From: a virus
DNA: 43,329 nucleotides
IMG/VR virus record: IMGVR_UViG_3300031885_000037
Coordinates: 1-43,329 of that record
Strand: one strand, 5' to 3'
Made by a program: the position numbers and the translations under genes. Shown piece after piece: positions 1 to 43,329 of this stretch (within the stretch, counting starts at the first letter, position 1; the number at the start of each line of letters is the position of its first letter). The notes under the pieces were generated by a model, which was given only the letters and a program-made list of their open reading frames with translations, searched no databases and was not told the DNA's origin.

Positions 1-95
1 ATAACGATTGCCCCGATGCAAAATGTTCTCACTATGAGGAGGATGAATATTCGGGTAGTGAAGTGATCCATTGCATTTATTTGGACGATGATAAT
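1..95. repeat. Terminal direct repeat, left copy
   Basis: The first 95 bases recur without a mismatch as the last 95 (43235-43329). The repeat lies inside a continuous reading frame that reads through the join, so it looks like the overlap left when a circular or circularly permuted molecule is assembled. A packaged terminal redundancy is possible but less likely, because the ends fall in the middle of a coding region. Confidence 0.95.
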
Positions 96-146
96 AAGTG
101 TATCAAAAAAAGTCGCCTGATGGCCGAAGCGGAGGTGTCCGAATGA
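1..146 (+). CDS. Small Cys-containing protein, 3' part of a gene crossing the circle join
   Basis: This is the distal part of a gene that starts at 43219 and continues through the join, ending with TGA at 144-146. The joined protein has 53 residues. It has an early C-x4-C-x2-H pattern and two later cysteines, one in an acidic stretch, which suggests a small metal-binding fold. No family was recognised. It overlaps the next gene by four bases (ATGA), the spacing seen throughout this rightward operon. The frame is open without interruption across the join, which is itself good evidence that the molecule is circular. Confidence 0.75.
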   Translation, partial: NDCPDAKCSHYEEDEYSGSEVIHCIYLDDDNKCIKKSRLMAEAEVSE

Positions 147-310
147 AACGAAAGAGGTTCGAGATAGAGGAAGAACCTAAGCAATATCGGTGTGAAGGAT
201 GCGGGAGAGAATTTGATAAAAAATTATTCAGTCACAGTCGGGCCGAAATGGGAAAAGATGGCAATCCCGTAGAGGTTGAATGTGGGCCAATTACAGAGGT
301 AGGAAAATGA
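143..310 (+). CDS. Small zinc-finger-like protein
   Basis: A 55-residue protein. The ATG at 143 is preferred to an upstream start at 98 because it overlaps the preceding stop in an ATGA junction and the extra N-terminus would lie entirely inside the previous gene. The N-terminus is basic, then acidic, and is followed by a C-x2-C pair (residues about 17-20), a His and a further Cys, as in a small zinc ribbon or C2H2-like finger. It is cotranscribed with other small phage proteins. The family is not recognised and the role is unknown; a DNA- or protein-binding accessory role is a guess. Confidence 0.65.
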   Translation: MKRKRFEIEEEPKQYRCEGCGREFDKKLFSHSRAEMGKDGNPVEVECGPITEVGK

Positions 311-453
311 AAAAAAGGCCGAGTAAGAGAGAACTTTATTGGAAACTTAAAATGTTTGAGCAATGGTCTGGGGAAAGGGGTTATCGACCAATTCTTTTAA
401 GAGAATGCCTGGCCGAACTCCGGCGACTCGTGAGAGAGAGGGGGGAGAAATGA
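307..453 (+). CDS. Small basic hypothetical protein (48 aa)
   Basis: This is a 48-residue frame with ATGA-type overlaps at both ends (start at 307 inside the previous stop, stop at 451-453 over the next start at 450). It is rich in Lys, Arg and Glu, with a predicted helical second half and no motif I recognise. The overlap geometry on both sides is the main support that it is translated. A longer frame starting at 363 in another register is rejected as a start, because its real product begins at 450. Confidence 0.55.
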   Translation: MKKRPSKRELYWKLKMFEQWSGERGYRPILLRECLAELRRLVRERGEK

Positions 454-581
454 AACAAAACAAGCCTAGTATGTCGACCAAATATGGACATAGTATGTAC
501 AAGAAATTTCTACCGCTGGCAATTTTACTCGCCTTTATTTTCGCCTCCGCGACCTGCCCGCCGAAGAACCAACATGAGTAA
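450..581 (+). CDS. Tiny lipoprotein-like peptide
   Basis: A 43-residue product (or 28 residues if started at Met-16, position 495). Its second half is a signal peptide: a Lys-rich start, a hydrophobic core (FLPLAILLAFIFASAT) and then Cys-Pro-Pro-Lys. The same core-CPPK layout opens the large lipoprotein at 810, and the DNA is similar too, so the two signals may come from a duplication. After the cysteine only about eight residues remain, which resembles the size class of bacteriocin-release lipoproteins and Rz1-type spanins. It may therefore help lysis or may be a degenerate copy. The start overlaps the previous stop, and the end overlaps the next gene (574). Confidence 0.6.
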   Translation: MKQNKPSMSTKYGHSMYKKFLPLAILLAFIFASATCPPKNQHE

Positions 582-813
582 ATATTATCGAATCATCGGG
601 TTTTTAGCCGATGAAATCATGGTGACTTATTCTCAATATGGACAACAAGTTTGGGCCGCAAGAAGAATGTCCAGAAAATATCAAACAAGACAATGTGCGA
701 TTTGCAGTGGATTACTTGGAAAACGAGCCTTAGCGCCAATAACAAATCTCTCGAATCGGTCACATCGAATTTGTCTAAAACATGGCGCAGACACAAAAGG
801 AAAACCCGAATGA
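574..813 (+). CDS. Small Cys/His-rich hypothetical protein
   Basis: A 79-residue protein from ATG 574, which overlaps the end of the preceding gene by eight bases. The N-terminal half is aromatic and amphipathic. The C-terminal half has C-x2-C (CAIC), then a later Cys and C-x3-H near the end (CLKH), together a plausible zinc-binding set. The end overlaps the start of the following lipoprotein by four bases. No known family was recognised. It belongs to the group of small Cys-rich proteins that crowds this end of the rightward operon. Confidence 0.6.
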   Translation: MSKYYRIIGFLADEIMVTYSQYGQQVWAARRMSRKYQTRQCAICSGLLGKRALAPITNLSNRSHRICLKHGADTKGKPE

Positions 814-1946
814 AAAAGAAATTTTTCCTCTGGCTTATTCTATTTGCTCTTATTTTTTCAGCGGCCATTTGTCCGCCGAAGCCGCCGGCCGATAAGGTAT
901 GGGTCAATGTCTGCAACTCATATCCCGATATGCCTGCGGGTGAGGCTCGGATAGCGAATGAATACTGCCCTAGTCACCCTGCCCAGTATGTGAAGGGGAC
1001 GGAGCCAATTGTCACCTGTACCCTCCACGTCAAGCCCGAGTCCATTATCCCCCAATGTGATATCCCGTGGCCCACTACTCACAAGCTCCTGATTTGGAGC
1101 GGCTTGCTGCTCTGCGATCTATCGACGAAGGACAATCCCGAATTTCAGGAGTCGGATCTCGATGATTATTATGACGCGCTAGCCGTGGACGGCGTGAACG
1201 CAATACGGAGCTTTGCGTTCTTCCTCGATGAGCAATCCGGATATTGGGAGAGCTGGAAGCCCGTAGATTTGGAATATGCGAAATACGTCACTGATCGCCT
1301 TACTTTGATTACGGCCCGAAAGCTCACAGCTATCGTCTCCCTCTGGGCCTACGGCGGGGGGTCAACGGACTCGGAGATCGATTACATCATCGACCTGGCA
1401 AAGCCATTCATGCCCTACGTGATATTCGAGCCGATCAACGAAGCCTATGGAATGTCCGGGCAGATCAAGATCATAAATATGCTCAAGGCGAAGGGGATCC
1501 CGAACAGCGCAATAATGTTGTCGTTTCAGGACTCGGGCGAATTTGCCGATACGCTGCAGAATACATTGGCCGGGGAGGGGTTGGCGTCGGGCCACGGCGT
1601 CGGTTCAATGGAGACGATCCTGGCCCCGTGGCCGAATGGATGGGCTACAAGCTCGGGGACACTCAAGCTGATGCAGTACGGGCTTGGTGGTTCAGATGAT
1701 GGAGCTACATCCAGCGTAGCTGGTGGCCATCTCTGGCCCTGGCTGCCGAACGGCGAAGGCAGGCGCCCCCCGGTATCGGAGCTTTTTGAAATGGTTAAAT
1801 GGATGCTCGCCAATGGAAAACACTTCGAGCACCTCAGCGCGAGTGGTTTTCAGAGTGGGGGCCGTCCGAATCTCAAGGCGGCGATTGAGTTGGGGAGAGA
1901 GGAGCGGCAAATGATGCGGAAAGCGTATAACGAGGTGGTGCATTGA
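810..1946 (+). CDS. Lipoprotein with a glycoside-hydrolase (TIM-barrel) like domain
   Basis: A 378-residue protein. Residues 1-20 form a signal peptide ending in SAAIC, so Cys-21 is a likely lipid attachment site and the protein should be anchored in the envelope. From about residue 95 onward it reads like a clan GH-A (GH5-like) barrel. Residues 205-213 (IFEPINEAY) resemble the Asn-Glu acid/base motif at the end of strand 4, giving N210-E211. I cannot place a convincing nucleophile Glu on strand 7, so the enzyme may be divergent or inactive. The ATG at 810 is chosen because it overlaps the previous stop and directly gives the signal peptide. The product could act on cell-surface polysaccharide or peptidoglycan, either near lysis or as a surface-altering factor. 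The fold assignment is moderate; the substrate is unknown. Confidence 0.7.
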   Translation: MKKKFFLWLILFALIFSAAICPPKPPADKVWVNVCNSYPDMPAGEARIANEYCPSHPAQYVKGTEPIVTCTLHVKPESIIPQCDIPWPTTHKLLIWSGLLLCDLSTKDNPEFQESDLDDYYDALAVDGVNAIRSFAFFLDEQSGYWESWKPVDLEYAKYVTDRLTLITARKLTAIVSLWAYGGGSTDSEIDYIIDLAKPFMPYVIFEPINEAYGMSGQIKIINMLKAKGIPNSAIMLSFQDSGEFADTLQNTLAGEGLASGHGVGSMETILAPWPNGWATSSGTLKLMQYGLGGSDDGATSSVAGGHLWPWLPNGEGRRPPVSELFEMVKWMLANGKHFEHLSASGFQSGGRPNLKAAIELGREERQMMRKAYNEVVH

Positions 1947-2779
1947 AGATCATCCGGGTTTTTCCGCGTCGAACTAACGCTACTCCCGATGATGATCTTG
2001 TCCGGATAAATTGTCAGCCCGGATTATTCGATGAGGCCGATGAGGTTCATATTTCAGTGACCTTTACTTGGGATATACCCGTTGCCGAAAAACTGGAGAA
2101 GGAATGGCGGCACGTTGCCCTGACAAAAATAGGTGGGCCAGCGTTGGGGGATCCCGGCGATGAATTTGAGCCGGGAATGTATCTCAAGAAAGGATATACG
2201 ATAACTTCTCGGGGTTGTCCCAATGCGTGTTGGTTTTGTTTTGTGCCCAAAAGAGAAGGCCCAATTCGGGAATTACAGATCAAGGAGGGAAGAAATATTC
2301 AAGATAATAATCTTTTGGCCTGCTTGGATAAACATATCAAAAGTGTATTTTCTATGTTAAAGAGACAAAAAGAGAAACCCATTTTCGGCGGCGGGTTAGA
2401 GGCACGAAAATTAAAACCATGGATTGCTGAAAGCCTTATTGAATTAAAGCCGGACCAGATATTCTTCGCCTACGATAAATTTGTCGATTTAATTCCGTTG
2501 GAACATGCCAGAGATTTACTGACTGAAGCATTTCCTTTTTCATCCCGTGTCTTGAGGTGTTATGTTTTATGCGGTTTTCATAATGATTCTTTTGAGAAAG
2601 CGGAAAATCGTATTCGGCAAGTCATTCAATTAGGCTTTCTGCCCTTCGCCATGCTCTATCGGGATGAAAAAAATATCCCTAGCCGGGAATGGAAACGATG
2701 GGTTAGAACCTGGATGAGGCCAGCCGCGACTATAACCGAAGCCAAGAAACGGAAATGGATTGAGGAGGCAACGGCATGA
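1943..2779 (+). CDS. Radical SAM protein
   Basis: A 278-residue protein with a TTG start at 1943 that overlaps the previous stop; a GAGGTGG ribosome-binding site lies just upstream. Residues 85-100 (TSRGCPNACWFC) hold the CX3CX2C signature of radical SAM enzymes (C92, C96, C99), which bind a 4Fe-4S cluster and S-adenosylmethionine. A GGG-L-E stretch follows about 55 residues later, as expected for the SAM-binding barrel. There is no extra cluster-binding tail and no obvious B12 or TRAM domain. It does not look like QueE. Similar stand-alone radical SAM proteins are known from uncultured phages, without a settled function. A DNA methyltransferase follows at 2817, so nucleic-acid modification is one idea, but only by position. 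Confidence 0.85.
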   Translation: MKIIRVFPRRTNATPDDDLVRINCQPGLFDEADEVHISVTFTWDIPVAEKLEKEWRHVALTKIGGPALGDPGDEFEPGMYLKKGYTITSRGCPNACWFCFVPKREGPIRELQIKEGRNIQDNNLLACLDKHIKSVFSMLKRQKEKPIFGGGLEARKLKPWIAESLIELKPDQIFFAYDKFVDLIPLEHARDLLTEAFPFSSRVLRCYVLCGFHNDSFEKAENRIRQVIQLGFLPFAMLYRDEKNIPSREWKRWVRTWMRPAATITEAKKRKWIEEATA

Positions 2780-2816
2780 CCTTCAGCGCGTCCAGGGACG
2801 GAGGATTAGGAAACAA

Positions 2817-3341
2817 ATGACCGATTTCACGCTGAACAGAATGTCCGATGATCATTGGGCAACGCCTGCATCGCTTTACGAGGCCTTGAACGCCGAATTT
2901 GATTTCAATGATGATCCCTGTCCTTTACATGGAGATGAATTAACGGACGGCTTGAAAAGAGAATGGGGTTCCAGGACATTTATGAATCCGCCGTATTCAA
3001 ATATTGCGCCTTGGATTCATAAGGCTTATTTAGAAAGCCGAAAAGGAAAATTGATTGTTGGTCTTCTCCGGGGAGACACATCAACAAAATGGTTTCATAA
3101 TTGGGTTTTGGGAAAAGCCGAAATCCGCTTTGTAAAAGGTCGGGTTAAATTCGGCGATAGGAATAGACCAGCTCCTTTCGCGTCCATAATTGCGATTTGG
3201 ACTTGCCCCGACTGCAACGACACGGGCTTCGTTGAGATCGACGTCAGATGCGGTCGAAGCCGAAAGCAATTCTGCACCTGCCCGTGCGGTCAGGAGCTGG
3301 CGGAAAAGGACGAAAAGGCAAGGGCGGGGGAGGGGGATTGA
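2817..3341 (+). CDS. Phage N6-adenine DNA methyltransferase (Dam family) with a C-terminal Cys cluster
   Basis: A 174-residue protein. Residues 13-35 (WATP, then FDFNDDPC) and NPPYS at 57-61 match the phage N-6-adenine methyltransferase family (PF05869-like); NPPY is the catalytic motif IV. The start at ATG 2817 follows a GGAGGATTAGG site and gives the usual short N-terminus. Residues 128-160 add something unusual: C-x2-C, then DTGFVE, then further Cys pairs (CTCPCG), like a zinc ribbon or DnaJ-type cluster. The methylated sequence is probably GATC, judging from the family. The phage origin candidate (29744-30394) contains repeated GATC sites, so a link is possible. The enzyme could also protect phage DNA from host restriction. 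Confidence 0.85.
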   Translation: MTDFTLNRMSDDHWATPASLYEALNAEFDFNDDPCPLHGDELTDGLKREWGSRTFMNPPYSNIAPWIHKAYLESRKGKLIVGLLRGDTSTKWFHNWVLGKAEIRFVKGRVKFGDRNRPAPFASIIAIWTCPDCNDTGFVEIDVRCGRSRKQFCTCPCGQELAEKDEKARAGEGD

Positions 3342-3345
3342 AAGA

Positions 3346-3786
3346 ATGATGAACTTCAACCAAAGGCGAATCCTATTCTTTCGGGCGATCGGCGAACTCG
3401 TCCGGCGGGCTGCGGAGAAGGGGATAGAGCTAATGCCTTTCGGTTTTAATCATACCCTTGAAGAAGACCTGAAATATTTCCAGGAAGGGAAGTCACTGAT
3501 CGACCCGACCAAGAAGGCAACGAAACATATGCTCTGGCTGGCGATGGACTTTATAATCATCAAAGACGGGAAGGCGGTATGGGATCGGATTCCCGAATAC
3601 GAAATCCTAGGTCAGATTTGGGAAAATCTCGGTGGAAGATGGGGAGGCCGATGGGCTTCGCTCAACGACATTTTTCACTACGAATATTCCGATAAAATGG
3701 AGGTCCTCTATGTCCACGGAAATAATTGGCCCTATTCTTCAGTTGATCCTGGCTCTGATTCCGGTCCTGAAAAAGTCGGAGGTTGA
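3346..3786 (+). CDS. Endolysin, peptidase M15 (L-Ala-D-Glu / D-Ala-D-Ala type)
   Basis: A 146-residue single-domain peptidase. The zinc-ligand pattern of family M15 is visible: H61 and D68 in TKHMLWLAMD, a variant of SxHxxGxAxD with Thr for Ser and Trp for Gly, then GGRW at 97-100 and the final ligand H111 in NDIFHYEY. The protein would cut the peptide part of peptidoglycan at the end of infection. There is no signal peptide, so it needs a holin; the best candidate is at 41035. The ATG at 3346 (or the adjacent one at 3349) is preceded by an AGGGGG site. It lies directly before the overlapping spanin genes. Confidence 0.9.
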   Translation: MMNFNQRRILFFRAIGELVRRAAEKGIELMPFGFNHTLEEDLKYFQEGKSLIDPTKKATKHMLWLAMDFIIIKDGKAVWDRIPEYEILGQIWENLGGRWGGRWASLNDIFHYEYSDKMEVLYVHGNNWPYSSVDPGSDSGPEKVGG

Positions 3787-3928
3787 CCGGTTGACGGCGG
3801 AAATCAACGAACGTCAAAAGGAGTGGGAGGATGAACAGCAAAAAATTCTGGAAGAGATTGACCGCGCTGGTAGTATTTCTGAGCTTAACGCTATTATCAG
3901 CAAACTTCTTCGTCGGGTGCAAGGTTAA
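3710..3928 (+). CDS. Inner-membrane spanin candidate (Rz-like)
   Basis: A 72-residue protein. Residues 5-20 are hydrophobic and can span the inner membrane; the rest is a charged helix with a coiled-coil pattern (EINERQKEWEDEQQ), the plan of Rz-type i-spanins though shorter than lambda Rz. The ATG at 3710 follows GGAGG. The start lies inside the end of the endolysin gene, and the next gene starts inside this one in a different frame, as in classical Rz/Rz1 pairs. It would link the inner membrane to the lipoprotein partner and fuse the membranes at lysis. A small holin is the main alternative. Confidence 0.7.
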   Translation: MSTEIIGPILQLILALIPVLKKSEVDRLTAEINERQKEWEDEQQKILEEIDRAGSISELNAIISKLLRRVQG

Positions 3929-4133
3929 GCCCGAGCTGATCCCGATAGGCGATTGCAAAATCATCGGCAAGGTTTGGGATGGGAAGGTCGTTTGGGAACC
4001 GGGGGAAGGCCCGGAGAAGAACGCCTTCATCGTGACCCCGGCCTACGTCTATAAATTTGCTTGGGCCCTTCATCGAGTCGAAATCCTGGAGCTGGATCTA
4101 AAAAAGTGCCGGGCGAAACTTTTGGAGAAGTGA
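3831..4133 (+). CDS. Outer-membrane spanin candidate, lipoprotein (Rz1-like)
   Basis: A 100-residue protein whose first 98 bases overlap the previous gene in another frame, with GTGGGAGG in front of ATG 3831. Residues 1-30 are a signal peptide with a lipobox (FFVGC, Cys about 30), so the product should be an outer-membrane lipoprotein. The C-terminal part is helical and charged. The position, overlap and lipobox all fit the o-spanin partner of the gene at 3710. It is the last gene of the rightward operon, facing the leftward late operon. Confidence 0.75.
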   Translation: MNSKKFWKRLTALVVFLSLTLLSANFFVGCKVKPELIPIGDCKIIGKVWDGKVVWEPGEGPEKNAFIVTPAYVYKFAWALHRVEILELDLKKCRAKLLEK

Positions 4134-4307
4134 GGGTCCGGGAGACGGCTAGAACCCCCAAATATCGCGCCAGGATGACCTGAGAGCGACGATCTCCCCT
4201 GACAATAGCTGCTCTCGGCATTGGCAAAATAAGAACCTAGCCTGAGCCGCCTGGACATTTTCCCCCTTTTGACCCTAGAACCTAATCATTAGCCCTATCT
4301 AAGTCCC
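4134..4307. other. Convergent intergenic region
   Basis: These 174 bases separate the stop of the o-spanin gene from the stop of the last late gene. I see no open frame. GAGAGC at about 4183 and GCTCTC at about 4210 could pair around a long loop, but there is no T-run, so no convincing intrinsic terminator is visible. An AGAACCTA octamer occurs twice (about 4231 and 4277). Confidence 0.5.
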
Positions 4308-4691
4308 TTACCCCTGCTCGGGATTTTCCTCGCCCTCTTTCTCTTTGGCTTTTTCAAGTAGTTCAAATTTCAAGATATTCTCGATCAGCATGAGCAAATT
4401 GTGATAGGCTTCGGCCTTGCCTGCGGCATATGCCTTTTCAACGTCATCGCTCTTTTTCCGAAAGAGAGCAAAGAGTTTATCCGGATTGCCGTGTCGTTCG
4501 AGGAACGGCTTGATTACACCCTGCCATCCCTTCGTCGCCACGGTTGCTTTGATTTCCTCCACCATCGGCCCCATGCGTTTCCGCTGTTCCTTGAAGATCT
4601 CGCTTGGGTTGTCGGCAAACTTCTCAAACTGCTTTCCCGAGTCGTCCTCTTCCCGGCCGTAGTTGAAAAAAGATCGTGTGAGTTTTATCAA
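4308..4691 (-). CDS. Portal-adjacent hypothetical protein
   Basis: A 127-residue, highly charged, largely helical protein with an acidic tail (KEKEGEENPEQ). Its start overlaps the portal stop by four bases, so the two are translationally coupled. It is the last gene of the 25-kb late operon. No domain was recognised. Its position next to portal and terminase suggests a role in DNA packaging or in finishing the portal vertex, but that is only context. Confidence 0.7.
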   Translation of the reverse strand: MIKLTRSFFNYGREEDDSGKQFEKFADNPSEIFKEQRKRMGPMVEEIKATVATKGWQGVIKPFLERHGNPDKLFALFRKKSDDVEKAYAAGKAEAYHNLLMLIENILKFELLEKAKEKEGEENPEQG

Positions 4692-6415
4692 TATTGCTCC
4701 TCAACCTGTGGAATCGGCATTTCCTGGGGCATCCCCCGGCTCATGGTCGGCGACGGCCCCGCCTGACCCTGCTGCATCATCATTTCCCTCATGGCGGCTT
4801 GTTGAGCGTTCATCTGCTGTATGCCCTCCTGGACCTGACTCTGACCCTCCTGACTCAGCATCGGCAAGATTTCCTTGATGTTCTTCTGGCCGAGTTTGAT
4901 AAGAAGTTGCTTGATGAGCGCGATATGGTTGACCATCGGCATCTTAATCAGCCGGTCGAATGCCTGCATGAACATATTGAGGTTCATTTCCTTGAGCGAT
5001 TGGATGGATTCGGTCATCGGCTGGACCTGGAAGAAACGTTTTATCTTTTCAATATCCAAGGTGTAGAATTCGTCGGCGCGGCTCCCCGGGCCCACGATTG
5101 CCTCGTATTCCGCTCGCGGCAGGTATTCCCGAAGGTAGACCAAGAGTCGTTTGCAGGCCGGTTGGAGAACGTACGAGTCGATCTTCCGGAGCGTCCATTC
5201 GTTCCTTCCCTGAGCCGCCTGCTGGAGCCGGATAATACCCGAGGCCGTCTCCCGGCGCCTCGGCGTGGCCCCACGAGCATAATCCCACATATTTGAAACG
5301 TTCTGCATATCGTATTGCAGGCTGGCCTCCTCCTTGTAGGATGATCCGGTTACGTCCGTAACCGGGAGTTCCTTGAGTGCGTCCTGGTTCGTCGTGACGA
5401 TCACGTTCCCCGGTGCCGAATAAAGCGTTGAAAGATCGACCTCTCCGGCAAGAATGTCATAGACCCAGAGTTTGTTCAGGATCAATGAAATATTATCCCG
5501 TCTCTGCGATCGCAGGGTATTCAATTCTTTCTGGAGCGGCTTGATCGACTCCAGGAGCCCGAGTCCGAAAAACTCGCCCGGCGCCCCGGTCATCCGGCAG
5601 TCGAGCATCGGGAATTTATCGCTGAACGGCTTGACCTCGTTCTTTCTCGTATCCCGGATTACCGCCCGGCGGCCGCCGATGGTTACAACGTGGCCGTCAA
5701 ACATACAGTCCAGGAGCTCGACCAACTGCTTCTTTTCATCGAAGTAATTCCCCACGGTCGAAATCCCGACTTCCCGGAGCAACTTCGTCACCTCGTCGTC
5801 GTCGCTGTAGCCGCCCATCGACTCATCGACATCTTCATATTCGCCGTTTTTCCGGCCTTCCCTGAGCGCATCGACGGTCTCCCAGGACTTCTTGATGACC
5901 CAGTTCATCCTCGAAAGTCGCTTGATATTCGGCTCGGGGAAAACATCGAGCGTGGACGGCGTGTCGAAATTCATCCTCTGAAAATTGTTTGTCTCGCCCG
6001 AAAGGATCGGGTAATTGATGAAGTAGCCGACGTTGAAAATATTGACGTTCTTAATAAGCTCCTCGAGTTCAAGCAGAAACTCGCAGGACTCGTCGCTCAA
6101 TGCCCAGTGGATTATTTGCTCGAGCTCCTGACAGACCTCGGGACTGATCGCCCGGACCCGGGGTTCCAAGGAAAAGATGACCGGCGAAGCCGTGATCGAG
6201 AGCATGAGCGAGGCGGTCATGTCCTCCATGAAGGCAAAGGAGTAGGGAACGAAGATATCGTGTTTATAGACCTTCTCGCCGCCTTCCTTGTAACATTTAT
6301 AGAGCTTATAGTTCTCCCTGCCCTTCGTAAAGAAGTCGGCACAGTAGTTTTCGGATACATAGTATCTTTGGAGCCACTTTTTAAGTTCTTCGAGTTGTTC
6401 CGTGTTTTGTGCCAT
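4688..6415 (-). CDS. Portal protein
   Basis: A 575-residue protein downstream of TerL. It has the layout of podovirus portals: an N-terminal helical region (WLQRYY, ENYKLYKCY), a central mixed region, the ETASGIIRLQQAA segment at about 390-403 that matches the stem/crown part of P22-like and SU10-like portals, and a Gln/Met-rich C-terminus at about 530-575. It forms the ring through which DNA enters and leaves the head. The ATG at 6415 has TAGGAG a short distance upstream. Unusually, it is at the far end of the late operon, about 21 kb from scaffold and capsid. Confidence 0.85.
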   Translation of the reverse strand: MAQNTEQLEELKKWLQRYYVSENYCADFFTKGRENYKLYKCYKEGGEKVYKHDIFVPYSFAFMEDMTASLMLSITASPVIFSLEPRVRAISPEVCQELEQIIHWALSDESCEFLLELEELIKNVNIFNVGYFINYPILSGETNNFQRMNFDTPSTLDVFPEPNIKRLSRMNWVIKKSWETVDALREGRKNGEYEDVDESMGGYSDDDEVTKLLREVGISTVGNYFDEKKQLVELLDCMFDGHVVTIGGRRAVIRDTRKNEVKPFSDKFPMLDCRMTGAPGEFFGLGLLESIKPLQKELNTLRSQRRDNISLILNKLWVYDILAGEVDLSTLYSAPGNVIVTTNQDALKELPVTDVTGSSYKEEASLQYDMQNVSNMWDYARGATPRRRETASGIIRLQQAAQGRNEWTLRKIDSYVLQPACKRLLVYLREYLPRAEYEAIVGPGSRADEFYTLDIEKIKRFFQVQPMTESIQSLKEMNLNMFMQAFDRLIKMPMVNHIALIKQLLIKLGQKNIKEILPMLSQEGQSQVQEGIQQMNAQQAAMREMMMQQGQAGPSPTMSRGMPQEMPIPQVEEQY

Positions 6416-6424
6416 GGTAGTCTC

Positions 6425-7789
6425 CTACAAATATCGTTGTTCCGCCCATTTTTGCTCAAGTCCCTGCCTGAAGGACGCTATCGCCTGGCGGTCAATCGGC
6501 CGGATATTACTGTTTAAAATATACTTACAACAGTCTGTGTAGTCGTCCCTAACCTTTTTCGGCCTATCCTTGGAACCCTTCTCTTCACGCGCACGGAGTG
6601 ATGCCCAGGATTCCCACGTCAAGCCCTCGACCTGCTGAATGAATTCTTCGCAGTTCGCCGTGACATGGAATTTTGGTTCTGGATAATCAACGAGGAGGTC
6701 GTTTAGGGTTTGAAAGAAGGCGTTGAAATCGGAGTTGCCGTCCCTGAAGAACAGTCCGCAATCCCTGAAAATCTTGCCTATGGACGCTTCGCCGACCGCC
6801 CGGTATTCGATCTTCGAGCTTCGGGGGTCGATGAACCTAGCCGTGACCCTCTCCTTGGCCGTGGCCTCGATCCGCATGATCTCGGCTGCGGTCTCCCTGG
6901 TCGTCATCTGCCGGTCTTCGGACGGAAGCATGAATTTCTGCTCCCGATAGAACCACCAATGCTCCCTTTCATCCAGGGCCGCCCACAGTGAGTAATGCGG
7001 CCTCTGCTGGTGGGGGTCACAGGCCATCAACCGCATCCAGGAAAGCGGAAGATCGGCGGGAAGGACGACGTGCTTGTCCCGATTGAATTTCGGGAAGACC
7101 CGGCCGTACTCCCGAGTATATTTTCCGTAGTAGATCCGGAAGGCATCGTTCTCACGGCCCTTCGATTTTAGGTCTTCGATATCTTTCTTGAGTTTGTTTT
7201 GGTTCAAAAAGGGATTCGAGAAAGACGAGAAGTTAAAACCAATACAATCGCTTGTCGGCTTATATAAAGCACTTTCATACATCTCAAGGAATTCGGTCGT
7301 TATATCGTGGATCTTTGGGTCGGGGACCGAACCGATGAAAAGCGCATCACCGTTGAAGTCCATGAGCATCGGCTTGATAACGTCATACCAAACCGTCCAG
7401 GGGATTGTCGGAAACTCGTCGAAAACCACAAAATGAAGGCCCGCACCGAGAAGCCAGATTTGGTCTTGAGTGCCGAGAAACTCGATGAGGCTCCCGTTGG
7501 TGAGTTCAACGTAGTGGCGGTCATCGCGTTTCTTGGCAATCATTTCCTTGGGCAGATAATGGAAGAGGATGCGCCAGGCGATCCGGTACGCCTGATCCTT
7601 GGTCGGAGCGATGTACCAAATCCTTGCGTTGGGAATCTCTATCGCCCGCTTGATGATCTCGTTCACGGCCAAGAGCGTCTTCCCAAACCTTCGACCGGCG
7701 ATCACCAGGACCATAAGACCACTGCAAAACGGGCGGAGTGCGGTATGGATTTTCAACTGATCCGCATGAGGGTTGTATTCAATATTCAT
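6425..7789 (-). CDS. terL: Terminase large subunit
   Basis: A 454-residue packaging motor. The ATPase domain has Walker A GRRFGKT (residues 32-38) and Walker B VVFDE (121-125). The C-terminal nuclease domain has acidic residues in MACDPH (D258), RFIDPRS (D321) and DDYTDCC (about 423), as in RNase H-fold terminase nucleases. It translocates DNA into the prohead through the portal and cuts it. The ATG at 7789 overlaps the upstream stop by four bases. The length is typical. Packaging style (headful or sequence-specific) cannot be told from this alone, but the circular assembly fits headful packaging. Confidence 0.95.
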   Translation of the reverse strand: MNIEYNPHADQLKIHTALRPFCSGLMVLVIAGRRFGKTLLAVNEIIKRAIEIPNARIWYIAPTKDQAYRIAWRILFHYLPKEMIAKKRDDRHYVELTNGSLIEFLGTQDQIWLLGAGLHFVVFDEFPTIPWTVWYDVIKPMLMDFNGDALFIGSVPDPKIHDITTEFLEMYESALYKPTSDCIGFNFSSFSNPFLNQNKLKKDIEDLKSKGRENDAFRIYYGKYTREYGRVFPKFNRDKHVVLPADLPLSWMRLMACDPHQQRPHYSLWAALDEREHWWFYREQKFMLPSEDRQMTTRETAAEIMRIEATAKERVTARFIDPRSSKIEYRAVGEASIGKIFRDCGLFFRDGNSDFNAFFQTLNDLLVDYPEPKFHVTANCEEFIQQVEGLTWESWASLRAREEKGSKDRPKKVRDDYTDCCKYILNSNIRPIDRQAIASFRQGLEQKWAEQRYL

Positions 7790-8157
7790 TTCTTCTCGGT
7801 CTCCGGCTCGGTCTTCCAGGTAGCCACGTTATCCGTGGGCACGACTACACCGTTCACCTTTTGTCCCGCCTTGACCCTTATTTCATGGATGATTGCCAGG
7901 TTTCGCATTAGGTTTTGATCCCTAAAAAGATTCAGGAAATACTTGGCGGCTTCCGCCCGTGCCTTATTATTCGAGGCTTTGAGACAGACCTTCTCGAATA
8001 GCCCGATAGCCCCGCAGGCATTGGCATAAAATCTCAGTTCAAACCTCTCCATGAGTTCTTCCAGGCTCAACTTGCCGAGTTCTTCAAAGAGTTCATCTGC
8101 AAATTTTATGTCGGCCGGTCCGTCTTTGAGTTCGCTCATAAATTTAGGTTCGGTCAT
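7786..8157 (-). CDS. Terminase small subunit candidate
   Basis: A 123-residue, mainly helical protein directly before TerL, sharing four-base overlaps with the genes on both sides. It has an acidic N-terminal half (DELFEELGKLSLEELM), a central helix pair rich in Ala and Lys, and a flexible tail. Size and position fit a small terminase subunit, which recognises phage DNA and stimulates TerL. No clear helix-turn-helix is seen, so the call rests mostly on context. Confidence 0.55.
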   Translation of the reverse strand: MTEPKFMSELKDGPADIKFADELFEELGKLSLEELMERFELRFYANACGAIGLFEKVCLKASNNKARAEAAKYFLNLFRDQNLMRNLAIIHEIRVKAGQKVNGVVVPTDNVATWKTEPETEKK

Positions 8158-11100
8158 CTTTGCTCAACCTTCCTTCGGATTGCCTCGTATTTATTGAGTA
8201 CGGTAATCACGTCGTTCATCACCGCTCCGTTGATTCTCTCCTGGGTCTCTTTCTTTGCCGAGGTAGGAATAACGGTGCTTTCTAAAACGGCATCAAGGAA
8301 AAACCGGGCGAGAGAAAGAGCATCGCGGACACGATCAAATTCCTTATCCAAAGTGATCCATTCGCCTTCCTTTGTCTGGCTTTTCTCCGTGACAACGGCG
8401 CCCAGAACCGGATGGGACTCGACATATTTTCCGAATTCTTTTCTATCCTGATCTTTCAATAATCGTCTGTCCGTTGCCTTGAATCGGTTTATTTCCTCAA
8501 GCGTATCGTAAAACTTCTGAACGCTCTGACTCTCCAGGCCCATGGGATCGCGGGTGACATAGGCACGGAATACCGGATACTCGGAAATGTCGGTCGGACG
8601 CGGCGCCTTCTTGGGAATAATCCCCATCTCACCCAGGACGGCATCGCTGAGTTTCAGGGCATATCGAGCCATCCCCGCCCCGTATCCCGTGATTATATGG
8701 TCGATCTTGGCGGGCGAGATATTAAATGCCTTCCCGACGGCCTTGCTGGTCTCGCTGGTAAATCGCCCATATTGATAGGCGGGTTCCAATTCTTCCTTTT
8801 GCTGCGGGACAATCGGTCGGCCCTGGAACAGGTTCTTATTTGTGACCGCTTCTATGAACGGCCTTAAAGCCACGGGCATTGTCTCCCCGATATTACTTAT
8901 CGGCAGGGTTTCCGTGGCGATCTTGCCCAGGAGTTTCCCGACCTCGATATTCCCGCCTTTGTCTTGATCCAGATATCTCAGGGCGTGTTCAGTCGTCGTC
9001 CCAAAAATGACACCAATATCTCCCTTGGGGATTCGGATAAATCGCTTGCCAATGGGGATCATCCAAAAGATATCCCTCTGCCAGTCGGGTAGCTCCCAGT
9101 AACGCGGATTATCGCGGTTTAGCGCATAATTGATGATGGACGGCAGAACGCAACCGGCGAAGACCCGCACGAACGTTTCTCCGGGCCTTTCTTCCGCCGT
9201 CTTGATAAAGCGGACAAGCCCTTGCGTACGCGCATTGAGGAAGGTATAGAGACTGGAAACCTCCTTCATCTTCAGACCGCGTCCGGCAAAATCCGTTGTC
9301 GCCTCCCTAGACTGATAGGCGGCTTCGGTCGGCGGTACGCCTTTCCCAACCGCGTGTTGAAAAACACCGATTCGGGTAGGCATCTCGCTTAACATCGAAA
9401 TATCCTGGAAGAACGAAAGCGGATTTTTCAAATACCTTTTCGTCTCTTTGAATCCCAGGAGCTTTCTGAGGTTCGCCTGATTCGTAGTCCGGTCAAGACT
9501 GACGAGCATACTCCACTCGCCGCCCGATGCCTTCCACTTCCAATAAGTTTCGGTCTTATTGAGCATCGTAAAGAGGCCCTTAACAAAATCCCATCCCGGG
9601 AAATAGCCGTACTTGGCATTGATGAACGCACTCCACTGGTCTTTGAATATGTTTTTAAACGGAAAGTCCGGGTTTTCCGTGGCTCCGGCCCGCAGGATTT
9701 TCGCGGGGACTGAGGCCCATTTTATGAACGTGCTCAATGAGGCGTTGTCGAGTTGAGACATCGCCTGATAAAGATCGCGGGATACCTGGAAATACTTTCT
9801 CTCGCCGTTCACCATGAGTTGAATCACGTCTTGGCCTTGGTTTTGCGCGGGACTGTAAACTTTCGTGCCGTCCTCCAGGGTCGCAACCGTCGTCATCCTT
9901 GGTTTTATGGGAACGATTTCACCGGCGACTTTCGGGCTCAGTTTCCTTAACTCAAGAAGCGACTGGGCAATGCGTCCGCGCTCCGCCTTATCCGTTATGA
10001 TATAGGTCGCCTTTATTGTGCTTTCGAGCGGGTCGATGATCTGCCGTTCGGAACCCTTGATCCTGTAAAGCGGAGAAGTCATCTTGGAGAGGATACGGGT
10101 CGAGGTCGGGACGTAACCGTATCTTTCCAGGTCGTCCATGACCCTCTGAAACGGGGCATAGAGGTTATTTTTGGATTTTACGATGTCGGCCTTTTCCGGA
10201 CTGATGTATCCGGCATCTACGAGTTCATCCAAAAGCGCATGGCTAAATTCAGTATATTCCCGGGCGGTAGGTTCAAACCGTTGTCGGTTCGCAACCACGA
10301 ATTTTCGGGCTTCGGCCACGTCCATCCCCGTCTTTATTCCGCGATCCTCAAGCTCCGGGACTCTGCGGTTGACTAGGTAAAGCCGAAAATCATCAATGTC
10401 CTCATTGACCGGTTGGATTATTTCTTTCAGTGACTTTCCTTTCCAGATGATCTCACCCTTCGGACCCATTTTGAATCGGCTGTAAAATAGTTTCGTCTCG
10501 GCCTTTCCCTGGACTCCCATATAGGTTCGGATGAGTTTATAGGGGTCCTTGAACGGGTCGAGTTCGCCGATGTCCGAACGGGCAAGGTCGGAGATTTTTT
10601 TAATGGCATGGAAACGGTCGATGATGTTCTGGTATGCCGTGGCGAATGTCTTCATAATTTCCGGTTTCCCGGTCATGCCGATTTTGATAGACCCCTCTTC
10701 CGGTGCGGCCCGCATCTGCCCGCGGGAAACTATTGAGACGCGTTGTTCACCCTCTGCCCTTGGCGCAGAAGGGCCTATTTCATAAGGAATCCCATTGTCA
10801 TTCAGGAATTTGATCTCATTGCCTGTTAAATCTTGACTTGCTAAGATTTTGGCCTGAATCCGATTCGTTTCCGTCTCCACGTCCAGCATGGGCTTTTTGA
10901 CACTCGAAGACATCGGGGTTTTCGTCGGTTCGGGTACGACGGGTTTTGTCGCCTTGATTTCGGGGAGTCCCTCAGTCGTGTCCTTGATTAACTGGGTTAT
11001 CTCAGCGACGGCCGCGGCCTTCGTCTTCTTCCCGGCCTTGACCTCATTGCTGATCTCCAGTACCTTCTCGCCGTCCATGAAGGTATTCATCTCGAATTCC

Positions 11101-12620
11101 ATGATCTTGTCGGACGGCATCTTTGTCGCATCCAGGAGGCTTTTCCGAATCTTCATAATATCCGGTGGAGTTTCTTGGATTTCAGGCGGAATCCCGGTCT
11201 CGCGGTATAACTTTCTTGCCTTGGTGCGATCCCATTGGACGGCCTTAATCAAATCACTCTCCGTCCCAAGTCCGAGGGAATCGGCCACGATGTCCATGGT
11301 ATAAGTGCTTTTGGCGTTCCTGAGCGGCCTCGGGATTGAAAGATATTCTTCGGTCTTTGCGAACCCACCCCTTTCCTTATGGGGCCGAATCCCCTGGCCG
11401 TTCGTCACGTCCATGACCCTCCGCCAGATGTCCGGTGCGTCTTTCGGGATGAATTTATAGATATTCCCCTTGGGTTGCGGCGGGGTCTTGATTTTCTCCT
11501 GCTGTTTTTCAATCTCGGTAAATGCCATATCGAGAGACTTTAGTGCGCCGCCGTTTTGCGTAACGATTTCGGGAGTCAATTTCATGTCAGGGGAGAGGTT
11601 CTGATTCACTTTTTCAATAATCGCCTGGGCATGTCTTTCGTTCATTTTATCTCGGACTTCCGGGTAATAATCCAGGAACTCGTCAATCGTCATCCTTTTG
11701 CCCGCCTTCGCGCCGCCGATCAACCCTAGAAGCCCAAACGTTACCGCCCCCTCAGTCTTTTCCTTGAGGCCGCCCGGGGTCGTCAAGGCCCCTACGACTA
11801 TCGCCGCCGGAACTTGGGCAACGCCTGGAAGTCCGGCAACGCCCTGGAGAATCCCGTGCAGCAAAGCACCTGTAACAACTCCCTCTATTGCACCTTTGGT
11901 TCCAGTTGCGGCCCAGCCTTGAAGTCCGCCGTAAATCGGAAGACCCCAGGAACCGAGGGCCATGATCGAACCGACATCGCCGACGGCCTTGGCAGTGCCG
12001 GAAATCAAGTCTCCGGCGATACCTTGGACACCCTCTTTTTGCCAGCGATCCCCCCAATAGCTCCATTCCTTGCGAAGTTTATTGGCAACGGGCGAATAAA
12101 CCCTATTTGGGTCAATGCCTAGCTTTTCTTTCGCAAATTTCGCCACCTGGAATGAAATATTGTCAACGACATTAGCTAGGCTCGCTCCCCACTGCTCTAT
12201 TCCCGCTCCGGCAGTTTTGGCGACTTTTACCGCACCGCTTACTACCTGTTTTGCCCCCTCCGGACTGATGGGAATGCCCAGGAGCGATATCGGTAGCTCA
12301 CCTAATCCGGGCGGTTTTCCTTGAACCAGTTGCGGTTGCGGACGCGGGCCGGTAATACCCCCGGATTCAAACTGCAACTTTTCCATCGGAGTCATGGCCC
12401 GCATAGTTCGCTGTGCGGGGATTATAGGCGGTCCCGCCTGTTCTTCAATCCTTTCCATCCGGCGAATATCGAAAGGTCCCGGTTTCTCATAGGCAAGAGG
12501 CTCCGGTTTATCCAGCACGAACCCGGGCGGTAGAGAAGTGGGTTGAGGAGAATCCAGCACAAATCCCGGTGGAAGGGATCGCCTTAACTTTTCTTCAGGT
12601 GTCATCTTATCGGAACCCAT
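8154..12620 (-). CDS. Giant internal (DNA-ejection) virion protein
   Basis: A 1,488-residue protein, the largest in the genome. The N-terminus carries two copies of LPPGFVLD (about residues 16-35), a short linear motif seen at the start of many podovirus ejection proteins. A glycine- and alanine-rich hydrophobic stretch covers about 205-310 and could insert into membrane. At about 980-1010 there is a NPDFPFKNIFKDQW segment, which resembles the LPD38-type domain of large polyvalent phage proteins. The rest is mostly helical. By analogy with T7 gp16 it would leave the head first and help carry DNA across the cell wall. It starts inside the end of the preceding gene (ATG 12620, or 12605 as the alternative). 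No lytic transglycosylase motif was recognised. Confidence 0.8.
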   Translation of the reverse strand: MGSDKMTPEEKLRRSLPPGFVLDSPQPTSLPPGFVLDKPEPLAYEKPGPFDIRRMERIEEQAGPPIIPAQRTMRAMTPMEKLQFESGGITGPRPQPQLVQGKPPGLGELPISLLGIPISPEGAKQVVSGAVKVAKTAGAGIEQWGASLANVVDNISFQVAKFAKEKLGIDPNRVYSPVANKLRKEWSYWGDRWQKEGVQGIAGDLISGTAKAVGDVGSIMALGSWGLPIYGGLQGWAATGTKGAIEGVVTGALLHGILQGVAGLPGVAQVPAAIVVGALTTPGGLKEKTEGAVTFGLLGLIGGAKAGKRMTIDEFLDYYPEVRDKMNERHAQAIIEKVNQNLSPDMKLTPEIVTQNGGALKSLDMAFTEIEKQQEKIKTPPQPKGNIYKFIPKDAPDIWRRVMDVTNGQGIRPHKERGGFAKTEEYLSIPRPLRNAKSTYTMDIVADSLGLGTESDLIKAVQWDRTKARKLYRETGIPPEIQETPPDIMKIRKSLLDATKMPSDKIMEFEMNTFMDGEKVLEISNEVKAGKKTKAAAVAEITQLIKDTTEGLPEIKATKPVVPEPTKTPMSSSVKKPMLDVETETNRIQAKILASQDLTGNEIKFLNDNGIPYEIGPSAPRAEGEQRVSIVSRGQMRAAPEEGSIKIGMTGKPEIMKTFATAYQNIIDRFHAIKKISDLARSDIGELDPFKDPYKLIRTYMGVQGKAETKLFYSRFKMGPKGEIIWKGKSLKEIIQPVNEDIDDFRLYLVNRRVPELEDRGIKTGMDVAEARKFVVANRQRFEPTAREYTEFSHALLDELVDAGYISPEKADIVKSKNNLYAPFQRVMDDLERYGYVPTSTRILSKMTSPLYRIKGSERQIIDPLESTIKATYIITDKAERGRIAQSLLELRKLSPKVAGEIVPIKPRMTTVATLEDGTKVYSPAQNQGQDVIQLMVNGERKYFQVSRDLYQAMSQLDNASLSTFIKWASVPAKILRAGATENPDFPFKNIFKDQWSAFINAKYGYFPGWDFVKGLFTMLNKTETYWKWKASGGEWSMLVSLDRTTNQANLRKLLGFKETKRYLKNPLSFFQDISMLSEMPTRIGVFQHAVGKGVPPTEAAYQSREATTDFAGRGLKMKEVSSLYTFLNARTQGLVRFIKTAEERPGETFVRVFAGCVLPSIINYALNRDNPRYWELPDWQRDIFWMIPIGKRFIRIPKGDIGVIFGTTTEHALRYLDQDKGGNIEVGKLLGKIATETLPISNIGETMPVALRPFIEAVTNKNLFQGRPIVPQQKEELEPAYQYGRFTSETSKAVGKAFNISPAKIDHIITGYGAGMARYALKLSDAVLGEMGIIPKKAPRPTDISEYPVFRAYVTRDPMGLESQSVQKFYDTLEEINRFKATDRRLLKDQDRKEFGKYVESHPVLGAVVTEKSQTKEGEWITLDKEFDRVRDALSLARFFLDAVLESTVIPTSAKKETQERINGAVMNDVITVLNKYEAIRRKVEQR

Positions 12621-13882
12621 TGCCCATTTGTATATTTGAGTTTTTGCCCGGTTTTGGGGTTGGTCGCCGTTTGGCCTTCCTGATATTGTGCGGCTGGCAC
12701 TTTAGGAACGGCGGGTTGGCCCGCACCGGCGACTGCGGCCTTCGCCTTTTCGAAGAGTTTCCCAATTCCAAGAGAATCAATTAGGTCGGTAAAGGGTTTC
12801 CCGGTACGGCTTTCTATTCCCAACATTTCGTCAAGAAGTTCCTCATTGATCCTTTCGAGGCGGAAAGGTTTTTGCCTATATTGCTTGGCAGATTCAGAAA
12901 GAACTTTATTGTGATCGTCAATGCCGCGATTCGCTTGAAAAAGTGTCGCCCTAAATCGCTCTTCCGGAGTCTTATAGTATTGTCCCTCGGGAACAATCAT
13001 AAAAGTCGAACCGGGAGCTTCAAGTCCCTTAATTGCTGCGGCAATATCCATCCCGGTCGTTCCGGTTTTACCCGTCTTCATATCGGTAAGATATTTGACC
13101 ATAGTCATTTTGAAGTTTAGTGCTTTATCAACCGTACTCTGATAATCCTGGAATTGCTGGTTGGCGAGCTTTTGCTGTTCCATGCCGCGACCCGTCTCCC
13201 TGAAAGGTCCTGCTGCGGTAAGCCCTTCATAATTTACGCCTTCAATATTGAGTCCAGCCGCCTTTGCGGCATCCATAGTTTCCCGGACCCAGGCAACCGT
13301 CTGCTGAGGTGTCTTTTCCCCGAGTTGCTTGTAGAATAGGTCGATCTGCTTCTGTGTGTCGTATTTTTTAAGCTCCATCGCGTTTTCGTATTCTTTCTGG
13401 CCCATCTTTATCCCGAATTCCCTCTGTCCAGCCGCCACTTGCGCTTCGGGGAGAGTCATTGGACGCTGACCCGCCGGGATCGACATCGCCGGACCCGTGG
13501 GTGGTCCTCCCACAAGCTGAGGCGTTGCGGCCATCGGCCCCGGCTCCGGTTGCCCTCCCATTCCGGGGGGAGGTGCCGTGACCTGTCTTTCCGGGAATCG
13601 CATTGTCGCGGCCTGCCGCGCCCCGTTCAAGAGTTCCTGAATCCCGGGCATATTCTCGATTTTCAGGTTCTTAATCATGGCCTGGCCTTCCGGCGTGCCG
13701 ATGAGTTCCAGGGGTATCTGATTTTCGGCAACCGCCTGGAGTACCTTCGCCGCCATGCCTTCTCTCCGCCGTCTTTCCTCCATGCCCATCATCGCTCCCT
13801 GCGCGATTTGGTTGGGATTGAATCTCTCCAAAAAACTGCTCCAAAAATTAGGCTTCGGTGGTAACATCATTACTCTACTCAT
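12602..13882 (-). CDS. Internal virion protein candidate
   Basis: A 426-residue protein. The N-terminal 100 residues are helical, residues about 105-150 are a Pro/Gly/Met-rich linker, the middle is coiled-coil-like (QREFGIKMGQKEYENAMELKK) and the C-terminus ends in a small beta-like module (TNPKTGQKLKYTNGQW). It overlaps the S74 gene upstream by eight bases and the giant ejection protein downstream by nineteen. Context suggests an ejection or core protein analogous to T7 gp14/gp15. No homologous domain was recognised. Confidence 0.65.
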   Translation of the reverse strand: MSRVMMLPPKPNFWSSFLERFNPNQIAQGAMMGMEERRRREGMAAKVLQAVAENQIPLELIGTPEGQAMIKNLKIENMPGIQELLNGARQAATMRFPERQVTAPPPGMGGQPEPGPMAATPQLVGGPPTGPAMSIPAGQRPMTLPEAQVAAGQREFGIKMGQKEYENAMELKKYDTQKQIDLFYKQLGEKTPQQTVAWVRETMDAAKAAGLNIEGVNYEGLTAAGPFRETGRGMEQQKLANQQFQDYQSTVDKALNFKMTMVKYLTDMKTGKTGTTGMDIAAAIKGLEAPGSTFMIVPEGQYYKTPEERFRATLFQANRGIDDHNKVLSESAKQYRQKPFRLERINEELLDEMLGIESRTGKPFTDLIDSLGIGKLFEKAKAAVAGAGQPAVPKVPAAQYQEGQTATNPKTGQKLKYTNGQWVPIR

Positions 13883-15497
13883 GGCTTACCTCCCGGGCCT
13901 CGAGGGCCTTCACTTTCTCAACGAGAATCTTCATGGCGGCCAAAAGGTATGAGCTGTATTCGTATAGTCCGATCATGTTTCCGTCGAATAACTTGATCTC
14001 TTCCGGGGCTTCCTCTGCGATGAGTCCGACGTGAAGCGGCACTGAATCCAGCTCATGCGTGTACCGGTATTTGAAGAGCGGAACCTTCTGAAGATTCTCG
14101 AAGATTTTCTGTTCCTCTTCCTTGCTGAGATTCACGATGTCTTTTTTCCATTTCTTTGAAGATGCTGCCGCGGCCCCGACCTGGCCGCCCGCACTGAGTA
14201 GAGCCGCCAATACCTGACCCCACTGCGACTGTTGCGGCTGCTGCGCCATCGGCTGAAACGCCTGGTAGCCGAGCAGGTTTGCCGCACTACCAAACACCCC
14301 CTGATTTTCCTGTTGTGCGCGGAGCCAATCGTTATAGGCCCGACCCCGGGCTTCCTGAGATTGCTGCCGATTGAGAAGGTCTCGCTGAGTCAAGAGGTTT
14401 CCGCCGCCGTAGATGTCCGAAAGGATCTGGCTTGAGATTCCCTGCTGTGTCGTGCCGAGTCCGGCAAGTCCGCTCGCCGCACCCTGTCTCGCCAGCACAT
14501 CCTGATTGAAGCCTTCGAGATTCAGCCCGGCCAAAATCTGATTGAGAGAGGTCGAGGTCTCGCCCGCCAGCTTTGCCTGAGCGATAGAATGACCGCCCCC
14601 GAAGTATCCGCCGCGCTCGGAGAATTTCGTAGCTAGGTTCCTTCGCATCATGTCGTAGTTCTGCATGGCCCCGGCCTTGGTCGCGCCATAGACGCTCTGC
14701 CGGAACGGTTCTCCGGTAGCACCAACGGCCCCGCCGAGTACGTCCTGATAAAACTGATTCGCCGGTTGGATCGTCTGAAGCCCGGTCGGTTGCCGCATAT
14801 AAAGTTGCTGGATCGCATCGAGATAGGTCTGTTCCATGGGGTTGATGGGGATGTCTCCGGTGTAACCGAAGGTTTCGAGCATATTCTCGGGAAGGTTTTG
14901 GTCCCCTTGACCACCTGTGCCAGTTCCTTCGTCTCCGAAATAGCCGCCGAAGCCTTCCGTACCTTCTGTGCCACCCGTGCCGCCAGCCTGCTCCTGAAGC
15001 CACTGGTCATAGTTGCTGCCGACCCGCTTTTCGAGTGGCCACTGGCTGAATTGATCCCAGGTCACGGGTCCCGTAGCCTTGCGATACAAATCTTTTACGT
15101 CCTTGATATCTTGCCAACCGTAATACGGATTATAAGCGGCCGCCTCTAGGCCGCCTCCCATCGGCCAGTCCGGAGACCGCCACCAGTTCTGCTTGACGTT
15201 TCCAGCCGCCGGATCGCCCGACGCCTTCCAGACATCACTGATCTTCTCGGCGTTCGACGGCCACCAGGAATAACCGCTGGTAGCCGGGTCCCATGTAGCC
15301 ATCGCATCCCACGGATCAGTAACTATCTGAGGTTTCGTAGGGGGAACCTTCCCTACAATCTTCCCTTTATCGCCGCCGATGACTCCACCGCCACCCCTTC
15401 CGTACATCGAATACGGATTGTAGCCAGCGCTTCCGCCCCCGCCGTATGCCGAATAAGGGCGGTATCCGCTAAGGACACTTGCTGCTGAGTAGGCCAT
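13875..15497 (-). CDS. Gly/Gln-rich virion protein with a C-terminal S74 intramolecular chaperone domain
   Basis: A 540-residue protein. Residues 1-60 are rich in Gly, Tyr and Ser; 165-215 are Gly/Thr-rich; 215-430 are Gln/Gly/Ala-rich and helical. The last 95 residues form a peptidase S74 (ICA) domain: SSKKWKKDI at about 446-454 fits the SDxxxK catalytic Ser-Lys motif with Ser for Asp, followed by LQKVPLFKYRY and GLIAEEAPEE. S74 domains trimerise a partner and then cut themselves off. They usually end tail spikes and fibres; here the partner is a low-complexity protein among the internal-protein genes. It could be a fibre or an injected protein that needs trimer assembly. Confidence 0.8.
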   Translation of the reverse strand: MAYSAASVLSGYRPYSAYGGGGSAGYNPYSMYGRGGGGVIGGDKGKIVGKVPPTKPQIVTDPWDAMATWDPATSGYSWWPSNAEKISDVWKASGDPAAGNVKQNWWRSPDWPMGGGLEAAAYNPYYGWQDIKDVKDLYRKATGPVTWDQFSQWPLEKRVGSNYDQWLQEQAGGTGGTEGTEGFGGYFGDEGTGTGGQGDQNLPENMLETFGYTGDIPINPMEQTYLDAIQQLYMRQPTGLQTIQPANQFYQDVLGGAVGATGEPFRQSVYGATKAGAMQNYDMMRRNLATKFSERGGYFGGGHSIAQAKLAGETSTSLNQILAGLNLEGFNQDVLARQGAASGLAGLGTTQQGISSQILSDIYGGGNLLTQRDLLNRQQSQEARGRAYNDWLRAQQENQGVFGSAANLLGYQAFQPMAQQPQQSQWGQVLAALLSAGGQVGAAAASSKKWKKDIVNLSKEEEQKIFENLQKVPLFKYRYTHELDSVPLHVGLIAEEAPEEIKLFDGNMIGLYEYSSYLLAAMKILVEKVKALEAREVSHE

Positions 15498-15498
15498 C

Positions 15499-15957
15499 TT
15501 AGTACCTCCCGCTTTTCTTATAGGAGTAGAGCGGATTCACAAGCGGCTGCGTATAGATGCCGGAAAGCAGTTGCGTGAGATTCAATTTCTGCGGTTTGGG
15601 GATACCGCCTCCACCGCCCTTATCTTCCCCGCCGCCATCGCCTCCACCACCGCCATCCCCCCCGCCACCGTCGCCACCACCGCCCCCGTTTCCGCCGCCA
15701 CCCGTCTTCCACTTCCAGCCGCCGCCTTTACCTGTACCTGTAGTGCCGGGTTTACCTTGTATAATGCCGCTCATTTTGCCGGGGTCGAACGTCTTCGGCG
15801 TATAGCCCGATCGTGCAGGTCCCGGATAGGCTTGCCCGAATGTAGTCCCCTTCATCATATCCGCATACCCGGCGAGCAAGCTGTTAAGCATCGACTGTTG
15901 CCTTGCCGTCATCAACGGAGCATTCTGGATTTTATAATCAGTTTGATCTGAAGCCAT
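15499..15957 (-). CDS. Gly-rich small virion protein
   Basis: A 152-residue protein from ATG 15957; a longer frame from 16023 would run back into the GNAT gene without need. Residues about 70-125 are extremely Gly-rich, with repeats of GGGGDGGG and GGGEDKGG. The ends are ordinary sequence (LTARQQSMLNSLLAGY near the N-terminus, LTQLLSGIYTQPLVNPLYSY near the C-terminus). The Gly block is coded by near-repeats of GGC/GGT that could slip during replication and vary between isolates. It sits between the GNAT-like and S74 genes, in the internal-protein cluster. Confidence 0.7.
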   Translation of the reverse strand: MASDQTDYKIQNAPLMTARQQSMLNSLLAGYADMMKGTTFGQAYPGPARSGYTPKTFDPGKMSGIIQGKPGTTGTGKGGGWKWKTGGGGNGGGGGDGGGGDGGGGGDGGGEDKGGGGGIPKPQKLNLTQLLSGIYTQPLVNPLYSYKKSGRY

Positions 15958-15958
15958 A

Positions 15959-16450
15959 TCACACCTCCACCGCCAATCGGTAATAGAGAGCCAAGTCCCG
16001 ATATTGACCGTTGGCGAAAACATACTTTTCTTTTATCCCGACCTTCTTGAATTCGAGCTTCCCCAAGATCGCTTCCGACGTCTCGTTCGGCAGGATCACG
16101 TACGAGGAGAAACTATGGATGGAATATCGTTTGATGATGTCGAATTTAATCTTTTCAAATAGCGGACTCAGTTTATGCTGCGCCCGGTTCTTCGGATCGA
16201 ACATGACCGCGCTCAACGTCGCGTTCCGGTAGGGCATCACGTTGTCGAACCATACGGCGCCGATGGGTTCCGGCTTTCCCTGCTCGAAAATCCCGTAGAT
16301 GATCGTCCTCATGTCGTACAGTTGGAGCGCGATCTCATTTATTCCAACCGAATCGTCAAAGACCCGCTGATGAATCTCCGGGGTCAACAGTTGGTTTATG
16401 ATGTAGTTCACCTGGATCATGTTCTTTTCTAAAAACTTTATTCCTGCCAT
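15959..16450 (-). CDS. GNAT-fold protein in the virion module
   Basis: A 163-residue protein with the strand-helix order of GNAT acetyltransferases: IIYGIFEQGKPEPIGAVWF as strands 2-4, an arginine/alanine-poor acetyl-CoA loop region near 85-95 (FDPKNRAQHKLSP) and a final YVFANGQYRDLALYY strand. The classical Q/RxxGxG/A loop is degenerate, so it may not bind acetyl-CoA. GNAT-like proteins occur among the internal-protein genes of T7-like phages, for example gp13, and a structural or assembly role is as likely as catalysis. The stop is just before the start of the Gly-rich gene. Confidence 0.7.
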   Translation of the reverse strand: MAGIKFLEKNMIQVNYIINQLLTPEIHQRVFDDSVGINEIALQLYDMRTIIYGIFEQGKPEPIGAVWFDNVMPYRNATLSAVMFDPKNRAQHKLSPLFEKIKFDIIKRYSIHSFSSYVILPNETSEAILGKLEFKKVGIKEKYVFANGQYRDLALYYRLAVEV

Positions 16451-16493
16451 TCCCTTCTCCTATGCCGCCAAGTTCGCCATCGCCTTTGTTATT

Positions 16494-18275
16494 TTATTCA
16501 TCTGTTTCATAAACCCCAGAGAGTGTCATTACGATTGCACCAGATTCCCAAGATGTAGCGGCGTTTAGCCCCTCTAATACTGGAGTTGTGCTATTGGCTG
16601 GATACCTCCAATAAGCGGGATTTGTATTGCTATAAATTGTGCCATTAAAATTTACCGCTCCAGCTGTCAAGATAGCCCCGGTCCCATCGCTTGCAGACCC
16701 AAAGGGCAACCCCTGCAAACCCCAGGTTCCCGAAGCACTTGGCGCACCATTGGCTTTATAGAAAGACATTTTGATAAAAACCAATCTGCCTTTTTTAATA
16801 AAAGTTCCAACCGCTTCAGTTGGGGAAGTAATTTCTGTAGTCCCCTGGAATAACCTTGGAATCCAGGTTCCATTAGATTCCCATTTTACCCTTCCCAAAT
16901 AATTAAGAGGACCACCAACAACAAATCCACCTCCTGCAACTTCTTCATTATTGATATCAAGGCAGTTGATAATCGCATTTGCTAAATTGATAGTTGTGGA
17001 TATATAGTTCCCGATAAAAGTCAAATTATCTTGGGCAGTATTTACATCTATCGGTTGACATAGATAATTTCCGATAAACGTAGTTGGAGTAACCTTTGTA
17101 GCCTCGCCATCCAATATAGCAAAATGTCTTCCGATTCCTCCCTCGGATTGACAACCCTCAATAATAATAGTGCCTGAGTGATCAGAAATATGGACTGCTG
17201 CCCCAGAATTGTTTGCCCTTCCACCAAAAGCTATCGATTCTAATTTTATCCATCCACATCTTTCTAAATCTATACCAGTTGTGTAAACGTGTATTGCTCC
17301 ATTTCGTATTGTTGAATAAGCTATATGAATAGAATTGAGAGTAATCCCTTTGTTGCAGAAATCAAAATAGAATTTCTCAATTACCCAACCATCCGTGTTT
17401 CCAGCATCTTCAAAGTTCCTATCAAAAGCGATCGCAGTTTCACAGTTTCGGATAGAAAAGTTCTCAAGAAAATTCCTTTGACTATTTTTAGCTCCTATAA
17501 CCAAAGGAGTATTGGTCTCAATATCAAACCCAATAAGCGTTGATGGTCCTTCCTCAGCATATGTTCCCTCAAGACTTATTCCATCCCAATTTAATCCCCA
17601 GGTATTGCTTAGAGATACCATTGTTCCAGTATTACCACCAAGCCAAACTAACGTAGTCCCCCGATTTATGGCCGGCGTATCAGTCCCATACATACCACTC
17701 CCGCCAATTCCTTTATATTTTACATTGGAATAGCCAATAAAGGGACCTGAAATACCATACTCTAAACTTACCGCCTTGAAAGTTCCTCCCCCAGAATTGT
17801 TTAGACATTTGCTTGCAGCATTGAGCGCATCAATATCATCGATTGCTCTATCACCAACTGCTCCCCACCATTCTGGATAAACTTCTTTTACCGCACCCGC
17901 GCCGAACACAACCTTGCCCGTCCCCGCGCAGGAGAATATCTTCGTCAATCCCGCGTCGATATTTCCGTTGATCGTGACCGTCTTTCCAGTAGCAATGCTC
18001 AAAAATCCGGCGGGGCCGAATTTTAGCGTCAGAGTGGTCGGAGTCGCTATGCTTCCAGCGACGGGTTGGTTGTCCGGAATGTAGAGAGTCGTGACGGCAT
18101 TTCCGACGGCCGCAACCGCGATCGCAAAACTCGAAAAAAAGTTGACGTTTATCATTTCCGGACGGTTGTTGATATGGCGCGTGATACTGTCGAATTGGTC
18201 TTTCACGGACGAAAAAGCCCTATTGAGGTTTTCGTCCTCCGTCCTGGCATACTTAAAGAGATTCCTGATAGGCAT
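16494..18275 (-). CDS. Tailspike, right-handed beta-helix
   Basis: A 593-residue protein. Residues 1-50 form an N-terminal virion-binding segment (RTEDENLNRAFSSVKDQFDSI), 50-130 a beta-rich neck (NGNIDAG, FGAGAVKE) and then VYPEWWGAVGD (132-142), the hallmark that opens many pectate-lyase-like phage tailspikes. The rest has the Gly/Asn-rich short strands of a right-handed beta-helix and a C-terminal beta domain. It would bind and possibly cleave host surface polysaccharide. Base composition changes sharply at about 17880: the neck is GC-rich and the beta-helix is clearly AT-rich, which suggests the receptor module was swapped in. No catalytic residues could be assigned. Confidence 0.9.
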   Translation of the reverse strand: MPIRNLFKYARTEDENLNRAFSSVKDQFDSITRHINNRPEMINVNFFSSFAIAVAAVGNAVTTLYIPDNQPVAGSIATPTTLTLKFGPAGFLSIATGKTVTINGNIDAGLTKIFSCAGTGKVVFGAGAVKEVYPEWWGAVGDRAIDDIDALNAASKCLNNSGGGTFKAVSLEYGISGPFIGYSNVKYKGIGGSGMYGTDTPAINRGTTLVWLGGNTGTMVSLSNTWGLNWDGISLEGTYAEEGPSTLIGFDIETNTPLVIGAKNSQRNFLENFSIRNCETAIAFDRNFEDAGNTDGWVIEKFYFDFCNKGITLNSIHIAYSTIRNGAIHVYTTGIDLERCGWIKLESIAFGGRANNSGAAVHISDHSGTIIIEGCQSEGGIGRHFAILDGEATKVTPTTFIGNYLCQPIDVNTAQDNLTFIGNYISTTINLANAIINCLDINNEEVAGGGFVVGGPLNYLGRVKWESNGTWIPRLFQGTTEITSPTEAVGTFIKKGRLVFIKMSFYKANGAPSASGTWGLQGLPFGSASDGTGAILTAGAVNFNGTIYSNTNPAYWRYPANSTTPVLEGLNAATSWESGAIVMTLSGVYETDE

Positions 18276-18282
18276 TTTTACC

Positions 18283-19818
18283 CTATTTCTGCCCCGCGTA
18301 GTAGCCCCTGAAAATGAGCCCGTGGAGCTTCCAGCCCTGTGCGTTATTCGAGTCCTTGATCTTTACGGTAAACTCCTTTCCGAAACAGTCGATATCCCGG
18401 CACTCATACCGCCGGGTTCCCGCGTTTCCGGTCCCGATCACGGTATAGGAATAGGCATAGTTTTCGTTCATCTCGTTGGCAAGATTCAGAACGAAGGTGA
18501 TATTATCGCCGGTTAATTTTTCAATTAGAAAGTCGGCCTGGAGGACACGTTTGTTCCGGGACTTTTCCTTCCAGAACGTCGGCGCGGCCACGGCGTTTGA
18601 CTCATAGTTCGAAACCCCGTCCTGGTAGACGATGATCTTCTGCTCCTTGATGTATCCGTCCTTGTTTCCGATGATCGGCACGACGCACAGGCCGTAGCTT
18701 TTCCGCTCGTCCGGCGACAGCGTACTCAGGTCTTTCTCGAATTCACCGTAGGACGAATAGTTTTCAACCGTCAGCGATTTCTTGGATATAAGTTCTTCGG
18801 ATTTCACGTCATAGATGATCTGGACATCGTTGTAAGAGCTTCCGGATTTCGGATAGGTGAGGAAGAGGTGTCCTAGGTGCGGAAAGAATCTCGCCGCCGC
18901 CCGGTAATAATAGACCGGGTCGATCTCGTCGAGGATCAGCTTATTGAATTTCCGGTCGGAGACGGAGCGGGGGACATCGCCGCGAATGAACCTCATCAAA
19001 CCCTCTTTATCGAGGAAAAAGTGAACGTCCTTATTCCCGGTGAGCGTCCTGGCCGCCCATAGGCCGACCGAATCCGCGATAATTTGGGAGTAGAATCCCG
19101 GCGTCGGGTCCTCGCCGTAGATAATCCGGTGGATCGAATCATCGAGATAAACGATGATCTCGTTCTCCATGAGCAACCCGCCCCGGATGACGCCCTTGGC
19201 GTCGATGTCCAACTTGTATTCGTCGGGGAAAGAGTCGATGTCGCCGGGGTCCGATATCCAGACCCGTTGATAGTATTCCACCGTGCTTTCAATCGTCCGC
19301 AGAAGCACGAGGTGGGTCTTGTACTGGAGCAGGAACCGAGCTCTTAGATTATCGTCCTGCGGCGGGGCGAAGAGCTTGGCGATAGTCTCCCCCGTGTCCC
19401 AGTGCCAAACAAAGGTCGAATCGCTTTGGGTGAAGACAAATCTATCCTCGATATTGGCGAAACTGAAAACACTGTCGTTCCCGCCGTTGGTGATCGTCCC
19501 CAGGTTGTACCACTGGTTATCGGTCTTCAGGTAGTAGAGGTTTCTCGGAGCAGCCGCCATGAGGTACTTCGCACCCGTGCTGTATTTCCGGTAGATCGCC
19601 AGGCCCGTGATGTTCCGGTAGCCGTCGATGCCCCGCTGTGTGGAAATGCCGTTCAGGTAATCCGTACCCCGGAGCTTTTCGATCTTCCCGTTCCTGATGA
19701 GGATATTGTTGCCGTTCACAAGATAGAAAGACTCGTCTTCGGGCGGTAAATGCTCCGGCATAAGGTCGAGATTCAAACCTTGGAACCCGATCATCTCGCC
19801 GAGGACTTGAAAATCCAT
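18283..19818 (-). CDS. Tail nozzle/stabilisation-like beta-propeller protein
   Basis: A 511-residue protein made of repeated short beta strands with aromatic and Asp residues (AIYRKYSTGAKYLMAAA, NLYYLKTDNQWYNLG, SDSTFVWHWDTGET, RVWISDPGDIDSFP), the pattern of a beta-propeller. Podovirus tail proteins such as T7 gp12 and P22 gp10 have this type of fold and close the tail tube under the portal. The gene starts at 19818 after AAGGAGACACG and ends eight bases before the tailspike start. Fold assignment is moderately sure; the exact position in the tail is inferred from gene order. Confidence 0.7.
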   Translation of the reverse strand: MDFQVLGEMIGFQGLNLDLMPEHLPPEDESFYLVNGNNILIRNGKIEKLRGTDYLNGISTQRGIDGYRNITGLAIYRKYSTGAKYLMAAAPRNLYYLKTDNQWYNLGTITNGGNDSVFSFANIEDRFVFTQSDSTFVWHWDTGETIAKLFAPPQDDNLRARFLLQYKTHLVLLRTIESTVEYYQRVWISDPGDIDSFPDEYKLDIDAKGVIRGGLLMENEIIVYLDDSIHRIIYGEDPTPGFYSQIIADSVGLWAARTLTGNKDVHFFLDKEGLMRFIRGDVPRSVSDRKFNKLILDEIDPVYYYRAAARFFPHLGHLFLTYPKSGSSYNDVQIIYDVKSEELISKKSLTVENYSSYGEFEKDLSTLSPDERKSYGLCVVPIIGNKDGYIKEQKIIVYQDGVSNYESNAVAAPTFWKEKSRNKRVLQADFLIEKLTGDNITFVLNLANEMNENYAYSYTVIGTGNAGTRRYECRDIDCFGKEFTVKIKDSNNAQGWKLHGLIFRGYYAGQK

Positions 19819-19827
19819 CGTGTCTCC

Positions 19828-20121
19828 TTAAAAGATTTTTGCCAGAAGCCCGATGATTCCTTTCAGCGTCTCGGGACTCTGGAGGAAAATCCCCAAGAGG
19901 ATGGCGAATCCGAAAATGGCGCCGTACTTCGCGTACTTCGAGAGTTTGGCTTCCAACTTTTCCTGCCGTTTACATATGGCTTCCAGGTCGTTTGTCGCCA
20001 TAAGGAAGACCATCTGAGAGAGCAGCGAAAATTTCTCTTGAAGACATCGCCGTTCACTTTCGTGCGGACTGACCTCTTTCTGGATCGCCCTGATAAGCTC
20101 TCTGTATTTTTCGCTGTTCAT
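19828..20121 (-). CDS. Small membrane protein in the tail module
   Basis: A 97-residue protein with a charged helical N-terminus (about 1-65) and one or two hydrophobic C-terminal segments (AIFGFAILLGIFLQ at about 69-82; GIIGLLAKIF at the end). It could be a C-terminally anchored membrane protein. The layout loosely recalls XhlA-like proteins, but no clear motif supports that. It may also be a virion protein that meets the membrane at injection, or a second holin. Neighbours are both virion genes. Confidence 0.65.
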   Translation of the reverse strand: MNSEKYRELIRAIQKEVSPHESERRCLQEKFSLLSQMVFLMATNDLEAICKRQEKLEAKLSKYAKYGAIFGFAILLGIFLQSPETLKGIIGLLAKIF

Positions 20122-20126
20122 GGTCG

Positions 20127-20672
20127 TTACCTGTAGATGTAGAGTTTCGCCGAGGCGGAAAGCGACAGGAGTCCGAGTCCGCCGGGAAAATCATATCCGT
20201 TCGGCCCGAAGTCCAACGGGCCCATTTCGGCACCTGCCGCCGCGCCGGTATAGTAACCGCCCGCCAAGATTCTTCCGGCGGAGAATCCGGTATAAATCCT
20301 CCAGGAATAGACCTTGGCCGCCTCATTCGTGAGCGGGGTTCCGATAACTATAATGTTATCATCGTCCGTCCTGGTGCCGACGATGAACCATCCGAGGTTT
20401 AAGCTGTTCGAGGCGTAAATCTCGATCACGTCGCCGACCGCTACATCGGTCGTCTTAAAGTTTCCGGTCGAGGCGATATTGTTGGTAGACGTCACCGTGC
20501 AGGTTTGGGAATACTTCTCCGATTTTCTTTGTTGAAGGTTGCAGCTTTTCAATTCGCAGGCGTCTGCGGCGGCGGCCGGGTATAGGACGATTTTCCTTGC
20601 CTTGAACGGGCCGGGGACATAAACGCCGATTCCGTCCCACACGAAAATTTGCTGATTTGAAACGTTTGCCAT
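20127..20672 (-). CDS. Virion-associated protein, unknown
   Basis: A 181-residue, beta-rich protein with a strong start (GGAGGATACC before ATG 20672). It has an early WDG-VYVPGPFKARKIVLYP segment, a middle domain with Thr/Asn-rich strands, and a Gly-rich C-terminus (LGLLSLSASAKLYIYR). No Cys cluster or catalytic motif is seen. Its location between the repeat protein and the nozzle suggests a minor tail or decoration protein. Confidence 0.65.
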   Translation of the reverse strand: MANVSNQQIFVWDGIGVYVPGPFKARKIVLYPAAAADACELKSCNLQQRKSEKYSQTCTVTSTNNIASTGNFKTTDVAVGDVIEIYASNSLNLGWFIVGTRTDDDNIIVIGTPLTNEAAKVYSWRIYTGFSAGRILAGGYYTGAAAGAEMGPLDFGPNGYDFPGGLGLLSLSASAKLYIYR

Positions 20673-20682
20673 GGTATCCTCC

Positions 20683-22089
20683 CTAAGTGTTCATAACCGT
20701 TTTTTCTTTGATCCAGGCGGTCACGGTAGGCGCTCCGTCCTGCCAGTCCGTCAGGTCCGTTATTTCGTAGGTCGTGATGATATTCCCGGCCGTCCGTTTG
20801 GCGGAAAGTCTCTCCGAGAGAGAGACCGACTCACTCCCGCTGCCGATGATTTTCTTCCTGGTCGAATACGCTTCGGCCAGGAAACAGTCTTCGGCGACGA
20901 TCTTGCCGATCCCTTTCTGGTAGAATTCCTGCAATCCGATTTCTTCTTTGACCAGTTTATAGATTTTCTTGAAGTAGGACTCGGTCAGGAAGCACTCTTC
21001 CGATACTGTTTTCAAGCGGAGCCGGAATGTCGTATAGGACTCGGCCAGGAATATGTCTTCCTTTTTTGGAACGCTGATTTTCTTTCCCGTCGCTTCGCTC
21101 GCGCCGATACTCTCAACGACGGTCTTGTACTTCTTGATATTGATGTCGAGCACGATATCGTCCCAAAACCCGCGGCTCACCGTGTAGTCGTAGGAGTACC
21201 ACTGGGCGTTAAGCTCGCAGTTCCCGAACCAGGCTTCGCTCTGATAATAGGTCACGTCGCCGTCCCACCCGGAGGCTACCCAGGATTCAAGGGTTAGTGT
21301 ATAAGTCCCGGAACCGTTCATGTAACTTTTGATATCGAGGGCGTTCAGGATCGTCGTCCAATTCCCGTCGTAAAGATAGCCGTCATAAAGGGTCCAGGTA
21401 CCGCCATCGGTCTTGGAGAGCGTCACCTTGAAGTGTGCATGGCCCTGCTCGGGGCAAGAGATATTCACCAGGCCCTTTGCGTCCAGCGTGATCGTTGCCG
21501 TATGAGTGGCTCCGTAGATTTCGATGATTTTTTCTATCTTCGCGTATTTTTCTACCTGTGAATCCGCGTAACTCTTGACGTAGCAGTTCGGATTTTCGAT
21601 GGTGAATCCGTTGTTCGTCCATGGCCCGTAAGGTTCCTCGATTTTTTCGGTTTGGTTCGTTCTGTCGCAGGCCGCTCGCGATTCGGTCTGCAACATCAGT
21701 TTGTAGTTCCCCATCTGGCTGAAATGCGTGAGGATATCGTACTGATCGAGGATATTGTCTGATCCGGTTTGGGCCGTCTTTGTTTCTTCGGCCAGCGTCA
21801 CCCAGGACGAATCCGGCTTCTGGAGTTTGACCCGCGCCTTGACCGCTCCGTCAACGTAGTTCCCGGCCACGCTTTCATACCGCCTCCAGGCCGTGAGCTT
21901 CGCCAGGATGACCGTATCGGCAATATTGAACGGTTGTTGGATCGTGAAGACCTTGTAATCCGGGGCTGAAAGCGAGTCGCCCCTGATCCATTTGTACGTG
22001 GGATCCCAGTAGAACGGGTAGTCCGACGGTCCGTTTTCCCAGGAGTCGGTCCCGTTCGTGAAATCGGGATTCAGCAATTTATTGGACAT
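20683..22089 (-). CDS. Tail/adhesin protein with E-x-[IVC]-x-L-x-E repeats
   Basis: A 468-residue protein from ATG 22089 (an upstream in-frame Met at 22146 lies deep inside the previous gene). Residues 1-140 look like a carbohydrate-binding-type beta sandwich (LLNPDFTNGTDSWENG). Residues 150-320 are beta-rich with many Trp and Tyr. Residues about 326-430 contain six units of about 18-20 residues sharing Glu-[SED]-[IVC]-x-Leu-x-Glu-x-[YFL], for example EDIFLAESY, EECFLTESY and EDCFLAEAY. One unit also appears at the end of the LamG protein (MESIGVREKLL). A side fibre or tail-surface protein is likely. The start overlaps the LamG stop by eleven bases. Confidence 0.7.
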   Translation of the reverse strand: MSNKLLNPDFTNGTDSWENGPSDYPFYWDPTYKWIRGDSLSAPDYKVFTIQQPFNIADTVILAKLTAWRRYESVAGNYVDGAVKARVKLQKPDSSWVTLAEETKTAQTGSDNILDQYDILTHFSQMGNYKLMLQTESRAACDRTNQTEKIEEPYGPWTNNGFTIENPNCYVKSYADSQVEKYAKIEKIIEIYGATHTATITLDAKGLVNISCPEQGHAHFKVTLSKTDGGTWTLYDGYLYDGNWTTILNALDIKSYMNGSGTYTLTLESWVASGWDGDVTYYQSEAWFGNCELNAQWYSYDYTVSRGFWDDIVLDINIKKYKTVVESIGASEATGKKISVPKKEDIFLAESYTTFRLRLKTVSEECFLTESYFKKIYKLVKEEIGLQEFYQKGIGKIVAEDCFLAEAYSTRKKIIGSGSESVSLSERLSAKRTAGNIITTYEITDLTDWQDGAPTVTAWIKEKTVMNT

Positions 22090-23632
22090 CTTTCTGTATC
22101 TTCTCGGTTCGTTCCCAGGTCGTTGAAACCGGGGCGATCTCGTCATAAGGATTCGTGAGGATAAGGTTCCTGATGTCGATGTCGCCGTCGGCCTCCTGCT
22201 TCTTGGTTCTCAAGAGTTTTTCCCGAACGCCGATGGATTCCATGACCATTTTCTGAATGACCTCTCCGGCTATTTGACCCAATGCGGAGAGGGCCGGAAT
22301 GGATGAAAGGGTCAAGGCGGCAAACAGATCGGCCAGGGCGGCCGTGGAAATTCCGCCGGAGGTTGCCGTCGTAATTGCGGCATAGAGGTCAGCTATTGCA
22401 GCCGCCGACAACGCGGGACTAGACGCCAGCGACAACTCCCCGAACGCCGCTTTGAACACGGCAGCCGAGAGCGCCGGGGAGCTTGAGAGTGCCAGCGATT
22501 CATAAAAATCCGAGCCGCCAAGCGCGGCAAAAGCAGGATCGGAAGCAAGCGCCAGGCCCGCGATTAAATCGGCAATCGCGGCCATGACAGCCGCCGGAGT
22601 GCTGGCCAGCGTCAGGTTGTTGTAGAAATTGGCTATGGCGGACGCGGCTAGGGCGGGATTGCTCGCAAGAATCAAGCTTGGGAAGATATCGAGGACATGG
22701 GCCATGCTCACGGCAGGGTTGGATAATATCGTCACCGCACCCAAAAGGTCTGCTATCCCCGCCGGGCTGAGCGCGGGGGTCGAAGCGAATGCAACGCTTC
22801 CGAGTAAATCCGCCTGGGGGCTATGCGAGCAAGCCGGAGCCGAGGAGAAGGTGACGGCTTCGTTGTAGGTGCTGCCGCCCGCCGCCTTCAATGGAATCCA
22901 ATACGGGCTTTCCTCCTCGAACATCGCATAGGGGAAGGCGTAGAGCCAGGCGATTTCTTGGGCGGAAAGGGCGCGGTTATAAATCTGAACTTCGTCAATG
23001 ATTCCAGGCCAATACTTATCATCGGGAGATCCGCCATATTGACCTATGAGGTGATTTTGGGAAAATGTTGTAGGATAACTTATATTAGCTGTTATACCAG
23101 TTGTTGTTTGAAGAATTCCATTAACATATATTCGTACAGTTGAACCATCCCATGTGCCTATTATTTGATACGAAATATTTAGGGAAATAGGATTATTAGT
23201 TTTTGCATATATCCAACCACTATCACCATAAAGATAAAAATTAATATAATTACTAGAATCACCAACTAACATATATCCTTTGTTATTACTAAGCTTTCTA
23301 CTTGAAAAAATACCGGAGAAATTAGCCAAAGCACCCGTTCTTTTTACCCAAGCCACAACTGTCAAGCCCGTTGTTGGTTCCAATACAGATGAAGCCCCCA
23401 CGTCCATACAATCATTAGAACCATCAAAATCTAATGCACCCCCATGCAATGACCCAACCCAATCCGTCGCCGGGTCCATATTTGTAAGAGTACCGAGATT
23501 CCCTTGCCCGGAATAATCATGCGCCTTGTCTCCGCTTCCTTCATTCAACAACCAACAGCCGACAAGCCCCCGCGCAAGAGGATGATCTCTCTTTAATTGT
23601 GCGCCGACCGGGGGCTTGATGATGCCTGACAT
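22079..23632 (-). CDS. LamG-domain adhesin with ten 20-residue repeats
   Basis: A 517-residue protein. Residues 18-235 form a LamG/concanavalin-like jelly roll (LVGCWLLNEGSG, GALDFDGSNDCMDVG, YMLVGDSSNYINFYLYG, IIDEVQIYNRALSAQEI), a usual sugar-binding fold in phage adhesins. Residues 259-458 are ten repeats of exactly 20 residues with a consensus close to LxLASxPALSAAAIADLYA. A short tail shares the ESIGVRE unit with the next gene. Composition is AT-rich over the LamG core (about 23000-23480) and GC-rich on both sides, pointing to exchange of the binding domain. ATG 23632 is the only reasonable start. Confidence 0.8.
   Translation of the reverse strand: MSGIIKPPVGAQLKRDHPLARGLVGCWLLNEGSGDKAHDYSGQGNLGTLTNMDPATDWVGSLHGGALDFDGSNDCMDVGASSVLEPTTGLTVVAWVKRTGALANFSGIFSSRKLSNNKGYMLVGDSSNYINFYLYGDSGWIYAKTNNPISLNISYQIIGTWDGSTVRIYVNGILQTTTGITANISYPTTFSQNHLIGQYGGSPDDKYWPGIIDEVQIYNRALSAQEIAWLYAFPYAMFEEESPYWIPLKAAGGSTYNEAVTFSSAPACSHSPQADLLGSVAFASTPALSPAGIADLLGAVTILSNPAVSMAHVLDIFPSLILASNPALAASAIANFYNNLTLASTPAAVMAAIADLIAGLALASDPAFAALGGSDFYESLALSSSPALSAAVFKAAFGELSLASSPALSAAAIADLYAAITTATSGGISTAALADLFAALTLSSIPALSALGQIAGEVIQKMVMESIGVREKLLRTKKQEADGDIDIRNLILTNPYDEIAPVSTTWERTEKIQKDVQ
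22259..22858 (-). repeat. Ten 60-bp coding repeats
   Basis: Ten consecutive units of 60 bases encode the 20-residue repeats of the LamG protein (residues 259-458). The units keep exact length but differ in sequence. Each has an alternating hydrophobic strand (LTLAS), Pro-Ala, then an Ala-rich segment ending in Ala-Asp-[LF]-[YLF]. The even register suggests a regular solenoid or helical stalk. Confidence 0.85.
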
Positions 23633-23644
23633 TTTATTCGCCTA

Positions 23645-24007
23645 TCAGATTGCCGTTACCTCTGAACCTTCAACGCGGATCACGACATCCTGTCCGGTAT
23701 TGCTGCCGGAAATGACCTTGATATACTCGATTCCTATCGGGATCGGGATACTCCAGGATGTGACGATGGCATTGCCCAGCGTCGAGATAAGTATGCCGCC
23801 GATCTTGTAGTAATTCGTGCCGTCCGGCGATGCCCAAATCTGTGCCTGAGCCGCCACCGTCGGCCCGGTCGCGCCGTTCGTGATCTTGATATACAACTCC
23901 CCGCCGTATCCGTCGTCTATCGTCCAAACGCTGGATGTATGATCTCCGGCTGCTGCCGTCAAGGTCACGCTATCATCGAGAACCGTTACAACTTTTGTGC
24001 TTGCCAT
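23645..24007 (-). CDS. Small beta-rich virion protein
   Basis: A 120-residue protein with short alternating strands (TKVVTVLDDSVTLTAAAG, ELYIKITNGATGPTV, IEYIKVISGSNTG) and no Cys. The Gly/Thr/Val-rich composition suits a head-decoration or fibre-base protein. Similar small beta-sandwich proteins are common next to podovirus adhesin genes. The stop is thirteen bases before the LamG start. Function is not assigned. Confidence 0.65.
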   Translation of the reverse strand: MASTKVVTVLDDSVTLTAAAGDHTSSVWTIDDGYGGELYIKITNGATGPTVAAQAQIWASPDGTNYYKIGGILISTLGNAIVTSWSIPIPIGIEYIKVISGSNTGQDVVIRVEGSEVTAI

Positions 24008-24009
24008 TT

Positions 24010-24264
24010 TTACACCGCCTTCGGATCAGCCGCCATGATTTTTGTTTTAAGTGCCGCCGATGCAACCGTATTCGCCGATGCCTTCGTCTGCCAGAAATCC
24101 CGCGCAGCTATAGCTTTCGCTATAAAATCATTCACGCCGCCCGCGTCTTTCTTGGCTCGGCTTGAATAAACGAAGGTTCCCGCCGTCTCCGTCCATGTCG
24201 CTATAACCGTCCCCACGTCGTTACTGTCTTGGTCTAATATTACCTGAATATCCCATGCAGCCAT
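24010..24264 (-). CDS. Small hypothetical virion-region protein
   Basis: An 84-residue protein. It begins with a beta stretch (WDIQVILDQDSNDVGTVIATWT) and ends with an Ala/Lys-rich helical part (KAIAARDFWQTKASANTV). The start has AGGAGG upstream. It lies two bases before the next small virion gene. Nothing was recognised. Confidence 0.6.
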   Translation of the reverse strand: MAAWDIQVILDQDSNDVGTVIATWTETAGTFVYSSRAKKDAGGVNDFIAKAIAARDFWQTKASANTVASAALKTKIMAADPKAV

Positions 24265-24311
24265 GATTCCTCCTATTTACTCGATCATCCCGTCCTTTGC
24301 GATGAGCTGGA

Positions 24312-24878
24312 TTAGCTGGCCGAAAGTGACGCCGTCACAGTTACATTCAGGGTGTCCCCGCTGATTACTCCCCTGAGTGCGCTGAAGTCGCCGACGCCGA
24401 GAAGCGTGCCCGTGGTGCCGCCCTTCGTGTTGTCGTCCTTCAGGAAGGCCCCGTAAACGTCGTCCGTGGCGTTGATGGTGAAAACGGCCTTAGATGCCGA
24501 GTTATCGACGCTGACGGTCGAGGTCCCCGTGATGCTGCCCGGTGTAAATGCCGGATCAGTGGCGTTGCTGTAGGGGGTTATCGTAGCCCACGCCGCGTGA
24601 GACGCCATCGTGTTGGCGATGAGCGGCGTCCCGGTGTCCTTTAGGCCGACATACCAGAGCGGCGCAGCGAGCCCCGTCTTGAGTGTTGCGTCGAGGTATT
24701 TGGCCGCCCCCGCCGTGACCACCATGTTGTCGAATTCTTCCGTCCAGACGATCTTGCCGTTGCGGACGCATTCGACTTTGAAATGATGCTTGACCCTCAG
24801 ATTAAGTGTGATACCAGCCTGTGCCTCAAGCGCGGCTCCGCAGCCCACGACCGGTTTGCTTTTTGTTTCAATGCTCAT
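24312..24878 (-). CDS. Virion protein, paralogue-like to its upstream neighbour
   Basis: A 188-residue, Thr/Ala-rich beta protein. The layout is like the gene just upstream (24891-25388): a polar start, FKVECVRNGKIVWTEEFDNMVV near 33-54 matching the register of EARKILPDGTRQLLWVKDNLVV, a loop with substitutions, and a C-terminal SGDTLNVTVTAS strand comparable to VGEVLEFTYKVQI. The two probably arose by duplication and share a fold. A decoration, neck or fibre-attachment role is possible. There is a good GGAG site before ATG 24878. Confidence 0.65.
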   Translation of the reverse strand: MSIETKSKPVVGCGAALEAQAGITLNLRVKHHFKVECVRNGKIVWTEEFDNMVVTAGAAKYLDATLKTGLAAPLWYVGLKDTGTPLIANTMASHAAWATITPYSNATDPAFTPGSITGTSTVSVDNSASKAVFTINATDDVYGAFLKDDNTKGGTTGTLLGVGDFSALRGVISGDTLNVTVTASLSAS

Positions 24879-24890
24879 TTTTTATTCTCC

Positions 24891-25388
24891 TTACGAACGC
24901 TTGATTTGAACTTTGTACGTAAATTCGAGCACCTCTCCCACGGCCAAAGGAATCGCCGTGAAGATCACGCGGTTGAAGGCGGTCGCGCCGGATGTCCTGG
25001 CGCAGTATTCCTTGACCGACCAACCGCCGCCGGGGGCCGTATGCTGAGAGACGAGTTTCGCCGTGTCGTTCGTGATCGTGGTCGTCTCCCGCGAGAACGC
25101 CCCCGTCTGCTCATCGAGCGCGGCTATACATCCGGTATCGCCGTCCACGGGTGCGGTGTTGCCGGACCCGATCTGGCCCTTGGTGAAGGCCAGGGCCGTG
25201 CCGTCACCCCAAAGCAGGGCCGTCTGTGCGACTCCGACAAAAACGACGAGGTTGTCTTTCACCCAAAGCAGTTGCCGAGTCCCGTCGGGCAGAATCTTCC
25301 GCGCCTCAAGCGATCCCTTGAGCGAGATTCCCCGGCCCTCGTCGAAGTGAAGAGTTTTCCTAAATAAGAAAGCAATAAATTTTTTCAT
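24891..25388 (-). CDS. Virion protein (paired with the following gene)
   Basis: A 165-residue protein with a short basic hydrophobic start (KKFIAFLFRK), a beta-rich body (LLWVKDNLVVFVGVAQTALLWGDG) and a C-terminal strand pair (FTAIPLAVGEVLEFTYKVQI). It is similar in plan to 24312-24878. It follows the adaptor-like gene by one base. Its place between adaptor and adhesin genes fits a head-tail joining or decoration protein; no motif settles this. Confidence 0.65.
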   Translation of the reverse strand: MKKFIAFLFRKTLHFDEGRGISLKGSLEARKILPDGTRQLLWVKDNLVVFVGVAQTALLWGDGTALAFTKGQIGSGNTAPVDGDTGCIAALDEQTGAFSRETTTITNDTAKLVSQHTAPGGGWSVKEYCARTSGATAFNRVIFTAIPLAVGEVLEFTYKVQIKRS

Positions 25389-25389
25389 G

Positions 25390-26067
25390 CTATACCTCCG
25401 TAAATTGCGGCCAGAACGTGCGGCGATACTCTAGATATTCGTCAAAATTTTGGAACCGCATCTTAGCCGCCTTGAGCCAGTGCCGCCGGTTGTGAAGCTG
25501 GAGCGCGGCTCGGTGTTCCTCGAATTCGGCCTTATATTCCTTGGCATACCCGAGTTGCCCGATAGACTGGGCCGCGTCTTTCGCCATGCCGAAGATGTGG
25601 AGGTCGGGGAACCGCTTCATGAAGTAGTCCTCGTCGTTGTCCGCGGTAATCACGTCCGGCAGTCCGTTATAGACGAGCTTAATTTCTTTCCCGGCGGTAT
25701 CCGGCCACGGCTTGAGCTCGAATTCGGCACCGGCCATTCTCCACCATTGGGGAGTCCCGGTCTCGTTGACTGCGTGGATTACGTCGAGGCTTGCCCGAGG
25801 CGACTTGTCGATTGCCAGGCTGTCGTAAAAGACGTTCAGGTCGTCGATGAAATCATCGGGCAGTGCGTACTTGCCTTGGAGCGCGATGGAGCCGTCTTTG
25901 ACCGTCGCTTCTTTGTAGAGAAAGTACAGACCGTGAAACCCGGCAACGATGAAATCCATGGCGATTTTCGTCCGGACATTCTTGATCCATCGGTCGTGTT
26001 TTGCGGTCGAGAACGTCCGTCCGTCACATTTTTCCTCCACGGAAATTTTTACGTCTGAATACTTCAT
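25390..26067 (-). CDS. Head-tail adaptor candidate (P22 gp4 / T7 gp11-type position)
   Basis: A 225-residue protein from ATG 26067 after GGAGGGGC; the frame stays open further upstream inside the preceding gene, but that part has no coding character. The N-terminal half is helical (KHDRWIKNVRTKIAMDFIVAG), followed by LPDDFIDDLNVFYDS and a beta segment, then helices again (MAKDAAQSIGQLGYAKEY). Many podovirus adaptors under the portal have this order (helix bundle with a beta insertion containing LPDD.. near the middle). It is placed shortly after the capsid gene, as adaptors often are. Confidence 0.65.
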   Translation of the reverse strand: MKYSDVKISVEEKCDGRTFSTAKHDRWIKNVRTKIAMDFIVAGFHGLYFLYKEATVKDGSIALQGKYALPDDFIDDLNVFYDSLAIDKSPRASLDVIHAVNETGTPQWWRMAGAEFELKPWPDTAGKEIKLVYNGLPDVITADNDEDYFMKRFPDLHIFGMAKDAAQSIGQLGYAKEYKAEFEEHRAALQLHNRRHWLKAAKMRFQNFDEYLEYRRTFWPQFTEV

Positions 26068-26084
26068 TTCACGGCCCCTCCCTG

Positions 26085-26546
26085 TTATTCCGTCCTCTCC
26101 TCCATGGAAACCGACTCTTTCTTGGCCCTGTTGGATTCCTGAAGCCGATGTCCGACCATGTGCATCTTCTTTTTCTTCCCGGCGAAATCCTCGGCGAATT
26201 CTTTTCCGCAGACCTCGCAGGGCGAACCCGAGGACTTTGACTTGAGCTTCCCGGCTTCCTCGTCGAATTGCGCGGTCGATATCGCGCCCCGGAAAACCTT
26301 TTGAGCGGGCGGAGCTAGATCGGCGATGTCGGGGGTCAGTTCCCAAACATCCTTGTTTTTGAATGCGGGGGTTGCCTTGATGGCCGCAATCATATCGGGA
26401 TCCTCGGCCTCGAATTGGCCGTTGACGAATTCCGCGATGACGGCGGGAATGATGAACGGCTGTTCACCGTGGAACCCCTTCCGTTCGGGCCGGAGCTGGA
26501 GCTGGAGCCGGACATACGGTGATTTGAAAATGACTTTCTCGGCCAT
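26085..26546 (-). CDS. Protein with a C-terminal zinc-finger-like motif
   Basis: A 153-residue protein. The start at 26546 follows the previous stop by one base. Residues 1-105 are mixed (FKSPYVRLQLQLRPERKG near the N-terminus). Residues about 118-140 hold C-x2-C (CEVCGKEF) and later H-x3-H, a C2H2-like finger, in a Lys-rich tail. A zinc finger in a late, virion-region gene is uncommon. It might bind DNA in the head or act in assembly. Start choice is secure because the longer frame overlaps the whole upstream small gene. Confidence 0.65.
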   Translation of the reverse strand: MAEKVIFKSPYVRLQLQLRPERKGFHGEQPFIIPAVIAEFVNGQFEAEDPDMIAAIKATPAFKNKDVWELTPDIADLAPPAQKVFRGAISTAQFDEEAGKLKSKSSGSPCEVCGKEFAEDFAGKKKKMHMVGHRLQESNRAKKESVSMEERTE

Positions 26547-26547
26547 G

Positions 26548-26727
26548 TTATTTCCCCTTCTTTCGCTTGAGCGAATCCGGGACATAGCCGAGTCGCCGGA
26601 GTGCGGACCTACGGGCCGTGTCCAAGGCAATGGCGACACTTTGCTTCTGACTCTTGCCGTGCGCCTTTTCCGTCTCGATGTTTTTGGATACAGAAGATTT
26701 ACTGTATCCACGTCGTAGTGGACTCAT
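26548..26727 (-). CDS. Short basic conserved phage protein
   Basis: A 59-residue, Lys/Arg/Ser-rich protein from ATG 26727 (AAGGAG upstream). The order SKNIETEKAHGK, then QKQSVAIALDTAR is a pattern I know from many phages and uncultured viruses, where a short protein with NI-x-E-x-GK and Q-[AS]-[VI]-AIAL-x-x-AR occurs near head genes. Its role is not established. It may bind DNA or the head interior, given the charge. It is easy to miss because of its size. Confidence 0.65.
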   Translation of the reverse strand: MSPLRRGYSKSSVSKNIETEKAHGKSQKQSVAIALDTARRSALRRLGYVPDSLKRKKGK

Positions 26728-26769
26728 AAAAGACTCCTTAAAAAAGATTCAGACAAGGAGGCTTGATCG

Positions 26770-27102
26770 CTATTTGCCGACGGCTGCGAATCGGACGTCG
26801 GCGCAACTCGTGGCGAGGTTTGTCGTGTTCGTGATCTCGGCGAACACAGCCGTATGACCGGCGGGTGTCCAATAGGCCAGGACTTTCTTGTTCGTGTAAT
26901 CGTAGAAGAAAAGATACCCGGCCTTCGGCTCAATAATGACCATGTGCAAATCATTCGGAAAGATTTTGCTCATGTCGCACGGCTCCCCGTTCGTCGGATA
27001 CGAGCTGCTGAACAAAAAACTCCCGGTCACGAGTCTATAACCATGAGAGCATTTATCGACCATGCCCTTGTCTTCCTTGTAAGTGATTGCAAATGCAGAC
27101 AT
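26770..27102 (-). CDS. Small head-module protein (decoration-like)
   Basis: A 110-residue beta-rich protein directly downstream of the capsid gene and a structured gap. It contains FLFSSSYPTNGEP, KAGYLFFYDYTNKKVLAYW and a closing TNLATSCADVRFAAVGK. The strand-rich plan and its place after the capsid gene suggest a decoration or cement protein. AAGGAGAAACAC precedes ATG 27102. No catalytic motif is seen. Confidence 0.7.
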   Translation of the reverse strand: MSAFAITYKEDKGMVDKCSHGYRLVTGSFLFSSSYPTNGEPCDMSKIFPNDLHMVIIEPKAGYLFFYDYTNKKVLAYWTPAGHTAVFAEITNTTNLATSCADVRFAAVGK

Positions 27103-27131
27103 TGTGTTTCTCCTTAATTCGAGAAAGTAGG

Positions 27132-27197
27132 GGAGGCCGGTTTACGCCTGGGCTTTCGAGCCGCTGTGGTTACGGCCACTTGCCTTATCCGGCCTCC
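27132..27197 (-). other. Structured intercistronic RNA element candidate
   Basis: This element lies in the 105-base gap after the capsid gene, the largest gap in the late operon. The ends form a perfect 9-bp stem (GGAGGCCGG at 27132-27140 with CCGGCCTCC at 27189-27197). Inside are two small hairpins: GTGG/CCAC (27166-27179) and GGCT/AGCC (27151-27162) with a four-base loop. Together they give a three-way junction. There is no T-run on the transcribed side, so it is not a usual terminator. It could stabilise the capsid message or lower expression of downstream genes. Confidence 0.5.
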
Positions 27198-27207
27198 TCA
27201 AAAAAGG

Positions 27208-28365
27208 TTAAACGACGTTCTTGACGATCCCGTGCAGCTTGGGCAGATGGAACTCGAGCCCGATGGTGCCGCTCCATTCGTCGAGGCTCTTGTGAACGTT
27301 CGGGGGTTCAATGTTCATGGCGAGTTTGAAATCAAAGCCCTGGAGAAAACGGTAAGTCATCTGCGACGGCTCGATAATCAATGCTTTCCCGGCATGGGGC
27401 CCGCTGAATGTCCGGTCGACGGCGATATCCACATCTCCGTTTGCCGAGTGGTAGGTCGTGATTTTGCATCCATATTTTCCGCTTGAGCCGGGCTCCAGCC
27501 TCTGCTTGCCGGACGCGAACTGCGAAATCTGGCTGTTGACGAGCGTACCGCAGAACATGACCCTGTCTTTCTCGGAGTAGGCAAAAACGTCTTTGAGCAG
27601 GGATTCAAAGGCCGATTCCGTGAGCGGGGCGTTCGACATATCGAGCGAGGGTGCGGCTGTGCCGAGGAAGTAATAGATGCCTCCGGTCTGCCGTCTCGGG
27701 TGAGTGCCGCCCGTGTCTTCTTTCGGTTCGCCCCATAGAAACTGGGCTTCGATGTCGCGCTTCATTTCGACGGCCTTCTTCCGGCGCTCGAAGTTCCGGC
27801 GGTTTCCGCCGTAAGTATCGACGGCGTTTGCCGTCTCCGTGAATTCCACGGCCTTGGAGAAAATCTGAACCCAGTTGGACTTCGGGGTTTTTGCCGTCAC
27901 CAAACCTTCCGGCGTGGTGTAGCCTTCCATCTGCGAGGAACCGAGTTTGTAGATATAAGCATCATCAGCGATGCCTCCGCCCAATCCGGTTGTACCCCAT
28001 GCGCGGGTGACCGTCAGGGTATGAGCGGCGTCGTCGATGCCGGTGAGCAACATTTTCTCACCCGTGCTCACGACGAGCAAGACATCGCCGACCTGGAAGA
28101 TCCCGGTCGTGTCGGTATCGACGACGAGGGCGGTTTCGTTGGTGTAGGCGGTGTGGTTGATCTGCGTGTAGGTCCCGAGTAGAGCGTCCTCAAACCACTC
28201 AAACTTGGTTGCGATGGTTTTGGCCTTGGACATTTTGTTGAGGACGGTGATGAGCGGGGTTGCATCGGGCTCAAGCTCGAAGATCAGGTCCCGCATCTCC
28301 AACTTCTTCATACCTGCTTCGAAGTTGGCCGTATTGAAAACGTTACGAATCTGCGAAATAGCCAT
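27208..28365 (-). CDS. Major capsid protein (SU10 / DUF5309-like)
   Basis: A 385-residue protein. The N-terminus (FNTANFEAGMKKLEMRDLIFEL, then PDATPLITVLNKMSKAKT) and the middle (KAVEFTETANAVDTYGG, RRKKAVEMKRDIEAQFLWG, RRQTGGIYYFL) match the DUF5309/SU10-type HK97-fold capsid family of short-tailed phages. The usual order is long N-arm, E-loop region, then P- and A-domain, with a final beta strand. It follows the scaffold gene by eleven bases, as expected. It should be the most abundant late product, and the only sizeable untranslated gap in the operon follows it. Confidence 0.9.
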   Translation of the reverse strand: MAISQIRNVFNTANFEAGMKKLEMRDLIFELEPDATPLITVLNKMSKAKTIATKFEWFEDALLGTYTQINHTAYTNETALVVDTDTTGIFQVGDVLLVVSTGEKMLLTGIDDAAHTLTVTRAWGTTGLGGGIADDAYIYKLGSSQMEGYTTPEGLVTAKTPKSNWVQIFSKAVEFTETANAVDTYGGNRRNFERRKKAVEMKRDIEAQFLWGEPKEDTGGTHPRRQTGGIYYFLGTAAPSLDMSNAPLTESAFESLLKDVFAYSEKDRVMFCGTLVNSQISQFASGKQRLEPGSSGKYGCKITTYHSANGDVDIAVDRTFSGPHAGKALIIEPSQMTYRFLQGFDFKLAMNIEPPNVHKSLDEWSGTIGLEFHLPKLHGIVKNVV

Positions 28366-28376
28366 AACTTGACTCC

Positions 28377-29222
28377 TTATTCGGTAAGTTTATCGGAGCC
28401 AAGAATCGCCTCCTTGATAAGTTGTTCGGCAGTTTTACTCCCCGTCCCGGCCGCCCGTTGGCCGCCGCCCGAAGCGCCCGAGATGCCGGCCGGTTTGGCC
28501 TTGGCCGCGATGACCTTCAGCCGGTCCATGTCGATATCCCCAAACGCCTCTTTCCGGATCTCCGCGATATCCGCCTGCCGCTTGATTTCGGCCCTGGCAT
28601 AGAGATCGTCGAGGTCCGCGTTGGGTTCCGACAGCGACATTTGGTGCATGATCGGCCGCAGCCGCTCGAATTTCTCCGGGTCCTTCGCTATCAGGGCCTG
28701 GGCCTTGCGGTAGGCCATGTCATATTCCTTGTCGGTCGATTCCTGCCGGATTTCCTGCTTGACCTCTTCCTTGATCTGCTTCCGGGTGGTCTGCATGAAC
28801 GCATTGAATTTGACCTTGTCCTGGACGAGCTCGTAGGGGTCTTCCACCGACACCGGCGGCTGAAATGACGGTTGGGGGCTACCCGCCGCCCTCGGCGGGG
28901 GTAAAGTCGCCTGCAATTTGGAGACGCGTAATTCTTGACTCAACCTTGTGTTCTGTTGCTCCAGGCCCTCCAGGGCATTGACGATATCCGCAGCGCTCTT
29001 GTATCCCTTCTTCACGGCAACGTCGTGAAGCTCGGGGATTGTCGTCAGATCAAGCAGTCCCGTATCAGGGACTTGACCCGCTCCGGCGCCCGCATCGTCT
29101 TCCAGGTCAGTCCCGCCCGCCATGTCAGGCAACGGAGGCTGATCGTCTTCCAAGGCCGTATCGGCGCCCGTTCCCGTAACAGGGAGGCTACCGGCCAGGG
29201 GTTTCTTTTTGTCTTCTGCCAT
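28377..29222 (-). CDS. Scaffold protein
   Basis: A 281-residue, acidic, Pro/Asp-rich then helical protein directly upstream of the capsid gene. Residues 1-60 are disordered (LEDDQPPLPDMAGG); 80-100 and 130-210 are coiled-coil-like (QIREEVKQEIRQES-type charge pattern); the C-terminus is a basic/Gly-rich linker and a short helix, the usual capsid-binding end. The start at ATG 29222 follows GAGGAGATTGAA; the frame extends to a TTG at 29300, but that codon sits in the candidate promoter. It guides prohead assembly and leaves later. Confidence 0.8.
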   Translation of the reverse strand: MAEDKKKPLAGSLPVTGTGADTALEDDQPPLPDMAGGTDLEDDAGAGAGQVPDTGLLDLTTIPELHDVAVKKGYKSAADIVNALEGLEQQNTRLSQELRVSKLQATLPPPRAAGSPQPSFQPPVSVEDPYELVQDKVKFNAFMQTTRKQIKEEVKQEIRQESTDKEYDMAYRKAQALIAKDPEKFERLRPIMHQMSLSEPNADLDDLYARAEIKRQADIAEIRKEAFGDIDMDRLKVIAAKAKPAGISGASGGGQRAAGTGSKTAEQLIKEAILGSDKLTE

Positions 29223-29271
29223 TTCAATCTCCTCGTCATAAAAAACGAAGCCTAGATGTTGTACGATTATT

Positions 29272-29300
29272 CCAATACCACGAAATGTAGCGGTTGTCAA
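29272..29300 (-). promoter_or_regulatory. Candidate late-operon promoter
   Basis: On the minus strand TTGACA (29300-29295) is followed after 17 bases by TATTGG (29277-29272), about 50 bases before the scaffold ATG. The -35 is perfect and the -10 only half-matches, which would suit an activator-dependent late promoter. The -10 lies in a 15-base sequence that recurs at 29976-29990 with one mismatch. Confidence 0.45.
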
Positions 29301-29362
29301 GTCCTGGAATTGGCAGAATTAGGGATTGACGGATAATGATGACTATGATATTTGATATAGTC

Positions 29363-29743
29363 ATGAATAAATATAACAGGAAATATTCTCAATCCGAGAA
29401 AGGCAAGGCGGCCCGCAAAAGATATGCTCAATCAGAGAAGGGCAGGTTAAACGCAGTAAGGTGTAACAAAAGGCAAAGGCAAAGAGGCCGGGGTAAAGTT
29501 TTAACACACTATGGGGGCGACCCTCCGAAATGCGCCTGTTGCAGCGAGTCTCATTATGAGTTTCTGACGATTGACCATATCAATGGAGGGGGCGGGAAAG
29601 ACCGCAAAGCAAGGGGAGGCGGGACGGGGTTTTACCAATCCTTGGTAAAAGACGGTTTCCCCCCCGGGCTTAGAGTTTTATGCTATAACTGTCATCTGGC
29701 ACTCGGATTCTCCGGCTACTGCCCTCACCAAAGCCAAGGCTAG
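29363..29743 (+). CDS. HNH endonuclease
   Basis: About 126 residues from ATG 29363 (an upstream in-frame ATG at 29336 is possible; neither has a strong ribosome site). The N-terminus has two basic units with QSEKGK spaced by about 12 residues, a DNA-contact repeat common in phage HNH enzymes. The nuclease core shows C-x2-C (CACC), LTIDHINGGG with the catalytic His, and a final LCYNCH with CPH, the zinc pair of the endonuclease-VII-like HNH fold. It is alone between the late promoter region and the origin candidate. It may be a free-standing homing endonuclease or serve in replication or packaging. Confidence 0.85.
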   Translation: MNKYNRKYSQSEKGKAARKRYAQSEKGRLNAVRCNKRQRQRGRGKVLTHYGGDPPKCACCSESHYEFLTIDHINGGGGKDRKARGGGTGFYQSLVKDGFPPGLRVLCYNCHLALGFSGYCPHQSQG

Positions 29744-29890
29744 GGTGGGTAACTAGACAAGGGATCGTTTTCGCCGAGCCAAAAAAATTAAGAGAATCGA
29801 GAAAGAAAGACTCAGCTAGGGAAAGAACCAAACCCCCTTCATGGGATACCCATGATCTACAGTATTTTTCTTTCTTCCTTTAAGAGAATC

Positions 29891-29911
29891 TTAATAGTTA
29901 ATAGTTAATGT
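29891..29911 (+). repeat. Tandem 7-bp repeat TTAATAG
   Basis: TTAATAG, TTAATAG and TTAATGT follow one another without a gap. The stretch is almost pure A/T and could melt easily. It lies 20 bases before the 10-bp array. Confidence 0.7.
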
Positions 29912-29930
29912 AAAGGACTGCAACATGATT

Positions 29931-29970
29931 AGGATTTTTACGGATTTTTGTGGATTTTTGTGGATTTAAT
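29931..29970 (+). repeat. Tandem 10-bp T-rich array
   Basis: Four units of ten bases share GGATTT: AGGATTTTTA, CGGATTTTTG, TGGATTTTTG and TGGATTTAAT. A period of about one helical turn and T-rich units resemble DNA-unwinding elements of origins. Confidence 0.7.
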
Positions 29971-30010
29971 CCTGAACGACTATTCCAATAACTATATGAA
30001 GATTAAGTGT

Positions 30011-30197
30011 CCTGAAAAGAGGACAGCGAGAGAGGAAAATAGACGACTAATTTAGTCGAGTATTCAAGAAAAATCGGAGGGGGGGGTAAAAGGGATCGTT
30101 TTTTTGGGCTCCCAAGGAGTGGTAAAAAGGGTAGGGGAGCAGTCTGTGGTAAGGGATCGTTTTCCTAAGAGAGGGGGGGGTACCCTGAAAAGAGGAC
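30011..30197 (+). repeat. 14-bp direct repeat CCTGAAAAGAGGAC
   Basis: Two exact copies, at 30011-30024 and 30184-30197. In the second copy a run of eight G lies just upstream and a run of six G just downstream. Iterons 2 and 3 lie between the copies. Confidence 0.7.
30044..30058. promoter_or_regulatory. Perfect dyad CGACTAA-T-TTAGTCG
   Basis: Seven-base arms flank a single T. The site looks like an operator or a small protein-binding palindrome; no T-run follows, so it is not a terminator. Confidence 0.5.
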
Positions 30198-30284
30198 GGG
30201 GGGATAGGACGTCTGCCAACAGCTGACGGAAGGGATCGTTGGGCGACAGGTTAAGGGACGTTCAGAGTCCCATCCCCCCCGACA

Positions 30285-30302
30285 GCCCTTTCGGGCCTTT
30301 TT
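30285..30302 (+). terminator. Short intrinsic terminator candidate
   Basis: GCCC-TTTC-GGGC (30285-30296) is followed by C and five T. The stem is only four pairs, so the call is modest. It would stop plus-strand transcription from the HNH gene or origin region before the small-gene operon. Confidence 0.4.
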
Positions 30303-30312
30303 GACCCTCAAC

Positions 30313-30337
30313 GATATATCTTTACCAGTGATATATC
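30313..30337. repeat. Paired GATATATC palindromes
   Basis: GATATATC occurs at 30313-30320 and 30330-30337, exactly 17 bases apart start to start. Each is self-complementary. They may be paired operator sites or part of an easily melted region beside the origin candidate. Confidence 0.45.
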
Positions 30338-30394
30338 ATCATTTATGACCTTATTCCTTTATTATCAACAATATACTAGTTTACATAATAGTTC

Positions 30395-30535
30395 TTATGC
30401 GACACTGGGCTCTTTTTCCAGTTTGAGGATGATGGCGCCGTTCTGCCTGGAATTGAGCCGTTTCGTAACCCATTTAAGTGAGTAACAGATTACCCTTTTC
30501 CTCTCTTTTCTTAGGCTAATTTCTTTTCCTTTCAT
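30395..30535 (-). CDS. Possible small basic protein (46 aa)
   Basis: A 46-residue minus-strand frame from ATG 30535 to TAA 30395, rich in Lys and Arg (KEISLRKERKRVICYSLKWV). The purine-rich strand gives it a plausible coding look, but no clear ribosome site precedes it. If real it would be transcribed toward the origin. It could equally be chance in an A/G-rich stretch. Confidence 0.3.
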   Translation of the reverse strand: MKGKEISLRKERKRVICYSLKWVTKRLNSRQNGAIILKLEKEPSVA

Positions 30536-30564
30536 TTATTTTCTTGGGGGAATGTTGATTTTTC

Positions 30565-30593
30565 TTGACATTGACTTGATCTGGCATTATCTT
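30565..30593 (+). promoter_or_regulatory. Strong sigma70-like promoter
   Basis: TTGACA (30565-30570), 17-base spacer, TATCTT (30588-30593). The -10 hexamer is the same as that of the repressor promoter. It would start a message about 15 bases before the ATG at 30615, leaving just the GGAGG ribosome site. Confidence 0.75.
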
Positions 30594-30614
30594 TTTAGTG
30601 GAGGTAAAAAATCA

Positions 30615-30827
30615 ATGAGAAAATCAAATGATCAGTTCGATGATCAAGGCCGCTTAATTAACGGCTTTGATTATGAGCGCCAGGCTTGGGTACTGGGCGG
30701 GAAGTATGTTCGCTGCGGCCATTCGGACCGGGCAAGCCGGTTGATGAATTGCCAGTGCTACGGGCGGCTACATGAGGGCGAAGAAACAGAGGCCGTAGAC
30801 CGGATCAAAATTTTCCCGGTGAGGTAA
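30615..30827 (+). CDS. Small Cys-containing protein, first gene of the small-gene operon
   Basis: A 70-residue protein from ATG 30615; GGAGG lies ten bases upstream and the promoter at 30565 excludes the longer start at 30552. It has VRCGHSDRASRLMNCQCYG (C at about 34, then C-x-C), which may bind a metal, and WVLGGKYVRCGH near the middle. It is followed by an acidic end. No family was recognised. It is the first gene behind the near-consensus promoter, so probably well expressed. Confidence 0.65.
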   Translation: MRKSNDQFDDQGRLINGFDYERQAWVLGGKYVRCGHSDRASRLMNCQCYGRLHEGEETEAVDRIKIFPVR

Positions 30828-30829
30828 AC

Positions 30830-31030
30830 ATGAAACTCAAAAAGACAACCTGGCAGACGGATGATGATTGCGGGGCCTGCGGTCATCGGGGGATGATCTA
30901 TCACTTCAATTTCTTTGATGAAAATGGGGATATGTTCGGTTCTTTGCGCTGTCCGGCGTGTGGCGCCACGGCCTCGGCCTATTGTGTCAAGGATGAAATC
31001 CCCTCAACAATCCCTCCTCTGACGAGCTGA
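30830..31030 (+). CDS. Small zinc-ribbon protein
   Basis: A 66-residue protein with C-x2-C (CGACGH) and, after about 24 residues, C-x2-C (CPACGA), the full four-Cys set of a zinc ribbon. It starts two bases after the previous stop. Zinc ribbons of this size can bind nucleic acid or a host protein such as RNA polymerase. The role here is unknown. Confidence 0.7.
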   Translation: MKLKKTTWQTDDDCGACGHRGMIYHFNFFDENGDMFGSLRCPACGATASAYCVKDEIPSTIPPLTS

Positions 31031-31036
31031 TGCGAA

Positions 31037-31052
31037 ACCGGGGAAACCCGGT
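31037..31052 (+). promoter_or_regulatory. Hairpin with GNRA loop in a leader
   Basis: ACCGGG-GAAA-CCCGGT forms a six-pair stem capped by a GAAA tetraloop, shortly before the AGGGGG ribosome site of the gene at 31065. No T-run follows. It may stabilise the message or tune translation. Confidence 0.5.
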
Positions 31053-31064
31053 CAGGGGGTAAAA

Positions 31065-31238
31065 ATGGAAAAAATAACTGTTCGGTGCTACTCGGAGATG
31101 GGCGGCGCGTTCTTGGGGTTCTGGCGCCACACCAGGATCAGGGAAGCCGCACGGATGGCGCGGATGTTCAGAGACCTCGGCTATTACGTGACGGTCAAGA
31201 TCGAGGCTGGGCCGGTCGAGTACCAGATTTGGGGTTGA
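31065..31238 (+). CDS. Small hypothetical protein (57 aa)
   Basis: A 57-residue protein from ATG 31065 after AGGGGGT. It is helical with a basic middle (RHTRIREAARMARMFRDLG) and a beta-like end (YYVTVKIEAGPVEYQIWG), the order of a small alpha/beta domain. A longer frame in another register covers this stretch but has no coding character here. Function is unknown. Confidence 0.6.
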   Translation: MEKITVRCYSEMGGAFLGFWRHTRIREAARMARMFRDLGYYVTVKIEAGPVEYQIWG

Positions 31239-31240
31239 CC

Positions 31241-31426
31241 ATGGAACGATTAAAAATGGACGATGAATTTAGAGAGGCTCAAAAGTTGCTTGGCTGCCAA
31301 GATTGCCGGTTTGCAAATCCAAAGGCAATCGAAGAGTACCGGTCTTGCTGTACTCATTGGAACGGCCCGCTTCCAGATGAAAACGGAAGGTGTCGTCGGC
31401 GTCTTCACGGCCCGATTAAAGGTTGA
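31241..31426 (+). CDS. Small Cys-rich protein
   Basis: A 61-residue protein starting two bases after the previous stop (TGACCATGG junction). Cysteines are arranged as C-x2-C, then CC-x-H and a later Cys (LGCQDCRFAN, SCCTHWNG, GRCRRR). This order of C-x-DC-x-[FY] with a later CxxH and [NG]xC recalls short phage proteins that bind a metal. Role unknown. Confidence 0.65.
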   Translation: MERLKMDDEFREAQKLLGCQDCRFANPKAIEEYRSCCTHWNGPLPDENGRCRRRLHGPIKG

Positions 31427-31428
31427 CC

Positions 31429-31734
31429 ATGGCCCAGATCGCCTTGAGAAACAAGCAAGGATCCTGCCAGTATTGCCAGAGTCCGGGGCCGGGGCTCATT
31501 CGCGGCAGGCGGGAGTACAGGACTTATTCGGGAGAGCCGATTTACATTTACTTCCTCGTCTGCGTTGATTGTCTTGGCAGGATTGAGCCCGGGGTCACCG
31601 TCCTGGACCATGACGGCCAAGAGATAGAGCTCGAGCGGTCCCAGTGGCGCGAAGAGCAGCCGCGGCCGGAGATCAAGGCTATCACTGGAAGACAAATGAC
31701 TCTCGACGAGTCTTTGCAAGGCAAACTTTTTTAA
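31429..31734 (+). CDS. Small zinc-ribbon-like protein
   Basis: A 101-residue protein from ATG 31429, which follows the previous stop by two bases in the same TGACCATGG junction as its neighbour. It has C-x2-C (SCQYCQS) and a second C-x2-C (LVCVDCLG) about 30 residues on, with a beta-rich stretch between. The C-terminus is acidic and ends in a QMTLDESLQGKLF segment like a short binding peptide. Not recognised. Confidence 0.65.
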   Translation: MAQIALRNKQGSCQYCQSPGPGLIRGRREYRTYSGEPIYIYFLVCVDCLGRIEPGVTVLDHDGQEIELERSQWREEQPRPEIKAITGRQMTLDESLQGKLF

Positions 31735-31745
31735 GGAGGTGACAT

Positions 31746-31952
31746 TTGGGATCAAAAGAATCAGCCGATATTCTTTATATTGTAAATATTTTTGAAGATG
31801 GTGAATTATTTGAACAACGTTCAGTCGGAGCCAGGGTTGCCCTTGGTTACAGCATTGATCTCATCCTTAAAACTAGGCTAACCGAAGCCGGACTTATAAA
31901 TTTAGGTCCTTACACGGATGCTGGAATCCTTGATGATGATATCTTTGAATAA
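31746..31952 (+). CDS. Small acidic hypothetical protein
   Basis: A 68-residue protein from a TTG start; the strong AAGGAGGTGA site directly upstream decides it. The sequence is acidic (NIFEDGELFEQ, AGILDDDIFE) without Cys. AT content is higher than in the genes before it, so it may have been acquired separately. Confidence 0.6.
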   Translation: MGSKESADILYIVNIFEDGELFEQRSVGARVALGYSIDLILKTRLTEAGLINLGPYTDAGILDDDIFE

Positions 31953-31979
31953 ATGAAATTATTTTAAGGAGGTTTTCAA

Positions 31980-32276
31980 ATGGATATGAACGAAATCAAT
32001 CAGGCGGTGAGGAAGGCAATCAAGCCGTTCTATCCGACCGCTAGGGTTCACAAGGGCAAGGGTACGGCCTGCGGGTGGTGCCATATCCACGTAGACGTCC
32101 AGAAGCCCTTAGGGTGTACCTGCACGGGGAACGGCTACTGTCCAGCCTGCCACGCCAAATGGCGCGAGATTAACGATCATGTTCATTCGGTTGTGTCCGG
32201 TATCCCATTCTACCGCTACTACGACGACATGAACTATCAGAACCAGCAGGTTAATGTCAGCGTTTCTCTAATCTGA
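31980..32276 (+). CDS. Cys-rich small protein, last gene of the small-gene operon
   Basis: A 98-residue protein from ATG 31980 behind AAGGAGG. Residues 31-60 contain ACGWCHIH, LGCTCTGNG and YCPACHAKW: six Cys and several His, enough for two zinc sites. A DNA- or RNA-binding role is possible. The gene ends directly before two terminators. Confidence 0.7.
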   Translation: MDMNEINQAVRKAIKPFYPTARVHKGKGTACGWCHIHVDVQKPLGCTCTGNGYCPACHAKWREINDHVHSVVSGIPFYRYYDDMNYQNQQVNVSVSLI

Positions 32277-32283
32277 AATTCAA

Positions 32284-32307
32284 GGCCCCATCCCGGGGCC
32301 GATTTTT
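32284..32307 (+). terminator. Intrinsic terminator, first of two
   Basis: GGCCCC (32284-32289) pairs with GGGGCC (32295-32300) across a short loop, and GATTTTT follows. It closes the small-gene operon. Confidence 0.75.
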
Positions 32308-32314
32308 ACCTCCA

Positions 32315-32346
32315 GGCCCGGTGCCTTTGGCCGGGCCACTTCTTTT
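32315..32346 (+). terminator. Intrinsic terminator, second of two
   Basis: GGCCCGG (32315-32321) pairs with CCGGGCC (32331-32337), followed by a T-rich run (ACTTCTTTT). Two terminators in a row insulate the lipoprotein unit that follows. Confidence 0.7.
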
Positions 32347-32349
32347 GTC

Positions 32350-32378
32350 TTGACAAAGGGGAGGCGAGAACCGATATT
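32350..32378 (+). promoter_or_regulatory. Promoter of the lipoprotein unit
   Basis: TTGACA (32350-32355), 17-base spacer, GATATT (32373-32378). It sits immediately after the second terminator and about 15 bases before the ATG at 32395. Confidence 0.65.
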
Positions 32379-32394
32379 CTAAGTGAGGAATGAA

Positions 32395-32568
32395 ATGAAA
32401 AGAGTACCAAAAAAACAAGAAGAATGGCCTGAAATTTACTGCCTAAAAGACATAATCCCAATTCAGAGAGAATTTAATTCCTTAGAGTCTAAGAGAATGG
32501 AAACCTTATTGAGGCGGTTTACGGGTTCTAACAAATATTTTGCAATTAAAAAGACGAGGGGAAAATGA
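32395..32568 (+). CDS. Small basic hypothetical protein, first gene of the lipoprotein unit
   Basis: A 57-residue, AT-rich gene. ATG 32395 is preferred to a GTG at 32383, which would sit at the transcription start. The protein is basic and helical (SLESKRMETLLRRF) with one Cys. It overlaps the lipoprotein start by four bases. Its composition is clearly more AT-rich than the lipoprotein. No family recognised. Confidence 0.6.
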   Translation: MKRVPKKQEEWPEIYCLKDIIPIQREFNSLESKRMETLLRRFTGSNKYFAIKKTRGK

Positions 32569-32927
32569 AAAAACTAATCTTCACTCTAGGGGTGATCCTT
32601 CTTTTCGTGGCCTGTATGCCTTATCCCCAAGTCATGCGTTACACGAACCTTGAATTTATGCCTACATCCAGCGTTGAAGTCCTGCGGACGAGGCCGGCGG
32701 ACCGGGAATACATAGAGATTGCTGAGGTTTCGCTTAGGCTGACGTACGACAACCGCAATAATGCGGCCCTTATCCTGAGTGAGGTCGCCCGGAACCTCGG
32801 GGCCGATGCCTTGATACTGCTGGGTGAGAAAGACAGCGGCGCGGTAATCCTGCCGATAGGCAAAGCCTACATTGCCACGAACAAGGAAAAGCTCGTCGGC
32901 GTTGCCATCAAATATCGCTCCAAGTGA
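32565..32927 (+). CDS. Lipoprotein, likely lysogenic-conversion gene
   Basis: A 120-residue protein. Residues 1-16 form a signal peptide and LLFVAC is the lipobox (Cys about 17). The rest is a compact alpha/beta domain: SSVEVLRTRPADREYIEIAE, then a helix with LSEVARNLGADALILLGE and a final strand AKYIATN-like stretch before VGVAIKYRSK. The [AG]ADALI core resembles small envelope lipoproteins of Gram-negative bacteria (DUF4156-like domains). With its own promoter, two terminators before it, and attP right after it, the gene fits a moron expressed from the prophage. Superinfection exclusion or a surface change are plausible roles. The assignment as lipoprotein is firm; the role is inferred. Confidence 0.8.
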   Translation: MKKLIFTLGVILLFVACMPYPQVMRYTNLEFMPTSSVEVLRTRPADREYIEIAEVSLRLTYDNRNNAALILSEVARNLGADALILLGEKDSGAVILPIGKAYIATNKEKLVGVAIKYRSK

Positions 32928-32968
32928 CGAAACTATTTGCACTAAAATTTCAACAAATTATACCGAAA

Positions 32969-32998
32969 ACGGCATATTACGGCATTTGACGGCACTTG
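32969..32998 (+). repeat. Three 10-bp direct repeats: integrase arm-type sites (candidate)
   Basis: ACGGCATATT, ACGGCATTTG and ACGGCACTTG follow in phase without gaps, about 30 bases from the attP core. Tandem 9-11-bp repeats beside a core are the usual look of arm-type sites bound by the N-terminal domain of tyrosine integrases. Confidence 0.65.
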
Positions 32999-33028
32999 GT
33001 TTCTCGGGGAAAACGGGGGGATAAGGGA

Positions 33029-33054
33029 TGCCGAAGAGGGGACTCGAACCTCTC
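33029..33054 (-). other. attP core: 3' end of a tRNA gene (Leu-like)
   Basis: Read on the minus strand, GAGAGGTTCGAGTCCCC then TCTTCGGCA is the T-arm (GGTTCGAGTCC) and 3' acceptor strand of a tRNA with discriminator A. CTTCGGC would pair with GCCGAAG, the common acceptor start of bacterial tRNA-Leu. No 5' tRNA half is present. One T-stem mismatch suggests the homologous core is shorter than the fragment. It lies 22 bases from the integrase stop, the classic place for attP. Confidence 0.8.
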
Positions 33055-33075
33055 ATTAAAATCCAGCTATCTCAT

Positions 33076-34152
33076 TTAAAACGCCCGCCGTACTGGAATC
33101 AAGGGCCGGAGCGTTTGATCTAATTTTTCAACAGTCTGTCTCTGTTCAGCAAGTGCGGGGTGAGTATATTTCAGGGTCGTCTTGAGGTCGGCATGGCCGA
33201 GTACAGCCTTGGCAGTAGCCAGGCCGGACGAGGCCGAGACAATCGTTGAGACCGTGTGGCGCAGCTGGTGGAAGTGAAAATCCTGGACCCCCGATAGCTT
33301 CCGGATCTGCCTGACCGCATAGAATACGGTGTTGGGGTTACGCCAGGAGACCGGGAAAACAAACGGGCTGCGGATAGGTTGTCGACCGATGATCTCTCGG
33401 GAAGTTTTATTCAGGGTTGAAATCCTATAGGGTTGATTTGTGCGACTCGTCGACCTACGTCTGCTCTTGGTTTGGCTGATCGGCATATAGATTACATCGT
33501 CCCGAATCCACACCCGCCGGAGGTTGAGGATCTCGGACAGCCGGAGCCCGGTCATAAGTCCGAAGAGAACCAGGTCATAAATCACTCGCTGGATACTTGT
33601 CTTGGCTGCCGCCTGAATTTCCATGGCCGCAGTGAGGACGGCTGAGATTTCCTCATTGGACAAAGCCCGCCGGTCGGATTCCTCAACGAAAGGCTGATAC
33701 GATCTCGCCGGGTTTTCCGTGATGTACCCGTCCTCGACGGCCTGGTTGAAAAGATGGCGCAATAGTTCAAAGTATCGGTTGACGGTCGAGGGCTTGAGCC
33801 CCCAGGAGAAAAGCGTCTTCTCAAGTTTCTCGATATCGGTGCGGCCGATCTCCCGGAGCCCGGGGTCTCCCCAAATCTCCATGAGCTTCCCAAGCCGCTG
33901 GTGATCCCGGTCCCATGATTTTTTACTATGATTGCGTTCAAGGTATCGCCGGCAGTAACCTATGAACCCTATCTTTTTTATAGACTCTATCGGGATATTG
34001 AAATGCCGGGCCAGGATTTCTTCTTCGACCTGCTTGGCCCGAGCGGAAAGAAAAGACTCCTGGCCGCGGCGCAACCGCAGCGCCTTGTAATAAACCCGGC
34101 CTTCGATCATCCGCTTGAAGTAGTAGCGGTTATGAATCATATAAATAGTCAT
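33076..34152 (-). CDS. int: Tyrosine integrase
   Basis: A 358-residue site-specific recombinase. N-terminal residues 1-60 form a basic arm-binding domain, 60-155 a SAM-like core-binding domain (FIGYCRRYLERNHSKKSW) and 160-335 the catalytic domain with R204 (TGLRLSEIL), H295-x-x-R298 (HQLRHT), H320 (LGHADLKTT) and nucleophile Y329 (LKYTH). Beta-strand Lys is probably K229. It integrates the phage at attP (33029) into a host tRNA gene. The start at 34152, or Met at 34140, lies inside the end of the repressor gene, so the two are translated together. Confidence 0.95.
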   Translation of the reverse strand: MTIYMIHNRYYFKRMIEGRVYYKALRLRRGQESFLSARAKQVEEEILARHFNIPIESIKKIGFIGYCRRYLERNHSKKSWDRDHQRLGKLMEIWGDPGLREIGRTDIEKLEKTLFSWGLKPSTVNRYFELLRHLFNQAVEDGYITENPARSYQPFVEESDRRALSNEEISAVLTAAMEIQAAAKTSIQRVIYDLVLFGLMTGLRLSEILNLRRVWIRDDVIYMPISQTKSRRRSTSRTNQPYRISTLNKTSREIIGRQPIRSPFVFPVSWRNPNTVFYAVRQIRKLSGVQDFHFHQLRHTVSTIVSASSGLATAKAVLGHADLKTTLKYTHPALAEQRQTVEKLDQTLRPLIPVRRAF

Positions 34153-34501
34153 ACAAATCTTGCCCTATATATTCACGAATATTTTTAGAAAATAGGTTTT
34201 TAAATTTCTCATCTCCCTCCGATAATTTTATAAGATCAAACTCGATCATCGTAACCCCTAGGGCATGAGTTACTTCAAATAATAATTCGTCTCGGGATTT
34301 TTTCATTTTCCCCTTTTCCATGTTACACAAGTATTCGGATGAAATGCCCGCCCTACCTGCCGTCCACTTCAATGAATATTTTTTTAAGCCTGGACGATTA
34401 TCATAATTTTCATCTAGCTCCATTTCCCGCGCTTTTTTCGCCAATCGAATCCTTCTTAGAGTGTACCCTACCGAACCTGCCGATCCCTTTTTTACTGCCA
34501 T
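34130..34501 (-). CDS. XRE-family repressor (cI-like)
   Basis: A 123-residue protein. Residues about 40-85 hold a helix-turn-helix of the XRE/Cro-cI class (SLKWTAGRAGISSEYLCNMEKG, then KKSRDELLFEVTHALGV). The N-terminus is basic, the C-terminus helical with no LexA-type protease motif, so induction would not use self-cleavage. AAAGGAG stands before ATG 34501. Its promoter (34533-34561) overlaps a palindrome likely to be its own operator. It faces a Cro-like gene, giving a standard lysis-lysogeny switch. Confidence 0.85.
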   Translation of the reverse strand: MAVKKGSAGSVGYTLRRIRLAKKAREMELDENYDNRPGLKKYSLKWTAGRAGISSEYLCNMEKGKMKKSRDELLFEVTHALGVTMIEFDLIKLSEGDEKFKNLFSKNIREYIGQDLYDYLYDS

Positions 34502-34532
34502 TTTCTTCTCCTTTCATCCGTTCAATAATAAT

Positions 34533-34561
34533 AAGATAGTGCCGAAAATTGTCATTGTCAA
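34533..34561 (-). promoter_or_regulatory. Repressor/integrase promoter
   Basis: Minus strand: TTGACA (34561-34556), 17-base spacer, TATCTT (34538-34533), about 32 bases before the repressor ATG. The -35 overlaps a 16-base palindrome. Confidence 0.75.
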
Positions 34562-34569
34562 GTGACAAT
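34554..34569. promoter_or_regulatory. Operator candidate 1 (palindrome)
   Basis: ATTGTCAAGTGACAAT: perfect seven-base arms (ATTGTCA/TGACAAT) around AG. An extra ATTGTC half-site precedes it at 34548-34553. It covers the -35 of the repressor promoter, which suggests autoregulation. Confidence 0.65.
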
Positions 34570-34616
34570 TATTGGCATACCGATATATTTACAGTCCTAT
34601 ATACGAAAAAAATCCC

Positions 34617-34629
34617 CTATTGTCAATAG
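34617..34629. promoter_or_regulatory. Operator candidate 2 (palindrome)
   Basis: CTATTGTCAATAG: six-base arms around T. It shares ATTGTCA with operator 1 and lies between the two divergent promoters; a related CTATTGACA overlaps the rightward -35 at about 34654. Confidence 0.6.
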
Positions 34630-34655
34630 TGCTAATGGTTTTTGCGGGTCGCCTA

Positions 34656-34684
34656 TTGACATTTAAGCCCATTGGCATTACTTA
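34656..34684 (+). promoter_or_regulatory. Rightward early promoter candidate
   Basis: TTGACA (34656-34661), 17-base spacer, TACTTA (34679-34684). The -10 is weak. A start near 34691 would produce a leader of about 14 bases before the TTG at 34705. Confidence 0.5.
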
Positions 34685-34704
34685 TTAGGTATGCGGAGAA
34701 AAGA

Positions 34705-34908
34705 TTGAAAGCAAGAATAACGGAAATCTTGAAATCGCGGGGCAAATCAAAGGGTTGGCTGAGTCAGGTAACTGGAATCAATCGTCAGCATATTGCTAGG
34801 CTCTGCAACGATAGGACTCGGGACCCCAGGCTATCGACCGCTTACCTAATCAGCAAGGCGCTTGGTTGGCCGGTCGAAGAAATCTGGCCGAAGTCGGAAG
34901 GGAAATGA
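34705..34908 (+). CDS. Cro-like XRE regulator
   Basis: A 67-residue helix-turn-helix protein (SKGWLSQVTGINRQHIARL, then DPRLSTAYLISKALGWPVEE), close to the small Cro/C1-type regulators of phages. The TTG at 34705 with GGAG eight bases upstream is preferred to a TTG at 34672, because the latter lies within the promoter spacer. It would shut the repressor off during lytic growth. The stop overlaps the next start (ATGA). Confidence 0.8.
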   Translation: MKARITEILKSRGKSKGWLSQVTGINRQHIARLCNDRTRDPRLSTAYLISKALGWPVEEIWPKSEGK

Positions 34909-35078
34909 AAGTAGTTTTCTGCTTGATCTGCAACGGGGCGGGGAGAATCCCGAAGCCTCCGCGAGAGAGTTATTCAAGCGATTGCGAGACGGTTATTTGT
35001 CCGGGTTGCAGGGGGGACGGGCCGGATGATGTTCATGGACGATGTTCACGAAGTCCCCAAGACTACGCAAGGGAATAA
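34905..35078 (+). CDS. Small DnaJ-type zinc-cluster protein
   Basis: A 57-residue protein with CLICNGAGRIPKPP and CPGCRGDG: two C-x2-C-x-G-x-G units as in the DnaJ zinc centre. ATG 34905 overlaps the Cro-like stop. The zinc fold can bind peptides or nucleic acid. It probably belongs to early gene control but no role is known. Confidence 0.65.
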   Translation: MKVVFCLICNGAGRIPKPPRESYSSDCETVICPGCRGDGPDDVHGRCSRSPQDYARE

Positions 35079-35468
35079 ATGACAATCCTAACCTTCCACG
35101 AAGCCGCCCAATTCCTCCGCGTCTCTGAAAGAAATCTTAGAGAGCTCGTCAGGCACACAGACATTCCCCGAAGACAGGCGGGACGGAAGGCCCGGATTTT
35201 CTTTGTCCGGGAGCGGCTTATCGAATGGTGGGACCGGGCATCCATTCCGACACCGATCAGTATAAGGACCGACGCCTTTAAACTTATCCGACGAGCCAGG
35301 CACGGGGGCCGAGTACCGCCCAACACAATGCGGCGGGCGTTGAAGCTTCCGGATATCAATAAAGTGGGTGATGGTAGTAATTCTCACCAGGCCCGCTTTG
35401 AGACCGAACAGCGGGGGGGGTTAATTCCGCAGTCTCCGGAACACCTTCCCCGCTCCTGGCAAGAATAA
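35079..35468 (+). CDS. MerR/excisionase-type helix-turn-helix protein
   Basis: A 129-residue protein. Residues 4-55 match the winged HTH_17/excisionase fold (FHEAAQFLRVSERNLRELVRH, then IPRRQAGRKARIFFVRERLIEWW). The rest is a basic, poorly ordered tail. Just after the Cro-like gene, it may be the excisionase (Xis) or an early activator. Start ATG 35079 follows the previous stop without a gap. Confidence 0.75.
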   Translation: MTILTFHEAAQFLRVSERNLRELVRHTDIPRRQAGRKARIFFVRERLIEWWDRASIPTPISIRTDAFKLIRRARHGGRVPPNTMRRALKLPDINKVGDGSNSHQARFETEQRGGLIPQSPEHLPRSWQE

Positions 35469-35509
35469 GCAATAATTCTGCCCCTATTCGGGCGGTTGGA
35501 TTTAAGGCA

Positions 35510-35527
35510 GGGGACCATGGGGTCCCC
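35510..35527 (+). promoter_or_regulatory. GC-rich hairpin before the recombination genes
   Basis: GGGGACC-ATGG-GGTCCCC: seven perfect pairs and a four-base loop, about 23 bases before the ATG at 35550. No T-run follows. It may protect or partly block the downstream message, or mark a processing site. Confidence 0.5.
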
Positions 35528-35549
35528 GAAAATATGGAAGGAGGAAATA

Positions 35550-36536
35550 ATGGACGATGAGAAGAAAAACAAATCAGCGATGGTCCCCGCTCAGGTCGAG
35601 GTCATCGAAACGACGGACGACCTACTGGCGATAGCGCAGCGGCGGGTCGATTTTGTCGGCAAGCTCATTGACCTGGCGCTCAGGCGGACGACCTATCTGG
35701 ACTGGATAGACCAGCAGGGCAAGCCGTACCTCATGCACTCCGGCGCGGAGAAGGTGGCGCGGTTGTTCGGCGTCTCGATCTCGGATGTGAACAGCCGGAA
35801 GGAATGGACGGAAGACAACCTCGGCCGGTATTACATCTACGTCACGACGGGCCGGGCCTCGCTGCCGGGAAAGTTCGATTCTATCGAAGCCATGGGAACG
35901 TGCGGCCAGAGGGACCGGTTTTTCGGCTACGACTCCAAGACCAAGAGCTATAAGGACACCGCCGACATCGACGAAACGAACGTGATGAAGGCGAGCTATT
36001 CCAACTTCACGGTCAACGCGATCACGCACCTCCTGGGCTTGAGAAATCTGACCTGGGAACAGCTCGACGCCGCTAAGGTTGACATCAAGAAGATCCAGAA
36101 AGTCCGGTACGAAGACCGGAAGGCAGCGGCAGCGGCCCCCGCCGCAGTACCACCCCCCGCCAAGGCCCCGGCCCCTGCCAAGGCCCCAGAACCCGCAAAA
36201 CCGGCCGAGTCTCCGGCCACGGCCAAGGAGCCCCCGGCGGCAGCCGTCAAGAACCCTGCCCCAGGATCGGAAGAGAAAACCGTGGACCAAAAGAAAGAGG
36301 AAATTTGGGCGATCTGCCTGGAGGTCGGAGGCAACGAAGAGGAGGCGGGCTACCAACTCGCAAAGCTGTCTTACCTTGAAGACAAAGAGGGCAAGCCCCA
36401 CCAACTCAATAACAAGGCCGAGCTAATGAGACCCGGTATCAGCCTGAGGTGGACGAACAAGTTGCTTCACGAGGCCCATGAATTGAAGAAGGGGATCAGC
36501 CACGACGCACCGCCGGATGATGGCTGCCCGTTCTGA
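35550..36536 (+). CDS. Single-strand annealing recombinase candidate
   Basis: A 328-residue protein from ATG 35550 (GGAAGGAGGAAATA upstream). Residues 30-190 form a conserved core (DLALRRTTYLDWIDQQGK, then LMHSGAEKVARLFGV and TNVMKASYSNFTVNAITHLL) that I associate with phage DNA-annealing proteins of the RecT/Rad52-like group. Residues about 195-245 are an Ala/Pro/Lys-rich linker. The last 80 residues are a small helical domain ending in DDGCPF. A Cas4/RecB-like exonuclease lies two genes on, completing a Red-type pair. The exact superfamily needs profile comparison. Confidence 0.6.
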   Translation: MDDEKKNKSAMVPAQVEVIETTDDLLAIAQRRVDFVGKLIDLALRRTTYLDWIDQQGKPYLMHSGAEKVARLFGVSISDVNSRKEWTEDNLGRYYIYVTTGRASLPGKFDSIEAMGTCGQRDRFFGYDSKTKSYKDTADIDETNVMKASYSNFTVNAITHLLGLRNLTWEQLDAAKVDIKKIQKVRYEDRKAAAAAPAAVPPPAKAPAPAKAPEPAKPAESPATAKEPPAAAVKNPAPGSEEKTVDQKKEEIWAICLEVGGNEEEAGYQLAKLSYLEDKEGKPHQLNNKAELMRPGISLRWTNKLLHEAHELKKGISHDAPPDDGCPF

Positions 36537-36540
36537 GGAC

Positions 36541-37254
36541 ATGACCATGAATCACGAAATCATAACAGCACTTGAAAAACGGGTAACGGAAGCCGTCGCG
36601 GAAGCGACAGCGATCATCATCCGGGACCAGGATAGTCTTACGCGGGCGAATGCCCATAGTCAATGCCTAAAGGCACTCATCAAGGAGATCGACGAAACTT
36701 TTGAACCGATTTACGACAGTCAGAAGGAATCGCTTGCAATAACGAAAGAAAAATGGAACCGGTACAGGCTTCCCCCGGATACCCAATACCGCCGGATCAA
36801 GGGAGATATTGGAGCTTTCATCGTCGAGCAAGACCGGCTGAAACGTGAGGCGGAACATCGAGCATGGTTGGCCGAACAGGAAAAGATCAAGTTAGACGCA
36901 GACCGAAAGCGGATTGAGGAAGAAGCGATCCGTAAGGCAGCGGAGGCCGAGCTCAAGGGTGACAATGAGAAGGCTGCCGCGATCTTAGAGAAGGCAGTAG
37001 CGAAGGAAGAAAAACTATCGGCAAAGATCGAGGAGGCGGCAACGGTAGCCGCTTATGTTCCGCCGCCGGTCAAAACGGTCGGCATATCTACCCGTGAGGA
37101 CTGGGACATCGAGCTCCTCGACATCAACCTGGTCCCGCGTGACTACCTCATGTTCGATGAGGCGAAGGCGCGGAAAGTAATCCGGGCGTCAAAGGGTACC
37201 ATCCAGATCCCCGGCGTCAAGAACGTCAAGAAGACGATCGTTTCGCAGAGATAA
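36541..37254 (+). CDS. Coiled-coil protein of the recombination module
   Basis: About 237 residues from ATG 36541 (or 36547). The middle (about 100-170) is a long charged coiled coil (KLDADRKRIEEEAIRK), and the C-terminus has WDIELLDINLVPRDYLMFD then GTIQIPGVKNVKK, a motif order common in phage proteins found between annealing proteins and exonucleases. Such proteins may bind the recombinase or inhibit host nucleases; this is not established. Confidence 0.7.
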   Translation: MTMNHEIITALEKRVTEAVAEATAIIIRDQDSLTRANAHSQCLKALIKEIDETFEPIYDSQKESLAITKEKWNRYRLPPDTQYRRIKGDIGAFIVEQDRLKREAEHRAWLAEQEKIKLDADRKRIEEEAIRKAAEAELKGDNEKAAAILEKAVAKEEKLSAKIEEAATVAAYVPPPVKTVGISTREDWDIELLDINLVPRDYLMFDEAKARKVIRASKGTIQIPGVKNVKKTIVSQR

Positions 37255-37257
37255 GCC

Positions 37258-38205
37258 ATGATCGACCTAGTAACCCGGCTGGATGAAGCCACGGCGAAGC
37301 GGATAAGAATTTTTCCGCATCCAAACAACAGGGCGTCAGAAGCAGGCCACCCATGCGAGAGATTTCTAGTTGCGTCCCGAACTCATGGCAAATTGAAGGC
37401 CCTCCACGGCGTAGGACTTCAGCGAATCTTCGACGAAGGAAGATTACACGAAGCGGCCCTTCTGCGCGAGTTAGAGGACGCCGGATTCGAGATCAAGGAG
37501 CAGGAACGGCCGTTTGAATGGGCGAAATTTTCTCTTGCCGGCAGGATAGATGGGCAGATCAAGACCGCAGAAGGCTCTGTGCCGCTTGAATTGAAAAGCT
37601 GTTCCCCGAACTCTTTCATGGCCGTAAAGAAAATGTCTGCTCTGGACTTTCTTCGAGCTAAACAATCATGGCTTAGGAAGTATCCAGGGCAAATGCTTTG
37701 TTATTTGATGATGTCTGAGAAGCAAGAGGGGATCATGCTTTTCAAAAACAAGACGACGGGGGAAAAGCATCAAGTAAACTTCGTCCTCGACGACGAGGCC
37801 CTGGACTATACCGAGTCGATCCTCCAAAAACTGACGCGGGTAAATGCCCATGTCAAGGCGGGGACGCTCCCCGATGTCGTGAAGATCGACGATTGCAAGG
37901 GCTGTCCGTTCTGCGCGACGCTCTGCTTCCCGGGCCAGGACTACGGCCCCGGATTCAACGTGATGTCCGACGCCGACCTTGAGGCGAAACTGGAACGAAG
38001 GGAAGAACTGGCCGAGGCTGCGGGCGAATACGAGGACTTGGACAAGGAGATCAAGGATTCGGTCAAGGGAAAGAACCTCGTCGTGGGCCCCTTCATAATC
38101 GAAAGTAAGGAAAGCGAACGGCGATCCGTCAAGGTCCCCGACGAACTCAAGAAACAATTCGAGGTCGTCACGAAGTACTGGCACGTGACCATAGAGAGAA
38201 TCTAA
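37258..38205 (+). CDS. Cas4/RecB-like exonuclease with an iron-sulfur motif
   Basis: A 315-residue PD-(D/E)XK nuclease. Motifs: H64-E65 (GRLHEAALL), D98 (AGRIDGQI), E111-L-K113 (LELKS) and Q145-x3-Y149 (QMLCY), the RecB/Cas4 order. Five cysteines fit a 4Fe-4S cluster: C33 (GHPCERFL) and the C213/C216/C219/C223 group (CKGCPFCATLC). The C-terminal 80 residues are an acidic extension. It resects DNA ends for the annealing protein. The start lies three bases after the previous stop. Confidence 0.85.
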   Translation: MIDLVTRLDEATAKRIRIFPHPNNRASEAGHPCERFLVASRTHGKLKALHGVGLQRIFDEGRLHEAALLRELEDAGFEIKEQERPFEWAKFSLAGRIDGQIKTAEGSVPLELKSCSPNSFMAVKKMSALDFLRAKQSWLRKYPGQMLCYLMMSEKQEGIMLFKNKTTGEKHQVNFVLDDEALDYTESILQKLTRVNAHVKAGTLPDVVKIDDCKGCPFCATLCFPGQDYGPGFNVMSDADLEAKLERREELAEAAGEYEDLDKEIKDSVKGKNLVVGPFIIESKESERRSVKVPDELKKQFEVVTKYWHVTIERI

Positions 38206-38320
38206 AATGGCGGCCGACCGTAGAAACCGCCTGCGAGCCCAGTCGCGGGCAACCATAAAAACCTCCTTTCAGTCTGCTTCCCCCTGCGGGCGGCCGCTTT
38301 TCTTATAAACGGAATGATAA

Positions 38321-39043
38321 ATGCCAAGAGGTAGAATCCTTTTGAAGAACGTATCTACCAGCATGAAACTTTCTTTACTGAAGACTGATTCAGCCCGGCT
38401 ACTCTATTCCTGGCTGATCCCGCACGTCGATTACAACGGTTGCTATTCGGGAGACGCCGAGGTGGTCAGGGGCAAGATATTCACTCGGCTCAAAAAAACG
38501 GCTGTGGAAGTTGAGGTTTGGCTTGCCGAATTGGAAGATAAAAAACTCATAATTCGATACGAGGCGAACGGGGATAAGTTTCTCCAGGTCGTCGGCTTCA
38601 TCGAAAAACAACCGCACCTGAACCCAGACAGGGAAGCGTGTTCGCCTATTCCGCTACCGCCCGGGAAGAAGGCACCGAAGAAACCGGCCAAGCCGAAGCC
38701 GGAAAAGGGGGTCGATCCGGGCGACATTGAACTCGCCAAGTTACTGTCCGCCGAGATTAAGAAAAACAATCCCATGTATTCGGAGAAGCCGGAGCAAGTA
38801 AATTCCTGGGCGGATGATATTCGACTTATGCGCGAACAGGACAAGCGCGGTCCCGCAGACATTCGCAAGGTCATGCTTTGGTGTCAGGCGGATTCCTTTT
38901 GGAAGGAGAATATCCTATCCGGCGCAAACCTCAGAAAACATTTCATTCAGCTATGGGGAAAAATGAACAGCGGCGGTAAAGAAAAGACTCCCGCAGAACT
39001 TGAGGAAGAGGACGAGCGGGCATTGAAGGACCCGGGAAGATGA
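38321..39043 (+). CDS. Replication initiator / helicase loader candidate
   Basis: A 240-residue protein. Residues 1-100 form a winged-helix domain (LKTDSARLLYSWLIPHVDYNG, LKKTAVEVEVWLAELEDKKL) as in phage replisome organisers. A Pro/Lys-rich linker (105-130) leads to a helical C-domain with SWADDIRLMREQDKR and CQADSFWKENILSGANLRK, the DnaD-like/loader signature. It stands directly before the DnaB-type helicase, overlapping it by four bases. It would bind the origin and deliver the helicase. Confidence 0.75.
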   Translation: MPRGRILLKNVSTSMKLSLLKTDSARLLYSWLIPHVDYNGCYSGDAEVVRGKIFTRLKKTAVEVEVWLAELEDKKLIIRYEANGDKFLQVVGFIEKQPHLNPDREACSPIPLPPGKKAPKKPAKPKPEKGVDPGDIELAKLLSAEIKKNNPMYSEKPEQVNSWADDIRLMREQDKRGPADIRKVMLWCQADSFWKENILSGANLRKHFIQLWGKMNSGGKEKTPAELEEEDERALKDPGR

Positions 39044-40269
39044 AGAACACCGAGCGCGTTATCCTGGCCCTCGTCATCAACGACGACAACCTAGCCCCGT
39101 TACTCCTCCAGAACTGCGACGAGAAATTTTTCGAGGGTGAAGAACACCGAGTTATATACAGCGAATTAAAGAACTTACACGACAGTAAGTGCGGTTGGAA
39201 TTTTACATCTTTTTACGACAATATCGAGGGCCGTGTGAAGGCTTCATATTATGCGAGTCTCATAGATTTGATAATCGGTGTCCACGATCCGCGCGGCTTC
39301 CTTCTCCAAAATATCCTGAAGGTGAAAAAGGCTAGATCGAAGCGCGATATTCTTTTTTGGGCGGCGAAGTACATCAAGGAGCCTTACGTCGATTGGGATG
39401 AGATCACGGCGGCGGTTTCCAACCTTTCCGTTTCCGGGATAAGCAGGGAGAACGCGGACATTCACTTGGCCTATGATCGTTATGTTGAATGGATCAGCCG
39501 CCAGCAGACCGGGATCAGCCTTGGATTCCCGAGCCTGGACAGATTGACGGATACTTTTTGTTACGGCGAAATCCTGAGCTTTATCGGAAGAACGACAACT
39601 GGAAAAACATTCCTGGCCCTGAATGTGATCCGGCATATCCTCGAAACAACAACCGACACCATCGGTCTGTTCTCCATGGAGATGCCGAAGCAGGCGATCT
39701 TCGAGCGGTTTTTCCAGCTACACCACAACGTGAGCAGATGGGACGTGAAGACGAAGATTTACGAGAAGGAGTTACTCGACCCCTTTATGGCGAAATACGA
39801 GCAGGTGAAGATTTACGAGAAAATCTATTCGGTCTCGGAAATGGCCGCGATAGCCGAGGCGGACGGCCTGAAGATCGTGGTCGTGGACTTCCTGGGGCTC
39901 ATCCGGTCGGACATCGAGGGGAACCTTTACACCCAAACGACAAGGAAGATCACGGAGCTGGCGCAGATGGCGAAGGATAAGGAAGTCCTGGTGATCGTCC
40001 TGATCCAACTATCCAGGGAGGGCGGCGACGGGTCGATCCCCGTCAGTATCACGATGTGCCGGGAGTCGGGCGCCATAGAGGAGATAAGCCATTTCATCTA
40101 TGGGATCTGGCAGCCGTCCATAAACGCGAAGAAGCGGGACAAGTGGGAAGGGAAGGTCTGCGTGAAGCTCCTGAAGAACAAGCGGGGGAAGTCCGGCGGG
40201 ATCCAGTGTTCGTTTGATTATGTTTCCGGAAGGATGGAAGAAATTCCAGGGGATTTGAAGGAGGAATAA
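39040..40269 (+). CDS. Replicative DnaB-type helicase
   Basis: A 409-residue hexameric helicase. Residues 1-110 resemble the DnaB N-terminal domain; 155-400 form the RecA-like core with Walker A GRTTTGKT (183-190), a following SMEMP motif (H1a-like) and Walker B VVVDFLGLI (about 268-276). The motif IQLSREGG matches DnaB motif 3. No primase domain is attached, so host primase is expected. It unwinds phage DNA at the fork. Confidence 0.9.
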   Translation: MKNTERVILALVINDDNLAPLLLQNCDEKFFEGEEHRVIYSELKNLHDSKCGWNFTSFYDNIEGRVKASYYASLIDLIIGVHDPRGFLLQNILKVKKARSKRDILFWAAKYIKEPYVDWDEITAAVSNLSVSGISRENADIHLAYDRYVEWISRQQTGISLGFPSLDRLTDTFCYGEILSFIGRTTTGKTFLALNVIRHILETTTDTIGLFSMEMPKQAIFERFFQLHHNVSRWDVKTKIYEKELLDPFMAKYEQVKIYEKIYSVSEMAAIAEADGLKIVVVDFLGLIRSDIEGNLYTQTTRKITELAQMAKDKEVLVIVLIQLSREGGDGSIPVSITMCRESGAIEEISHFIYGIWQPSINAKKRDKWEGKVCVKLLKNKRGKSGGIQCSFDYVSGRMEEIPGDLKEE

Positions 40270-40270
40270 A

Positions 40271-40588
40271 ATGAAAATCGTTGAGATCATAGCAACGGAC
40301 TGGGCTTTCCATTCCGATCCCTATGCTTTACCAGATACTTTTGAGCCGCTTGCCGTGAGAGCTGTCGGCTATCTGGTTGAAGACCATCCGGATTATGTCT
40401 CTATTGCGATGCAAGATTATACGCACGAAGGAAGAGCAAGGGTAAGGGATATTCTCTCGATCCCCCGGCCCTGCATCAAGGCGATCTACGAATACGACAA
40501 ACCGAGTGCGGGGACGGGATTCGGGAAGATGGATCCAGTGGAACCTCTCGATTCGGTCGAGAAGGACGCGGCCAGGTTTCCAGGATGA
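40271..40588 (+). CDS. Small conserved phage hypothetical protein
   Basis: A 105-residue protein starting two bases after the helicase stop. It has a VGYLVEDHPDYVSIAMQ segment typical of small phage alpha/beta proteins, with an RVRDILSIPRPCIKAI stretch after it. The C-terminus is acidic. No function was recognised. The stop overlaps the next start (ATGA). Confidence 0.65.
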   Translation: MKIVEIIATDWAFHSDPYALPDTFEPLAVRAVGYLVEDHPDYVSIAMQDYTHEGRARVRDILSIPRPCIKAIYEYDKPSAGTGFGKMDPVEPLDSVEKDAARFPG

Positions 40589-41013
40589 ACACGCGTCAGA
40601 AAGGTCAGGACTTCCAGCGATGGGTCAAGAAAATCCTGGAGGATTGGGGCTGGATCGTCCACAACCAGGGATTGAATCATCGCCAGATATTCGACCGGAA
40701 GACGCACGAATTGATTTACGTCTCGGCCTCCCAGGACATCTTCGGGGCAATAGACCTTATCGGCAAGAAGAAGGACCGGAAGACCCTATGGATTCAGGCG
40801 ACTTGCCATTCTGGGCTCGGGGTTAAAATCAAAAAGGTTGATTTGATCCCATGGAGCGACCTTGACGGCGTTCAAATCTGGATGAAGCGAGAAGACGGCC
40901 ATGTGGATATATTTCACCTTGACAACGCTTTGATACCGCCAGAATTTTTCCTTTTAGGCAAAATAATCCGCCGGAAATTTTTCGCTTCGGCGGGGAGTCA
41001 ATGGGAGTTTTAA
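40585..41013 (+). CDS. PD-(D/E)XK nuclease-fold protein (resolvase-like)
   Basis: A 142-residue protein with the fold order of Hjc-like resolvases: KGQDFQRWVKKILEDWGW, a basic loop, then SQDIFGAIDLIG and TLWIQATCHSG. The expected D is present (DLIG), but the usual E-x-K is Q-x-T, so catalysis may be lost or altered. Placed after the helicase, it could process recombination or replication intermediates. Alternatively it is a structural relative without nuclease activity. Confidence 0.6.
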   Translation: MNTRQKGQDFQRWVKKILEDWGWIVHNQGLNHRQIFDRKTHELIYVSASQDIFGAIDLIGKKKDRKTLWIQATCHSGLGVKIKKVDLIPWSDLDGVQIWMKREDGHVDIFHLDNALIPPEFFLLGKIIRRKFFASAGSQWEF

Positions 41014-41034
41014 ATATATTTTAGGAGGTGGCCC

Positions 41035-41367
41035 ATGAGCCGCAAAACTCTTTTGATGGTTTTCACCATCCTCGGTGCTATCGTGGCATGGATCGGCCTG
41101 TCTCCACAGGCGAGTGCGGCAATCGTCGGTCTTGGCGCTGTCGTTGTTTATATTTCCTTTGAAGCCAAGGCCGACATCATTGCCCAGGCCGCACAGCAAG
41201 CCAAGTGGAAAGACCCGAAGTTCTGGATCACGGGTGTTTCGGCAATTCTCGCAACCCTTCAAACTTCAGGGATCGCCTTGCCGATTGATTCCAGCATCAT
41301 CATTGCCGTTCTTACAGCGATTGTCGGGATTCTTTTCAAGGCAAAACCATCACCCAGGATCGGGTAA
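41035..41367 (+). CDS. Holin candidate
   Basis: A 110-residue membrane protein with about four hydrophobic segments (MVFTILGAIVAWIGL; IVGLGAVVVYISF; FWITGVSAILATLQTSG; SIIIAVLTAIVGILF) and a short basic tail. A strong TAGGAGGTGG site precedes ATG 41035. Length, helix count and charged tail fit class I-type holins. It lies about 5.5 kb (through the join) before the endolysin rather than next to it, so the assignment is by elimination. Confidence 0.65.
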   Translation: MSRKTLLMVFTILGAIVAWIGLSPQASAAIVGLGAVVVYISFEAKADIIAQAAQQAKWKDPKFWITGVSAILATLQTSGIALPIDSSIIIAVLTAIVGILFKAKPSPRIG

Positions 41368-41370
41368 ACC

Positions 41371-41721
41371 ATGCTTGAGGGGGCATCTCGTTTGGACTTG
41401 AAAAAAACGGATGCCCCCGACCGGCACTACTCCGACAAGGGAATGAGGAAGTTCGTGGCCTCCATACTTGTCTGTAGGATCAAGGACTTCGCCGTTGATC
41501 TGAGAAAGATAAAGGATAAAAAGGTGCGAAATCGGGCAAGGAGTGATAAGTACCACGCGAAGTTTTGGATCTTCTGCGAATCGAAGGACGGCATTAGCTT
41601 CCTCGGATTCGAGTACCTCTGCACCTATCTCGGATACGACCCGAAGAAGGCCCGGAAGAAAATCCTGGCCTACGAAAAGGCGGTGAAGCGTGGAACTTGG
41701 AAGCGACCGAAAGAGTTTTGA
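41371..41721 (+). CDS. Conserved phage protein with a C-terminal HTH-like segment
   Basis: A 116-residue basic protein. The segment SFLGFEYLCTYLGYDPKKARKKI recalls a short DNA-binding helix pair seen in phage-encoded regulators of unknown role. The N-terminal part is amphipathic and basic (KDFAVDLRKIKDKKVRNRAR). It could be a late regulator, attractive because no other late activator is visible. Its end overlaps the next gene. Confidence 0.55.
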   Translation: MLEGASRLDLKKTDAPDRHYSDKGMRKFVASILVCRIKDFAVDLRKIKDKKVRNRARSDKYHAKFWIFCESKDGISFLGFEYLCTYLGYDPKKARKKILAYEKAVKRGTWKRPKEF

Positions 41722-41905
41722 GATTTACGATATCTTCCACTGTCCCCGGTGTAAAAACCATGAGATTCACCTTGACAAAAAGCTCATGGCCCAGGGATAC
41801 ATCGGGACTTGCAGGGCCAGTGGCCTAATGACCAAGAGCAGCCCGGAATACGGGTTACACAAGGCCCCGGCTAGATGCCGGAATTGGGATAATGAAAAAA
41901 GATGA
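41690..41905 (+). CDS. Small Cys-rich protein
   Basis: A 71-residue protein with a GTG start inside the previous gene (GGCGGTGAAGC upstream). It has C-x2-C (FHCPRCKNHE), a middle Cys (GTCRAS) and a final one (ARCRNWD), consistent with a zinc finger. Its end overlaps the next start. Not recognised. Confidence 0.6.
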   Translation: MELGSDRKSFEIYDIFHCPRCKNHEIHLDKKLMAQGYIGTCRASGLMTKSSPEYGLHKAPARCRNWDNEKR

Positions 41906-42237
41906 AAAAACGTCAACGCGAAGAACGGCTGGAGGAACTCAAGGACTGGCAGGAATCGAAGCGGGCCTGGAACAAGGCGCATCCGGCAGAGGCCATGGAG
42001 AAACGGTTGCAGAATCTTCTGGATCGAGAGGTCCGGCTAAAGAATTTCTGGCAGCGCGAAGAGGTTCGCCGCGAAAGGAAAGAAATCAAGAGACGGCTGC
42101 GGCTTGAGCGGAAGGCATTGAAGGAAGCCAAGAAGAAGGCCCCCGAAAAGCCGAAACGCGGACTCTTCCGTTGGCTCAAGGACCGCTACGATCATCTTAT
42201 AAAAACGAAACTTAAAGGAGGAAACCATGACCGATAA
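41902..42237 (+). CDS. Highly charged coiled-coil protein
   Basis: A 111-residue protein that is nearly all helix, with Lys/Arg/Glu at more than half of its positions (EVRRERKEIKRRLRLERKAL). It has a C-terminal basic patch (KPKRGLFRWLKDRYDHLI). The start overlaps the previous stop. It may bind nucleic acid or assemble as a coiled coil. Nothing further is visible. Confidence 0.6.
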   Translation: MKKRQREERLEELKDWQESKRAWNKAHPAEAMEKRLQNLLDREVRLKNFWQREEVRRERKEIKRRLRLERKALKEAKKKAPEKPKRGLFRWLKDRYDHLIKTKLKGGNHDR

Positions 42238-42499
42238 GCGGATGATCGTGGTTGAGTCGTGTTATGACTGTGTTAGAAAAGGCTACAGAGTTGGTTGCCC
42301 AAAAAATAAACACACCTTTTCTGGATTACCAATCCCCGCCTCCTGCCCCCTACCCAAGCTGCCGTCCGTGACCCGGGATCAGCTTCGTTTTCGCGCTCAT
42401 GTAATTGCAACAGATCAAAATCTTGGCGAGATGCACGTTCTATCTCTATTGGAGGACTTAATGAATCAGATCAACGTGGAGATAGAAGATGGCGACTGA
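42227..42499 (+). CDS. Small phage protein with C-x2-C-x7-C cluster
   Basis: A 90-residue protein with AAGGAGGAAACC before ATG 42227. Residues about 10-28 contain ESCYDCVRKGYRVGC and later ASCPLPKLP, an N-terminal Cys cluster I have seen in small phage accessory proteins. The C-terminus is acidic. Role unknown; it shares the Cys-rich habit of its neighbours. Confidence 0.65.
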   Translation: MTDKRMIVVESCYDCVRKGYRVGCPKNKHTFSGLPIPASCPLPKLPSVTRDQLRFRAHVIATDQNLGEMHVLSLLEDLMNQINVEIEDGD

Positions 42500-42977
42500 C
42501 AAAATGAGGGCGTGGCTGGAGGAGAAGATTGCGCGGGATACGGAATGGTTAAAGCACATCGAAAACCTAGAGGCCCTTGACGTGGATGAGACCAGTCCGA
42601 GTTATTCAGAAACTAAATATAACATTGGGATATATCAAGCCATCCTTGCCGCGCTTGAGCCGAAAATAACCGGGGAGTGTTATCCGCCCGATTGGAAACA
42701 TTGCATGATTCATCTAAACCCCAAAACGGGAGAGATGCATAGCGATGGGGACCATTCAGTAAGGACATGGGTTGAGGATAGGATTAAACTTGCGGACGCA
42801 ACTCATTTGATGAAGGCCGCGCTTTCTGGGCCGGGCGAATATGAACGAAGGACGCTGGAGGAACATTTTAAAGAGATTCTTCATGTTATTCAGCACCCGA
42901 TTGATTGTGCATGGTGCGACGAAATCCGCGCCCTCATCCTCGGCCACGCCGGGGAAGGGGAGAAGGAGGAGGAATAA
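42489..42977 (+). CDS. Hypothetical protein (162 aa)
   Basis: A 162-residue helical protein overlapping the previous gene by eleven bases. The first half has MRAWLEEKIARDTEWLKHIENLE and the second ERRTLEEHFKEILHVIQH, both amphipathic. It has CAWC near the end, with the acidic tail EGEKEEE. No known domain. The next start is directly after its stop. Confidence 0.6.
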   Translation: MATDKMRAWLEEKIARDTEWLKHIENLEALDVDETSPSYSETKYNIGIYQAILAALEPKITGECYPPDWKHCMIHLNPKTGEMHSDGDHSVRTWVEDRIKLADATHLMKAALSGPGEYERRTLEEHFKEILHVIQHPIDCAWCDEIRALILGHAGEGEKEEE

Positions 42978-43238
42978 ATGAGCCCAGAAATAAGCGTAGA
43001 AATCGAGATTTGGTGTGCTTGCGGAGTTGGTCTTTGCAATCAAACGACGGATTCTAGTCGGCGGGGCAAGCCGTCTTTTACAGTCGATCCGTGTGATAAA
43101 TGTCTAGAGAAGGCTAGGCAAGAGGGTTACGACAAAGGATACGACAGGGGGGATGATGATGGATATAGAAGGGCGTGTCAGGATGCCCAGGGCAAGCCGA
43201 CCTCGGCGGGAGGGGAAGATGAAAAAGGTAGGGTATAA
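42978..43238 (+). CDS. Small Cys-rich protein with a Gly/Tyr/Asp repeat
   Basis: An 86-residue protein. The first half has WCACGVGLC and CDKCLEKA, a four- or five-Cys zinc site. The second half has GYDKGYDRGDDDGYRR, a short repeat of GYD[KR]G typical of coiled phage proteins with GYxxGxxxG spacing. The start is immediately after the previous stop. The end overlaps the gene that crosses the join. Confidence 0.65.
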   Translation: MSPEISVEIEIWCACGVGLCNQTTDSSRRGKPSFTVDPCDKCLEKARQEGYDKGYDRGDDDGYRRACQDAQGKPTSAGGEDEKGRV

Positions 43239-43329
43239 CGATTGCCCCGATGCAAAATGTTCTCACTATGAGGAGGATGAATATTCGGGTAGTGAAGTGA
43301 TCCATTGCATTTATTTGGACGATGATAAT
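43219..43329 (+). CDS. Small Cys-containing protein, 5' part of the gene crossing the join
   Basis: ATG 43219 follows GGGAGGGG. The frame continues from the window end into position 3 of the window start and stops at 146, giving 53 residues. The start overlaps the previous gene by twenty bases. See the entry for 1-146. Confidence 0.75.
   Translation, partial: MKKVGYNDCPDAKCSHYEEDEYSGSEVIHCIYLDDDN
43235..43329. repeat. Terminal direct repeat, right copy
   Basis: Exact copy of positions 1-95. Removing it leaves a circle of 43,234 bases. Confidence 0.95.

Follow-up and report, generated by a model that had tools for sequence, protein, structure and literature searches.

Replication origins of comparable layout

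Iteron origins, as found in plasmids and lambda-type phages, consist of several copies of one short site, set in the same orientation beside AT-rich DNA; in the lambda type, the iterons lie inside the initiator gene. The Bacillus phage SPP1 has an intergenic origin, oriR, that is remote from its initiator gene and combines direct repeats with an AT-rich unwinding element. SPP1 supplies an initiator, helicase loading and a DnaB-type helicase (gp38, gp39 and gp40), with primase and polymerase coming from the host (PMC6316719). In the PLE satellite of Vibrio cholerae, a non-coding origin with multiple repeat families lies between divergent operons and drives replication through a RepA_N initiator, the N-terminal domain of which is structurally DnaD-like (PMC7145576).

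The locus described here is a gene-free block in the 43,329-nt viral record IMGVR_UViG_3300031885_000037, which is referred to as a whole below as the window. Like SPP1 oriR, the block would be an intergenic, repeat-bearing origin far from the initiator gene and equipped with an AT-rich element, all of this predicted here from sequence. SPP1 differs in having a second origin, oriL, inside gene 38 as well as a separate loader, gp39, whereas the loader gene of the window carries no conserved repeats. With PLE, the block shares several repeat families in a non-coding region between divergent operons. In PLE, however, long iterons of semi-palindromic sequence surround a poly-A tract, while the sites in the window are 11 bp long, dispersed and, unlike those of PLE, 8 kb from the initiator gene. 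A search of the phage collection with the block found no DNA similarity.

The phage and its relatives

An exact 95-bp terminal repeat (1-95 = 43235-43329) indicates that the genome is most likely circular, with a length of 43,234 bp. Its gene content includes an integrase (33076-34152), Cro/C1-type regulators, SU10-like portal and adaptor proteins, a terminase and a likely capsid gene, and the phage is a temperate one from an uncultivated and undescribed group. Rightward genes predominate from about 30.6 kb across the coordinate start to 4.1 kb and leftward genes run from 29.3 kb down to 4.3 kb, with the gene-free block as the point of divergence. The right part of the window had no credible DNA match among phages (megablast), nor did the block among phages and plasmids (distant blastn), and nothing matched in the bacterial genomes searched for relatives. 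Helicase searches led to four relatives (L002-L005), of which L005 sits on a 45,048-bp contig, G001, that is about 80% identical to the window over most of the genome. Another, L004, starts partway into the block, where its first 40 bases (L004:1-40) are a suspicious poly-C run coinciding with the G-rich region; this may be a true homopolymer of that length or an artefact of assembly. In the search for further relatives, a pairwise site pattern matched nothing, patterns built from block segments matched only L004 and G001, and helicase and capsid scans gave no additional copy of the block, so that G001 was the only full relative of it found.

The terminase-portal genes (4688-7789) and the scaffold genes (28377-29300) stand at either end of the structural operon in the window. 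The ORF layout of L019-L021, distantly related by their capsid, suggests that these two groups are adjacent there, since large ORFs immediately precede the capsid gene, and the structural operon of the window may therefore be rearranged. An HNH endonuclease gene (29336-29743, + strand) separates the late promoter from the block, and a tblastn search of G001 gave no significant match for it; since it is missing from G001, where the scaffold gene and its promoter come straight before the block, it is best read as an insertion in the window. The gene is free-standing, and it may have targeted the edge of the conserved block for insertion.

A conserved, repeat-dense gene-free block

The proposed origin region (29744-30614) is the largest gap in the genome and has its densest repeats. 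At 871 bp, it is five times longer than the next gap (174 bp) in a hand-picked gene set, which bears out an earlier note on this DNA that had called it the only long gene-free stretch. That note ended the block too early, at 30394; the true edge is a start codon near 30615. On this side, the block is closed by a promoter-like TTGACA-17-TATCTT of the rightward early operon (30565-30593, + strand), conserved in G001 and L004. At the left edge, the sequence reads as a promoter-like TTGACA-17-TATTGG of the leftward structural operon (29272-29300, - strand); G001 has TTGACA-17-TAATGG in the corresponding position. L004 and G001 (L031:3480-3500) also share an operator-like inverted repeat, ATCCA-N-TATTTGGAT, ahead of their early promoter, and the window is without it. 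Repeated 11-mers number 23 per 700 bp in the block against a genome mean of 0.7, a count matched by none of 500 shuffles, and an 11-mer at three copies was never seen in 1000 shuffles. Every repeat family that had been named (11-bp sites, 10-bp and 7-bp arrays, a 14-bp repeat and G-runs) is present.

The 11-bp site, AAGGGATCGTT, occurs four times in exact form, always on the + strand and, within the window, only in the block; it is confined to the block in G001 as well, with two exact copies and one that has a single mismatch. The first site (29759-29769) is identical in G001 at 13252, and the second (30090-30100) is identical at 13589, amid DNA that otherwise aligns poorly. The third (30151-30161) falls within a stretch missing from G001. 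The fourth (30230-30240) follows a conserved CAGCTGACGG (CAGGTGACGG in L004); its counterparts are AAGGAATCGTT in G001 at 13665, with one mismatch, and TAGGGATCGTT in L004 at 58; the latter, which differs in its first base, is the one copy in the short part of the block that L004 covers. Spacings are 331, 61 and 79 bp in the window and 337 and 76 bp in G001, so that the first is similar in both genomes. Random triples of block segments equal the conservation of the sites in 3% of trials, which makes it moderately unusual. The term iteron, applied to them earlier, is apt for one short direct repeat present in several copies of a single orientation (four exact, + strand), as in iteron origins. 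It does not extend to their arrangement, since the copies are dispersed and form no tandem, regularly spaced or helically phased array, in which they are unlike iteron origins.

Other repeats have fared unevenly. A 7-bp tandem array, TTAATAG x2.7 (29891-29909, + strand), is two bases shorter in G001, and a 10-bp tandem array of GGATTTTTGT x3.6 (29932-29967, + strand) corresponds there to a 10-12-bp periodic array with a different, ACTCCTGAA-like unit. The 14-bp direct repeat, CCTGAAAAGAGGAC, stands at 30011 and 30184; G001 is without its second copy and without the first G-run. Conservation of the repeats in relatives, proposed in the earlier note as a check, is therefore partial: some persist in G001, but the unit of the 10-bp array has changed and the 14-bp repeat is lost. 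Loss of all repeats in a relative that keeps the initiator, which the note held to speak against an origin, did not occur in G001. A GATCAT array with a 10-bp period is seen in L004 (L004:305-375) and is missing in the window. Three hairpins are kept in G001. The hairpin or palindrome CATGGGATACCCATG (29840-29854) is identical, the inverted repeat TGTCC-N8-GGACA (30008-30025) has a conserved stem and a changed loop, and the palindrome CGACTAATTTAGTCG (30044-30058) is CTACTAATTTAGTAG in G001, a paired change.

Across the block, which G001 keeps at L031:2753-3611, conservation is mosaic. The most conserved segment (29759-29921) is 92% identical to G001 and holds two copies of TTAAGAGAATC (29788 and 29880) besides CATGGGATACCCATG; the 92% identity over 29759-29918 ranks among the highest 1% of all 160-bp windows across the whole alignment. 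Indels of 4 and 2 bases mean that this segment does not code for protein. Conversely, 30040-30180 has the lowest conservation of any aligned part of the two genomes, and the G-rich, fast-changing part of the block (30079-30280, + strand), with G8 at 30079 and 30173, G6 at 30198 and C7 at 30274, includes the least conserved part of the alignment. The block as a whole is a real, conserved, functional element.

The block as a probable origin

Two segments of the block are easily melted by computed stability, giving it the adjacent AT-rich element of an iteron origin. A candidate unwinding element (29852-29951) is the fourth least stable 100-bp segment in the genome, and its G001 counterpart (13315-13414) is among the 12 least stable there. 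A second AT-rich segment (30299-30398) is the third least stable and contains a promoter-like TTATCA-16-CATAAT (30362-30389, + strand) that both G001 and L004 conserve. The block thus holds two of the four least stable segments of the window, and the G001 block likewise two of the four in G001.

As in SPP1, the phage encodes both an initiator/loader and a DnaB-type helicase. The DnaD-like helicase loader/initiator (38321-39043, + strand), proposed to bind AAGGGATCGTT, matches phrog_2514 in its C-terminal part (3e-29) and phrog_2149 in a separate N-terminal part (1.3e-15) that resembles replication initiators. Its gene overlaps that of the DnaB-like replicative helicase (39040-40269, + strand; phrog_19, 9.7e-48; PF03796). 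In G001, an extra gene lies between the two (L005:9192-10004), matching RlaP, the RNA repair pathway DNA polymerase beta family (PF10127); it is missing in the window. The statement that the phage has no primase or polymerase agrees with a scan of about 30 window proteins, covering small ORFs in part, in which neither was found. Iterons were also sought in the loader gene itself, which has only unconserved two-copy families and no origin-like repeats. Over 105 N-terminal columns, the loader is 78% identical to its G001 counterpart, compared with about 30% for the repressor-like protein; with the sites unchanged, they fit the loader better than the repressor.

Taken together, the block is probably a theta-type origin with a layout like that of SPP1 oriR and PLE, using the 38321 loader/initiator, the 39040 helicase and host primase and polymerase, a reading drawn from sequence comparison. 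Replication would start in the block, where the N-terminal domain of the initiator/loader would bind the dispersed AAGGGATCGTT sites and one adjacent AT-rich segment, either 29852-29951 or 30299-30398, would melt, as the computed stabilities suggest. From what is known of its family, the DnaD-like C-terminal domain would then load the phage helicase. Host primase and polymerase would take over, with forks running co-directionally with both divergent operons, and the hairpins may serve as binding or single-strand initiation sites. An origin accounts jointly for four features of the block, its repeats, its unstable DNA, its position and its length, and the phage encodes the partners it needs. 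It is favoured by the only long gap and the densest repeats coinciding, and by sites restricted to the block in both genomes, on one strand and with a similar first spacing. The retained hairpins, one of them through a paired change, and the share of unstable segments in both blocks argue for it too, as does a location between conserved divergent promoters from which almost all genes point away. The lack of a conserved repeat family in the loader gene, the placement of attP and terL/portal elsewhere and the SPP1 and PLE precedents, both studied by experiment, point the same way.

Several observations count against an origin. The earlier note had expected cumulative GC skew to mark one near 30 kb; the minimum is at 26.3 kb (29.2 kb for AT skew), and fourfold-degenerate sites have almost no skew, so that skew follows gene orientation and gives no support. 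The array of sites is irregular, with counts that differ (4 versus 2+1), and its conservation is just moderately above that of the rest of the block. No perfect DnaA box was found anywhere in the genome. The AlphaFold model of the loader (pLDDT 50) is too poor to use, so its DNA-binding domain remains putative, and a single full relative of the block was found. The origin proposed earlier stands as the best single explanation, one that joins repeats, unstable DNA, position and co-conservation with the initiator gene; it is reached by inference, and skew adds nothing to it. A narrower version, in which sparse, fixed 11-bp initiator sites are coupled to an array that keeps its 10-bp periodicity or its melting, and not its sequence, as one close relative exchanges the unit for another, is improbable. 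Control by methylation was also considered, as every AAGGGATCGTT site except one copy in G001 holds GATC and the window has a Dam-type N6-adenine methyltransferase gene (2760-3341; PF05869, 3.9e-21). It is unlikely to be essential, because the block has no excess of GATC (6 versus 5 expected) and a search of G001 gave no significant Dam relative.

Alternative explanations

Alternatively, the block may be a large transcription-control region that serves both divergent operons, early and late, with the late switch among its tasks, which is unlikely but deserves some weight. The AAGGGATCGTT sites would then be activator or repressor sites and the hairpins protein sites or leader elements. Conserved structural and early promoters do flank the block, a further conserved + strand promoter-like site lies at 30362-30389, and palindromes that change in a paired way would be well matched to dimeric regulators. 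However, 871 bp far exceeds the needs of two promoters, the sites are some 325-805 bp away from the early promoter and have not diverged as the repressor-like protein has (30%), and the divergent int/repressor region is without them. Transcription control covers the edges of the block and could cover all of it.

It is improbable that the block is transcribed into a structured non-coding RNA. Two-sequence consensus folding beats column shuffles (z -4.1 on the + strand, -4.3 on the - strand), stems are kept while loops change and the indels exclude coding. Yet a folding signal that is equal on both strands is expected for DNA inverted repeats, single-sequence z values are about -1.8 in the window and -2.9 to -3.2 in G001, a terminator-like hairpin at 30278 is not conserved and there is just one paired change. 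Rfam 15 gave no match at the gathering threshold and none credible below it, and a tRNA/tmRNA search found nothing. A CsrA-type sponge RNA was rejected, with ANGGA at 10 versus 7.1 expected on the + strand being unconvincing.

A packaging (pac/cos) or terminal site is very improbable. The repeats do lie in a gap adjoining structural genes, and a circular assembly with a 95-bp end repeat is possible for headful-packaged or cohesive-ended phages. Such sites usually adjoin the small-terminase gene, however, and the block does not adjoin terminase genes: terL (6425-7789) and portal, in the region 4.7-7.8 kb, are about 22 kb off, in the part of the structural operon most distant from the block.

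An attachment or other recombination site is the least credible reading: core-like palindromic 10-bp arms around 7 bp (AATAGACGAC TAATTTA GTCGAGTATT, 30038-30064) speak for it, but the usual sign of attP, a conserved core equal to a host gene end beside the integrase, is found outside the block, as a tRNA 3' end (33026-33050, reverse complement GGTTCGAGTCCCCTCTTCGGCATCC) that adjoins the integrase gene and is conserved in G001, so that attP in the block is in practice excluded. The same tRNA core could reveal the host tRNA.

Implications

The block is most likely an element of a familiar kind, here in a phage group that is undescribed, and not a new type of system. The window also shows the insertion of an HNH gene exactly at the boundary of a conserved non-coding control block. 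For an uncultivated group of temperate phages with SU10-like portal and adaptor proteins, without a DNA match in the phage collection, the block gives a candidate origin that can be tested.
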